Shown here: in pieces, positions 1-49,378 of the stretch
Layout: every line of letters starts with the position of its first letter
Numbering within the stretch: the stretch's first letter is position 1
Assembly: GCA_030538425.1 (NCBI GenBank)
Contig: JAUNTZ010000017.1
Span: 1-49,378 of the forward strand
Source: Paracoccus sp. (in: a-proteobacteria)
GTDB taxonomy: Bacteria; Pseudomonadota; Alphaproteobacteria; Rhodobacterales; Rhodobacteraceae
Direction: 5' to 3'
Length of the DNA stretch: 49,378 nucleotides
Program-made: the position numbers and the translations under genes
Notes under the pieces: model-generated
What the model saw: only the letters and a program-made list of their open reading frames with translations
Databases searched by the model: none
Told to the model about the DNA's origin: nothing

Positions 1-30
1 AGTGATCTGAGCTACGCTTGAGATGAAGGG

Positions 31-56
31 GGCCGCCTGAGAGGGCGGCCTTTTTT
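31..56 (+). terminator. Rho-independent terminator
   Basis: A 7-bp perfect GC stem (31-37 with 44-50) with a six-base loop is followed by six T. It would end a plus-strand transcript entering from left of the window. The minus-strand gene ending at 63 is convergent to it. Confidence 0.85.
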
Positions 57-62
57 GTTGAT

Positions 63-959
63 TTATTTCGATGGTCGGTTCAGCGCTCGGTTGTAGGCTT
101 CGCCGCGGTTCATATCTATAGCGTAACTAAAGAGCCCATACTTAGCCAATAATTTCGCGAAGCGACTAGGCTCGTATGCCTTTTTTTCATCTTTTTTTGC
201 TGCATTCTGATCTATACTCTCAACCACGGCATTGTGTGGCAGTTCCGAGAACGTAAGAAGTCGCTTATCGTTATCGCTAATATGCGCCTTTAACTCTTCA
301 ATAATATCGTTACGGACCTCCTTGAGATAGCGGTTTTCACCTTTCTCTGCTTCGGTTCGATCTAGCGCAATCAAAAGTGAAAAAAGACTGCTGCGCCAGC
401 CCGCAGGAAGACGCTGCCTTACGTCATCAACCTTCACAGCTTTGTCGTCGTCCTTCAAATCCTGAAATTCTCTTGCGTCCGGACGGTCAGATATAACAAA
501 TCGTTCGACAAGCTTGTAAAGGCGATCAGCTTTTGCACGGGTATTCTGCTGTTCCAATTGTGTTGCCAAAAGCTTATTCTGCTCGACAGCCGCCTCCGCG
601 TTCTTGAGCGCTGATTTTGCTTGATCCACAGCCGTTTCGGCATGCTTTTGGGCCGCTTCAACATGTCTGGCAATATTTGTCGCAGCCTTCTCTAGGCCCG
701 CTACTCCTTCTGACTGCTTCTTCAGGCTATTTCTCAGACTTTCGGCGTTCTCTTTCGCGTCTTTGGCTTGTTGGTGGAGGGTAAAGGCGACGCCGACCAA
801 AGCTAATCCGGTAAAAAGCGCCGCGGCCCCTGCGAAGGCGCCCGCAAGATCGGCCCAGCTTTCGGCAATCGGAAGCCCGAGCAACGAGACTTGGGTCGTT
901 TGGAAGATGAAGTAAAAAATCAGCGTCACGCCGATCAGGATCAGGACTGCGTAAAACAT
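63..959 (-). CDS. Membrane-anchored coiled-coil protein, accessory, function unknown
   Basis: I do not recognise this 298-residue protein. It has two hydrophobic segments near the N-terminus (about residues 3-20 and 38-60). A long Ala/Lys/Glu/Gln-rich helix follows (about 62-150), probably a coiled coil, and then a charged soluble C-terminal half. The layout (two membrane segments, coiled coil, cytosolic domain) resembles putative phage abortive-infection (AbiC-like) and other defence-type membrane proteins, but no diagnostic motif was seen, so this is only an analogy. Base composition is clearly more AT-rich than the neighbours, which suggests horizontal acquisition. It stands alone and converges on the terminator at 31-56. 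Confidence 0.75.
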   Translation of the reverse strand: MFYAVLILIGVTLIFYFIFQTTQVSLLGLPIAESWADLAGAFAGAAALFTGLALVGVAFTLHQQAKDAKENAESLRNSLKKQSEGVAGLEKAATNIARHVEAAQKHAETAVDQAKSALKNAEAAVEQNKLLATQLEQQNTRAKADRLYKLVERFVISDRPDAREFQDLKDDDKAVKVDDVRQRLPAGWRSSLFSLLIALDRTEAEKGENRYLKEVRNDIIEELKAHISDNDKRLLTFSELPHNAVVESIDQNAAKKDEKKAYEPSRFAKLLAKYGLFSYAIDMNRGEAYNRALNRPSK

Positions 960-1091
960 CTCATAGCCTACTGGTTACATAAGGGACATATGAGATAGCT
1001 TATGCTAGACTAAGCAGGCGTCAACCGCCTTGCTTCACGCCGTTAACAGCACACCTCCAACCGCCCACAACCCGCCCGCCTGAACAGCCGC

Positions 1092-1964
1092 TCACCCCGC
1101 CTGCATCGTCAGGGCAAGCCATTCGCCCATGTCTTCGGTGCGGCGCAGCGCGAACCCCTGCGCCTCATAGGCCGCGATCACCTCGTCTCCCTGCTGCGCG
1201 AGGATGCCCGACAGGATCACCCGCCCCTCCGGCGCGATCATCCGGGCCATGTCGGGGGCGAGGTCGATCAGCGGTTGCTTGAGGATATTGGCGAAGATGA
1301 GATCGAAGGGGGCGGCCTCGCGCAGGCGGGGATTGTCGAAACCCATCGCCTCCAGCACCTCGACGCGGCCCGCCAGATCGTTGGCAGTCACATTCGCCGC
1401 CGCCGTCTCGACCGCAATCGGGTCGATATCGCTGGCAAAAACCATGGCATCGGGCCAGACACGCGCGGCGGCCATGGCCAGAACGGCGGTGCCGCAGCCG
1501 ATATCGGCCACCCGATCCGCCACCACCCCTTCACCCAGCAGATGCTCAAGCGCCAGCAGACAACCCTTCGTGGTGCCGTGATGGCCGGTGCCGAAGGCCA
1601 TGGCGGCCTCGATCAGCAGGGCCTCGACGCCCTCGGGCACGCGGTCAGCGTCATGACCGCCATGGACAAAGAACCGCCCGGCCTCGACCGGCGACAATTC
1701 GCGGCGCACATGGGCGACCCAATCGACCTCGGGCAGTTCCGAGATCACGAAGGGCTGCGTGCCCTGCGCGGCGGCCAGCAGGGCCAGCCCGATCTCGTCG
1801 GGGGCATCGGTGAAATAGATGCCGACCTCCCACAGATCTGAGCCATCCTCGATCTCGAACACGCCCGAACCCACCGGCTCGGGCGTAAGCCCTTCGCATA
1901 ATTCAGCCAAGGTCTCGGCGGCCTCTCGGCCTTTGGCATGGGTCAGGGCGGTCCAGGTGGGCAT
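1092..1964 (-). CDS. prmA: Ribosomal protein L11 methyltransferase PrmA
   Basis: The protein methylates ribosomal protein L11 with S-adenosylmethionine in the cytoplasm. At 290 residues it has the usual family length. The PrmA signature AFGTGHHGTT lies at residues 123-132, the SAM-binding glycine motif DIGCGTA at 154-160, and the catalytic-loop NILKQPL at 226-232 (the family pattern is N-I-L-x-x-P-L). The start codon overlaps the msrA stop by one base (TGATG), so translation is probably coupled and the two form an operon. The assignment rests on direct motif recognition. Confidence 0.95.
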   Translation of the reverse strand: MPTWTALTHAKGREAAETLAELCEGLTPEPVGSGVFEIEDGSDLWEVGIYFTDAPDEIGLALLAAAQGTQPFVISELPEVDWVAHVRRELSPVEAGRFFVHGGHDADRVPEGVEALLIEAAMAFGTGHHGTTKGCLLALEHLLGEGVVADRVADIGCGTAVLAMAAARVWPDAMVFASDIDPIAVETAAANVTANDLAGRVEVLEAMGFDNPRLREAAPFDLIFANILKQPLIDLAPDMARMIAPEGRVILSGILAQQGDEVIAAYEAQGFALRRTEDMGEWLALTMQAG

Positions 1965-2545
1965 CAGTTGGGCTCATATCCTTCTTGCAGCGCAGCCTCT
2001 ACGCCGGTGCCGCGCAAGCCGCAATAGCCGTCCGGCACCTTGTGGAGATATTGCTGATGCTCAGCCTCTTGCGCCGGATAAAAGGTCGTCGCGGCCAAAA
2101 TCTGCGTGGTGATGGCGTCAAAGCCCTCAACCGCCAGCCGGTTGCCGTAATCGGCCTTGCTGGCCTCGGCCAGATGGCGCTGCGTGTCGGTGTAATACAT
2201 GATGAGCGAGCGATACTGATCACCCACATCATTGCCCTGCCGGTTGCCCTGGGTCGGGTTGTGGTTGTCCCAGAACATCTTGAGCAGATGCGCATAGCTG
2301 ACCCGCGTCGGGTCATAGACCAGATGCACCACCTCGGCATGGCCGGTCCCGCCCGCGCAGACCTGCTTATAGGTCGGGTTGGGCGTCTGGCCGCCAGCAA
2401 AGCCCACTTGCGTCATCCAGATGCCCGGCTCATTCCAGAACAGGCGTTCCACGCCCCAGTAACAGCCCATGCCGAAAATCGCCTGCTCAAACCCTTTGGG
2501 CACCGGCGCATCCATCGGACGGTTGAAAATCGCATGGTTGGTCAT
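1964..2545 (-). CDS. msrA: Peptide-methionine (S)-S-oxide reductase MsrA
   Basis: MsrA repairs oxidised methionine (the S-epimer of methionine sulfoxide) in proteins, using a thiol relay. The active-site motif is GMGCYWG with the nucleophile at Cys28; Tyr stands where many homologues have Phe. It is followed by the family stretch AGGQTPNPTYKQVCAGGTGH. The 193-residue length fits. The C-terminal region carries further family blocks such as HQQYL. It is the first gene of an msrA-prmA unit, with the next start overlapping its stop. It diverges from the YeeE/YedE transporter gene across a ~120-bp spacer. Confidence 0.95.
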   Translation of the reverse strand: MTNHAIFNRPMDAPVPKGFEQAIFGMGCYWGVERLFWNEPGIWMTQVGFAGGQTPNPTYKQVCAGGTGHAEVVHLVYDPTRVSYAHLLKMFWDNHNPTQGNRQGNDVGDQYRSLIMYYTDTQRHLAEASKADYGNRLAVEGFDAITTQILAATTFYPAQEAEHQQYLHKVPDGYCGLRGTGVEAALQEGYEPN

Positions 2546-2600
2546 GATCTCACCTTATGATCTTTGCGCCACAACGCAGAGGCCCCGCGCAGGGTTCATC

Positions 2601-2625
2601 TTGCGCATGGGCCAATCTATGCGCA
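2601..2625. promoter_or_regulatory. Inverted repeat in msrA/yeeE divergent spacer
   Basis: TGCGCAT (2602-2608) and ATGCGCA (2619-2625) form a perfect 7-bp dyad with a 10-bp gap, followed by a further AAGCGCAA. It sits between two divergent genes and could be a repressor site. No regulator gene is adjacent, so this is a candidate only. Confidence 0.3.
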
Positions 2626-2669
2626 TTAAGCGCAAAATCGAGGGGCATTCCCAAGGCGGAGACAAAAAC

Positions 2670-3758
2670 ATGCTGGCTGAGCAGATGGCAAACCTGTCCG
2701 AGCGGTTCGGTGACCCGCTATCGGGTCTGATGATCGGCACGGTGGTCGGTCTGGTGTTCGGGTTCTGCGCGCAGCGCTCGGCGCTGTGCCTGCGCTCGGC
2801 GGCGGTCGAGGTCGCGCGGGGGCAGGCGGGCCCGCGTCTGGCGATCTGGCTGCTGGCCTTCTCAACCGCGCTGCTCTGGGTGCAGCTGGCGCGCCATAGC
2901 GGGCTGTTCGACCCGGCCGCCTCCTGGATCTTGCGGTCGAGCGCCAGCTGGTCGGGCGCGATCATCGGCGGGCTTGTGTTCGGCTTCGGCATGGTGCTGG
3001 CGCGGGGCTGTTCGGGCCGTCTGGTGGTGCTGGCGGGGACCGGCAACCTGCGCGCCATCGTGGCGGGGATGGTGTTCGCGATCACCGCGCAGGCGACGCT
3101 TGCGGGTGCGCTGCGCCCGGTGCGCGACACGGTGGCGGGCCTTTGGGTGGCCAGCGGCAACAGCCCCGAGCTGACCGCGACCTTTGGCCTGCCGCCGGTC
3201 TCGGGCGTGGCGTTGGGCTTTGCCGCGGGGCTGGTCGCAATTGCGATTGCATGGCGCGCGCAGACGCCCGCGCTCAAGCTTCTGTTGTCCTGCGGGGCGG
3301 GGTTTGCGGTCGCGGTGGGCTGGGTTGCGACCTTTACGCTGTCTGAGGCGGCCTTTGATCCGGTGACCGTCAATTCCGTCACCTTTTCAGGGCCTTCGGG
3401 CAACTTGTTGATGTATGTTCTGAACCGGATCGGCGGCTTCAGCTTTGAGCTTGCCCTGGTTCCGGCAACGCTTGTCGGCGCGTTTATCGGCGGCGTGGTC
3501 GGGCGTGAGCTGCAATGGCAAAGCTATTCCAGCACGGCGCAGATGATGCGCTCGATCATCGGCGGGGCGCTGATGGGGTTTGGCGGCGTGTTGGCGGCGG
3601 GCTGCGCGGTGGGCGCGGGGCTCTCGGGGACCTCGATTTTGGCGGTGACCGCGCTGATCACGACGATCTGCTTTTATATCGGCGCATGGGCCGCCGACCG
3701 GATCTTCGACCGCGCGGCCGCAGAGGCGGGCGCGCCGGTGCAGGTTCTGGGCCGCTAA
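2670..3758 (+). CDS. YeeE/YedE family (TsuA-like) transporter
   Basis: This is a polytopic inner-membrane protein of 362 residues, read from the ATG at 2670. That start is preceded by AAGGCGGAG at a good distance; an ATG at 2619 is possible and longer upstream ones are unlikely. Family members import thiosulfate or other sulfur compounds. The internal duplication shows as paired glycine/cysteine motifs: GFCAQRSALC (Cys33, Cys40), ARGCSGRL (Cys114) and AAGCAVGAGLSG (Cys312). Conserved membrane cysteines are thought to relay thiosulfate in TsuA, and their presence here supports that role. The stop overlaps the hrpB stop by four bases (convergent). The exact substrate is inferred. Confidence 0.88.
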   Translation: MLAEQMANLSERFGDPLSGLMIGTVVGLVFGFCAQRSALCLRSAAVEVARGQAGPRLAIWLLAFSTALLWVQLARHSGLFDPAASWILRSSASWSGAIIGGLVFGFGMVLARGCSGRLVVLAGTGNLRAIVAGMVFAITAQATLAGALRPVRDTVAGLWVASGNSPELTATFGLPPVSGVALGFAAGLVAIAIAWRAQTPALKLLLSCGAGFAVAVGWVATFTLSEAAFDPVTVNSVTFSGPSGNLLMYVLNRIGGFSFELALVPATLVGAFIGGVVGRELQWQSYSSTAQMMRSIIGGALMGFGGVLAAGCAVGAGLSGTSILAVTALITTICFYIGAWAADRIFDRAAAEAGAPVQVLGR

Positions 3759-6136
3759 CTCCCGCGCGGCTTGGCCCGCAATGTGGGATCGGCGGCGGTC
3801 GGGTCCTCGGGCCAGGGATGGCGCGGGTAACGACCGCGCATCTCCTTTCGGACCTCGGCATAGGAACCGGCCCAGAAGCCGGGCAGGTCGGTCGTCACCG
3901 CAATCGGCTTGCCCCCGGGCGACAGCAGGGTGATGCGCAGCGGCTGGCGGCCTGTCATCGGATGGCGGGTCACGCCGAACAGCTCTTGCAGGCGCAGCTC
4001 GATCGAGGGGGTCTCGGCGTCGTAATCAATCGGCACGCGGCGGCCAAGCGGGGTGGTGAAATGCGCAGGCGCCAGCCGGTCAAGCGCCTGTTGCCCATCA
4101 TATCCCAATAGCCCCAGCAACGGCTGCGTGAGATCAAGCGCCCGCAGATCGGACCTGCGCCGCGCCTCACTCAGCCATGGCAACAGCCAGCCGGGATCGG
4201 CCAGCAGGCCTGCGTCGCTGACATCCGGCCCCTCGGGCATCAGCGCAATGCGCGCGCGCAGCCGCGCCGCGCTTTTGGTCCAGAACAGCCCCTCGGCGCG
4301 CAGGCCCTCGAAGGCGGCGCGGGCGACGGAATGCGGGTCGGGGGTCTCAAGCGGGCGTTCCGCCAAAGGGGCCGCGCCCAGCATCTCACGCATTCGCGCG
4401 ACCACGCGGCCCTCACGTGGGGACCATTCGACGCTTTCGGTTGTGGTGATGCGGTCGGCGAAGATCTCGCGGATCTCGGCGGCGGTGATCGGCGCGGCCA
4501 GGCGGATCGTGGCCTCGCGCGGGTTGCCGTCAAGATCGGTCGCCACGATGAACGGATCATTCGCCAGCGGATCATGCGCGGGCAGAACCGCGCCCTTGCC
4601 GCCCGACAGCACAAAGCGCGGCTGATCGCCCTTCCTCCGCGCGCCGATGCGGTCGGGATAGGCAAGCGCGGCCATGGCACCGAGGCTGAGCGGTTCCGGG
4701 TCAGGCGGGGCCATGCGCGCCAGCCGTGCGGCCTCGCGCCGGATGCGGTCAAGCGCAGGCTCACCCCCGCGCCGCAGTGCCGCCAGCCGCAAGCCGAGAT
4801 CGACACTCGCACCGCGCAGCGGGTCACGCTCACCCATCAGCGCGGCAAGGGTCGCGGCCTGCCGCCCCGCGTTCAGCAGCATATGAGCGATGCGCGGATG
4901 GACCGGCAGGGCGGCCATCGCGCGCCCATGCGCGGTGATCCGCCCGCCCGCGTCCAAAGCGCCCAGATCGGAGAGCAACGCGCGGGCCTCGGTGAGTGCG
5001 GCCTCGGGCGGGGGTGTCAGAAAGGCCAGATCGCCGGGGGCCGCGCCCCAGACCGCCAGTTCAAGCGCAAGCCCGGCCAGATCCGCGACCGCGATTTCAG
5101 GGGGCGCGAAGGCGGGCAGGGCGCCCGCCTCGGCCTCGGCCCACATCCGATAGCAGATCCCCGGCGCGACCCGGCCTGCGCGCCCGCGCCGCTGTTCGGC
5201 CTCGGCGCGGCTGACGCGCTCGGTCACAAGCCGGGACATCCCGCTGCCCGGATCGAAGCGCGCCCGCCTTGCGCGGCCCGCGTCGACGACGACCCGAACC
5301 CCCGGAATGGTCAGCGAGGTTTCGGCAATCGCGGTGGCCAGCACGATGCGCCGCCGCGCGCCCGGCGGCGACAGAACGGCCTGCTGCGCGGGCTGGCTCA
5401 TCGCGCCGAACAGGGGCATGACCTCGGCGGGCACCCCGTCCAGCAGCGTGGCCACGCGCCGGATCTCACTCTCACCGGGCAGAAAGGCCAGCAGGCTGCC
5501 CTCATCCGTCGCGCCAAACGCCTCGCGGATCAGCGCCGCCGCGCTTTCGGCCAGACGCGCGCCTGCGGGCAGGGGGCGCGGCAGATAGCGCGTCTCGACC
5601 GGATAGGCGCGGCCCTCGGACCGGATCACCGGGGCCGCGTCCAGCATGGCCGCGACCGGCGCGGCGTCCAGTGTGGCCGACATGACCAGCAAGCCCAGAT
5701 CGGGGCGCAGCGCCGCCCGTGCCTCGATCAGAAGCGCAAGGCCCAGATCGGCGTTCAGGCTGCGTTCGTGGAACTCGTCAAAGATCACGCAGCCGATCCC
5801 CTCAAGCGAGGGGTCGCTTTGGATCATCCGGGTCAGGATGCCCTCGGTCACGACCTCGATGCGCCGCCCCGGCACCGCTTCGCCGCGCATCCGAAAACCG
5901 ACATCGGCGCCCGGCTTCTGCCCAAGGCTTTCGGCCAGCCGCGCCGCTGCCGCCCGCGCGGCCAGCCGGCGCGGCTCCAGCATGACGATACGGCCCCTGA
6001 CCTCATCCATCAGCGCCAAAGGCACCCGCGTGGTCTTGCCCGCACCCGGCGGCGCGACCAGAACCGCGCGCCCCGCATCGCGCATCGCAGCGCAAAGCTC
6101 AGACAGTACGGCGTCGATGGGTAGGGGCTCGGTCAT
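3755..6136 (-). CDS. hrpB: ATP-dependent helicase HrpB
   Basis: This is a DEAH-box family RNA/DNA helicase of 793 residues, the normal HrpB size. Visible motifs are Walker A GAGKTT at 31-36, the DEFH form of motif II at 120-123, SAT in motif III at about 153-155, and QRRGRAGR in motif VI. The C-terminal third carries the HrpB-specific domain, ending in the basic stretch near GRYPRHPWPEDP. The cellular role in most bacteria is undefined. The gene appears to be transcribed alone. Identification is secure from the motif order and the C-terminal block. Confidence 0.95.
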   Translation of the reverse strand: MTEPLPIDAVLSELCAAMRDAGRAVLVAPPGAGKTTRVPLALMDEVRGRIVMLEPRRLAARAAAARLAESLGQKPGADVGFRMRGEAVPGRRIEVVTEGILTRMIQSDPSLEGIGCVIFDEFHERSLNADLGLALLIEARAALRPDLGLLVMSATLDAAPVAAMLDAAPVIRSEGRAYPVETRYLPRPLPAGARLAESAAALIREAFGATDEGSLLAFLPGESEIRRVATLLDGVPAEVMPLFGAMSQPAQQAVLSPPGARRRIVLATAIAETSLTIPGVRVVVDAGRARRARFDPGSGMSRLVTERVSRAEAEQRRGRAGRVAPGICYRMWAEAEAGALPAFAPPEIAVADLAGLALELAVWGAAPGDLAFLTPPPEAALTEARALLSDLGALDAGGRITAHGRAMAALPVHPRIAHMLLNAGRQAATLAALMGERDPLRGASVDLGLRLAALRRGGEPALDRIRREAARLARMAPPDPEPLSLGAMAALAYPDRIGARRKGDQPRFVLSGGKGAVLPAHDPLANDPFIVATDLDGNPREATIRLAAPITAAEIREIFADRITTTESVEWSPREGRVVARMREMLGAAPLAERPLETPDPHSVARAAFEGLRAEGLFWTKSAARLRARIALMPEGPDVSDAGLLADPGWLLPWLSEARRRSDLRALDLTQPLLGLLGYDGQQALDRLAPAHFTTPLGRRVPIDYDAETPSIELRLQELFGVTRHPMTGRQPLRITLLSPGGKPIAVTTDLPGFWAGSYAEVRKEMRGRYPRHPWPEDPTAADPTLRAKPRGS

Positions 6137-6264
6137 CCCTGCCTCTTATCGCGGGGCGCGCGGCCAAGCCAAGTGCCCGGCCCCAAATATCCCCGCCCAA
6201 GGCCCCCTACACATTCGCGCCCCGCGCGCCTATCTTGAGCCGCGTCAGCACGATAAGGAGAGCC

Positions 6265-7638
6265 ATGCGCATCGCGGAAAACCTGTTAAGCGGGCTGGGT
6301 CTGGGCGATCCGGTCATCCGGCTGGGCGTGACGGGCCTGTCGCGGGCGGGCAAGACGGTGTTCATCACCTCGCTTGTCGCCAATCTGATGGACCGAGGCC
6401 GGATGGCGGGGCTGCGCGCCGCCGCCGATGGCTCGATCCGCGCGGCATGGCTGCAACCGCAGCCCGACGATACCGTGCCTCGCTTTGAATATGAACGCCA
6501 CCTTGCCGCGCTGACCGGCCCCGCGCCGCATTGGCCCGAAGGCACGCGCCATGTCTCGCAGCTTCGGCTGTCGTTGCGGCTGGGCGGGCGCGGGCTGTTG
6601 TCGGGGCTGACCGGCGGGGGCGAACGGGTCGTGCATCTGGATATCGTCGATTATCCGGGCGAATGGCTGCTGGACCTGCGGCTGATGGATCGTAGTTTCG
6701 AGCAGTGGTCCGCCGAGGTGCTGGAGCGGATGGAGGGCCGCCCCCTGGCCGATGCCTATCAGGCCGCGCTGGAGGCCACCGATCTTGCCGCGCCCTTTGA
6801 TGAGGCCACGGGCCAACGGCTGGCCGCTGCCTATACCGCGCATCTGGTCGCGGCGCGGGCGGCGGGGTGGTCGGATTGCACGCCGGGGCGGTTCCTGATC
6901 CCGGGCGAGATGGCGGGCTCGCCCGCGCTGACCTTCGCGCCCTTGCCCGCAGGCGACAAGACCCCGCTGCGTCGCGAATTCGCCCGCCGGTTCGAGGCCT
7001 ATAAATCGCGCGTCGTGCGCCCTTTTTTCCGCGATCATTTCGCCCGGATTGACCGGCAGATCGTGCTGGTCGATGTGCTGGGCGCGATCCATGCAGGCCC
7101 GCGTGCGCTGGAAGATCTGCGTCGCGCCATGGCCGACACGCTGTCGGCGTTCCGCCCCGGTCGCGCGGGCTGGCTGGCGCAGATCCTTGGCACAAGGCGG
7201 GTCGGGCGCATCCTGTTTGCCGCGACCAAGGCCGATCACCTGCACCAAAGCCAGCATGCAAGGCTGACCAATATCACCACCGCGCTGCTGCGTGAGGCGC
7301 GGGATCGGGCGGATTTCTCGGGCGCGCGGACGCAGGCCATGTCGATTGCCGCGCTGCGCGCCACGACCGAAGCGATGATCGAGAAGGACGGGGTCGAACT
7401 GCCAGCCGTGCGTGGCACGCTGCTGGATGGCAGGCGGGCGGCCTTTTATCCGGGCGAGTTGCCCACCGACCCCGGCGAGCTGCTGGCCCCCGCGCGGGCC
7501 GGGCATGACCATTGGCTGGACGGGGATTATGCGATTATGAACTTTGCCCCCGCGCCCGATACCGCGCGACCGGGGGACGGGCCGCCGCATATCCGTCTGG
7601 ACCGGGCCGCGGAATTTCTGATCGGGGACAAGCTATGA
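6265..7638 (+). CDS. YcjX-family P-loop NTPase (DUF463)
   Basis: This cytosolic, possibly membrane-associated GTPase-like protein has 457 residues. The ATG at 6265 is chosen because AAGGAG lies just upstream; a longer reading from 6235 lacks one. Walker A GLSRAGKT lies at residues 24-31, followed by the family blocks DIVDYPGEWLLDL and, later, AATKADH as the G4-like base-recognition motif. The next gene starts inside the stop codon (ATGA). In many proteobacteria YcjX and the YcjF/TIGR01620 protein are paired and linked to envelope stress, so a shared role is likely but unproven. Confidence 0.9.
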   Translation: MRIAENLLSGLGLGDPVIRLGVTGLSRAGKTVFITSLVANLMDRGRMAGLRAAADGSIRAAWLQPQPDDTVPRFEYERHLAALTGPAPHWPEGTRHVSQLRLSLRLGGRGLLSGLTGGGERVVHLDIVDYPGEWLLDLRLMDRSFEQWSAEVLERMEGRPLADAYQAALEATDLAAPFDEATGQRLAAAYTAHLVAARAAGWSDCTPGRFLIPGEMAGSPALTFAPLPAGDKTPLRREFARRFEAYKSRVVRPFFRDHFARIDRQIVLVDVLGAIHAGPRALEDLRRAMADTLSAFRPGRAGWLAQILGTRRVGRILFAATKADHLHQSQHARLTNITTALLREARDRADFSGARTQAMSIAALRATTEAMIEKDGVELPAVRGTLLDGRRAAFYPGELPTDPGELLAPARAGHDHWLDGDYAIMNFAPAPDTARPGDGPPHIRLDRAAEFLIGDKL

Positions 7639-8735
7639 GTGAACGCCGCACCGGCCCCGTCCTGATCGAGCTTGAGGACGACACCCCCCGCAGCCCGCGC
7701 GCCGGTCCCGCGCATCAGGTGGATGAGGGCGCGGCCCATGAAAATCGCGCCGAAAACCCCGCCGATGCCGCGCCGGTCGATGCCGCCGCCGCAGATCTGC
7801 CGCGCCCCCGCACGATGGAGATGGTGACGCGCCTTGTCGGCAGCGGGCCGTCGCCGCTGACCCGCTTTTTCCTGAACGTCACGCTGGCTTTGGTCACGTT
7901 TCTGGCCTCAGTCGCGGCGCTGAATTTTATCAACGGGCTGATGCTTCGCTGGCCGCTGCTGGGCTGGATCGGGGCGCTGCTGTTTGCGGGCTTTGTTCTG
8001 GCCCTGCTGCTGATGGCGATTCGCGAATGGCGGGCATGGGCGCGGTTCCGGCGCATCGACGGGATCAGCCGCACCGCTGCGGCGGCGCTTGCCAGCGGAG
8101 ACCTTGATGCCGCGAAATCCGTGACTCGCCAACTGGACGCGCTTTATGCCGGGCGGGCCGATGCTGAATGGGGCCGCAACCGTCTGGCCGAGCGCGCGGA
8201 GGAGGCGTTCGACGCCGAGACCCTGCTCGGGCTGGCCGAGGCTCAACTGCTTGCTCCCCTTGACGCGCAGGCCCGGCGCGAGATCGAGGCGGCGGCGCGC
8301 TCGGTCGCTGCCGTCACCGCGCTTGTGCCGATCGCGCTTGCCGATCTGATTGCCGCGCTTGCCGCCAATCTGCGCATGATCCGCCGCATGGCCGAGATTT
8401 ACGGCGGTCGCGCGGGCGCCGTCGGCGGCTGGCGGCTGGCCCGTCTGGTCGTCACCCATCTGATTGCCACCGGCGCGGTCGCGGCGGGCGACGATCTGGT
8501 CCAGACGGTCGCAGGCGGCGGCATCCTTGCCCGCCTGTCGCGCCGCTTTGGCGAGGGGATCGTGAACGGCGCGCTGACCGCCCGCGTGGGCATCGCCGCG
8601 ATGGAGGTCTGCCGCCCGCTGCCCTTTATCGCCCAGCCCAAACCGCGCGTGGGCAACCTGCTGTCGCGCGGCTTGCGCGGACTTTTCGGCTCGGAAGGCG
8701 ACCGCGCGCTTGATGAATCGCAGTCAAGGTCTTGA
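7635..8735 (+). CDS. TIGR01620/YcjF-family membrane protein (DUF697)
   Basis: This 366-residue inner-membrane protein partners with the preceding YcjX-like NTPase. It starts at the ATG that overlaps the upstream stop (ATGA at 7635-7638). The N-terminal ~70 residues are acidic and Pro/Ala-rich, probably disordered. Two membrane helices follow (about 78-100 and 108-128). After them comes an amphipathic helical domain with the DUF697-type segment VTALVPIALADLIAALAANL and a C-terminal VGNLLSRGLRGLFG. No ribosome-binding site of its own stands out, which fits translational coupling. Confidence 0.88.
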   Translation: MSERRTGPVLIELEDDTPRSPRAGPAHQVDEGAAHENRAENPADAAPVDAAAADLPRPRTMEMVTRLVGSGPSPLTRFFLNVTLALVTFLASVAALNFINGLMLRWPLLGWIGALLFAGFVLALLLMAIREWRAWARFRRIDGISRTAAAALASGDLDAAKSVTRQLDALYAGRADAEWGRNRLAERAEEAFDAETLLGLAEAQLLAPLDAQARREIEAAARSVAAVTALVPIALADLIAALAANLRMIRRMAEIYGGRAGAVGGWRLARLVVTHLIATGAVAAGDDLVQTVAGGGILARLSRRFGEGIVNGALTARVGIAAMEVCRPLPFIAQPKPRVGNLLSRGLRGLFGSEGDRALDESQSRS

Positions 8736-8791
8736 ACGGCGGCCCCGCGCCAGTTAACTTTGGTTCAACTTGATATCGGAGGGCGTGCGCC

Positions 8792-9913
8792 ATGACGCCC
8801 AAGCGTCCCGCGGGTGCGGGCGCGTTCCCGAAACCGACGGTTGAGCCGCCAGGCACCCGCGAACCTCAGCAGGGGGAGCTTTATGCCGCCCTTGATCTGG
8901 GGACAAATAGTTGCCGGATGCTGATTGCCCGACCGACGGGCAGCCAGTTTCAGGTCGTTGACAGCTTCTCCAAGCCCGTGCAACTCGGGCATGGGTTAGA
9001 GGCATCTGGCCGTCTGTCGCGCTCATCCATGGCGCGGACGGTCCATGCGTTGCAAGTCTGCCGTCGCAAGCTGGAACAGCACGGCGTCAGGCGGATGCGC
9101 CTTGTCGCCACCGAGGCGTGCCGCCGCGCCCGCAATTCGCGCGATCTGATGCGGATGATCCGCAATGAGACCGGCCTGCCCATCGAGGTGATCGGGGCCG
9201 AGGAAGAGGCGCGGCTTGCGGTGATTTCCTGCGCACCACTGGTCAGTCGCAAGACGGAACAATTGCTGGTCGTGGACATTGGCGGCGGCTCGACCGAACT
9301 GGTCTGGATCGACCTTGAGGATGTGGACCCGCGCGAACGCTCGCGCGCGATCATGAAGCTGGCCGACGGGTTCAGAGATCCGCAGCCCGGCGCGGCACGC
9401 GTGGTGGACTGGATCAGCGTCCCGCTTGGCGTGGCGACGCTGCGCGACCAGTTCGCGGATGTGACCGACGATCAGGGCCGCTTTGCGCTGATGTCGTGGT
9501 ATTTCGAGGAAAAGCTGGCCGATTTCGCGCCCTATGCCAAGAGCTCGCCCGATGACGGCTTCCAGATCATCGGCACATCCGGCACTGTAACCACGGTTGC
9601 GGCCAGCCATCTGGGCCTGCGCCGTTACGACCGCACCAAGGTGGACGGGCTGACCATGACCACGGCGCAGATCGATCAGGTGATCCGCACCTATCTGGCG
9701 CTTGGCCCCGAGGGGCGGCGCAGCGATCCGCGCATCGGGCGCGAGCGGCACGCGCTCATCATGTCGGGGGCGGCGATCCTGCAGACGCTGATGCGGCTTT
9801 GGCCGACCTCTCGGCTGTCGGTGGCCGACCGGGGGCTGCGTGAGGGCTTGCTTTATGCCCAGATGGTGCGCGATGGAGCGATCACCGACGACGATCTGAC
9901 AGGGGTAGCATAA
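8792..9913 (+). CDS. Ppx/GppA family phosphatase (exopolyphosphatase-like)
   Basis: This 373-residue protein of the ASKHA fold hydrolyses polyphosphate or pppGpp. The phosphate-1 motif [12 protein letters not shown] lies at 31-42 and the second phosphate loop DIGGGSTEL at 162-170. The acidic GAEEEARL near 136-142 carries the likely catalytic Glu. The protein is shorter than E. coli Ppx and lacks the extra C-terminal domain, as is usual in alphaproteobacteria. The first ~28 residues are Pro/Gly-rich. The stop overlaps the rlmE start (TAATG), so the two are translationally coupled. The substrate (polyphosphate or pppGpp) cannot be decided from sequence. Confidence 0.9.
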
Positions 9914-10665
9914 TGGTGAAAAAGCCGGGCGAGCGGGTTCGCAAATCATCGGGCCGGGGCGCGCGCGATCTGAAGGTCCGCGTCAAATCCGCCAAGGGGC
10001 GCAAGCTGTCCTCGACCCTCTGGCTGGAACGGCAGTTGAACGACCCCTATGTCGCCCGCGCCCGGCGTGAGGGGTTCCGTGGCCGCGCCGCCTACAAGAT
10101 CATGGAGCTGGACGACCGCTTCGGCTTTCTGCGCCCCGGCGCGCGGGTGGTCGATCTGGGCTGCGCGCCCGGCGGCTGGTGTCAGGTCGCGGTGCCGCGC
10201 ATCAACGCATTGGGTGAGCGGTCAGACAAGCAGGGCCGGATTATCGGCGTCGATCTGCAAGAGGTGGACCCGGTGCCGGGCGCCGAGATCCATCAGCTTG
10301 ATTTCCTGTCCGAAGGGGCCGACGATCTGGTCAAGGGCTGGCTGGGCGGCGAGGCCGATGTGGTCATGTCCGATATGGCCGCCGCCTCGTCCGGTCACAA
10401 GGGCACCGACCATCTGCGCATCGTGGCTCTGGTCGAGGCAGCGGCGCAGCTTGCCTTCGACGTGCTGTCGCCGGGCGGCACCTTTGTCGCCAAGGTGCTG
10501 GCGGGCGGGGCCGAGGATTCGCTGCAAGTCATGCTGAAACGCAATTTCGACAAGGTGGCGAATGTGAAGCCGCCCGCGAGCCGCTCGGATTCGTCGGAGA
10601 AGTTTGTGGTGGCGATGGGGTTTCACGGGCGGGGGTTGAAGGCGGATGCGGGTGAGGATGAGTGA
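9913..10665 (+). CDS. rlmE: 23S rRNA (uridine-2'-O)-methyltransferase RlmE (FtsJ)
   Basis: RlmE methylates U2552 of 23S rRNA in the 50S subunit. All parts are visible in 250 residues: the SAM loop DLGCAPGGW at 81-89 and a K-D-K-E tetrad at about Lys62, Asp154 (SDMA), Lys194 and Glu229 (SSEKF). The spacing 40/35 for the last three matches the family. A basic N-terminal extension of ~30 residues precedes the fold. Its start overlaps the stop of the phosphatase gene. Oddly, the last ~45 codons, including Glu229, occur again twice downstream as diverged tandem copies (10758 and 10971). Confidence 0.96.
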
Positions 10666-10757
10666 GGCGGGGCAGGTCGCCTGAAGCTCACTGCTCGGGC
10701 CGTGTCTCGCGTAAATGGTGATGGCGGGGCGGCCGCCCCCGCGCTGCCGCATTGGAC

Positions 10758-10898
10758 ATGCTGAAACGTAATTTCGACATGGTTGCGGATGTGAAGGCAC
10801 CTGCAAGCCGGTCGGATTCGTCGGAGAAGTTCGTTGTGGCGATGGGGTTTCACGGGCGGGTGCGGGTGAGGAGGCGTAAGTCGGGGCAGGCCACGTGA
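10758..10898 (+). pseudogene. rlmE 3'-fragment, copy 2 (46 codons, open)
   Basis: This repeat of the RlmE C-terminus begins at an ATG that matches rlmE codon Met207. It stays open for 46 codons in the homologous frame and preserves [16 protein letters not shown], including the catalytic Glu. Most differences from rlmE are synonymous, with Lys-Met, Asn-Asp and Pro-Ala as the replacements seen. It lacks the whole SAM-binding part and has no clear ribosome-binding site, so it is read as a remnant and not a gene. Confidence 0.7.
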
Positions 10899-10970
10899 AA
10901 CTCATCGTTTGGACGGTCTCCGAGCAATCGCTTATGGCGGGGCGCCGGTCGCAGCGCTGCCGCATTGGAA

Positions 10971-11141
10971 ATGCTGAAACGCAATTTCGGCAAGGTGGCG
11001 AATGTGAGGCCGCCTGCAAGCCGTTATAATTCATTGAAAAAGTTCGTTGTGGCGACGGGTTTCCACCTGCGCGGGCTGAAGTCCGATGCGCAAAAGGCGT
11101 GTATCGCGCATCTCGGCATCCGTTATGAGATCAGAGCGTGA
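10971..11141 (+). pseudogene. rlmE 3'-fragment, copy 3 (56 codons, open)
   Basis: This second extra copy of the RlmE tail is more diverged. The segment equivalent to [13 protein letters not shown] reads [13 protein letters not shown], so the catalytic Glu is lost. It retains RGLKSDA, matching the native RGLKADA ending, and then runs on to a TGA at 11139-11141. It has no stop codon inside despite the divergence. No ribosome-binding site or function is visible. Confidence 0.65.
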
Positions 11142-11618
11142 TAAGTGATCAATTCGCGCAAACCGTGATCGCCCCGGCGTCACAAGCATTTCCGAGCGCC
11201 GTCCATCGGGGCGTCCATCTCCATGGCGATGAGGACGACAATTCGAATATCGCAAGCCAGCAGGCGTTCCGGCCCGCCCCAATGCGTCATCCGCCGTCCC
11301 GCAATGAGCGCGCGATTGGCCTGCCCCCGAGCCTCATGCAAAAATCCGCGCACGGGCCGGCGGCCCCAAGACGTGCTCTCTGTCCCTCAATAACGACGCG
11401 CATCGAGATCCCGCGTCTGGCTGGGCCGGGCCGCTCGGTTCCCGTGCAGCGCCCCGCCTCACCGTCTTTTGTCCCCAAATATCCCCGCCGGAGGCACCTG
11501 CCCGTGCCGCCTGCGCGGCCTGACAGGAAAAAGCACGCCCGCGCGAAACTTTCCGTCACGGGGCCGCGTTCGGAAGGACACCAAGCCTCCCTTCCATTTC
11601 CGCCCCCCGAGCCATTTC
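11142..11618. other. Gene-free spacer
   Basis: No convincing gene is seen in these 477 bases. The open frames on both strands have no recognisable product and codon use unlike the neighbours. The only notable element is the CCCCAAATATCCCCGCC motif at 11473, which recurs elsewhere in the window. Confidence 0.6.
11473..11498. repeat. Recurrent intergenic motif AAATATCCCCGCC(GGAGGC)
   Basis: A related string occurs in four spacers: 6181-6198, here, 33321-33334 and, as AAATACTTCCGCCGGAGGC, 37951-37969. All lie outside genes. The function is unknown; it may be a genus-level interspersed spacer motif. Confidence 0.5.
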
Positions 11619-12305
11619 ATGCCCAGCCCTGCCAGCTTCACCTCATTGCGCCCCTATCTCGAAGCCGATCTGTCGCGGCTGCGGCTTTGGGTTGAGTTCA
11701 TAGCGCTTTATATCGGCGGGCCGCTGGCCATCGCGCTGTTTCTGCCGCCCGCGCAGATGTTCACGGCGCTGTTTGCGCTGACCGGGGCGGGGCTGTTTCT
11801 GCTGTGGCGCACGGGCGGGTTCGACTGGCGCCAGACAGTGCGTGGCTGGTCGCGGATCGACTGGCGGCTGGTGGGCGCGGTGGGGCTCGCGACGGTCGTC
11901 GCGGGGCTCGCGGTGCTGTGGCTGACCGCGCCCGAGGCGATTTTCTTCCTGCCGCGCCATGAGCCAAGGCTGATGCTGATGATCATGGCGCTTTACCCGC
12001 TCTTATCCGCGCTTCCGCAGGAACTGATCTTTCGCCCGCTCTTCTTTCATCGCTACGGCCGCCTGATGCCCGATATGCGCACGGCGATCATGGTGAACGC
12101 CGCCGTTTTCGCCCTGGCCCATCTGATGTATTGGAGCGTGATCGTCGGCCTCTTCACCTTCGTGGGCGGGGTGATCTTTGCGCGGTCCTATGTGCAGCGC
12201 GGCATGCCCGAGGCATGGGTGCTGCACGCGGTGGCGGGCAACCTGATCTTTCTGGTGGGCCTCGGGATCTATTTCTATTCGGGCAATGTGGTGCGGCCAT
12301 TCTGA
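11619..12305 (+). CDS. CPBP family intramembrane glutamic endopeptidase (CAAX-like)
   Basis: This membrane protein of 228 residues is read from the ATG at 11619; the longer upstream reading crosses spacer DNA. Hydrophobic helices fill most of its length. The three CPBP motifs are present in order: QELIFR at 134-139 (the usual form is EExxxR, so the first Glu is Gln), FALAHLMY with His168, and the C-terminal HAVAGN with His203 and Asn208. Substrates of bacterial members are mostly unknown. No strong ribosome-binding site was seen. It is followed by aspS on the same strand after 60 bp. Proteolytic activity is uncertain because of the Gln. Confidence 0.82.
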   Translation: MPSPASFTSLRPYLEADLSRLRLWVEFIALYIGGPLAIALFLPPAQMFTALFALTGAGLFLLWRTGGFDWRQTVRGWSRIDWRLVGAVGLATVVAGLAVLWLTAPEAIFFLPRHEPRLMLMIMALYPLLSALPQELIFRPLFFHRYGRLMPDMRTAIMVNAAVFALAHLMYWSVIVGLFTFVGGVIFARSYVQRGMPEAWVLHAVAGNLIFLVGLGIYFYSGNVVRPF

Positions 12306-12365
12306 TCGGCTTGACTTTGCGGGGCCAACGCGGTTGATGCAATCGCGTATCACAGGGGACCGCCA

Positions 12366-14141
12366 ATGCACGCCTATCGCAGCCATACCTGCGCCGATCT
12401 GACCGCCGCCAATGCCGGGGAAACCGTCCGCCTGTCGGGCTGGGTTCACCGCGTCCGCGATCACGGAGGCGTGCTGTTCGTCGATCTGCGCGACCATTAC
12501 GGCATGACGCAGGTTCTGGCTGACAGCGACAGCCCCGCCTTCGCCGCGATGGAAAAGCTGCGCGCGGAAACCGTGATCCGCATCGACGGGCGGGTCAAGC
12601 TGCGCGATGCCGCACTGGTTAACGCCAAGCTGCCGACGGGTGAGATCGAGGTTTACGCCACCGATCTTGAGGTGCTTGGCCCGGCGGATGAGCTGCCCCT
12701 GCCGGTCTTTGGCGATCAGGACTACCCGGAGGAAACCCGGCTCGCCTATCGCTTTCTGGACCTGCGCCGCGAAAGCCTGCACAACAATATCATGCTGCGG
12801 TCCCAGGTGATCCGCTCGATCCGCAACCGGATGTGGGACAGCGGCTTTACCGAGTTCCAGACCCCGATCATCACCGCCTCCAGCCCCGAAGGGGCGCGCG
12901 ACTTTCTGGTGCCCTCGCGGCTCCATCCGGGCAAGTTCTACGCCCTGCCGCAGGCCCCGCAGCAGTTCAAGCAACTGATCATGGTGGCGGGTTTCGACCG
13001 CTATTTCCAGATTGCGCCGTGCTTCCGCGACGAGGACCCGCGCGCCGACCGTTCACCCACCGATTTCTATCAGCTCGACCTTGAGATGTCCTTTGTCGAG
13101 CAAGAGGACGTCTTCGCCGCCATCCAGCCGGTCATTCAGGGCCTGTTCGAGGAATTCGGCGGCGGCCGCGCCGTTGACAGCAACTGGCCGCGCATCCCCT
13201 ATGCCGAGGCGATGCTGAAATATGGCAGCGACAAGCCCGACCTGCGCAACCCGATCGAGATGCAGGTGGTGAGCGATCATTTCCGCGGCTCGGGCTTTGG
13301 GATTTTCGCGAAACTGCTGGAGCAGGACGGCACCGAAATCCGTGCCATCCCGGCGCCGGGTGGCGGCTCGCGCAAGTTCGCCGACCGGATGAACGCTTTT
13401 GCGCAGGCGCAGGGGCTGCCGGGGATGGGGTATATTTTCTGGCGTGCGGGCGAGAACGGGACCGAGGCCGCAGGCCCGGTCGCCAAGGCTTTGGGCGAGG
13501 AAAAAACCGAGGCGATCCGCGCGCAGCTTGGTCTGGGCGAAGGCGACGCGGTGTTCTTCCTTGGCGGCAAGCCCTCGGACTTCGAGGCGGTCGCGGGGCG
13601 GGCGCGCAATGAGATCGGGCGCGAATTGGGGCTGACCGTCGAGGACCAGTTCAAATTCGCCTGGATCGTCGATTTTCCGATGTATGAGAAGACCGACGAG
13701 GGCAAGATCGACTTTTCGCATAACCCGTTCTCGATGCCGCAGGGCGGGCTCGACGCGCTCAATGGCGACCCGCTGGCGGTCAAGGGCTATCAGTATGATC
13801 TGGCCTGCAACGGCTATGAGCTGATCTCGGGCGCGATCCGCAACCACAAGCCCGAGATCATGTTCAAGGCGTTCGAACTGGCGGGCTATCCGGCATCCGA
13901 GGTCGAGAAACGCTTTGGCGGCATGGTCAAGGCGTTCCGCTATGGCGCACCGCCTCACGGCGGCTGCGCGGCGGGGATCGACCGGATCGTAATGCTTCTG
14001 GCCGATGAGGCGAATATCCGCGAGGTCATCATGTTCCCGATGAACCAACGCGCCGAGGACCTGATGATGGGCGCGCCAAGCGAGCCGCTGAACGAACAGC
14101 TGCGCGAGCTGCGCCTGCGCGTGCTGCCGAAGGACGCTTGA
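12366..14141 (+). CDS. aspS: Aspartyl-tRNA synthetase
   Basis: This class II synthetase charges tRNA-Asp (and probably tRNA-Asn in organisms that use the amidotransferase route). The 591-residue bacterial type has an N-terminal OB-fold anticodon domain (about 1-110), the catalytic core and a bacterial GAD insertion (about 290-420). Class II motif 2 appears as [20 protein letters not shown], and motif 3 is near the C-terminus as [14 protein letters not shown]. The 1.3 kb downstream is gene-free repeat DNA. Identification is firm. Confidence 0.97.
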
Positions 14142-14149
14142 TTTTTTGC

Positions 14150-15000
14150 GGAAAGGCCGGGGAATGTCGCATTCCCCGGACCCGCTGCGGGCTGGCAAAC
14201 GGGGAGGCGCCGGTTCAAGGGCGCGACTAACGGCTTTGCACAGGGTCGATAGCGGGGCCGTCCGATATTAGTCGGCTGTGGGCTGGAGCGACCGTTGGCG
14301 CGCGACACTTTGCGTCGTGCTTCTCGACAGAGAGCGGGCAAGCCCCGGCTCGACCGTTCCGCTGGTTGCGGTGCAGCAGGGTGAATGCGTGTCGTCCGCT
14401 CTTGGTCGGTTTTCTGTAGTTCGGAGACTATTGACGGCGGTGTCTGCCAGCCGTCTCGGATAGCTGAGACGCCGGACGGTCTGCGGCGGGTCTCCGGAGA
14501 GAAAACGGGAAAGCGCCCGATTGAGGGCGCCACGCTGCTTTGCAGCCAGTTGAATGCGGAGCTGTTCGGTCTTGGGCGGCTTTTGTGCGTCTTAGCACCG
14601 CGAGGGCTTCTGCAAATCGTCATACGTGAGATGTTCGCCTCGTTGACGCATGGTTCAAGAAAGAGCTCGGGCAAGCGTCGGGCTGGGCTACCGTTCGCCT
14701 CTTCGCACCCGGTTGGGCGAGGCGACTGTCAGCTCTGGGGCGGTTGCCGTGCTTTAGTGAGCGTGGCCCGCGCCGGTGTCCGCCAACCGTCTGTGATATC
14801 TGAGACGCCGGACGCTTTGCCATGCGTATCTCCACAGAGGGCTGGCAGGTGTCGGATCGAGGGCGCAACTCGCGGCTTTTCAGCTGATTGGGCGGGGTTA
14901 CGCATGGGCAGCGTTCGCTCTTGGGCGGTGTCTGTGGACCGGCACGGGATGAGGTGTTGGTTTGCCGTCCTGTCAGACGACGAAGGCTTGGCGGCTAAGT
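14150..15000. repeat. Degenerate tandem repeats of ~306-336 bp
   Basis: Landmark blocks repeat with constant spacing. TGAGACGCCGGACG lies at 14465 and again at 14801 (period 336). GAGGGCGC lies at 14523 and 14859 (period 336), with the related AAGGGCGC at 14217 (306 before the first). GGGCAAGCsss-like blocks lie near 14338 and 14670. Similar CTCTTGGKCGG blocks occur near 14400, 14568 and 14917. Since 336-bp copies are degenerate and no frame is conserved with a recognisable product, this is treated as non-coding. Confidence 0.75.
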
Positions 15001-15471
15001 TGGTTGGCGGTGTCATGCCGGGGCAAGTTTGCGGCTCGGGCTTTCAGATGCCGCATCCTGTTGATCCTGAAGGTTTTGGTATTGAGCGGGTTGGCGCATA
15101 CGGACTGCTCGGGTGAGTAGTAGCGATAGCGGGCGGCGATGATCGTCGCAGCCGGGATACGATCGGCTTGTGCCGAGTGGGGTTTGTCTCAAGCGGATTT
15201 CGGCGCGTTTTTGGCGCCGCCTCGAACCCGCTATGGGGCTTGTGGGCTGCTTTGCTTTTATCCGCGCGCAAGGTTGAATAGGCAGCACGGTCGTTTCGGC
15301 ATGACTCGTCGATGGGCTGCGGGCTCAAACGCACCCCCTCCCATCGTCAAATCCGCCCCAAGACGGCATCTTGAGCGCAAGCTCCACACGTTCCCGCTTG
15401 CCGCGATTTCGCGGGGCGGTTAGTCGGGCGTGACCGAAGGTTTTGCCCGGTCGAGCGGAGAGGATTGCCAC
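15001..15471. other. Gene-free spacer downstream of the repeats
   Basis: No convincing gene, RNA or terminator is seen here. Short open frames are present on both strands but none carries a recognisable domain. The right end supplies GGAGAGG, the likely ribosome-binding site of the acetyltransferase that starts at 15472. Confidence 0.55.
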
Positions 15472-16170
15472 ATGAGCGATGAACAAGCACAGCGTCTGGG
15501 GGCCGAAGTTGCGGGCTTTGTTGCGCCGCCTTCGCCCGGTCCTGCCAGCATCGAAGGCCGGTTCATGCGGCTTGAGCGGCTGGAGCCCGCCCGTCATGCC
15601 GATGATCTCTTCGCCGCCAACGGCGATGACCGCGCGATGTGGGATTATCTGGCCGAGGGGCCGTTCACCGATCTGGCCCATTATCGCGACTGGGCTGATC
15701 GTGCGGCGGCAAGCCGCGATACGGTGTTTTATGCGATCCGCGATCTGGCGCGGGATAGGGCGGTGGGCGTGGCCTCTTACCTCAATATCGTGGCGCAGGA
15801 CGGGCGGATCGAGATCGGCAACCTGGCGTTCTCGCCGCTGCTCAGACGTCAGCCCGCCGCATCCGAGGCGATTATCGCCATGATCGGCTGGGCCTTTGAT
15901 GCGGGCTATCGCCGTGTCGAATGGAAATGCCATGCGCTGAATGAACCCTCGGTGCAGGCCGCGCTGCGCTTTGGCTTTACGCCCGAGGGGGTCTTTCGGC
16001 AGCATATGGTCCGGCGGGGGCGCAATCGGGACACGGCCTGGTTCTCGATCATCGACGCCGAATATCCGGCCTTGCGCGAACAGTATCGCAACTGGCTGTC
16101 ACCGGCGAATTTCACCGATGACGGCCAGCAGGTCACGTCCTTGCGCAAGATGATCGCGCCAGAAGCCTGA
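15472..16170 (+). CDS. GNAT N-acetyltransferase, RimJ/RimL type
   Basis: This acetyl-CoA-dependent transferase of 232 residues is read from the ATG at 15472, preceded by GGAGAGG; a start at 15430 is less likely. The N-terminal strand IEGRFMRLERLEP is followed by the acceptor region, and VGVASYLNIVAQDGRIEIGNLAFSP gives the central strands. RRQPAASEAI marks the acetyl-CoA loop, and NEPSVQAALRFGFTPEG is the C-terminal helix and strand typical of GNATs. The target is unknown. It converges on a receiver-domain gene with an 8-bp gap. Confidence 0.85.
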   Translation: MSDEQAQRLGAEVAGFVAPPSPGPASIEGRFMRLERLEPARHADDLFAANGDDRAMWDYLAEGPFTDLAHYRDWADRAAASRDTVFYAIRDLARDRAVGVASYLNIVAQDGRIEIGNLAFSPLLRRQPAASEAIIAMIGWAFDAGYRRVEWKCHALNEPSVQAALRFGFTPEGVFRQHMVRRGRNRDTAWFSIIDAEYPALREQYRNWLSPANFTDDGQQVTSLRKMIAPEA

Positions 16171-16178
16171 GCAGTCGC

Positions 16179-16910
16179 CTAGCAGGCGCCGCCGCTGGCA
16201 TAGAGCCGTTCCTTGACGATCCCGCGCAGCCGCGCCATGCCCGCGCCGGTATCGCGCCCGGCATGCTGATCGGCGGCCACGCGCGCCGCCGCCTCGGCCA
16301 GCCCCGCATCATGCGAGGCGCGGGCGATGCTGGTCAGGAACTGCGCCACATAGGAGACCATCGCCGGATCATGCGCGGTCGCGGACATCAGCGCGTCGGT
16401 ATGGGCCAGATCGTCGCGCAAAGCAGCCTCACCCGCCGTCACCGTCTCATCAGGCAAGAGGCGCAGGCGCGGATGTGCGTCACGCGGCAAAAGGCTCAGG
16501 ATCATCGACTGAAACGCCGCAAGGCTTTCGACTGGCTTGTGCAGGAACGCGTCGGCCCCTGCTGCAAGTGCCGCGGGTTCATTATCCGGGTCGCCGGACA
16601 TGCCGATCACCAGGGGCGCGTCGGGTTTGGCCTTGATCTGCGCAATCAGTGCCGCGCCATTGCCATCTGGCAGGCCCATGTCAACGATGATCACCCCCGC
16701 CAGATAGCAGCGCAGGTGCCGCTGCGCCGAGGCCATGCAATCCGCCCGCCGCAGCCGCGCGCCCGAGCGCAGGCATAGAAGCCGCACCGCCTCTGAGGCA
16801 AAGCAGGAATCCTCAACGATCATCACGGTCAGACCGGCCAGCGGGCGGCCGGGTAGCTGGGCGCGCCAAAGCGGCGCGGGCGCGGTTCTTTCTTTGGTCG
16901 CGATCTGCAT
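16179..16910 (-). CDS. Response regulator receiver-domain protein
   Basis: This 243-residue protein has one CheY-like receiver domain. The acidic pair is Glu33-Asp34 in MIVEDS, the phosphoacceptor Asp77 in VDMGLPDG, the conserved Ser105 in GMSGD and Lys125 in HKP. The first 25 residues precede the fold. The C-terminal ~105 residues are Ala-rich helices without a DNA-binding, GGDEF or kinase domain that I recognise. Output is therefore likely through protein contacts. No histidine kinase gene is nearby, so it is an orphan. Confidence 0.85.
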   Translation of the reverse strand: MQIATKERTAPAPLWRAQLPGRPLAGLTVMIVEDSCFASEAVRLLCLRSGARLRRADCMASAQRHLRCYLAGVIIVDMGLPDGNGAALIAQIKAKPDAPLVIGMSGDPDNEPAALAAGADAFLHKPVESLAAFQSMILSLLPRDAHPRLRLLPDETVTAGEAALRDDLAHTDALMSATAHDPAMVSYVAQFLTSIARASHDAGLAEAAARVAADQHAGRDTGAGMARLRGIVKERLYASGGAC

Positions 16911-17056
16911 GTCTATCCCCTGTCCCTATCCCCGAATCATTGCGGGTCACCCTCACACTAGCCCGCGATTCCCTAAGAGCCGGTTAACGCGCGCCGGATT
17001 CCCTTGGCTTTTTCACCCCGATTTCGTAGAAACCCCGAAACGAACAGGAGCCAAGC

Positions 17057-17461
17057 ATGATCGGTCGCCTCAACCATGTCGCGATTGCCGTCCCCGACCT
17101 TCAGGCGGCCTCGGCGCAATATGAACACACGCTTGGCGCCGTTGTCGGCCCGCCTCAGGATGAGCCGGATCACGGCGTGACCGTGGTCTTTATCGAGTTG
17201 CCGAACACCAAGATCGAACTGCTTTATCCTTTGGGCGATGACAGCCCGATCAAGGGTTTTCTTGAGAAAAACCCCTCGGGCGGCATCCATCACATCTGTT
17301 ATGAGGTTGAGGATATCCTGGCCGCGCGCGACCGCCTGAAAGAGCAGGGCGCGCGTGTTCTGGGCAGTGTTGAGCCGAAAATCGGCGCCCATGGCAAGCC
17401 CGTGCTGTTCCTCCATCCCAAGGATTTCAACGGCTGCCTGATCGAGCTGGAGCAAGTCTGA
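17057..17461 (+). CDS. mce: Methylmalonyl-CoA epimerase
   Basis: The enzyme interconverts (S)- and (R)-methylmalonyl-CoA, between propionyl-CoA carboxylase and methylmalonyl-CoA mutase. At 134 residues it is a typical two-module VOC-fold protein. It opens with RLNHVAIAVPDL (metal ligand His7), then IELPNTKIELLYPL (Glu), GGIHHICYEV (His) and, at the end, CLIELEQV (Glu). AGGAGCC precedes the start. Its stop overlaps the next start (TGATG). It works in the same route as the propionate-CoA ligase at 37983. Confidence 0.93.
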   Translation: MIGRLNHVAIAVPDLQAASAQYEHTLGAVVGPPQDEPDHGVTVVFIELPNTKIELLYPLGDDSPIKGFLEKNPSGGIHHICYEVEDILAARDRLKEQGARVLGSVEPKIGAHGKPVLFLHPKDFNGCLIELEQV

Positions 17462-17730
17462 TGAGCCTGACCGGCGGGATCGTGATGTATGCCGTGCTGT
17501 GGTTCCTGAGCCTGTTTCTGGTCCTGCCGTTCGGCAATCGCAGTCAGCAGGATGCGGGCCATATCGTGCCGGGCACCCCTGCGGGCGCGCCCCATGCCTT
17601 TCGCGCGGGGCGCACCGCGCTGATTACCACGCTGATCGCGACCGTGATCTGGGGGGTTATCGCCTATATCATTCTGGGCGGGTTTTTGAGCCGCGATGAC
17701 ATCATGAATCTGGACCGCATGTTCCGCTGA
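17461..17730 (+). CDS. DUF1467 family small membrane protein
   Basis: This is an 89-residue protein with two hydrophobic helices (about 5-25 and 53-75) joined by a polar loop, FGNRSQQDAGHIVPGTPAGA, typical of DUF1467. The function is unknown. The start overlaps the mce stop, a pairing I believe is common in Rhodobacteraceae. Its stop codon abuts the stop of the convergent nitroreductase gene with no bases between, leaving no room for a classical terminator. Confidence 0.88.
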   Translation: MSLTGGIVMYAVLWFLSLFLVLPFGNRSQQDAGHIVPGTPAGAPHAFRAGRTALITTLIATVIWGVIAYIILGGFLSRDDIMNLDRMFR

Positions 17731-18300
17731 TCACTCAAGAACGGTCACCCGCGCGGCCAGATCGGGGCGCGGGCGTTCGGGCGGCGCCTCGCCCGGCGTG
17801 CCGATATGGATGAGCCCGGCGATACGCTCACCCTCCGCAAGGCCCAGATGCTGGCGGGCGAAATCCGGCTCGGCGGCGATGCCGGTCAGCCAGCTTGCGC
17901 CATAGCCCGAGGCAAGCGCCGCATTCACAAGCCCAAGACAGACCGCGCCCGCCGACAGGAACTGTTCCCACCCGGGCACCTTGGCGCTGTCCTTGGGCTG
18001 CGAGACCACCGCGACCACGACCGGCACCTTGAAGGCGTTGCGCGACTTGGCGGCCTTTTCGGGCGGATTGCCCGCCGCCAGTGAGACCTGTTCCACCGCC
18101 GCGCCGATGCTCTCGCGCGCCGCGCCACGGATTACCACAAAGCGCCACGGCTCCAGCTTGCCATGATCGGGCACCCGCGCGGCCATGGCCAGCAGATCGT
18201 TCAGCGCCGCCTCATCCGGGCCGGGCCCGGTCAAAAGCGCAGGCGGGTAAGAGCGGCGCGTGCGCAGGAAATCAAGCACGCTGGAAGTATCGTTCAGCAT
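17731..18300 (-). CDS. Nitroreductase family protein (YdjA-like)
   Basis: This 189-residue flavoprotein is likely an FMN-dependent NAD(P)H oxidoreductase. The family opening FLRTRRSYPPALLTGPGP and AARVPDHGKLEPWRFVVI gives the FMN phosphate and ring contacts. SAGAVCLGLVNAALASGYGASWLTG is the central helix and loop, and HIGTPGEAPPERPRP is the C-terminal family ending. The physiological substrate is unknown. It is transcribed alone, convergent with DUF1467. Confidence 0.9.
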   Translation of the reverse strand: MLNDTSSVLDFLRTRRSYPPALLTGPGPDEAALNDLLAMAARVPDHGKLEPWRFVVIRGAARESIGAAVEQVSLAAGNPPEKAAKSRNAFKVPVVVAVVSQPKDSAKVPGWEQFLSAGAVCLGLVNAALASGYGASWLTGIAAEPDFARQHLGLAEGERIAGLIHIGTPGEAPPERPRPDLAARVTVLE

Positions 18301-18398
18301 ATCCGAGCCTTTCTGTCGTTCTTTCCCATCTAAGCGCGGAAACCGCGCGGGCCAAGGGGCGGCTTGACCTTTTGGCGCCCCTTGGGCGAAAGAAAGCC

Positions 18399-18659
18399 AT
18401 GATCCCCGATCTGAGCCACCTTGCCGAGCCCGGCACCACGTTTGCGGCGCGCGTGACGCCCCGCGCCGCGTCGAACCGCATCGCGTTGGACGATAGCGGC
18501 GCGATCCGCGTCTGGGTGACGACCGTGCCCGAAGGCAGCAAGGCCACGGCGGCGGTGGTCAAGCTCTTGGCCCGCGCGATCGGCGTGCCAAAGACGCGGC
18601 TTGAGCTGATCCGCGGCGAGACCTCACGCGACAAGACATTTCGCGTAAGTGCACCCTAG
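18399..18659 (+). CDS. YggU/DUF167 family protein
   Basis: This small protein has 86 residues from the ATG at 18399, preceded by GAAAG. It shows the DUF167 pattern: FAARVTPRAASNRIALDDSGAI, then VWVTTVPEGSKATAAVVKLL and a C-terminal SRDKTFRV. The structure of family members is known but not the function. The reading frame extends upstream to 18081, but that part overlaps the nitroreductase gene antisense and is not credible. The stop overlaps the stop of the next, convergent gene by four bases. Confidence 0.88.
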   Translation: MIPDLSHLAEPGTTFAARVTPRAASNRIALDDSGAIRVWVTTVPEGSKATAAVVKLLARAIGVPKTRLELIRGETSRDKTFRVSAP

Positions 18660-18895
18660 CGGCGGGTCAGCCGGTAATTCCCCTCCGGCAGGTCAAGTGC
18701 TGCGCGAAGCTCATCCAGCTGATGCATGCTCAGCGTCACGCGCACCACCTCATCATCGGCCGTCGCCTGCTCAATCACCACGCGGTCATCAAAGCTGAGG
18801 ATGCGCACATCCTCGGTTAGCGGCCCGCCACCTTGCGGCACCTCGTCAATGAGCGTGATCACGGTGGCGTCGAAATCATGTTCGATTGTAAACAT
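18656..18895 (-). CDS. Small conserved-looking protein, unknown
   Basis: This 79-residue acidic soluble protein starts at the ATG at 18895, which is preceded by a purine-rich GGAGACCTG on the minus strand. I do not recognise a domain. The sequence mixes beta-like stretches (MFTIEHDFDATVITLIDE, VRILSFDDRVVIEQA) with a helical LSMHQLDELRAALDLPEGNY. The longer open frame running to 19801 is antisense to the M48 gene and is rejected. The good Shine-Dalgarno and domain-like composition support it as real. Confidence 0.75.
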   Translation of the reverse strand: MFTIEHDFDATVITLIDEVPQGGGPLTEDVRILSFDDRVVIEQATADDEVVRVTLSMHQLDELRAALDLPEGNYRLTRR

Positions 18896-18991
18896 CAGGT
18901 CTCCGGTTTTTGACGTATGTTCGCGCGAAGCCGTTTGCGCTGCAAGCAGGGCGCGGCTATGCTGCGGGAAAATCACGTCGGGATGGATGAT

Positions 18992-19771
18992 ATGGTGATG
19001 CGGGTTGCAAAAATCACGGGCCTTGTTGCTTTGCTGGGCGCGGTCGCCTGCGCGCCGATAGATCCGGCGGTGACGGTGCCTGCGCCGGCCCCGACCACCA
19101 CCACGCCCGCGCCTGCGCCCGCCAGAACGCCCACCCCCAGCCAGGTGACGCCCAACACGCCGCAGGTCGCCGCGCGCAATTTCGTCACCGTCATGCGCCA
19201 GATGGAGCCGGTGGTGACGCGCGAATGTCTGTCGCGGCGGCAAAGCAATATCAGCTGCAACTTTACCTTCGTCGTCGATGATACGCGCGGCGCGCCGCCC
19301 AATGCGTTTCAGACCGTGGACCGGCAGGGCAACCCGGTCATCGGCTTCACCATCGCGCTGATTGCCGCAGCGCAGAACACCGATGAGCTGGCCTTTGTCG
19401 TCGGCCATGAGGCCAGCCACCATATCCTGAACCACCTGACCGCGAAACGGACCTCGGCCACGGCGGGCGCGGTGATCCTTGCGGGGATTGCTGCGGCGAC
19501 GGGTGCGGGCTCGGCCACGGTTCAGACGGCGCAGAATGTGGGCGCTTCGGTTGGCTCGCGGGTCTATTCGCGCGATTGGGAGCTTGAGGCCGACTATCTT
19601 GGCGCGATCATTACCGCCAATGCCGGTTATGATCCGCTGCGGGGCGCGGATTTCTTCCGCCGCATGCCGGACCCCGGCAACCGCATCCTTGGCAGCCACC
19701 CTTCGAACGCGCAGCGCATCGAGATGGTCCAGCGTGCCATGGCGGATCTGCGTGCCGGGCGGGTCCGCTGA
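18992..19771 (+). CDS. M48 family zinc metalloprotease, lipoprotein
   Basis: This envelope protease of 259 residues starts at 18992 (18998 and 18983 are alternatives). The N-terminal hydrophobic stretch ends in LLGAVAC, a lipobox-like site with Cys20, and is followed by a Pro/Thr-rich linker. The zinc site is VVGHEASHHIL, with HEASH as HExxH, and the third ligand is the Glu of WELEADYLGA. The domain is the BepA/LoiP-like M48C type used in outer-membrane or periplasmic quality control; substrates here are unknown. The reading frame upstream to 18917 lacks a signal and is discarded. Confidence 0.88.
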   Translation: MVMRVAKITGLVALLGAVACAPIDPAVTVPAPAPTTTTPAPAPARTPTPSQVTPNTPQVAARNFVTVMRQMEPVVTRECLSRRQSNISCNFTFVVDDTRGAPPNAFQTVDRQGNPVIGFTIALIAAAQNTDELAFVVGHEASHHILNHLTAKRTSATAGAVILAGIAAATGAGSATVQTAQNVGASVGSRVYSRDWELEADYLGAIITANAGYDPLRGADFFRRMPDPGNRILGSHPSNAQRIEMVQRAMADLRAGRVR

Positions 19772-19802
19772 GCGCCCGTAGCTCGCGCGTAAAAAGTTCA
19801 TC

Positions 19803-19880
19803 TTGACGTTACGTCAGTTAAGAATATCGGCAAAATTTCGCCGATTTCTGTGTTGACGTAAGCCAAAACTTGCCCATAGT
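19803..19880 (+). promoter_or_regulatory. Promoter with operator-like palindromes
   Basis: A likely sigma-70 promoter has -35 TTGACG (19853-19858), a 16-bp spacer and -10 CATAGT (19875-19880). Upstream lies the palindrome TGACGTTACGTCA (19804-19816) around a central T, whose half-site recurs at the -35 box. A second dyad, ATCGGC and GCCGAT, flanks AAAATTTC (about 19826-19845). The TTGACGT..ACGTCA pattern recalls sites of MerR-type LiuR regulators, which is a loose comparison. Confidence 0.55.
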
Positions 19881-19931
19881 CGATTTGGTCGAGCTGTAAG
19901 CTCTTGAGCCAAGTTATTGGAGGCAAACCAT

Positions 19932-20282
19932 ATGATCGGTGTCGTCATCTGGAGTAGTCGAATGACGAAGAAAGCGGTCATCTGGTGTGAGGATCAGGGC
20001 GCGCTTGCCTATGCCAGTGACAAAACCGGGCAAGAGGCCGAGATGGACTGGCCGGAACCCGGCGATCTGATCGGTCTGGAAACCGAAGATACCGACATGC
20101 TGCGGCAGGTCACGACGATGTGGATGGTCAATGCGCGGGCCTGCCCGCAACTGCCCGCCGCCTTGCGCGGTGAGACCAACCGCCCGGCATCCCAGCTGAG
20201 CCTTGTCGCCTCAGCGCCCGCGTCTCACTATGATGGGGCTGAGCCCGCGAACCGCAATCTGCGCTGCGCATCGGCGGGGTGA
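19932..20282 (+). CDS. Small soluble protein with own promoter, unknown
   Basis: This 116-residue protein begins at the ATG at 19932, where TTGGAGG sits eight bases upstream. An internal start at Met11 (MTKKAV) is possible. The N-terminal half MIGVVIWSSRMTKKAVIWCE is hydrophobic and beta-like, and the rest is acidic (AEMDWPEPGDLIGLETED) with a low-complexity tail. I recall similar short proteins in Rhodobacterales but cannot name a function. A well-formed promoter and a terminator (20302-20328) make it a single-gene unit, probably strongly or conditionally expressed. Confidence 0.8.
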   Translation: MIGVVIWSSRMTKKAVIWCEDQGALAYASDKTGQEAEMDWPEPGDLIGLETEDTDMLRQVTTMWMVNARACPQLPAALRGETNRPASQLSLVASAPASHYDGAEPANRNLRCASAG

Positions 20283-20301
20283 CGCGCCTGAGATAAAAGG
20301 T

Positions 20302-20328
20302 AAGGCCGGGGATGATCCCGGCCTTTTT
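20302..20328 (+). terminator. Rho-independent terminator
   Basis: A 9-bp perfect stem AAGGCCGGG/CCCGGCCTT (20302-20310 with 20317-20325) has a six-base loop and continues into five T. It ends the small gene at 19932. It may also serve the convergent ilvN, since AAAAGG lies on the other side. Confidence 0.85.
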
Positions 20329-20348
20329 GCTTTGCGATACTGGGCGCG

Positions 20349-20909
20349 CTATTGCCCGCGCGAAAGGGCCGCGACGCCGGTGCGGGCCTGATCGACCAGA
20401 CCAAGCGGGCGCATCAGATCCGCGAACGCGTCCAGCTTTTCGGGCGTGCCGGTGATCTCAAATACAAAGCTTTTCAGCGTCGAATCCACCACCTTGGCAC
20501 GGAAAATCTCGGCGGTGCGCAGGGCCTCGACCCGCTGTTCGCCCGTGCTGGCGACCTTGAACAGGCCCAGCTCACGTTCCACGCTTGGCCCCTCGGCGGT
20601 CAGGTCATGGACCTCATGAACGGGCACGATCCGGCCCACCTGATGCTTGATCTGCTCGATCACCGCAGGCGTGCCGCGCGTCACCACCGTGATGCGTGAG
20701 CGGTGGCCCTGATGGTCCACCTCGGCCACGGTGAGGCTGTCGATATTATAGCCGCGCCCCGAAAACAGCCCGATCACGCGGGCCAGAACGCCCGGTTCAT
20801 TCTCGACCAGAACGGCCAGCGTGTGGCGTTCTTCGCCCGAGGCATTGGGGTCGCGCAGATCATAGGCCGAATGGCTGGAAGCGCCGGTTTTGATGTCCAG
20901 ATTTGCCAT
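20349..20909 (-). CDS. ilvN: Acetolactate synthase small (regulatory) subunit
   Basis: This is the regulatory subunit of acetohydroxyacid synthase and confers valine feedback. Of 186 residues, the N-terminal ACT domain (about 27-100) opens with HTLAVLVENEPGVLARVIGLF and GRGYNIDSLTV. The C-terminal domain carries LFKVAS and FRAKVVDSTLKSFVFEITG, ending near MRPLGLVDQARTGVAALSRG. It lies 12 bp downstream of ilvB on the same strand, and the two form a complex. Length and order match the family. Confidence 0.97.
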   Translation of the reverse strand: MANLDIKTGASSHSAYDLRDPNASGEERHTLAVLVENEPGVLARVIGLFSGRGYNIDSLTVAEVDHQGHRSRITVVTRGTPAVIEQIKHQVGRIVPVHEVHDLTAEGPSVERELGLFKVASTGEQRVEALRTAEIFRAKVVDSTLKSFVFEITGTPEKLDAFADLMRPLGLVDQARTGVAALSRGQ

Positions 20910-20921
20910 TGCTTTGCCCCC

Positions 20922-22676
20922 TTAGACCAGAACCGCGCCGCCGGACTGGATCGCGCCCTCAGTGGTGGCCTGACCCAGCAGCATTTCGTTATGCGGCTTG
21001 CCCGACGGGATCATCGGGAAGCAGTTCTCATGCTTTTCAACCAGAACATCCAGAATGAATGGGCCGTCATAATCCAGCATCTCGCGGATCGCATCGTCCA
21101 GTTCGGCGGGGTCCGAGACCTGACGACCCTTGCAGCCGAACGCCTCGGCCAGCTTGACGAAATCGGGCAGGCTTTCGGACCAGCTTTGGCTGTAGCGCTC
21201 ACCATGCAGCAATTGCTGCCACTGGCGGACCATGCCAAGCCGTTCATTGTTCAGGATAAACTGCTTGACCGGCGCGCGGAACTGAACCGCCGTGCCCATT
21301 TCCTGCATGTTCATCAGCCAGCTTGCATCGCCCGCCACGTTGATGACCAAAGCCTCGGGATGCGCGACCTGCGCCCCGATCGAGGCGGGCAGGCCGTAGC
21401 CCATCGTGCCAAGCCCCCCCGAGGTCAGCCAACGGTTCGGGTCGTCAAAGCCCAGAAACTGCGCAGCCCACATCTGATGCTGGCCCACCTCGGTCGCGAC
21501 ATAGCGGTCGCGGCCTTTGGTCAGCGCCTCCAGCCGTTCAAGCGCGTATTGCGGCTTGATGATCGTGTCCGAGTTCTCATAGGCAAGGCAGTTTTTCGCC
21601 CGCCATTGCTCAATCTGCGTCCACCACCCGGCGACGGCCTCGCTGCGGGTCTTGCGCCCGCGCGATTTCCAGATCTTCAGCAGATCCTCCAACACATGGG
21701 CGACATCGCCGGGGATCGGCATCTCGACGCGGATCACCTTGTTGATGCTGGAGGGGTCGATATCGACATGCGCCTTGATCGAGCCGGGGCTGAAATCCGC
21801 GACCCGCCCGGTGATCCGGTCGTCGAACCGCGCGCCAAGCGCGATCATCAGGTCGCAGCCATGCATCGCAAGGTTCGCCTCATAGGTGCCATGCATCCCC
21901 AGCATCCCAAGCCAGCCCTTGCCGCTGGCGGGATAGGCGCCCAGACCCATCAGCGTGGACGTGACCGGAAAGCCGGTCGCATCGGCCAGTTCGCGCAAAA
22001 GCTGGCTGGCCGCCGGACCCGAATTGATGACCCCGCCGCCGGTGTAAAAGATCGGACGCTCGGCCTGTTCGATGGCCTCGACCAGCCGCGTGATCATCTC
22101 GATATTGCCCTTGCGCACCGGCTGATAGGGTGAGGGCGCGAGTTGTTTCGGGCCGGTATATTCGGCCTCGGCGAATTGCACGTCCTTGGGGATGTCGATC
22201 AGCACCGGGCCGGGACGGCCTGCGGTGGCGACATGAAACGCCTTGTGGATGGTCTCGGACAGGTTCGCCGTGTCCTTGACCAGCCAGTTATGCTTGGTGC
22301 AAGGCCGCGTGATCCCGACCGTATCGGCCTCCTGGAAACCATCCGTGCCGATCAGGAAGGTCGGCACCTGCCCCGACAGCACCACCAGCGGGATCGAGTC
22401 AAGCAGCGCATCGGTCAGCCCCGTCACCGCATTGGTCGCGCCCGGCCCCGAGGTCACCAGAACCACGCCGGGCTTGCCGGTCGAGCGCGCATAGCCTTCG
22501 GCCATATGCACCGCGCCCTGTTCGTGGCGGACCAGAATATGCTTGATGTCGTTTTGCTGAAAAATCTCGTCGTAAATCGGTAGCACCGCCCCGCCCGGAT
22601 AGCCGAATACCGTATCGACGCCCTGATCGCGCAGAGCTTCGACAACCATTCTTGCACCCGTCATTTTTCGGGACAT
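20922..22676 (-). CDS. ilvB: Acetolactate synthase large (catalytic) subunit
   Basis: This thiamine-diphosphate enzyme makes acetolactate or acetohydroxybutyrate for valine, leucine and isoleucine. Start 22676 gives 584 residues beginning [20 protein letters not shown], after a GGGGAAAG site; upstream Met codons add a non-conserved extension. The catalytic Glu52 lies in [19 protein letters not shown]. The TPP/Mg segment reads [15 protein letters not shown]...ILNN (GDA instead of the usual GDG). Strong family blocks such as [20 protein letters not shown] are present. Confidence 0.96.
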
Positions 22677-22734
22677 ACCGCTTTCCCCTATCAAGATTGA
22701 CGCGGCAGGGGCCATCCATGCCGCACCGCCGCAA

Positions 22735-22761
22735 ATTATGGGGGTCGGGCGGGGGCGTCAA
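22735..22761 (-). promoter_or_regulatory. Candidate ilvBN promoter
   Basis: On the minus strand TTGACG (22756-22761) and CATAAT (22735-22740) are separated by 15 bp, slightly short. They lie ~60 bp before the ilvB start. No leader peptide rich in branched-chain residues with a following terminator was found. Confidence 0.45.
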
Positions 22762-22806
22762 TGCCAAAATTGACGGATTATGACGCGCGTCGGCCGGTTT
22801 TCGTAA

Positions 22807-23691
22807 TTATCTGTCGCCAAATGTCGTAGTTTTGTAATTATCACCGTTGCGCGGCAGGGTGATTCGGGCAACCTGCTCCACAATCGGGGGCACGGCCAGT
22901 GGGTGCGCCTCATCATTGTGGTCCTCGGGATTGCCCAGATCCTGCCAGACGCCGCCCTTATAGATCTCAAGCGCGGCAAAGCGCGCCTTGTAATCCATCT
23001 TGCGGCTGCCCGGCACCCAATAGCCCAGATAGACATAAGGCAGGCCGGTCTCACGGGCCAGCCGGATATGGTCAAGGATCATATAGGTGCCAAGCGAGCG
23101 CGCCGAGAGCCTTGTGTCGAAAAAGCTGTAAACCAGCGACAGCCCGTCATCCAGAACATCGGTCAGGCAGACCGCGCCAAGGTCGGGTTCGGTCAGCAGC
23201 CGGTCGCTTTCCGCGTTACCCGCGGGCAGGATGCCGCGCCCGCGATATTCCACGATCCGCGTGCGCACCGGCGTTTCCTCAACCATTGAGGCGAACTCGA
23301 ACACATCCATATCCGCCATGCCGCCATCGGCGTGGCGCCCGTCAAGGTAGCGGCGAAACAGCGAAAACTGTTCCTCGGTCGCCCAGGCGCTTGTCGTCAT
23401 GCGCTTGAGGTCGCTGTTCTGGCGCATCACCCGGCGCTGTGTGCGGCTTGGCACGAAATCGGCGACGCGGATGCGCGCGGACATGCAGGCGACACAGCTT
23501 TCGCAACTGGGCCGATACAGCACGTTCTGCGAGCGGCGAAACCCCTGCCGCGATAGCGCATTGTTCAGCGCCTGCGCATCCTCACCCTGGAGCGCGGTGA
23601 ACAGCTTGCGTTCCGCGCGGCCATGCAGATAGGGGCAGGGCTGCGGCGCGGTGACATAGAATTGCGGCGAATGGGGGAGGTTATGCCGCAT
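22807..23691 (-). CDS. bpt: Aspartate/glutamate leucyltransferase (Bpt; ATE family)
   Basis: This N-end-rule enzyme transfers leucine (or arginine) from tRNA to N-terminal Asp/Glu, marking proteins for ClpAP. Start 23691 gives 294 residues opening [20 protein letters not shown]; a 9-residue extension from 23718 is unsupported. Family blocks are [16 protein letters not shown], the Cys-rich [16 protein letters not shown], then [20 protein letters not shown] and [18 protein letters not shown] in the GNAT-like core. Bacterial Bpt-type length supports leucyl specificity, but arginyl (Ate) activity cannot be excluded. Confidence 0.93.
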
Positions 23692-23899
23692 GAACCGCCA
23701 TCCGTCGGGCGCGGGCAAATCCGCACAGGGCGCCTATGCTGAGGCTGCGCTGGAGGGTCATTGAGATCCTTGTCGGTGGTCCGGTTTTCATCACGGTAAC
23801 GTCAGTTTTTCTCTGCGCCAAGCACCGAAAGCCCGGTTGCGCGAAATGACGCCGTGAATGTGCGATTGACCTGGGCGGCGCAGGCGCCATAACTCGGGC

Positions 23900-26713
23900 A
23901 TGAGCTTTGCCGACCGCATCACCCGCCTGCCGATTGCCCATGACGCCATCCGCGCCGGAGACGTGCGCGCGCGCTTTGCCGGGCTTGATCCGCGCCTTCT
24001 CGACCTGCTGGCGGGCGCTGCCGGGTGCAGCCCCTATCTGGCCCATCTGATGAACCGTGAGGCCGATTGGCTGCCTGACGCTTTTTCCTATGCGGATCAA
24101 GTTGTTGCGCAGGAAACTGAAGGCTTCGACGCGCTTGACAGCACTGACATCGGCGCGGCCTTGCGGCAGGCCAAGCGGCGGGTCGCGCTGCTGGTGGCGC
24201 TGGCCGATCTGGGCGGGGTCTGGCGGCTGGAACAGGTCACCTCTGCGCTGAGCGATCTGGCCGCGCGCGCCACCGATCTGGCCTTTCGCGCCCATCTGCG
24301 CGATGAGATCCGGCGCGGCAAGCTGCCCGATACAGATGCGGATGCGGGCGGGGTCTTTGCGCTGGCCATGGGCAAGATGGGCGCGGATGAGCTGAATTAC
24401 AGCTCGGATATCGACCTGATCATGCTGTTCGATGACGCAGCCTATGCCGAGGCCGACCGCCTTGACGCCCGCGCCAGCCTGATTCGCGCGACCCGCAAGA
24501 TGGCCGCCACGCTCTCTGACAACACCGCCGAGGGCTATGTGTTTCGCACCGATTTGCGGCTGCGCCCCGATGCCTCGGTCACGCCGGTTTGCCTTTCGGC
24601 CTCGGCCGCGCTGGCCTATTATGAGGCCGAGGGCCGGACCTGGGAACGCGCCGCCTATATCAAGGCCCGCCCCTGCGCCGGGAATATCGCGGCGGGTGAG
24701 GCATTTCTGGCCGAGCTGCGCCCCTTTGTCTGGCGCAAGCACCTTGATTTTGCGGCGATTCAGGACGCCCATGACATGCGCCTGCGGATTCGCGAACATA
24801 AGCGGCTTGGCGGGCGGCTGAGCGTGCCGGGGCATAATATGAAGCTGGGGCAGGGCGGCATCCGTGAGATCGAGTTCTTCACCCAGACCCGCCAGCTGAT
24901 CGCGGGCGGTCGTGACCCCGATCTGCGGCAGCGCGGCACGGTTCCCGCCTTGGCTGCGCTGGCCGAAAAGGGTTGGGTCGCGCCCGAGATTGCCGAAGAA
25001 CTCAGCCGCCATTACCGCGAACATCGTGAGATTGAGCATCGTATCCAGATGGTGAACGATGCGCAGACCCACGCGCTGCCGCGCGACGATCAGGGCTTGC
25101 AGCAGATTGCGCAGATGATGGGCGAGACCGATCTGGCGGGCTGGCAGGCGCGGCTCGGCGCGCGGCTGGCGCGGGTCGAGACGCTGACCGATGCGTTCTT
25201 CGCGCCCGGTGAGGCCGCGCCGATGCCCGATCTTTCTGATGAGGCGCGCGCGATGATCGAGGGCTGGCAGGCTTATCCCGCGCTGCGCTCGCAGCGGGCG
25301 CAGCAGATCTTTCGCCGCATTCAGCCCGATATCCTTGACCGGATGGCCCGCGCCGCCCATCAGGATGAGGCGCTGCGCCGCTTTGACAGGTTCCTGTCGC
25401 GGCTGCCCGCCGGGGTGCAGCTGTTTTCTTTGTTCGAGGCGAATCCGCAACTTATTGATCTGATTGTTGATATTTGCGCCACCGCGCCCGGCCTTGCGGC
25501 CTACCTGTCGCGCCACCCTGAGGTTCTGGACGGCGTCTTGGGCGGCAGTTTCTTTGAGCCATGGCCCGGCGCGCAGGCGCTGCGCCACGATCTGTCGCGC
25601 AGGCTGGCCGCGCGGATGGAGGCCCCCGATGGCGGCTATGAGCGCGCTTTGGATGAGGCGCGGCGCTTTGCCCATGAATGGCAGTTCCGCGTCGGCGTCC
25701 ATCACCTGCGCGGGCTGGCCGATGCGGCGCAGGTGGGCGCGGAATATGCCGATATCGCCGACGCTGCGGTCGCGGCTTTGCTGCCCTTGGTCAGCGATGA
25801 GCTGGCCCGCCGCCATGGTCCCGCACCGGGGCGCGGCGCGGTGGTCTTGGGCATGGGCTCGCTTGGGGCGCGGCGGCTCAATGCGGCCTCTGACCTCGAT
25901 CTGATCGTGATCTATGATGCGGATGGGGTGGAGGCATCCGAGGGCCCCAAACCCCTTGCGCCGCGCGCCTGGTATGCGCGGCTGACCCAGTCGCTGATCA
26001 CCGCGCTGTCGGCGCAGACTGCGGCAGGCCGCCTTTATGAGGTTGATATGCGGCTGCGGCCCTCGGGGCGTCAGGGGCCGGTCGCGACCTCGGTTGATGC
26101 GTTTCGCGACTATCAGATGGGCGAGGCTTGGACGTGGGAGCATCTGGCCCTGACCCGCGCCCGCCCGCTGGCCTCTTGCGGCAAAGACGGCGCGGCGCTT
26201 GCCGAAGAGGTCGAGGCATTGCGGCGTGAAATTCTGGCCGCGCGCGGTGATGACGGGCGGGTCATGTCCGATCTGGCCGAGATGCGCGCGCGCATCTTTG
26301 CGGCCAAGGCCCCCGATGGCGCATGGGAGGCCAAGATCGGGCGCGGCCGCTTGCAGGATATCGAATTGCTGGCACAAAGCCTTGCGCTGCGCAGCGCCGA
26401 GCCTGCCCGAGCGGTGGATGCCCAGCTTCGGGCGGGGGCGCGCCACGGGCTGATCGACAAGGGTGATGCGGACCAGCTGGCCGCGATGCAGCGGTTTTTG
26501 TGGCGCTTGCAGGCGGGCGGGCGGTTGCTGACCGAAAATCCGCTGGACATGGAGGCGATTGGCAAGGGCGCGCAGGATTTTCTGCTGCGCGAAACCGATG
26601 AGCCTGATCTGGCCGCGCTTGGCCAGAGGCTCGCCCGGGTCGTGGATGAGGCGGGCGCGATTATCGACCGGGCGCTGCCGGATCAAGCGGCAAGCGGTGG
26701 CGCGCCCCACTAA
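23900..26713 (+). CDS. glnE: Bifunctional glutamine synthetase adenylyltransferase/deadenylase
   Basis: This 937-residue enzyme adds and removes AMP on glutamine synthetase in response to PII proteins. Two nucleotidyltransferase domains are visible. The first has LAMGKMGADELNYSSDIDLI at about 154-173 (de-adenylylation half). The second has VVLGMGSLGARRLNAASDLDL at about 648-668 (adenylylation half). The central region (about 430-540) would bind PII. Its stop overlaps by four bases that of the convergent glycosyltransferase gene. The long minus-strand frame opposite it is a codon-usage shadow. Confidence 0.96.
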   Translation: MSFADRITRLPIAHDAIRAGDVRARFAGLDPRLLDLLAGAAGCSPYLAHLMNREADWLPDAFSYADQVVAQETEGFDALDSTDIGAALRQAKRRVALLVALADLGGVWRLEQVTSALSDLAARATDLAFRAHLRDEIRRGKLPDTDADAGGVFALAMGKMGADELNYSSDIDLIMLFDDAAYAEADRLDARASLIRATRKMAATLSDNTAEGYVFRTDLRLRPDASVTPVCLSASAALAYYEAEGRTWERAAYIKARPCAGNIAAGEAFLAELRPFVWRKHLDFAAIQDAHDMRLRIREHKRLGGRLSVPGHNMKLGQGGIREIEFFTQTRQLIAGGRDPDLRQRGTVPALAALAEKGWVAPEIAEELSRHYREHREIEHRIQMVNDAQTHALPRDDQGLQQIAQMMGETDLAGWQARLGARLARVETLTDAFFAPGEAAPMPDLSDEARAMIEGWQAYPALRSQRAQQIFRRIQPDILDRMARAAHQDEALRRFDRFLSRLPAGVQLFSLFEANPQLIDLIVDICATAPGLAAYLSRHPEVLDGVLGGSFFEPWPGAQALRHDLSRRLAARMEAPDGGYERALDEARRFAHEWQFRVGVHHLRGLADAAQVGAEYADIADAAVAALLPLVSDELARRHGPAPGRGAVVLGMGSLGARRLNAASDLDLIVIYDADGVEASEGPKPLAPRAWYARLTQSLITALSAQTAAGRLYEVDMRLRPSGRQGPVATSVDAFRDYQMGEAWTWEHLALTRARPLASCGKDGAALAEEVEALRREILAARGDDGRVMSDLAEMRARIFAAKAPDGAWEAKIGRGRLQDIELLAQSLALRSAEPARAVDAQLRAGARHGLIDKGDADQLAAMQRFLWRLQAGGRLLTENPLDMEAIGKGAQDFLLRETDEPDLAALGQRLARVVDEAGAIIDRALPDQAASGGAPH

Positions 26714-28800
26714 AGCGCCGCGCGCATCGGCTGCGGGCTTGCCTGCCGCGCGGGCGGTGTGGGGGGCGGCGCGGGCGGTTCTGGCAGGCTGGCATAGCGA
26801 TTCGCGCCGTCGATCGGGCCAAGCAGCGGAATGTTGAGCCCCTCGGGCGGCGCGGGCTCGGCCTCGGCCTCATCGAAGAGGCCATGCACGGTCTTGTCCC
26901 AGTAGAACGGCTTGACGACGACCTCATAAATCGCCTTCCACGCGGCCAGACAGCCCAGCGGAAAGTAGAGATGCAGGCTTGGCACCCATGCCATCAGATG
27001 CCGGTGATCGCGCCCGCGCACCGCCCACATGCCGATCACGATATTGAGCAGTTCCGAGGCGACGAACAGCAAAAACAGCGCCAGAACCACCGCGCCACCG
27101 GCAGGCGCCGCGAGTGGCTCGCGCAGCGGATGGGGCAGGCCGAGTGTGAGCAGCCAAAAACTCCACAGCACGGGGGCCAGCAGGTATTGGGACATGGTGC
27201 CGAAGAACTGGACCTGAAAGCCCCAGAACCGGCGCGGGCCCAGATCGCGCCAAAGGCGGCGCGGCTCGCGCATATGGACGGCCCATGTCATTGCGTAGCC
27301 CTTGAGCCAGCGTGAGCGCTGTTTCACCCAAGGGACGGCGCGGCAATTGGCCTCTTCGAGCGTCACGGTGTCGATGATCTCGGTCCGGTAGCCCATCCGG
27401 GCCAGCCTGACGCCCAGATCGGCGTCCTCGGTGACGTTCCACGCATCCCAGCCGCCGACCTGCTCCAGCACCTCGCGCCGGAAAAACAGCGTTGTGCCGC
27501 CTAAGGGGACGACCAGACCCAGCCGCGCGATGCCCGGCAGATTGGCGCGGAACCAGCTGGCATACTCGATGGTGAAACAGCGCGCCAGCCAATTGGTTCG
27601 CGGATTGTAATAGTCAAGCACCCCTTGCAGGCAGGCCAGATCGGCGGGCGCTTGGTCAAAATGGCGGGCGACCTTGTGCAATTGGTCCGGTTCCGGGCGG
27701 TCCTCGGCGTCCCAGACGCCGACGATCTGGCCCCGGCAAAAGTTCAGCGCATAGTTCAGCGCGCGCGGCTTGGTCTGGACCGGCCCCGGCGGCACCGTCA
27801 CGACGCGCAGCCAATGGGGCAGGGTCACGCCATGAAGCGCCGCGCGCGTGATCTCATCGCTTTCCTCAACCACCAGCAGAATATCGGTCAGCTCGCGCGG
27901 ATAGCTGAGCCGTGAGAGGCGCGAGACCAGCTTGCCCGCGACATCGCTTTCGTGAAACAGCGGCACCATGACCGAAATGACCGGCAAGGGCCCCGCCATC
28001 TCAGCCGGCGCGGCAAGGCCCGCACCGATTTGCACCTCTAGGGCGCGGGCCTCTTGTCCGGCCCGCAGGGTCTGCGCAAAAGCCATCGAGCGCAGCACAA
28101 TCGCGCTAAGCAGGGTCAGCGCCGCCCAGGCGGTCAGGATGATCGCGACCGCCACCGGCGAGAGGATCACCCCGATCAGCAGGGCGAGCGAGAGCCCCGC
28201 AGCCACCAGCCGCGCCCGTCCGGCCCGCTGTGTCCGGCAGGAGAGGCGGGCCTCCACCGACAATTCGGCGCCTTTGCGCAGGCTTTTCTGGCGCGTCGCC
28301 ATGATCGCGGCATGGATCTGGCTTTCGGTCGCAAGCAGCATGCGAACCGGCCCGTAACCCTTCGGCAGAGCGGCACAAAACCGGCCGAACTCTTCGGGAT
28401 GGGCGCAGGCGATAAAGGTGACGCCGCCAATGCGCCGCCAGGGCAAGGCGGCATGGGTCAGGCACAGACCGGCGCCGATCTCATCGATCAGGCGCGGATC
28501 GCCGGGCGTCGCGACCGGATCGACCATCGAGGCCCGCCATTGCAGCGACAAGGCGCGGCCCAGTGCCTCTTCCGAGACCCAGCCCTGCGCCAGCAAAATC
28601 TGGCCCAGCCGCACGTTTTCGCGCCGCCGCATGATCGTGGCCTTGAGCAGATCGCCTTCGGCCACCGCGCCCTGTTCCAGCAAAATCTGGCCCAGAGGCC
28701 GCAAATCGCGCGGCGCGAAAGTTTGGGAACGCACCGGCGCCGCATCCGTGTTCACGGCGGCATTGGGCAGCAAGGCGATAGCGTCGGCATTCTGCATCAT
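26710..28800 (-). CDS. MshEN-domain / family 2 glycosyltransferase fusion
   Basis: This membrane glycosyltransferase of 696 residues starts at 28800, after GGGGAATCG. Residues 36-88 hold two MshEN-type repeats. The second, RLGQILLAQGWVSEEALGRA (65-84, continuing LSLQ), fits the published cyclic-di-GMP-binding consensus exactly; the first (LGQILLEQGAVAEGDL) lacks the leading Arg. Membrane helices lie at about 198-215 and 217-237. The GT2 core has VVEESD (311-315), DAED (364-367), TEDAD (457-461) and QRSRW (494-498), the D,D,D,QxxRW set of processive transferases. At least three C-terminal membrane helices follow, then a Pro-rich tail. A polysaccharide role under cyclic-di-GMP control is inferred. 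Confidence 0.88.
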   Translation of the reverse strand: MMQNADAIALLPNAAVNTDAAPVRSQTFAPRDLRPLGQILLEQGAVAEGDLLKATIMRRRENVRLGQILLAQGWVSEEALGRALSLQWRASMVDPVATPGDPRLIDEIGAGLCLTHAALPWRRIGGVTFIACAHPEEFGRFCAALPKGYGPVRMLLATESQIHAAIMATRQKSLRKGAELSVEARLSCRTQRAGRARLVAAGLSLALLIGVILSPVAVAIILTAWAALTLLSAIVLRSMAFAQTLRAGQEARALEVQIGAGLAAPAEMAGPLPVISVMVPLFHESDVAGKLVSRLSRLSYPRELTDILLVVEESDEITRAALHGVTLPHWLRVVTVPPGPVQTKPRALNYALNFCRGQIVGVWDAEDRPEPDQLHKVARHFDQAPADLACLQGVLDYYNPRTNWLARCFTIEYASWFRANLPGIARLGLVVPLGGTTLFFRREVLEQVGGWDAWNVTEDADLGVRLARMGYRTEIIDTVTLEEANCRAVPWVKQRSRWLKGYAMTWAVHMREPRRLWRDLGPRRFWGFQVQFFGTMSQYLLAPVLWSFWLLTLGLPHPLREPLAAPAGGAVVLALFLLFVASELLNIVIGMWAVRGRDHRHLMAWVPSLHLYFPLGCLAAWKAIYEVVVKPFYWDKTVHGLFDEAEAEPAPPEGLNIPLLGPIDGANRYASLPEPPAPPPTPPARQASPQPMRAAL

Positions 28801-28872
28801 GGCGATTCCCCGGTCGGGTTTCGCCACTCTTGGCACGATATGTCTTAATTTAGCGTTAACGCCCGCAGGCGC

Positions 28873-30018
28873 TTATCGCCGCGCGCGCATTGCCTCGGCA
28901 AAGCGGGCGAAGAGATAGCTTGAATCCTGCGGGCCGGGGCTGGCTTCGGGGTGGTGCTGGACCGAAAAGACCGGCTTGCCCTCAAGCTCGATACCGCAAT
29001 TGCTGCCGTCGAAGAGGCTGATATGGGTCTCTCGCACGCCTTCAGGCAAAGTCTGGGAATCGACCGCAAAGCCATGATTCATCGAGGTAATCTCAACTTT
29101 CCCCGTGGCGCTTTCACGCACCGGGTGGTTCGCGCCGTGATGGCCGTGCCCCATCTTGATGGTGGAGGCGCCAAGCGCCAGCGCAAGCATCTGATGGCCC
29201 AGACAGATGCCAAAGATCGGCAGGTCGCGGTCCAGCAATTCGCGGATCATCGGGACCGCATATTCGCCGGTCGCCGCCGGGTCGCCGGGGCCGTTGGACA
29301 GAAAAACGCCCTCGGGGTCGTGGGACAGAACCTCTTCGGCACTCGCGGTTGCGGGCAGAACGGTCACATCGGCGCCCGCGCTGACCAAAGCGCGCAGAAT
29401 GTTGCGTTTCGCCCCGTAATCGAGCGCAACCACGCGGAAGGGGCGGCTTTCGGTGGCGGTGCCGAAATTCTCGGGCCATTCCCAGATGCCTTCGCTCCAG
29501 CGATAGCTTTGCCGGGTCGAGACCTCGCGCGCGAGATCAAGCCCGACAAGCCCGCTCCACTCGCGGGCCTTGTTGATCAGGGCCTGCACGTCGAAATTGC
29601 CCGAGGGATCATGGGCCAGAACGACATGCGGCGCGCCGTTCTGGCGGATGATGCGGGTCAGGCGGCGGGTATCGACGCCGCCAATCCCGATCCGCCCGCG
29701 CCGGGTCATCCATTCGACCAGATCGCCGGTTGCGCGATAGTTCGACGGCTCCGTCGGGTCCCATTTCACCACAATCCCAGAGGCCACCGGATCGGCGGAT
29801 TCGTCGTCATTCGGGGTCACGCCGGTATTGCCGATATGGGGGAAGGTGAAGGTCACGATCTGGCTGGCATAGGATGGATCGGTCATGATCTCCTGATAGC
29901 CGGTCATCGCGGTGTTGAAGACCAGTTCGGCCACCACCTCACCCGTGGCCCCAAAGCCGCGCCCGTAAAAGATCGTTCCGTCGGCAAGCGCAAGGCAGGC
30001 GGTCGGTTTCGCGGTCAT
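28873..30018 (-). CDS. carA: Carbamoyl-phosphate synthase small subunit
   Basis: This is the glutaminase subunit that feeds ammonia to CarB for arginine and pyrimidine synthesis. It has 381 residues. The N-terminal CarA-specific domain (ACLALADGTIFYGRGFG, LVFNTAMTGYQEIMTDPSY) is followed by a class I amidotransferase with nucleophile Cys272 in FGICLGHQ and the His356/Glu358 pair in VQHHPEAS. The glycine loop SNGPGDP lies at about 241-247. carB is not in the window. It diverges from the YqeY gene. Confidence 0.97.
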   Translation of the reverse strand: MTAKPTACLALADGTIFYGRGFGATGEVVAELVFNTAMTGYQEIMTDPSYASQIVTFTFPHIGNTGVTPNDDESADPVASGIVVKWDPTEPSNYRATGDLVEWMTRRGRIGIGGVDTRRLTRIIRQNGAPHVVLAHDPSGNFDVQALINKAREWSGLVGLDLAREVSTRQSYRWSEGIWEWPENFGTATESRPFRVVALDYGAKRNILRALVSAGADVTVLPATASAEEVLSHDPEGVFLSNGPGDPAATGEYAVPMIRELLDRDLPIFGICLGHQMLALALGASTIKMGHGHHGANHPVRESATGKVEITSMNHGFAVDSQTLPEGVRETHISLFDGSNCGIELEGKPVFSVQHHPEASPGPQDSSYLFARFAEAMRARR

Positions 30019-30160
30019 GGCGGTCCTCGGGGCTTTGGGGGGTCAAATCGGGCGGAACCTAGTGAAACCGCGCGACCCGGTCAAGCCGCGCTTGTAATTG
30101 CGGCAGGGGCTGCATAGATAGCCGCGCCTGCGCCCCGTGGCGCGATAGCGGAGACGAATG

Positions 30161-30619
30161 ATGGACCTCAAAGCCCGAATCCTTGCGGAAACCAAAGACG
30201 CGATGAAGGCCCGCGACAGTGAGCGGCTTTCGACGCTGCGGCTGATCTCGGCCGCGATCAAGGATCGTGAGATTGCCGCGCGCGGTAGCGACGGCGATGA
30301 TGGCCCAAGCGAGGGTGATCTGCTGGCGCTGTTGGGCAAGATGGTCAAGCAGCGGCAGGAATCGGCGCGCGCTTATCAGGATGGCGGGCGGGACGAACTG
30401 GCGCAGAAAGAGCTGGCCGAGATCGAGGTGATCCGCCATTTCCTGCCGCGCCAGATGGATGAGGCTGAGATCGAGGCGGCGCTCGACAAGGTTCTGGCCG
30501 ATCTGGGCGCAAGCTCGATTCGCGATATGGGCCGGGTGATGGGTGAGCTGAAAACCCGCTATGAGGGGCAAATGGACTTTGGTGCGGTCGGCGCCCGGCT
30601 CAAGTCGCGGCTGATGTAA
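30161..30619 (+). CDS. GatB/YqeY domain protein
   Basis: This 152-residue protein is homologous to the tail domain of the GatB amidotransferase subunit, which contacts tRNA. The free-standing form has no settled function. Start 30161 lies seven bases after GGAG; the ATG just before (30158) is possible. Recognisable blocks are KDAMKARDSERLSTLRLISA, then KQRQESARAYQDGGRDELA and a C-terminal MGRVMGELKTRYEGQMDFG. It is followed by a strong terminator, so it is a single gene or the end of a short unit. Confidence 0.92.
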   Translation: MDLKARILAETKDAMKARDSERLSTLRLISAAIKDREIAARGSDGDDGPSEGDLLALLGKMVKQRQESARAYQDGGRDELAQKELAEIEVIRHFLPRQMDEAEIEAALDKVLADLGASSIRDMGRVMGELKTRYEGQMDFGAVGARLKSRLM

Positions 30620-30660
30620 AGTCGCCGCGTCTGCCGGGTGGAAAGGCGCCTGCCGGATGG

Positions 30661-30692
30661 AAAGCCGCAGCCCTCGGGACTGCGGCTTTTTC
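30661..30692. terminator. Bidirectional rho-independent terminator
   Basis: AAAGCCGCAG (30661-30670) pairs with CTGCGGCTTT (30680-30689) around a nine-base loop, with T residues after it on the plus strand and A residues before it. It serves both yqeY and the convergent acetyltransferase gene ending at 30696. Confidence 0.88.
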
Positions 30693-30695
30693 GTG

Positions 30696-31241
30696 TCAGC
30701 GTGGCCGCGCGGGATTGCCCGCCACCCGCGCGCCCGGCGCGACATCGCGGGTCACCACCGCGCCCGCGCCGATAATCGCGTCATCGCCCACCGTCACGCC
30801 GGGCAGGATCAGCGCGCCGCCACCGATCCAGACATTGCGTCCGATGCTCACCGCATGCCCCGATTCGACGCCGCTTGCGCGCAGCGCAGGGTCGCGGGGG
30901 TGGTCGGCGGTCAGGATCTGCACCCCCGGCCCGATCAGCGTGCCGTCCCCGATCGTGACCGGGCCGACATCCAGAATGACGCAGTTGAAGTTCAGAAACA
31001 CCCCCGCGCCCAAGCTGATCTGGCTGCCGTAATCGCAATGAAAGGGCGGGCGGATGGCCGCGCCTTTGCCGACTTTGGCCATGATCTCCTGGAGCATGGC
31101 ATGGCGTTCGGCAGACGGCGCGGCGAGGCTGGCATTATAGCGAACCATCCATTCCGCCGCGCGGTTGCGCATCGCACTCAGTTCGGCATCGCCGGGGTCG
31201 AACAATTCGCCCGCCAGCATCTTTTCTTTTTCAGTGCTCAT
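30696..31241 (-). CDS. Maltose/galactoside O-acetyltransferase family (Maa/NodL-like)
   Basis: This left-handed beta-helix acyltransferase has 181 residues. The N-terminal mac domain (about 1-60) opens MSTEKEKMLAGELFDPGDAE. Hexapeptide repeats fill the rest, including FNCVILDVGPVTIGDGTLIG, RNVWIGGGALILPGVTVGDDAIIGAGAVVT and the closing VAPGARVAGNPAR. The catalytic His is expected in the ADHPRDP segment. It transfers acetyl from CoA to a sugar; the acceptor is unknown. It ends at the shared terminator. Confidence 0.92.
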   Translation of the reverse strand: MSTEKEKMLAGELFDPGDAELSAMRNRAAEWMVRYNASLAAPSAERHAMLQEIMAKVGKGAAIRPPFHCDYGSQISLGAGVFLNFNCVILDVGPVTIGDGTLIGPGVQILTADHPRDPALRASGVESGHAVSIGRNVWIGGGALILPGVTVGDDAIIGAGAVVTRDVAPGARVAGNPARPR

Positions 31242-31271
31242 CCGGATGTCGTTTTCCCTGCGACTTTGCGC

Positions 31272-31628
31272 CTACAATTCGCCGCGCATACATTTGCGAT
31301 AGACGTAATCCGCCGCAAAGCCCGCATTGTCAAAGCCGCGCCGCAGCTCGACCGTATAGGCCAGTTGCAGAAGATAGGTCGAGGCCCGCCCGATCTGGTT
31401 GGCGATCTGCTGGCGCTCGGCCCGCGAGCCGCGACCGTTCGAGGCCGCATCGCCGATAATCGCGGATAGCGCATTCGCGGTCTGGTGCTGGCTATAGCCG
31501 CGTTCGCGCATCGCCATCGCATCATGCATGACGCTGCCCATGACCCGGCAAAGCGGCTCGGCCTTGGCCTGAAGCGGCGCGAGGAACAGCGCGGCACCCA
31601 AGGCCAGCATCGGAGCGAATTTTTTCAT
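31272..31628 (-). CDS. Small secreted protein, unknown
   Basis: This 118-residue protein starts at 31628 after an AAAGGTGTAACG stretch. A clear signal peptide, MKKFAPMLALGAALFLAPLQ followed by AKA, would be cut before EPLC. The mature part is helical and has two cysteines, one just after the cleavage site and one near the C-terminus (YRKCMRGEL), which could form a disulfide. I do not recognise a family. It lies 30 bp downstream of the tRNA-proximal spacer and 5' of the acetyltransferase gene on the same strand. Confidence 0.75.
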   Translation of the reverse strand: MKKFAPMLALGAALFLAPLQAKAEPLCRVMGSVMHDAMAMRERGYSQHQTANALSAIIGDAASNGRGSRAERQQIANQIGRASTYLLQLAYTVELRRGFDNAGFAADYVYRKCMRGEL

Positions 31629-31769
31629 CGTTACACCTTTCACAAGAGCATGGGAAAAAGGTGCGGCGATCTGGCGATTCCGTCAATCATTAATCGCGCG
31701 CGTCACGCGCTCGTCAAAAACGGCGCGAACAGGCTGGCCATTCCGTGATCGGGATGTGAGGGGTTAAGT

Positions 31770-31856
31770 TGGTGCGGTCGAGAAGACTCGAACTTCCACT
31801 CCGGTTAAGGAACAGCGACCTCAACGCTGCGCGTCTACCAATTCCGCCACGACCGC
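31770..31856 (-). tRNA. tRNA-Leu (GAG)
   Basis: Read on the minus strand, the acceptor arms GCGGTCG (31856-31850) and CGACCGC (31780-31774) pair perfectly, with discriminator A and an encoded CCA at 31772-31770. The anticodon stem CAGCG/CGCTG encloses loop TTGAGGT, giving anticodon GAG. The long variable arm and 87-nt length fit a class II leucine tRNA. The T-loop GTTCGAGTC is present. Confidence 0.97.
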
Positions 31857-31995
31857 ATCCGTGGGTAGATGCGCCTCATAACCGCCTTCGGGATGGGGCG
31901 CAAGCGGGATTATGGGCGCAAGGGTGATTTTGTCTCACCCTTGACGTGCCGGGTTTGCCGCGCCATCTGCCCGGATAAAGCAAAGGAAGCCGCCA

Positions 31996-32670
31996 ATGTC
32001 CCCCCAACAGAGCGCTGAATGGCGCATTGCCCCCGGCCTGACCGATTATGCCGAAGCCGTGGCCTTCATGGAGGAGCGCGTCGCCCGAATCGCTGCCGGT
32101 CAGGCCGGTGAGCTGATCTGGCTGGTCGAGCATCCGCCGACCTATACGGCGGGGACAAGCGCGAAGGCCTCGGACCTGCTCGATGCGCGTTTTCCCGTCC
32201 ATGAGACCGGGCGGGGCGGGCAATATACCTATCACGGGCCGGGGCAGAGGGTGGTTTATGTCATGCTGGACCTCAACCGGCGCGGGCGCGATGTGCGGGC
32301 CTTTGTGCAGAAACTGGAAGAATGGGTGATCGACACGCTGGCCGAGTTCGGTGTGACGGGCGAGATCCGCCCAGGCCGCGTCGGCGTCTGGGTCGTCCGC
32401 CCCGACAAGCCCGCGCCGCCCGATGGCACCGGGCGCGAGGACAAGATCGCCGCGATTGGTGTCAAGCTGCGCCGATGGGTCAGTTTTCACGGGCTGGCCA
32501 TCAATCTTGAGCCGGATCTGAGCCATTATGCGGGAATCGTGCCCTGCGGTATATCGGGTCACGGGGTGACAAGCCTTGTCGATCTGGGCCTGCCGGTGAC
32601 CATGGCCGATCTGGACAACGCGCTGAGGATCACGCTTGCGCGACATTTCCCCGCATTGGACCATTTTTGA
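31996..32670 (+). CDS. lipB: Lipoyl(octanoyl) transferase
   Basis: LipB moves octanoate from acyl carrier protein to lipoyl domains, the first step of lipoate assembly. It has 224 residues. [20 protein letters not shown] (72-91) is the family signature, with GRVGVWV after it. The catalytic Lys150 lies in [12 protein letters not shown] and the nucleophile Cys184 in [17 protein letters not shown] precedes the ATG. lipA is not in the window. Confidence 0.97.
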
Positions 32671-32763
32671 CTTTTGTCCTATTGTGTTTCGGTTCCGACT
32701 GGTAAGGATCGGGTCGATCTCACCCGGTCGATGGGCCGGACAACGCAACGCTAGGGAGCAACC

Positions 32764-33243
32764 ATGAAAACCAAGCTGATCGTCGCATTGGCCGCCATGT
32801 CGATGGCCGCGCCTGCCTTTGCCGAAGGTGATGCCGCCGCCGGTGAACGCGAATATAACAAATGCCGCGCCTGCCACATGATCCAGGACAATGACGGCAA
32901 CAATATCGTCGCCGGTGGCCGCACCGGGCCGAATATGTTCAACATCATCGGCAGCAAGATCGCCGCCGAAGAGGGCTTCCGCTATGGTCCGGGCCTGCTG
33001 GCCGTGGCCGAGGCGAACCCGGATGCGGTCTGGGACGCGCAGTCGATTGCCGCCTATATCACCGACCCGACCGCCTGGGTTCAGGAACATTCCGGCGATG
33101 CCAGCGCACGCTCGGCGATGACCTTCCGCCTTCAGCGCGGGCAAGAGGATCTGGTCGCCTATCTGCTGACCGTCTCGCCCGACGCGCCGGAACAGCATGA
33201 GGAAGGCGACGGCTCGCCCGTTCCGCCGCCCGCCGCTGAGTAA
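32764..33243 (+). CDS. cycA: Cytochrome c550, periplasmic
   Basis: This soluble class I c-type cytochrome carries electrons from the bc1 complex to the aa3 oxidase and other acceptors. It has 159 residues. The signal MKTKLIVALAAMSMAAPAFA is cut after Ala20. The haem motif is CRACH with Cys34, Cys37 and ligand His38; the sixth ligand is Met119 in SAMTF. Blocks GGRTGPNMF and EEGFRYGPGLL match the Paracoccus c550 type as I remember it, including the acidic/proline tail after the fold. It precedes ctaD, the same order as reported for P. denitrificans. A strong terminator follows. Confidence 0.92.
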   Translation: MKTKLIVALAAMSMAAPAFAEGDAAAGEREYNKCRACHMIQDNDGNNIVAGGRTGPNMFNIIGSKIAAEEGFRYGPGLLAVAEANPDAVWDAQSIAAYITDPTAWVQEHSGDASARSAMTFRLQRGQEDLVAYLLTVSPDAPEQHEEGDGSPVPPPAAE

Positions 33244-33278
33244 ACAGCAGCCCGGTAAACCCGGCACATATCGTCACG

Positions 33279-33311
33279 AAAGGCCCCGGCGGAGACCCGC
33301 GCGGGGCCTTT
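33279..33311 (+). terminator. Rho-independent terminator after cycA
   Basis: AAAGGCCCC (33279-33287) pairs with GGGGCCTTT (33303-33311), nine base pairs around a 15-base loop. The T run is short. It separates cycA from ctaD, so ctaD should have its own promoter in 33312-33477. Confidence 0.75.
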
Positions 33312-33477
33312 CATTTGCGGCAAATATCCCCGCCAAACCGTTGCGTCTGTGCGATTTTCGCAAGCCGGGTCAAATTTCCGGCATATGACGGATTGCCGCA
33401 TCCGCGCCTTGGGGCTACAACGACAAGGATTCTGTCGGCCTTGGCCGATCTTTTGCGCAATCAGGGAGAAACGCCTC

Positions 33478-35157
33478 ATGGCCGACGCCGCCGCTCACGA
33501 TTCCGGGGGGCATCACGATACTCGCGGGTTCTTCACCCGCTGGTTCATGTCAACGAACCACAAGGATATCGGGGTCCTCTACCTGATCACCGCCGGTCTG
33601 GTCGGCCTGATCTCGGTCTGCTTCACCGTCTATATGCGGATGGAGCTTCAGCACCCGGGCGTGCAATATATGTGCATGGAGGGCGCGCGCCTGATCGCCG
33701 CCGGACCCGATGAGATCTGCACCCCGAACGGGCATCTGTGGAACGTGATGATCACCTATCACGGCGTCCTGATGATGTTCTTTGTGGTGATTCCGGCGCT
33801 GTTCGGCGGCTTCGGCAACTATTTCATGCCGCTTCAGATCGGCGCGCCGGATATGGCCTTCCCGCGTCTGAACAACCTCTCCTACTGGCTCTATGTGGCA
33901 GGTGTGGCGCTTGGCGTGGCCTCGCTGCTGGCGCCGGGCGGCGCGCAGCAGATGGGCTCGGGCGTGGGCTGGGTGCTTTATCCGCCGCTGTCGCAGATCG
34001 AGGGCGGCTATTCGATGGATCTGGCGATTTTCGCCGTCCACGTCTCAGGCGCGAGGTCGATTCTGGGCGCGGTCAATATCATCACCACCTTCCTGAACAT
34101 GCGCGCGCCGGGCATGACCCTGTTCAAGGTGCCGCTGTTCGCCTGGTCGGTCTTTATCACCGCCTGGATGATTCTGCTGGCCCTGCCGGTGCTGGCCGGT
34201 GCCATCACCATGCTGCTGATGGACCGCAATTTCGGCACCAACTTCTTCAACCCGGCTGGCGGCGGTGACCCGATCCTGTATCAGCACATCCTGTGGTTCT
34301 TTGGCCATCCGGAAGTGTATATCATCATCGTGCCGGGCTTTGGCATCATCAGCCATGTCATCGCGACCTTCGCCCGCAAGCCGATCTTTGGCTATCTGCC
34401 GATGGTTCTGGCCATGGTCGCCATTGGGGTTCTGGGCTTTGTGGTCTGGGCGCACCATATGTATACGGTCGGCATGTCGCTGACCCAGCAGGCCTATTTT
34501 ATGCTGGCCACCATGACCATCGCGGTGCCCACCGGCATCAAGGTGTTCTCATGGATTGCGACGATGTGGGGCGGCAGTATCGAGTTCAAGACGCCGATGC
34601 TCTGGGCCTTTGGCTTCCTGTTCCTCTTCACTGTGGGCGGGGTGACCGGCGTTGTCGTGGCTCAGGCGCCGCTGGACCGGGTCTATCATGACACCTATTA
34701 TGTCGTGGCGCATTTCCACTATGTGATGTCGCTTGGCGCGATCTTTGCGATCTTTGCCGGAATTTATTACTGGTTCGGCAAGATGACCGGCCGGCAATAT
34801 CCCGAATGGGCGGGCAAGCTGCATTTCTGGATGATGTTCATCGGCTCGAACCTGATCTTCTTCCCCCAGCACTTCCTGGGCCGTCAGGGGATGCCGCGCC
34901 GCTATATCGACTATCCGGTCGAATATGCGTTCTGGAACTATGTCTCGTCCATCGGTGCCTATATCGCCTTTGCCTCTTTCCTGTTCTTCATCGGGGTCAT
35001 GGTCTATTCGGTGTTCTTCGGTCGCCGTGAGACCCGCGCGAATTACTGGAACGAATATGCCGACACGCTGGAATGGACCCTGCCATCCCCGCCGCCCGAG
35101 CACACGTTCGAGCAATTGCCCAAGCGTGAGGATTGGGACCGCAGCCCGGCCCATTGA
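33478..35157 (+). CDS. ctaD: Cytochrome c oxidase (aa3) subunit I
   Basis: This is the catalytic subunit of the aa3 terminal oxidase: twelve membrane helices, haem a, haem a3-CuB, oxygen reduction and proton pumping. Start 33478 gives 559 residues ([10 protein letters not shown]...), after AGGGAGAAACGC; the upstream open frame is spacer. Haem a ligand His95 lies in ITYHGV and D-channel Asp125 in GAPDMAFP. CuB ligands and the Tyr cross-link are in GHPEVYI and WAHHMY, and haem a3/a histidines in VVAHFHYV. The text matches P. denitrificans CtaDI nearly throughout, from memory. A terminator follows. Confidence 0.98.
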
Positions 35158-35176
35158 CCGGGGCGCAAAAGCCATC

Positions 35177-35204
35177 AAAGCCCCGGAGCGATCCGGGGCT
35201 TTTC
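35177..35204 (+). terminator. Rho-independent terminator after ctaD
   Basis: AAAGCCCCGG (35177-35186) pairs with CCGGGGCTTT (35193-35202) around AGCGAT, followed by T residues. It lies 20 bp after the ctaD stop. Confidence 0.9.
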
Positions 35205-35216
35205 CATGAGGACCCC

Positions 35217-35352
35217 ATGCCTGATCTTATCCCGGAACTGAGCGTCACCGATTTTGCGGCCTCGCTGCGGTTTTATCGCGATCTGCTGGGCTGGCACGCA
35301 TGAGACCGGACAGCGGCAATTCGTCATCGCGGACCCGGACGGCTATTACTCC
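35217..35352 (+). pseudogene. Broken VOC/glyoxalase-like gene
   Basis: After GAGG, an ATG at 35217 opens MPDLIPELSVTDFAASLRFY and continues RDLLGWHA to a stop at 35301-35303, the start of a bleomycin-resistance/glyoxalase fold protein. Immediately after, in the +1 frame, ETGQRQFVIADPDGYY is the typical C-terminal metal-binding segment of the same family. The middle (about 60-70 residues) is missing and the frame is shifted, so an internal deletion has destroyed the gene. The family-typical C-terminus then breaks off at about 35352, where AT-rich foreign sequence begins. Confidence 0.8.
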
Positions 35353-35393
35353 GGGTCATCAGGTCAACTCTTGGCTCACGGGGGATTAAGTAA

Positions 35394-36008
35394 ATGAGGT
35401 TTTTCCGCTTATTAGATGATGTTGAGTTCCCGGGCAGGTGGCATTTGTCAACGATCAGTGATGCTGATAATTGGCGGCTGGCTCGTCCGCCAGTACTTGG
35501 AATGGATGATCCGCTCCGTGATCAAGTTTTGAAAGTCGGGCTTCGGCAGTCAGGCACTCCTTTAGACTATTCTTTGGCTGGATATGCAGGTGTTCCGGTA
35601 GTTGGCTTTAAAGTACTTCAGGCGATCTCTCGGCTTGACGGCTTAACCACAATTCCTGCGAAGGTCGAAGGCTTTCAACAAAAAACATCATATCACATTC
35701 TGCATTTTTGGGACGAGGCGGATTGTGTTGATGAGGGGGCGTCACAATTTGAAAAGTACCAAGTTAATGACCCAGTACGACCTGATCTCGCGGGCAATTA
35801 CAGCGCATTCGTTCGCCTGGTTATTGATCCTAGTCGAACTCGCGGAAAGCACATCTTCCGTCTGGCTCGCAGCGGAGTTGAGGTTGTCATCAGCGAAGAA
35901 GTTAAGCGCCGTTTTGAGGATGCGGGTGTGACGGGCGCTGTCTTTCAAGACGTAACAGGTGATCATAAGCCTCTGCCTGATCACTCCGCCGGCTCCTCGG
36001 GTACCTGA
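35394..36008 (+). CDS. Imm11-like (DUF1629) immunity protein, orphan
   Basis: I read this 204-residue soluble protein as a member of the Imm11/DUF1629 immunity family. Supporting stretches are YHILHFWDEADCVDEGASQF, then RLVIDPSRTRGKHIFRLA and VVISEEVKRRFEDAGVTGAVFQDV, the usual C-terminal pattern. Such proteins normally neutralise a polymorphic toxin encoded next door, but no toxin gene is present. The base composition is markedly more AT-rich than the flanks. The ATG overlaps the TGA that ends the decayed VOC frame (ATGA), and GGGGG lies upstream. It is probably a transferred or relic immunity gene. Confidence 0.7.
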   Translation: MRFFRLLDDVEFPGRWHLSTISDADNWRLARPPVLGMDDPLRDQVLKVGLRQSGTPLDYSLAGYAGVPVVGFKVLQAISRLDGLTTIPAKVEGFQQKTSYHILHFWDEADCVDEGASQFEKYQVNDPVRPDLAGNYSAFVRLVIDPSRTRGKHIFRLARSGVEVVISEEVKRRFEDAGVTGAVFQDVTGDHKPLPDHSAGSSGT

Positions 36009-36149
36009 TGCATCGGCATCTGGACAGCGCAGAACGGTTTTTGTCCTGCATCCTGCACGATACTGGCTTCTGTACGTTTGAACCAATATGCGTCGTTGTC
36101 TATCTGCGCTTTTGCGCGCCCTTGGGCACCCGCCCCTTGGCCTCTGACC

Positions 36150-36635
36150 ATGCCCTATAGATGGCAGGACAACCCCGGTCGCGCGCGGCTGGTGGCATGG
36201 CCGCACCGCTCATTGCCGCGGCATGGTTTTGTCTGGGTCATCGGGTTGATGGCGGGGTTTCTCAGCCTGCCGCTGCTGGCGGTGACGGGAAGCCCGATCC
36301 TGTGGGGCTTGCTGCCCTTTGCGCTGCTGGCGCTTTGGGGGCTGTGGTTCGCGATCACCCGCAGCTATCGTAGCGGCCAGACGCATGAGGTTCTGCTGCT
36401 CGACACGGGCAGGCTGCACCTGACCCGCCACGATCCGGGGCGCGCGCCGCGCGAATGGCAGGCAAACCCCTATTGGGTGCGCGCCATGATCCGCCCCGGC
36501 CCGGTCGAGGATTATCTGGTCCTGACCGGCGGTGACGAAGGCGGGCGCGCGGTCGAGTTGGGCGCATTCCTGTCGCCCAAGGAGCGCCGCGCCTTGCGCG
36601 ACGAACTGGCCGCCCGGCTTGCCGCGCTGCGCTAG
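36150..36635 (+). CDS. DUF2244 family membrane protein
   Basis: This 161-residue protein is read from the ATG at 36150; the frame upstream is spacer. It opens MPYRWQDNPGRARLVAWPHR, then has two adjacent membrane helices (about 30-70) and a cytosolic domain with YRSGQTHEVLLLDTGRLHLTR and REWQANPYWVRAMIR, the conserved DUF2244 core (W-x-x-NP-x-W-V). It ends in LGAFLSPKERRALRDELAAR. The function is unknown; I recall family members near cytochrome oxidase genes in alphaproteobacteria. It overlaps the stop of the convergent GNAT gene by four bases. Confidence 0.9.
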   Translation: MPYRWQDNPGRARLVAWPHRSLPRHGFVWVIGLMAGFLSLPLLAVTGSPILWGLLPFALLALWGLWFAITRSYRSGQTHEVLLLDTGRLHLTRHDPGRAPREWQANPYWVRAMIRPGPVEDYLVLTGGDEGGRAVELGAFLSPKERRALRDELAARLAALR

Positions 36636-37129
36636 AACAGGCGGCCCATGACAAGCGTATCGACAAAAACCCCCTCGCGCAGGGCGTCGGCGCGCAGCAA
36701 TCCCTCGGTCTCGAAGCCGTGCTTTTCATAAAGCGCAATCGCGGCGGCATTGTCGGCATAGACCTCAAGCTGCAGCTTGCGCAGCCCCAGCCAGTCTCGC
36801 GCCTGCACGATCAGCGCCGACAGCATCGCGTCACCCACCCCGCGCCGCCGGAAATCGTCGCGCACCGCCATGCCAAGCTCCCCGACATGGGCGCGGCGCG
36901 GGTTGGGATTGCCGTTGAGCCCCGCCTCTCCGACGATCCGGTCCCCGGCGACGGCCACGATGCTGACACGCGTATTGCGCGCCGCCAGAATCTTGCGGTT
37001 CGCCTCGACCGACATGAAGGGGCGGCGCAGCGTGCCATGGACGACGCCGGGCATGTTCAGCAATTCGGTCAGCCCGACCGCGTCCTCGGGTTCGAGCGCG
37101 CGCAGGGTAAAAGGGGGGTGGTCACTCAT
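36632..37129 (-). CDS. GNAT N-acetyltransferase, YhhY-like
   Basis: This acetyl-CoA-dependent acetyltransferase of 165 residues starts at 37129 (MSDHPPFTLRALEPEDAVGL); the frame upstream to 37162 runs into a hairpin. LLNMPGVVHGTLRRPF is the YhhY-type N-terminal block. ELGMAVRDDFRRRGVGDAML is the acetyl-CoA loop (RRxGxG/A), and YADNAAAIALYEKHGFETEG is the C-terminal strand-helix. YhhY acts on amino acids and peptides; the substrate here is unknown. Upstream on its strand lies a promoter, a putative leaderless 26-codon micro-ORF and a stem-loop, so expression may be controlled by attenuation or upstream-ORF translation. Confidence 0.88.
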   Translation of the reverse strand: MSDHPPFTLRALEPEDAVGLTELLNMPGVVHGTLRRPFMSVEANRKILAARNTRVSIVAVAGDRIVGEAGLNGNPNPRRAHVGELGMAVRDDFRRRGVGDAMLSALIVQARDWLGLRKLQLEVYADNAAAIALYEKHGFETEGLLRADALREGVFVDTLVMGRLF

Positions 37130-37162
37130 GGTCCGGTCCTGTGGCAAAGCCGCAACCGGCAT

Positions 37163-37197
37163 CCCCGCCGGCAGATGCGGCGGGGCGGAAGGGGGAT
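37163..37197 (-). promoter_or_regulatory. Stem-loop with alternative pairing before GNAT
   Basis: An 8-bp perfect stem, CCCCGCCG/CGGCGGGG (37163-37170 with 37178-37185), lies between the micro-ORF stop and the GNAT start. ATCCCC (37161-37166) can instead pair with GGGGAT (37192-37197), a mutually exclusive fold. No T run follows, so it is not a classical terminator; it may modulate translation or Rho access. Confidence 0.5.
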
Positions 37198-37201
37198 GAT
37201 C

Positions 37202-37282
37202 TCAGACAGCCCCGACCGACCCGCCCAAAGGGAGGAGACGCAGCGCAACGCGCAGGGTCGGGCAGGGAGTGATCGGTGTCAT
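37202..37282 (-). CDS. Putative leaderless leader peptide, 26 aa (cassette 1)
   Basis: This short ORF begins MTPITPCPTLRVALRLLPLG and ends in GSVGAV, 73 bases before the GNAT start. It has six Leu in 26 residues. No Shine-Dalgarno precedes it. Instead the -10 box TATCCT ends six bases before the ATG, so transcription should begin at about the A of the ATG, giving a leaderless message. Two diverged tandem copies upstream keep the same six-base spacing. I infer a regulatory upstream ORF; no experimental support is known to me. Confidence 0.5.
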   Translation of the reverse strand: MTPITPCPTLRVALRLLPLGGSVGAV

Positions 37283-37288
37283 GCGGCG

Positions 37289-37318
37289 AGGATAGTCGGG
37301 TGGGCGCGGGTGTGTAAA
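37289..37318 (-). promoter_or_regulatory. Candidate promoter of GNAT cassette
   Basis: On the minus strand TTTACA (37313-37318) and TATCCT (37289-37294) are separated by 18 bp. The predicted start of transcription coincides with the micro-ORF ATG at 37282. The -35 match is weaker in the two upstream cassettes, suggesting that this one is the active copy. Confidence 0.55.
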
Positions 37319-37361
37319 GGGGTTTGAGAGAGATGGGGTGCCCGCCGCTCAGAGGTAGGAC

Positions 37362-37433
37362 CTAAAAAGCCCTGGCTAGGGCAGGGGCCGGAGAGGAACG
37401 CGCAGGGCCGGGTCTGGGAATAATCCGTGCCAT
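37362..37433 (-). CDS. Putative leader peptide, 23 aa (cassette 2), ending in a terminator
   Basis: This is an ORF of 23 codons, MARIIPRPGPARSSPAPALA then RAF, with TATCCT (37440-37445) six bases before its ATG. Its final codons form the arm of a GCCCT/AGGGC hairpin, and its TAG stop closes the T tract of that terminator (37364-37382). It looks like an attenuator-type leader whose transcript ends within itself. The upstream -35 region is poor. It may be a decayed copy. Confidence 0.4.
   Translation of the reverse strand: MARIIPRPGPARSSPAPALARAF
37364..37382 (-). terminator. Small rho-independent terminator in cassette 2
   Basis: On the minus strand GCCCT-AGCC-AGGGC (37382-37369) is followed by five T (37368-37364). 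It is a compact hairpin overlapping the end of the cassette 2 micro-ORF and would prevent read-through toward cassette 1. Confidence 0.6.
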
Positions 37434-37576
37434 GCGCCAAGGATAGGCGCGCGCAAAAGTGCTTTGAAATGGCTGGCAAAAGCAGGGTGGCGCATCGCAC
37501 AAACATAGTCGCGAAAGCACCGCCAAGACAGAAGGCGCCGTCTAAAGCGCAGTGTCTGGCAAGGCGCAATTCGTTT

Positions 37577-37591
37577 CACGCGCTGAGGATA
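37577..37591 (-). other. Cassette 3 start: -10 box and GTG micro-ORF
   Basis: TATCCT (37586-37591) lies six bases before a GTG at 37579 that opens KRIAPCQTLRFRRRLLSW, similar to the other two leaders. The frame stays open for 67 codons and runs into cassette 2 antisense-free spacer, ending at 37376. The GTG and weak -35 suggest a decayed copy. Confidence 0.35.
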
Positions 37592-37657
37592 GGCGCAGGC
37601 ACGCCTGTAAACGCGACCCCAAATGAGCCAAGAGCGGGCGCAGGTGCGAAAGCGCCC

Positions 37658-37846
37658 TTAATCGTCCTCGGCGGTCTCGGGTAAGTCGTCATGCGGGGTT
37701 GAGGCGAGCTTTTCGAGCTCTTCCTCGGTCATCGACTCATACATCTCGCGAGAGGCGCCTTGCAGGTCGCTGACCTTGCCCTCGCCGCGTTTGGCGGAGA
37801 GGGCGGCACCGGCGGCGCGTTGTTGGGCTTTGGATTTGGCGGCCAT
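37658..37846 (-). CDS. DUF3008 family small basic/acidic protein
   Basis: This 62-residue protein starts at the ATG at 37846, after AAAGGGGTTCACC. The Lys/Ala-rich first half (MAAKSKAQQRAAGAALSAKR) and acidic second half (YESMTEEELEKLASTPHDDL) are the DUF3008 pattern. The function is unknown; the composition suggests an intrinsically disordered, perhaps nucleic-acid-associated stress protein. The frame upstream of 37846 to 38032 overlaps prpE and an inverted repeat and is not used. Confidence 0.88.
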   Translation of the reverse strand: MAAKSKAQQRAAGAALSAKRGEGKVSDLQGASREMYESMTEEELEKLASTPHDDLPETAEDD

Positions 37847-37900
37847 GGTGAACCCCTTTCTGCCAAACCAACGCCCCGCCGCCGCTGGCGTTCCAAAGAT

Positions 37901-37958
37901 AAGTATTTCAGCACAGAAGAAGGCGATTTGCCCTGCGCTTCTTCTGTGCGAAATACTT
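37901..37958. terminator. Long inverted repeat downstream of prpE
   Basis: AAGTATTTCAGCACAGAAGAA (from 37901) is matched in reverse complement by TTCTTCTGTGCGAAATACTT (37939-37958), about 21 pairs with one bulged base and a ~16-base loop. No T run follows on the minus strand, but such a stem could stop or protect the prpE transcript. The right arm leads into the recurrent CCGCCGGAGGC motif. Confidence 0.6.
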
Positions 37959-37982
37959 CCGCCGGAGGCGACTTTGGCGCCG

Positions 37983-39875
37983 TCAGCCTTTCTGCGCAAG
38001 CCCGATGCCGCGCAGGGACTGGGCCAGTTCATCGAGAATTGCCGGATCGTCGATGGTCGCGGGGGCCGTCACATCCTCTCCATCGGCAAGCTTGGCCATG
38101 GTCGCCCGCAGGATCTTGCCCGAGCGGGTTTTCGGCAGCCGGTCCACCACCACGGCCAGCTTGAACGCCGCCACGGGGCCGATCTTGTCGCGCACCAGCT
38201 TTACGACGTCTTTCGCGACCTGCTCGGGCGCGGTCTGCGCGCCTTTCTTGAGGCAAAGGAAGCCAAGCGGAGCCTGACCTTTCAGCGTGTCGGCAATGCC
38301 CACGACGGCGCATTCGGCGACGTCAGGATGGGTGGCCAGAACCTCTTCCATCGCGCCGGTGGACAGCCGGTGGCCCGCGACGTTGATCACGTCATCGGTG
38401 CGCGCCATGATATAGATATAGCCGTCCTCGTCGATATAGCCCGCATCGCCGGTCTCATAATAGCCGGGGAAGTGGTCAAGATAGGATTTGCGGAACCGTT
38501 CCTCGGCATTCCACAAAGTCGGCAGAGTGCCGGGCGGCAAGGGCAGCTTGATCGCGATGGCGCCCAATTCGCCCGCCGCGACCGGCTCACCCGCCTCATC
38601 AAGCACCTGCACGTCATGGCCGGGCATCGGCAGCGAGGGTGAGCCCTTTTTCACCGGCAGCAATTCCGCGCCGAACGGGTTGGCGGCAATCGCCCAGCCG
38701 GTCTCGGTCTGCCACCAGTGATCCAGAACCGGCACGCCCAGATGCTCCTCTGTCCAGGCGATGGTTTCGGGATCGGCCCGTTCTCCCGCCAGAAACACAG
38801 CCTGCAAGGATGAGATGTCGAATTTCTTGACGAACTCACCCTCGGGGTCCTCGCGGCGGATCGCGCGGATGGCGGTGGGGGCGGTGAAGAAGGACTTGAC
38901 CTTGAAGTTCTGGATCACCCGCCAGAAGGTGCCCGCGTCAGGCGTGCCGACGGGCTTCCCCTCAAACACGATGGTCGTCGCCCCGGCGATGAGCGGGCCG
39001 TAGCAGATATAGGAATGGCCCACGACCCAACCCACATCCGAGGCCGTCCACATCACATCCCCGGCGTCGATCCCATAGATATTCTTGACCGTCCATGACA
39101 GTGCGACAAGCTGGCCCGCAGTATGGCGCACCACGCCCTTGGGATTGCCGGTCGTGCCCGACGTGTAAAGGATATAGGCCGGGTGGTTGCCCTCAACCGG
39201 GACACATTCGGCGGGCTCAACCCCGTATTGAAAGCTGTGCCACGCCACATCGCGACCGGGCGTCAGTTCCGCGACCTCTTGTTCGCGTTGCAGGATCACG
39301 CAGAAATCGGGCTTGTGGCTGGCCATGTCGATGGCCGCATCCATCAGCGGTTTGTAATGGACCACGCGCCCCGGCTCCAACCCGCAAGAGGCGGCAATGA
39401 TCGCCTTGGGCTTGGCATCGTCGATGCGGGCGGCCAGTTCCTTGGCCGCAAAGCCGCCGAACACGACCGAATGGATCGCACCCAGACGCGCGCAGGCCAG
39501 CATTGCCTCGACCGCCTCGGCGACCATGGGCATATAGATCACCACCCGGTCGCCCTTTTCCACGCCCTTGGCGCGCAGCGCGCCGGCAAGGCTGGCGACG
39601 CGGGTTTGCAGGTCGCGATAGGTGATGCCCTTCATCGACAGCGTGATGGGCGAGGCGTGATAGATCGCAATCTGGTCGCCGCGCCCGGCCTCGACATGGC
39701 GGTCCACCGCGTTCCAGCAGGTGTTGACCATCGCATCGGCAAACCATTCGCCCGCCGGGCCTTGGTCGAAAAAGGCGCGGCTGGGCGGCTTGTCCCAGTC
39801 CACGGCCTGAGCGGCCTCCATCCAGAACGCTTCCGGGTCGGCCTTCCACTGATTATAAATGTCACGATATGCCAT
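37983..39875 (-). CDS. prpE: Propionate--CoA ligase (PrpE-type acyl-CoA synthetase)
   Basis: This AMP-forming acyl-CoA synthetase of 630 residues activates propionate (and often acetate) to the CoA ester. The N-terminal ACAS domain (MAYRDIYNQWKADPEAFWME) is followed by the AMP-binding signature YILYTSGTTGNPKGVVRHT. Later come WWQTETGW, YYETGDAGYIDEDGYIYIMA and the C-terminal lysine motif KTRSGKILR, a known acetylation site. The closest memory match is alphaproteobacterial PrpE rather than Acs. Together with mce in this window it fits growth on propionate through methylmalonyl-CoA. Confidence 0.9.
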   Translation of the reverse strand: MAYRDIYNQWKADPEAFWMEAAQAVDWDKPPSRAFFDQGPAGEWFADAMVNTCWNAVDRHVEAGRGDQIAIYHASPITLSMKGITYRDLQTRVASLAGALRAKGVEKGDRVVIYMPMVAEAVEAMLACARLGAIHSVVFGGFAAKELAARIDDAKPKAIIAASCGLEPGRVVHYKPLMDAAIDMASHKPDFCVILQREQEVAELTPGRDVAWHSFQYGVEPAECVPVEGNHPAYILYTSGTTGNPKGVVRHTAGQLVALSWTVKNIYGIDAGDVMWTASDVGWVVGHSYICYGPLIAGATTIVFEGKPVGTPDAGTFWRVIQNFKVKSFFTAPTAIRAIRREDPEGEFVKKFDISSLQAVFLAGERADPETIAWTEEHLGVPVLDHWWQTETGWAIAANPFGAELLPVKKGSPSLPMPGHDVQVLDEAGEPVAAGELGAIAIKLPLPPGTLPTLWNAEERFRKSYLDHFPGYYETGDAGYIDEDGYIYIMARTDDVINVAGHRLSTGAMEEVLATHPDVAECAVVGIADTLKGQAPLGFLCLKKGAQTAPEQVAKDVVKLVRDKIGPVAAFKLAVVVDRLPKTRSGKILRATMAKLADGEDVTAPATIDDPAILDELAQSLRGIGLAQKG

Positions 39876-39988
39876 GCGCCCCTCCCCTGACTTATGGCTT
39901 GTTACTCTTTACGCGGCAGTGCCGCAATAAAAATGCTGCACCGCAGATAAACCTGTTTTGCGCGCGGCGATTTGATCTAAGTCATGCC

Positions 39989-42268
39989 TCAGCCATATTG
40001 TGCGACCGGAGTGCCTGCCAAAGCACTGATATTCAGCAGCCCGCGTGCGGTGATCGAGGGGGTCACAATATGGGCGCGGTTGCCCATGCCCATCAGGATC
40101 GGCCCGACCTCAAGCCCGTTTGCCTTGGTTTTCAGGATGTTGCGCACGCCCGAGGCGGTGTCGGTGCCGGAAAAGATCAGCGCATTGGCCTTGCCGTCCA
40201 GCTTTGATCCGGGGAAGAGCCGGTCGCGGATCACGGGATCAAGGGCCGCGTCGATATGCATCTCGCCCTCGAACAGGAAATCGACCCGGCGTTCCTCAAG
40301 GATGCGCATCGCCTCGCGCATCCGCCGCCCCGATTCGGTGTCGAGATTGCCGAATTGCGAATGGCAGCACAAAGCCACGCGCGGCTCCAGCCCAAAGCGG
40401 CGGATATGCCGCGCCGCGCCGATGGCGGCATCGGCTATCTGGGCGGGGCTCGGCTCGTGGTTGACCTGCGTATCGGCCACGAAAATCGGCCCGTCTTCCA
40501 GAATCATCATCGACAGCGCGCCGACCGGATCAAGCCCGTCCCGCGCAAGGATCTGGCGGATATAGTTGAGATGCCAGCTATATTGCCCAAAGGTGCCGCA
40601 GATCAGGCTGTCGGCCTCACCGCGATGGACCATGACCGCGCCAATCGCGGTGGTGTTGGTGCGCATGATCGCGCGGGCAATGTCGGGGGTGACGCCGCGC
40701 CGTGCCATCAGGTGATGATAGGTTTCCCAGTAATCGCGATAGCGCGGGTCGTTTTCGGGGTTCACGATCTGGAAGTCGCGGCCCGGACGGATCGGCAGGC
40801 CCGCGCGTTCGGCCCGCATCTCGATCACCTCGGGGCGGCCGATCAGGATCGGCGTTTCGGTCGTGTCCTCAAGAATGGCATTGGCCGCGCGCAGCACGCG
40901 TTCATCCTCACCCTCGGCGAAGACCAGACGGCGGGTTTCCTTGGCCGCCGCCTCAAAAACCGGGCGCATGATCAGCGCCGAGCGGAAGACAGAGCCGTCG
41001 AGTTTCTGCTTATACGCCTCCAGATCCTCGATCGGGCGGGTGGCCACGCCCGATTCCATCGCGGCGCGGGCCACGGCGGAAGAGACGACCCCGATCAGGC
41101 GCGGATCAAAGGGCTTGGGGATCAGATATTCCGGGCCAAAGCTCAGCTTTTCGCCGCGATAGGCGGCGGCGGCCTCAGCCGTGGTGGTGGCGCGGGCAAG
41201 GGCCGCGATGCCCTCGATACAGGCCAGCTGCATCGCATCGTTGATCTGGGTCGCGCCCACATCCAACGCGCCGCGAAAGATGAAGGGAAAGCACAGCACA
41301 TTGTTCACCTGATTGGGAAAATCGCTGCGCCCGGTGGCAATGACCGCATCCGGCGCGACCTCTTTGGCCAGATCGGGCATGATTTCGGGTGTGGGGTTGG
41401 CAAGCGCGAAAATCACCGGGCGGGCGGCCATTTTCGCGACCATCTCCTGCGTCAGAACGCCCGGGCCAGAGAGGCCAAGGAACAGATCCGCACCCGCAAT
41501 CACCTCATCAAGCGTCCGCATCGCGCTGTCTTGCGCGAAGGCCGCCTTTTGCGGGGTCATCTCAACCTCGCGGCCCTGATAGACCAGCCCGGCAATATCG
41601 CAGAGCCAGACATTTTCCCGCCGCACGCCCAGTTTCAGCAGCATGTTCAGGCAGGCAATCCCCGCCGCGCCGCCGCCGGTCGAGACGATCTTGATATCCT
41701 CGAACCGCTTGCCAACCACGCGCAGCGCGTTGGTCGCCGCCGCCCCCACCACGATGGCGGTGCCGTGCTGATCGTCGTGAAAGACCGGAATGTTCATCCG
41801 CTGGCGGCAGAGCTCCTCAACGATGAAACAGTCGGGGGCCTTGATATCCTCAAGGTTGATCGCGCCAAAGGTCGGCTCTAGCGCGCAGACGATATCGGCC
41901 AGACGCTCGGGATCGGTTTCGGCGACCTCAAGATCGAAACAGTCGATATTGGCGAATTTCTTGAACAGAACCGCCTTGCCTTCCATCACCGGCTTGGAGG
42001 CAAGCGGGCCGATATTGCCAAGCCCCAGAACCGCCGTGCCGTTCGAGACCACCGCCACCAGATTGCCGCGCGCGGTATAACGCGCCGCATCGGCGGGCTC
42101 GGCCTTGATCTCCAGGCAGGCTTCGGCGACGCCGGGGCTATAGGCGCGCGCCAGATCACGGCCATTGGCAAGCGGCTTGGTCGCGCGAACCTCAAGTTTG
42201 CCGGGGCGCGGGAACTCATGGTAATCAAGTGCCGCCTGTTTCAGGTTTTCCTGCCGCCGCTCTTCCAT
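39989..42268 (-). CDS. maeB: NADP-dependent malic enzyme (MaeB, with phosphotransacetylase-like domain)
   Basis: This is a 759-residue fusion. The malic enzyme part (about 1-430) shows [40 protein letters not shown], the metal-site [11 protein letters not shown] and the NADP fold [16 protein letters not shown]. The C-terminal phosphate acetyltransferase-like part (about 430-759) ends with [20 protein letters not shown]; in the characterised family this domain is regulatory and binds acetyl-CoA. It decarboxylates malate to pyruvate, supplying NADPH and feeding gluconeogenesis from C2-C4 acids. It lies upstream of prpE on the same strand with a 113-bp gap. Confidence 0.95.
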
Positions 42269-42419
42269 CTGCCCGCCCTTTGTCCGTGCTTTATCCGTGT
42301 GCCGATAGTTCAGCGTTAAACCATCTTGGCTTGCGGCTCACAAGGGTTTGCTTTGAAGGGCGCTTGCATCATCGGGCGGGCGGGCGCAAACTTGGGCGGT
42401 TCTGATGCCGGAGATTGCC

Positions 42420-42815
42420 ATGTCATGCCTTGATGCCGCACGCGAGGTCCGCGAGGCCGCCTATGCGCCCTATTCGCGTTTCAAGGTCGGCGCGGCGGTG
42501 CGCGGGGCCTCGGGTCGGATTTACCGGGGCTGCAATGTCGAGAATGTCGCCTATCCCGAAGGCACCTGCGCCGAGGCGGGCGCGATTGCCGCCATGGTCG
42601 CGGCAGGCGAAACCGAGCTGGTCGAGGTCGCCGTGATCGCCGACAGCCCCAGCCCGGTGCCGCCCTGCGGCGGCTGCCGCCAAAAGCTGGCCGAGTTCGG
42701 CCGCGGTGAAACGCCCGTGCTTCTGGCCACCACCGGCGGCGTGACTTTGGCCACCACGATTGGCGAATTGCTGCCGGGCCGGTTTGAGATCTCCCACATG
42801 ACCGCCAAGGGATGA
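42420..42815 (+). CDS. cdd: Cytidine deaminase
   Basis: This zinc enzyme converts (deoxy)cytidine to (deoxy)uridine. Start 42420 gives 131 residues and is preceded by CCGGAGATTGCC; the in-frame ATG at 42405 overlaps that site. Zinc and catalysis are provided by Cys50-Ala-Glu52 in GTCAEAGAI and Cys83/Cys86 in PPCGGCR. YSRFKVGAAV and RGCNVENVAYPE bind the nucleoside. It is the first gene of a five-gene nucleoside salvage run; its stop overlaps the deoA start (ATGA). Confidence 0.95.
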   Translation: MSCLDAAREVREAAYAPYSRFKVGAAVRGASGRIYRGCNVENVAYPEGTCAEAGAIAAMVAAGETELVEVAVIADSPSPVPPCGGCRQKLAEFGRGETPVLLATTGGVTLATTIGELLPGRFEISHMTAKG

Positions 42816-44122
42816 GCGACGCGCGCAGCATCATCGCCGCCATTCGCGACGGCAAGGGGCTGAGTGCCGGTGATGCCGCATGGTTCGCGCGCGGTCTGGC
42901 GGATGGCACGGTCGAGGATGCGCAGGCGGGCGCCTTTGCCATGGCGGTGTTCCTGCGCGGTCTGGATGAGGCCGGGCGGGTGGCGCTGACCGAAGGGATG
43001 CGCGATTCGGGGCGGGTGATGGACTGGGATCTGCCCGGCCCGGTTCTGGACAAACATTCGACTGGCGGGGTGGGCGACAGCACCTCGATGATCCTTGCGC
43101 CTGCGCTTGCGGCCTGCGGGGCCTATGTGCCGATGATCTCGGGGCGCGGGCTGGGCCATACCGGCGGCACGCTTGACAAGCTGGAAGCGATTCCGGGCTA
43201 TCGCCATGATGTCGGCAAAGCGCGGCTGGATGCGATCTTGCGCGATTGCGGCTGCGCGATCATCGGCGCAACCGATGACATCGCGCCCGCCGACCGCAGG
43301 CTTTACGCGGTGCGCGATGTCACGGCCAGCGTGGAAAGCGTCGATCTGATCACCGCCTCGATCCTGTCGAAAAAGCTGGCGGCGGGGTTGGGGGCGTTGG
43401 TGCTGGACGTGAAATGCGGCTCGGGCGCGTTCATGGCGGACCGCTCGGCGGCGCAGCGGCTGGCCCGGGCGCTTGTCTCGACGGCGAATGGCGCGGGCTG
43501 TCGCTGTTCGGCGCTGTTGACGGATATGAACAGCCCGCTTGGCCGGACGGCGGGCAACGCGGTTGAGATCCGCGAGAACATCGCCCATCTGACCGAGCCC
43601 GCAGCCCATGCCGAGACCCCGCTGATGCAGGTCACCGTTGCGCTTGGCGGTGAGGCTCTGGCTCTGGCGGGGCTTGCGGCGGATGCGGGCGAGGGTGCTG
43701 CGCGGATCACCCGGGCCATTCAATCCGGCGCGGCGGCTGAGCGATTCGCCCGAATGATTGCGGCCCTTGGCGGGCCCGCCGATCTGCTGGACGCGCCCGC
43801 GCGGCATCTGCCCCTGACCGACCCGCTCGATGTCGCGCCGCAGGGCCGTTTCGTCGCCGCCATCAACACCCGCGCCTTGGGCGAGGCGGTGGTCCGTCTG
43901 GGCGGCGGGCGGCTGCGGCAGGGCGACCGGATCGACCCGCGTGTAGGGCTGGCGGAGCTGCCGCGCGTGGGCGACGATCTGGAGGGCCGCCCCCTTGCGC
44001 GCATCCACGCCGCCAATGCGGATGATGCGGCGATGGCGCAGGAAATGCTGGCCCACGCGATTACCTATAGCGACACGCCGGTGCCCCCCGATCCGCTGAT
44101 CCTTGAACGGATAGACATATGA
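42812..44122 (+). CDS. deoA: Thymidine phosphorylase
   Basis: The enzyme splits thymidine or deoxyuridine with phosphate into base and deoxyribose-1-phosphate. Its 436 residues are the usual length. The phosphate loop KHSTGGVGDS lies at 81-90, followed by PMISGRGLGHTGGTLDKLE, the glycine signature. A C-terminal alpha/beta domain ends with the PLARIHAANADDA barrel-sandwich motif. Start and stop both overlap neighbours by four bases, so the run is translationally coupled. Confidence 0.96.
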   Translation: MSDARSIIAAIRDGKGLSAGDAAWFARGLADGTVEDAQAGAFAMAVFLRGLDEAGRVALTEGMRDSGRVMDWDLPGPVLDKHSTGGVGDSTSMILAPALAACGAYVPMISGRGLGHTGGTLDKLEAIPGYRHDVGKARLDAILRDCGCAIIGATDDIAPADRRLYAVRDVTASVESVDLITASILSKKLAAGLGALVLDVKCGSGAFMADRSAAQRLARALVSTANGAGCRCSALLTDMNSPLGRTAGNAVEIRENIAHLTEPAAHAETPLMQVTVALGGEALALAGLAADAGEGAARITRAIQSGAAAERFARMIAALGGPADLLDAPARHLPLTDPLDVAPQGRFVAAINTRALGEAVVRLGGGRLRQGDRIDPRVGLAELPRVGDDLEGRPLARIHAANADDAAMAQEMLAHAITYSDTPVPPDPLILERIDI

Positions 44123-45297
44123 GCCGCGCCTTTCTCATCGTGATGGATTCACTCGGCATCGGCGGCGCGCCGGATGCTGACCGTTTCTTTAACCAAACCC
44201 GCCCTGATACCGGCGCGAATACGCTGGCCCATATCGCGCAGGCCCGCCCGCTTCATATGCCGCATCTGGACTGCTTGGGTCTTGGCGCGGCGGTCAGGCT
44301 GGCCTCCGGGGCGGATGCGCCGGGCTTGGGGGCCGCGCCGCAAGGGCTTTGGGGGGCCGCGACCGAGGTCTCGCCCGGCAAGGATACGCCATCGGGGCAT
44401 TGGGAAATCGCGGGCGTGCCGGTGCCTTGGGACTGGCATTATTTCCCCACCACCGACCCCGTTTTCCCGCCCGATCTGGTGGCCGAGATCTGCCAGATCG
44501 CCGGGACCGACGGTATTCTGGGCAATTGCCACGCCTCGGGGACGGAGATCATCGCAGAGCTGGGTGAGGCGCATCTGCGCACCGGCTGGCCGATCTGTTA
44601 CACCTCGGCCGATAGCGTGTTCCAGATCGCCGCGCATGAAGAGGCGTTCGGGCTGCGGCACCTGCTGGATCTGTGCGAAGGCATCGCGCCGCGCCTGCAT
44701 GCGATGCGCGTGGGAAGGGTGATTGCGCGGCCCTTTACCGGCCCGCCCGGCGGTTTTGCGCGCACACCGAACCGCCGCGATTACGCCATCGCGCCGCCTG
44801 CGCCGACCTTGCTTGATGTCGCTCAGGGTGCGGGTCGCGTCACCCATGCCATCGGCAAGATCGGCGATATTTTCAGCCATCGCGGCATCTCGCATCTCCA
44901 TAAAGGTGCCTCCGACGCCGATCTGGCCGCCCATCTGATCCGGCTTGGCGACGAGGCCCAGCCGGGCAGCCTGACCTTCGCGAATTTTGTCGAATTTGAC
45001 AGCCTCTTCGGCCATCGTCGCGATGTTGAGGGCTATCACCGACAGCTTGAATGGTTCGACACGGTGGCGGGCGCGTTGATCTCGCGGCTGCGCCCGGGCG
45101 ATCTGGCGATCTTTACCGCCGATCACGGCAATGACCCCAGCTGGAGCGGCACCGATCACACCCGCGAACGTGTGCCGGTTCTGGGCGCGGGGCTTGGGCC
45201 GCGCGCGGTGGGGCAGGTGGGCTTTGCCGATATCGGTGCCTCGGTCGCGGCCCATCTGGGGATAGGGCCGACGCATCGGGGGCGGTCTTTCCTGTGA
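44119..45297 (+). CDS. deoB: Phosphopentomutase
   Basis: It interconverts (deoxy)ribose 1- and 5-phosphates, taking the products of DeoA and other nucleoside phosphorylases toward central metabolism. It is an alkaline-phosphatase-fold metalloenzyme of 392 residues. The N-terminal metal Asp lies in VMDSLGIGGAPDA, the nucleophile Thr region in SPGKDTPSGHWE, and the C-terminal metal sites in FTADHGNDPSWSGTDHTRE. The cap domain lies between. It overlaps deoA and add by four bases each. Confidence 0.96.
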   Translation: MSRAFLIVMDSLGIGGAPDADRFFNQTRPDTGANTLAHIAQARPLHMPHLDCLGLGAAVRLASGADAPGLGAAPQGLWGAATEVSPGKDTPSGHWEIAGVPVPWDWHYFPTTDPVFPPDLVAEICQIAGTDGILGNCHASGTEIIAELGEAHLRTGWPICYTSADSVFQIAAHEEAFGLRHLLDLCEGIAPRLHAMRVGRVIARPFTGPPGGFARTPNRRDYAIAPPAPTLLDVAQGAGRVTHAIGKIGDIFSHRGISHLHKGASDADLAAHLIRLGDEAQPGSLTFANFVEFDSLFGHRRDVEGYHRQLEWFDTVAGALISRLRPGDLAIFTADHGNDPSWSGTDHTRERVPVLGAGLGPRAVGQVGFADIGASVAAHLGIGPTHRGRSFL

Positions 45298-46256
45298 GAA
45301 GCCTTCCGAAAGTTGAGCTGCATCTGCATCTGGAAGGCGCCGCCCCGCCCGGCTTTGTGCGCGATCTGGCGCGGCATTATGGTGAGGATCTGGGCGGGAT
45401 CTTTGATGCCCAAGGTCACTATCAATACAATGATTTCAACGACTTCCTGCGCGTTTATGAGGCCGCGACAAGCGTGATCCGAAGCCCCCGCGACTATGCG
45501 CGGCTGTTGGATGTGGTCCTTGAAAACGCCGCAGAGCACGGCGCGATCTATGTCGAGCTTTTCGTCTCGCCCGAGTTTTGTGGCGGCGCCGACTTGGCCG
45601 CCTGGCGCGACTATCTGGCCGCGATGGAAGAGGTCGCCCGCGCCCGGTCGGGCCAGATCGAAAGCCGCGCCATCGTCACCCCGATCCGCCATTTCGGTCC
45701 AGACCGTGCCCGCCGCTCTGCCATCTGCGCGGCTGAGACCGCCGGGACCTGGGTCGCCGGGCTTGGGCTGGCAGGGGCCGAAACCGTTGGCCGCGCCACC
45801 GATTTCGCTTGGAGTTTCGACTGCGCGCGCGAGGCCGGCTTGGGCCTGACCTGCCATGCGGGCGAATGGGGCGGGCCGGAATCGGTGCGCGACGCGCTGT
45901 CGCTTGGGGTCACGCGGCTGGGCCACGGCGTCCGCGCGATCGAGGACCCGGCGCTTGTCCGCGAACTGGCACAGCGCGGCACCACGCTTGAGGTCTGCCC
46001 CGGCTCGAATGTGGCGCTTGGGCTTTATGACTGGCCCGACCACCCGATTGCGCGTCTGGCCGATGCCGGGGTTCGGGTGACCGTCTCGACCGATGATCCG
46101 CCGTTTTTCCACACCGATTTGTCCCATGAATACAACCGTCTGGCCGATCATTTCGGCTGGTCCGAGGCGGAGTTCGCAGAGCTGAACCGCAACGCTCTGG
46201 CCGCAGCATTCTGCGATGATGACACCCGCGCAGCCCTTGCCGCGCGATTTGATTGA
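45294..46256 (+). CDS. add: Adenosine deaminase
   Basis: It deaminates adenosine and deoxyadenosine to inosine forms. It has 320 residues and starts at GTG (45294), overlapping the deoB stop as GTGA. Metal ligands His10 and His12 are in VELHLHLEG. The catalytic Glu region is [15 protein letters not shown], a further His is in RLGHGVRAI, and the metal Asp pair is in VSTDDPPFF. The length is slightly short for the family but all sites are present. Adenine deaminase is a less likely alternative within the same superfamily. Confidence 0.92.
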
Positions 46257-46266
46257 AAGGCCCCAT

Positions 46267-46896
46267 ATGCAGCATCTGACCATCGTCGATCACCCGCTTG
46301 TCCAGCACAAGCTGACCCTGATGCGCCGCGCCGATACCTCGACCGCCGGTTTTCGCCAGCTTCTGCGAGAGATCTCGCTGTTGCTGGCCTATGAGGTCAC
46401 GCGCGAGCTGGAACTGACCACCGCCCGGATCCAGACCCCGCTGACCCAGATGGACGCCCCGCTGCTTGAGGGCAAAAAGCTGGCGCTTGTCTCGATCCTG
46501 CGGGCGGGGAACGGTCTTCTGGACGGCATACTTGAGCTGATTCCGGCGGCGCGGGTGGGGTTTGTGGGCCTCTATCGCGACCCCGAAACGCTGCAACCCG
46601 TGCAATATTATTCCAAGCTGCCCAAAGAGCTGGACGCGCGCATGACCATCGTCGTTGACCCGATGCTGGCGACCGGAAATTCCTCGGTCGCGGCGATTGA
46701 TCTGTTGAAGGCCGAGGGGGCGAAAAACCTGCGTTTCCTGTGTCTTTTGGCCTCGCCCGAGGGGGTGGCACGGATGCGAGAGGCCCATCCCGACGTGCCG
46801 GTGGTCACCGCCGCGCTTGACGAAAAGCTGGACGAACACGGCTATATCGTGCCGGGTCTGGGCGATGCGGGCGACCGGATGTTCGGCACGAAATAG
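46267..46896 (+). CDS. upp: Uracil phosphoribosyltransferase
   Basis: Upp forms UMP from uracil and PRPP, closing the salvage path begun by cdd and deoA. Start 46267 gives 209 residues opening [20 protein letters not shown], after GAAAGGCCC. Ligand loops are [12 protein letters not shown] and the PRPP motif [11 protein letters not shown]; the uracil loop near the C-terminus is [13 protein letters not shown]. It follows add after 10 bp and is the last gene of the operon. Confidence 0.97.
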
Positions 46897-46966
46897 CGCG
46901 GATTAACCCGATCTCAACAGTTTGGCTTTAGGGCTAGGGACCAGAGATAACGAATCGGTCCGGCTC

Positions 46967-47992
46967 ATGGCTTTGATATTGCGGGTTTTCCTTTTTGTGA
47001 TGCTGTCGGCGGTGGCCGCGCGGGCTGAATTGCGCCCGGCCGAACTGCCGCCTGACGATTTCGCGGCGGGTCAATATATCGACAGCCGGGGTTGCGTGTT
47101 CAGGCGCAACGGCACGGTCTGGTCCGCCGTCATGCTGGATGATGCCCAGGTTTGCGGCTATCCGCCCAGTTTCGGCGCGGCGGATGCGGGCGCGATTGCG
47201 CCACGCACGCAACTGAGCGCGCCCGCGCTTGAGCAGATCGAACAGGAATTGCTGGTCGCGGTGGCGTCGGGCGGTGATCTTGAGGGGGCGGAGGGATGGG
47301 CGGTCGCAGCGGCACCTTCGGCTGGCGCGACGGCAGCAGCGCCGCAGCCTCAGCGCCCCGCTGCGACGGTGCCGCCGCAAGACGCGGCGACTGCTTCCCG
47401 CGGCCCGAGCATCCCGGAGGATCTGTCCCGCGCCGTCGCCGCCGCGCCCGCGCTGCAAGGCGCGACCCGCTCGGGGCGCAACAGCCAGATGTGTGAACTC
47501 ATGGGGCTTGGTCCCGCCGATGGCAGCGCGATTGATGCGACCGGAGAATGTGGCGCGGCACTGATGCGGCGGCCTGTGCCCACGACGAATGCGGGGGCCG
47601 CAAGGACGCAGGCTGCGGCCCCTGCCAGTGCGGCGCCTGCCGCCCCGGTGGCGCGGGTTGAGCCAGCCGGGCGTCCGGCGGCGGCTGGGCCACAGCGCAA
47701 CGCTGCGCAACCGCCGTCGCGCAGCGCCCCCATCCGCCCGACGCGCAACCCGGCTGAGATGGTCCCCGACGGCGCGCGCTATGTTCACCTTGGCCGCTTT
47801 GCCGAACCCGAGGCGGTTGCGCGCGCGATCAGCGATCTGACGGGCATGGGCTATCGCGCGCTCGCCTCGCGCAGCGCCGAGGATGACGCGCCCCGTCTTG
47901 TCGTGGCCGGACCGTTCGAGACGCGCGAAAGACTGGTCTCGGCGCTCGACCATATCCGGCGCGCGGGCTACCCGGCGGCGCGGGCGCGCTAG
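46967..47992 (+). CDS. SPOR-domain secreted protein
   Basis: This envelope protein of 341 residues starts at 46967, giving the signal peptide MALILRVFLFVMLSAVAARA. The mature part begins with a short folded region containing two cysteines (RGCVFRRNGTVWSAVMLDDA, VCGY). A long Ala/Pro-rich low-complexity stretch (about 110-265) follows. The C-terminal SPOR domain (about 270-341, RYVHLGRFAEPEAVARAISD...) binds denuded septal peptidoglycan in known cases. A role at the division site is likely but not proven. Confidence 0.85.
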   Translation: MALILRVFLFVMLSAVAARAELRPAELPPDDFAAGQYIDSRGCVFRRNGTVWSAVMLDDAQVCGYPPSFGAADAGAIAPRTQLSAPALEQIEQELLVAVASGGDLEGAEGWAVAAAPSAGATAAAPQPQRPAATVPPQDAATASRGPSIPEDLSRAVAAAPALQGATRSGRNSQMCELMGLGPADGSAIDATGECGAALMRRPVPTTNAGAARTQAAAPASAAPAAPVARVEPAGRPAAAGPQRNAAQPPSRSAPIRPTRNPAEMVPDGARYVHLGRFAEPEAVARAISDLTGMGYRALASRSAEDDAPRLVVAGPFETRERLVSALDHIRRAGYPAARAR

Positions 47993-47994
47993 GG

Positions 47995-49050
47995 TCAGTC
48001 GGCGCAGATCTGCTGCGCCAGGACCCAGTCGCGGTCGGGAATAAGCGCCTGTTCTGCCGCCCCGCCACGGTCGAGCGCCATCAGCTCGGCTGTCGCGGCG
48101 GCATCGAGGCCAAGCGATTGCGCATAGGGCGCAAGCGGGATCTGCCGCGCGGCAAATTGCGCGGCGAGTTGCGACGGATCGGCGGGTTCGGGGGGCGTTG
48201 AAATCAACGTCTCACCATAGCCCTCCATCGCGCCCGCGGGCAGCGTCCCGCTTGTCAACAGGCTCAGCACATTGCGCAGCCCCGCATATTCAAGCGCCGC
48301 AAGCATGGGCGAGGCCCGCCCGGCGGCCATTTCGGCAGCAACAAGATGTCCGGCCAGAATATCGGGGCTGTCCTCGCCGCTGACCAGATCACGCGGAACG
48401 ACGGCAAGCCCGCCGGGCAGGATCATCGCGGTCTCGAATCGCTGCGGCAGGACCACCAGCCGGGCCTGTTCGCCCAGACTTCGCGCGGCGATCCGCGACA
48501 GCACGGCCTGCGCCTCGGGCTGACGGCAGGGCGCCCCGGTCGAGCGGATCAGATCGGCAAGAACGGCGCGGCCGATCTCGTCCCGCTCGGATTGCGGGGT
48601 GATCTGGGCGGCATGGCGGGTCAGCGCACCGGGCAGCCAGAACAGCGCGAACCCGGCCATCAACAGCGCCGCCCCCCACATCAGCCGCCCGCGCAAGCGG
48701 CCCGGATGCGGCCTGCGGGCCTCGATTGCGCGGTGAAGCTCGGCAATGGCGGCCAGCATGGTCTCATCGTCGATCTCGACATATTCACCGCCCGGATTTT
48801 CGCTGTGGTGCCGCCCCTGCGCGCGCGGCGCCCCGGCCGGCGCAAATCGCGCGGGCATCTCGCCGGGATTGAGCCGCGTGACGGCGGGCAAGGACCAATG
48901 CGCCAGAGGCGCGTCCGATTTGGGGTCGCTGACCACCAATGTCGCCTCACCGACCGAGACGATCACTTCGCGCAACTGCGCCCCCGCCCCAGGCCGCCAA
49001 CTGGCCTGCGCCTCAAGCCGCTGAAATTTTGTCAAAGCCGTTTTGCGCAA
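47995..49050 (-). CDS. Membrane protein with degenerate M48-like domain
   Basis: This is a protein of about 351 residues if it starts at the TTG at 49050, which follows AAGCGGGGC. No ATG fits, and the frame further upstream is spacer-like. The cytosolic N-terminal part (1-120) contains a beta-rich LREVIVSVGEATLVVSD. One membrane helix lies at about 123-143. The following domain resembles periplasmic M48-type peptidases (RLVVLPQRFETAMILPGGLA), but where HExxH is expected it reads AGHLVAAE (His235, Glu240), so catalysis is doubtful. A TATCCT -10-like box lies at 49114-49119. The start codon is uncertain. Confidence 0.65.
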   Translation of the reverse strand: MRKTALTKFQRLEAQASWRPGAGAQLREVIVSVGEATLVVSDPKSDAPLAHWSLPAVTRLNPGEMPARFAPAGAPRAQGRHHSENPGGEYVEIDDETMLAAIAELHRAIEARRPHPGRLRGRLMWGAALLMAGFALFWLPGALTRHAAQITPQSERDEIGRAVLADLIRSTGAPCRQPEAQAVLSRIAARSLGEQARLVVLPQRFETAMILPGGLAVVPRDLVSGEDSPDILAGHLVAAEMAAGRASPMLAALEYAGLRNVLSLLTSGTLPAGAMEGYGETLISTPPEPADPSQLAAQFAARQIPLAPYAQSLGLDAAATAELMALDRGGAAEQALIPDRDWVLAQQICAD

Positions 49051-49378
49051 TCCATGCCCCGCTTTCTGCGCGACCAGATTATCCTGCGCGGGGCGGTGGT
49101 CAATCGCTGGCTGAGGATAGGCGGGTTTGGGGCGGGAGGACAGTCGGTTTTTGGGGCTGTGCTGTGAACGGACAAAGCGTAGTGCCCTCGGCATCGCCCG
49201 CGCGGGGGAATCCGGGACTCGCGCAGTTGGCGTGGTGGCGGGGCAACGGCGCGGGGTGGTGTTATTGACCAGATGCAGAAGGATTGGGGCGGTTGGCGCG
49301 TTGTTCTAAACTTCTTGCCTCAAGGCGTTAAGGCACGTCTAAAACTGCTTGCCTAAAATACCCAGGCCGGGACAATCC
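49051..49378. other. Gene-free end of window
   Basis: No gene is supported here. A minus-strand -10-like TATCCT (49114-49119) probably serves the gene ending at 47995. Near the edge an 18-base block is repeated with a 34-bp period (49303-49320 and 49337-49354, TCTAAA.CT.CTTGCCT); its role is unknown and the window ends soon after. Confidence 0.5.

Follow-up and report, generated by a model that had tools for sequence, protein, structure and literature searches.

In this Paracoccus genome, a GNAT acetyltransferase gene appears to have had its promoter and 5′ leader tandemly triplicated, and we give about even weight to the reading in which the array has this origin and the unit nearest the gene (c3) is a leaderless leader through which GNAT expression is likely controlled after initiation. 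The array lies on the minus strand of the window, the 49,378-nucleotide stretch of Paracoccus sp. DNA that was analyzed, where a CoA ligase gene is followed by a DUF3008 gene, cassettes c1, c2 and c3, and the GNAT gene (Table 1). The best NCBIfam model for the GNAT protein is the N-acetyltransferase NF007527/PRK10140 (3.5e-27), which we take to be E. coli YhhY, but the match scores 95.2 bits against a curated cut-off of 236, and the protein is therefore not filed as a member of that family; the nearest solved chain is 2vi7, PA1377 (9.6e-32).

Two other features of this neighborhood were recorded. The spacer that separates the CoA ligase gene from the DUF3008 gene holds a near-perfect inverted repeat (37900-37961), with arms of ~20 bases by eye and a 12-base core, which is either terminator-like or a dispersed element. 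In addition, positions 35196-36008 contain a short fragment resembling the N-terminus of Ble (E 3.4e-4, under its cut-off) and then a low-GC ORF (GC 0.51) of the Imm11 immunity family (E 1.5e-12), an arrangement suggestive of a glyoxalase-type gene interrupted by an insertion.

Table 1. Features of the array and its surroundings, and promoter-like elements of the single-copy leaders in relatives.
Feature	Coordinates	Strand	Details
Propionate/acetate-CoA ligase gene	39875-37983	minus	first in minus-strand order
DUF3008 gene	37661..37846	minus	upstream of array; PF11450 4.6e-30
c1 core (-17..+45)	37535..37596	minus	TATCCT 37586-37591, GTG 37577-37579, no good -35
c1 ORF, 67 codons	37376..37579	minus	TGT where c3 has its TGA stop
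c1 weak terminator-like hairpin	37535..37550	minus	
c2 core (-17..+45)	37389..37450	minus	TATCCT 37440-37445, ATG 37431-37433
c2 ORF, 23 codons	37362..37433	minus	ends in T tract of its terminator
c2 intrinsic-terminator-like hairpin and T tract	37364..37382	minus	good terminator-like site
c3 core (-17..+45)	37238..37299	minus	TATCCT 37289-37294, ATG 37280-37282, -35-like TTTACA 37313-37318
c3 upstream ORF, 26 codons	37202..37282	minus	candidate leaderless ORF; orthologous positions in L002, L050, L058
GNAT acetyltransferase gene	36632..37129	minus	downstream of c3; Pfam Acetyltransf_1 6.8e-19
DUF2244 gene	36153..36635	plus	convergent with GNAT; PF10003 6.9e-36
G019 leader			TTGCCG-N17-CATGAT-N6-ATG
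G427 leader			TTGACG-N17-CAAGGT-N6-ATG
G542 leader			TTGACG-N17-CATCGT-N6-ATG

The initial annotation described three minus-strand cassettes of ~150 bp, each with a TATCCT box, six bases and a start codon opening a short ORF with a related N-terminus, and all three were found as described. The pattern TATCCT-N6-RTG occurs exactly three times in the window, always on the minus strand, at 37282 (c3, ATG), 37433 (c2, ATG) and 37579 (c1, GTG), with start-to-start distances of 151 and 146 bases, and the N-termini MTPITPCP, MARIIPRP and (GTG)KRIAPCQ conform to M-x-x-I-x-P. Shuffled windows contain the pattern 0.15 times on average and at most twice (100 shuffles). The promoter-like pair of c3, TTTACA-N18-TATCCT, scores 9/12, and this score drops to 8/12 in c2 and 5/12 in c1. 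Over the complete own genome the bare pattern does not exceed chance (16 matches versus 21 for a reversed control), and none of its 13 further sites beyond the array matches R2, a sequence model built from c1, c2 and c3; the signal is thus the homology of the copies and not a general box-to-start grammar. Elsewhere in this genome, loci L140 and L147 (~1501; G000:C41 and G000:C80) have TATCCTCAGGGGGTGAATTGGCC in common, followed by a G/C-rich hairpin; this dispersed repeat contains the same box-N6-GTG, is unrelated to the array and has no R2 match.

Alignment of the cassettes confirmed that c1, c2 and c3 are homologous tandem paralogues. In repeat family D1, 34 bases spanning box and start align at 71% and 76% identity to c2, and the local alignments were equaled by 0 (c2/c3), 0 (c1/c3) and 5 (c1/c2) of 1000 shuffle pairs. 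Over the core, from −17 to +45, the pairs are identical at 41/61, 48/61 and 42/62 positions, values that none of 500 shuffles reached for any pair. These alignment statistics, together with three matches in a 150-bp register, refute a chance likeness of unrelated GC-rich stretches, an explanation that would fit the chance-level frequency of the bare pattern genome-wide and to which we assign almost no probability. The constant spacing, which the initial annotation had considered hard to obtain by chance, is to be read differently: chance is indeed refuted, but by the alignments, whereas the equal box-to-start distance was mostly inherited by duplication and, because the copies are paralogues, does not represent three independent observations.

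Given the spacing of 146-151 bases, the simplest history is duplication of a ~150 bp unit of which chiefly the core has stayed alike. Four of the six flank comparisons were shuffle-like (218, 215, 254 and 314 of 500 shuffles), and weak residual similarity was seen upstream of c2/c3 (11/500) and downstream of c1/c3 (4/500). This likeness of the cores between diverged flanks, as expected of a duplicated ~150 bp unit that is constrained mainly in its core, favors constraint on that segment, although gene conversion would look alike. The core covers at least 11 bases upstream of the expected +1 and 45 downstream, and carries neither a codon nor a fold signature, properties that would suit a DNA operator for a regulator, present three times. 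Such an operator is very improbable, since the repeat analysis of the window lists no inverted repeat within the core, the 146-151 base spacing corresponds to no tested operator arrangement, and the letters of the core are not kept in the orthologous leaders, which R2 misses.

What we regard as the strongest support for a leaderless message comes from relatives, in which a start codon at the expected +1 recurs before the same gene. Few genomes carry a close GNAT orthologue: matches were found at E <= 1e-20 in seven of 125 genus genomes including the own genome (the best after it being G019, 68% identity) and at E <= 1e-25 in six of 394 family genomes, again including the own genome (best G427, 58%). 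The GNAT orthologue is present in two of five genomes of the G427 genus, to which G542 also belongs, and a screen of 195 relatives of G427 at E <= 1e-30 found it in three, only one of which was new. G019, G427 and G542 each contain one unit directly before the orthologous GNAT gene, and the G427 leader reads identical to that of Frigidibacter sp. RF13 (L033). The letters of the boxes vary among these orthologous leaders, but A2 and T6 of the −10 element and the six-base gap are kept, and all six units (three paralogues and three orthologues) have A2 and T6 at N6 from the start codon; the −35 element matches at 4/6 or better in five of the six units and at only 1/6 in c1. Among 17,115 RTG sites from the window (both strands) and the fetched loci, the background frequency of A2, T6 and an equally good pair at N6 was 0.00012 for c3, 0.00093 for G019, 0.00397 for G427 and 0.00093 for G542, frequencies that are not fully blind because the orthologous ATGs were chosen by looking; a further caution is that G427 and G542 come from a single genus. 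Conservation of the box-to-start spacing, which the initial annotation named as a check on its proposal that the start codon is the expected transcription start, was therefore borne out by the six-base gap before GNAT in G019, G427 and G542; the selected peptides that it tied to this geometry found no such support, as described below. No leader of this kind was seen by eye before the more distant GNAT homologues (L003, L004, L051-L057 and L059). In addition, R2 does not recognize the leaders of L002, L050 and L058, so the tie of c1 and c2 to the orthologous leaders runs only through c3.

The leader also seems to evolve more slowly than fourfold sites, and does so without codon periodicity, as judged from raw counts in small samples. 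The leader tails of c3 and G019 are identical at 28/36 positions, compared to 38/70 fourfold sites of their GNAT genes, and the G427 and G542 leaders differ at 10/78 bases, compared to 29/87 fourfold sites of GNAT; at fourfold sites within the G427/G542 leader, 2/14 differ.

Among the 125 genus genomes searched, the triplication was found in the own genome only. BLASTN with the 451-base region returned the own genome plus one 74% match of ~70 bases in G001; by eye the locus of this match looks like coding sequence, and it was set aside. R2 found something at E <= 0.05 in 51 of these genomes, but only the three own copies scored above 22 bits (the next match had 21.7); the six best other loci (L061-L066) each lie in a stop-free frame of at least 120 codons and were not accepted, with the caution that a long open frame does not establish coding in DNA this rich in GC, and that L062 may by eye be intergenic. 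A structure model, R1, found something at E <= 0.05 in 52 genomes, the best being the own genome (4.4e-16), G019 (1.4e-15) and then G111 (6.5e-6); the own genome, G019, G427 and G542 match R1 by construction, because it was built from those four. The eight best R1 loci after the own genome and G019 (L082-L089) were likewise rejected, each lying in a stop-free frame of at least 120 codons. Across the 394 family genomes, R1 gave six matches at E <= 1e-4, namely the own genome, G427 and four at 1.1e-5 to 4.5e-5. In the R1 and R2 searches stricter filtering was applied, at the cost of weak matches. A search for the array in plasmids gave no match.

The neighboring genes are more widespread than the array. 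DUF3008 is present in 77 of the 125 genus genomes, and at 27 of 30 fetched loci DUF2244 lies on the opposite strand within ~1.5 kb of it; tblastn at 1e-5 placed GNAT between the two genes in the own genome and G019 only. The 28 other DUF3008 loci (25 of them with DUF2244 within 1.5 kb) had neither a GNAT match at 1e-5 nor an R2 cassette, and GNAT also adjoins DUF2244 in G427 and G542. Therefore, with no cassette at loci that lack GNAT, and with GNAT beside DUF2244, the leader and GNAT behave as one module. At L105 (1683-2335; G132) the gap between DUF3008 and DUF2244 is ~650 bases, longer than in most other loci; the long gaps in L105 and L116 contain no R2 match and no GNAT match.

The leaders of c3, G019, G427 and G542 are all open from the N6-spaced ATG to a TGA, over 26, 22, 25 and 25 codons, respectively. 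By eye, their differences in length are multiples of three and P-x-G-G recurs, a pattern that was not counted as a test because alignment A4 places some gaps otherwise. Within the array, a frame-breaking insertion of 1 nt sets c2 apart from c1 and c3, and c1 has lost the stop. The excess of synonymous changes that the initial annotation had named as a check on selected leader peptides was not seen: permutation of amino-acid identity gave 0.286 for c1/c3 and 0.407 for G427/G542, at a low power set by 34 and 10 changes, and the same permutation with the GNAT genes of G427/G542 as a control gave 0/1000. Differences by codon position were 9/10/15 (c1/c3) and 3/4/3 (G427/G542) in the leaders, compared to 17/11/52 in GNAT of G427/G542, and two of the changes at the eight differing codons of the G427 and G542 leaders are synonymous. 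These tests, weak as they are, thus give no sign of peptide selection, and the indel in c2 and the lost stop of c1 count against it as well.

The same losses would be accommodated by a tandem promoter duplication followed by decay, in which c3 alone is of consequence and acts as an ordinary promoter, c1 and c2 being remnants and the start codon at +1 playing no part. The fall in promoter-like score from c3 to c1, the undetected peptide selection and the restriction of the array to its own genome among 125 agree with such a history, but three relatives have the six-base gap to an ATG as well, the copies keep the core and not the −35 element, and the leaders resemble each other more closely than fourfold sites do, so we consider promoter decay possible but clearly the less probable account.

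Signals for termination differ among the units. By the criteria for a small RNA, c2 has a promoter-like pair and a terminator and c1 is weak on both, while no terminator-like site is listed on the minus strand between c3 and GNAT (37282 to 37129). When folded against shuffles, G427 (z −2.97, 0/200) is the single unit that folds clearly better; the others gave −1.57 (c1), −1.54 (G542), −0.61 (G019), −0.45 (c3) and 0.16 (c2), with no unusual fold in c3, c2 or G019 and none common to the three units of the window. The G427/G542 hairpin has one compensatory pair (17/64) and three of 26 pairs broken, and its substitutions respect the fold no better than random ones (2173/5000 random mutants were at least as stable and 3346/5000 kept as many pairs). 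A conserved hairpin is thus not supported, the folds being weaker or absent outside G427 and the substitutions random-like. The GGGCGGG of the leader can pair with a downstream CCCGCC(C), but shuffles paired as well in 485 (c3), 274 (G019), 129 (G427) and 687 (G542) of 1000 cases, the G019 and G542 counts using another GGCGG than intended. The leader ORFs contain no run of regulatory codons, that of G019 being leucine-rich and the other three not. The anatomy of an attenuator like the trp system that the initial annotation cited as a precedent was thus not demonstrated, there being neither a terminator-like site between c3 and GNAT nor significant alternative pairing relative to shuffles.

The promoter-like pair and good terminator of c2, the weak terminator of c1 and conservation without a codon signature would also be consistent with tandem non-coding genes for base-pairing small RNAs, for which the ATG or GTG at +1 is merely a purine start. 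However, c3 has no terminator, no relative of c1 or c2 was found in the 125 genus genomes, the three units have no unusual fold in common, and there is no Rfam match to the array, which makes small RNA genes unlikely. At gathering score, Rfam matched only a tRNA in the window; across the array, on the same strand, nothing scored better than sX13 at E 2.8, and L050, L058 and L002 had none up to E 1.

Leaderless leaders and leaderless messages have precedents among the α-proteobacteria. In Sinorhizobium meliloti, the trpL RNA has its 5′ end on the start codon (ATG) of a short leader ORF, and rnTrpL is a short RNA released by termination (PMC7298713, PMC10117765). As in that system, the expected +1 of c3 coincides with the ATG that opens a short leader ORF, and a structural gene of an alphaproteobacterium follows, a likeness drawn here from sequence. 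Unlike trpL, rnTrpL and peTrpL, the array has no run of codons for one amino acid, no terminator between leader and gene and no alternative pairing beyond that of shuffles, and its unit is triplicated. Its mode of action may resemble that of the S. meliloti trp leader, but it falls outside the definition of a trp-type attenuator. Messages that lack a leader are common in the class, with 375 leaderless mRNAs (9.6% of CDSs) in Caulobacter crescentus and 171 cited for S. meliloti (PMC4117421). The C. crescentus messages start on the start codon, as is expected for the array, but they are spread genome-wide, whereas the array is a tandemly repeated upstream ORF; the geometry alone is therefore unsurprising, and the tandem triplication is the unusual part. 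In the open-licence literature, no tandem leaderless leader was among the matches listed, and a search for leaderless messages with Rhodobacteraceae or Paracoccus denitrificans gave no match.

In the triplicated-leader reading that we prefer, c3, the unit nearest the gene, would drive a transcript that begins on the A of its ATG, and this transcript would provide a leaderless upstream ORF of 22-26 codons before GNAT, as the geometry in c3 and in the three relatives suggests. The paralogues c1 and c2 would have retained the −10 box plus the initial 45 transcribed bases while diverging, c2 in its frame and c1 by loss of its stop and −35 element; c2, and perhaps c1, would yield RNAs of ~50-70 nt that end at their own terminators, the RNA of c2 having ~70 nt. 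The c3 unit would probably regulate GNAT expression at a step after initiation, by means of ribosomes that occupy the leaderless ORF and so influence the message downstream. That the units are transcribed and translated, and that they act on GNAT at all, are in this sense predictions drawn from the observed homology, geometry and likeness of the cores. It is also conceivable, though unlikely, that copies of a leaderless leader budded off, with c1 and c2 persisting as separate short RNAs, with or without a peptide, that work in trans on the c3 copy or draw a factor away from it.

If the copies are inert, the array is merely a local duplication. If c1 and c2 make RNAs, this would be one locus showing a cis leader copied into standing small RNAs, a relation between leader and small RNA so far known from single attenuators that release one RNA (rnTrpL). 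The triplicated leader and its three single-copy counterparts, of which two belong to the same genus, also form a small comparative set for testing if an acetyltransferase is controlled by a leaderless upstream ORF.
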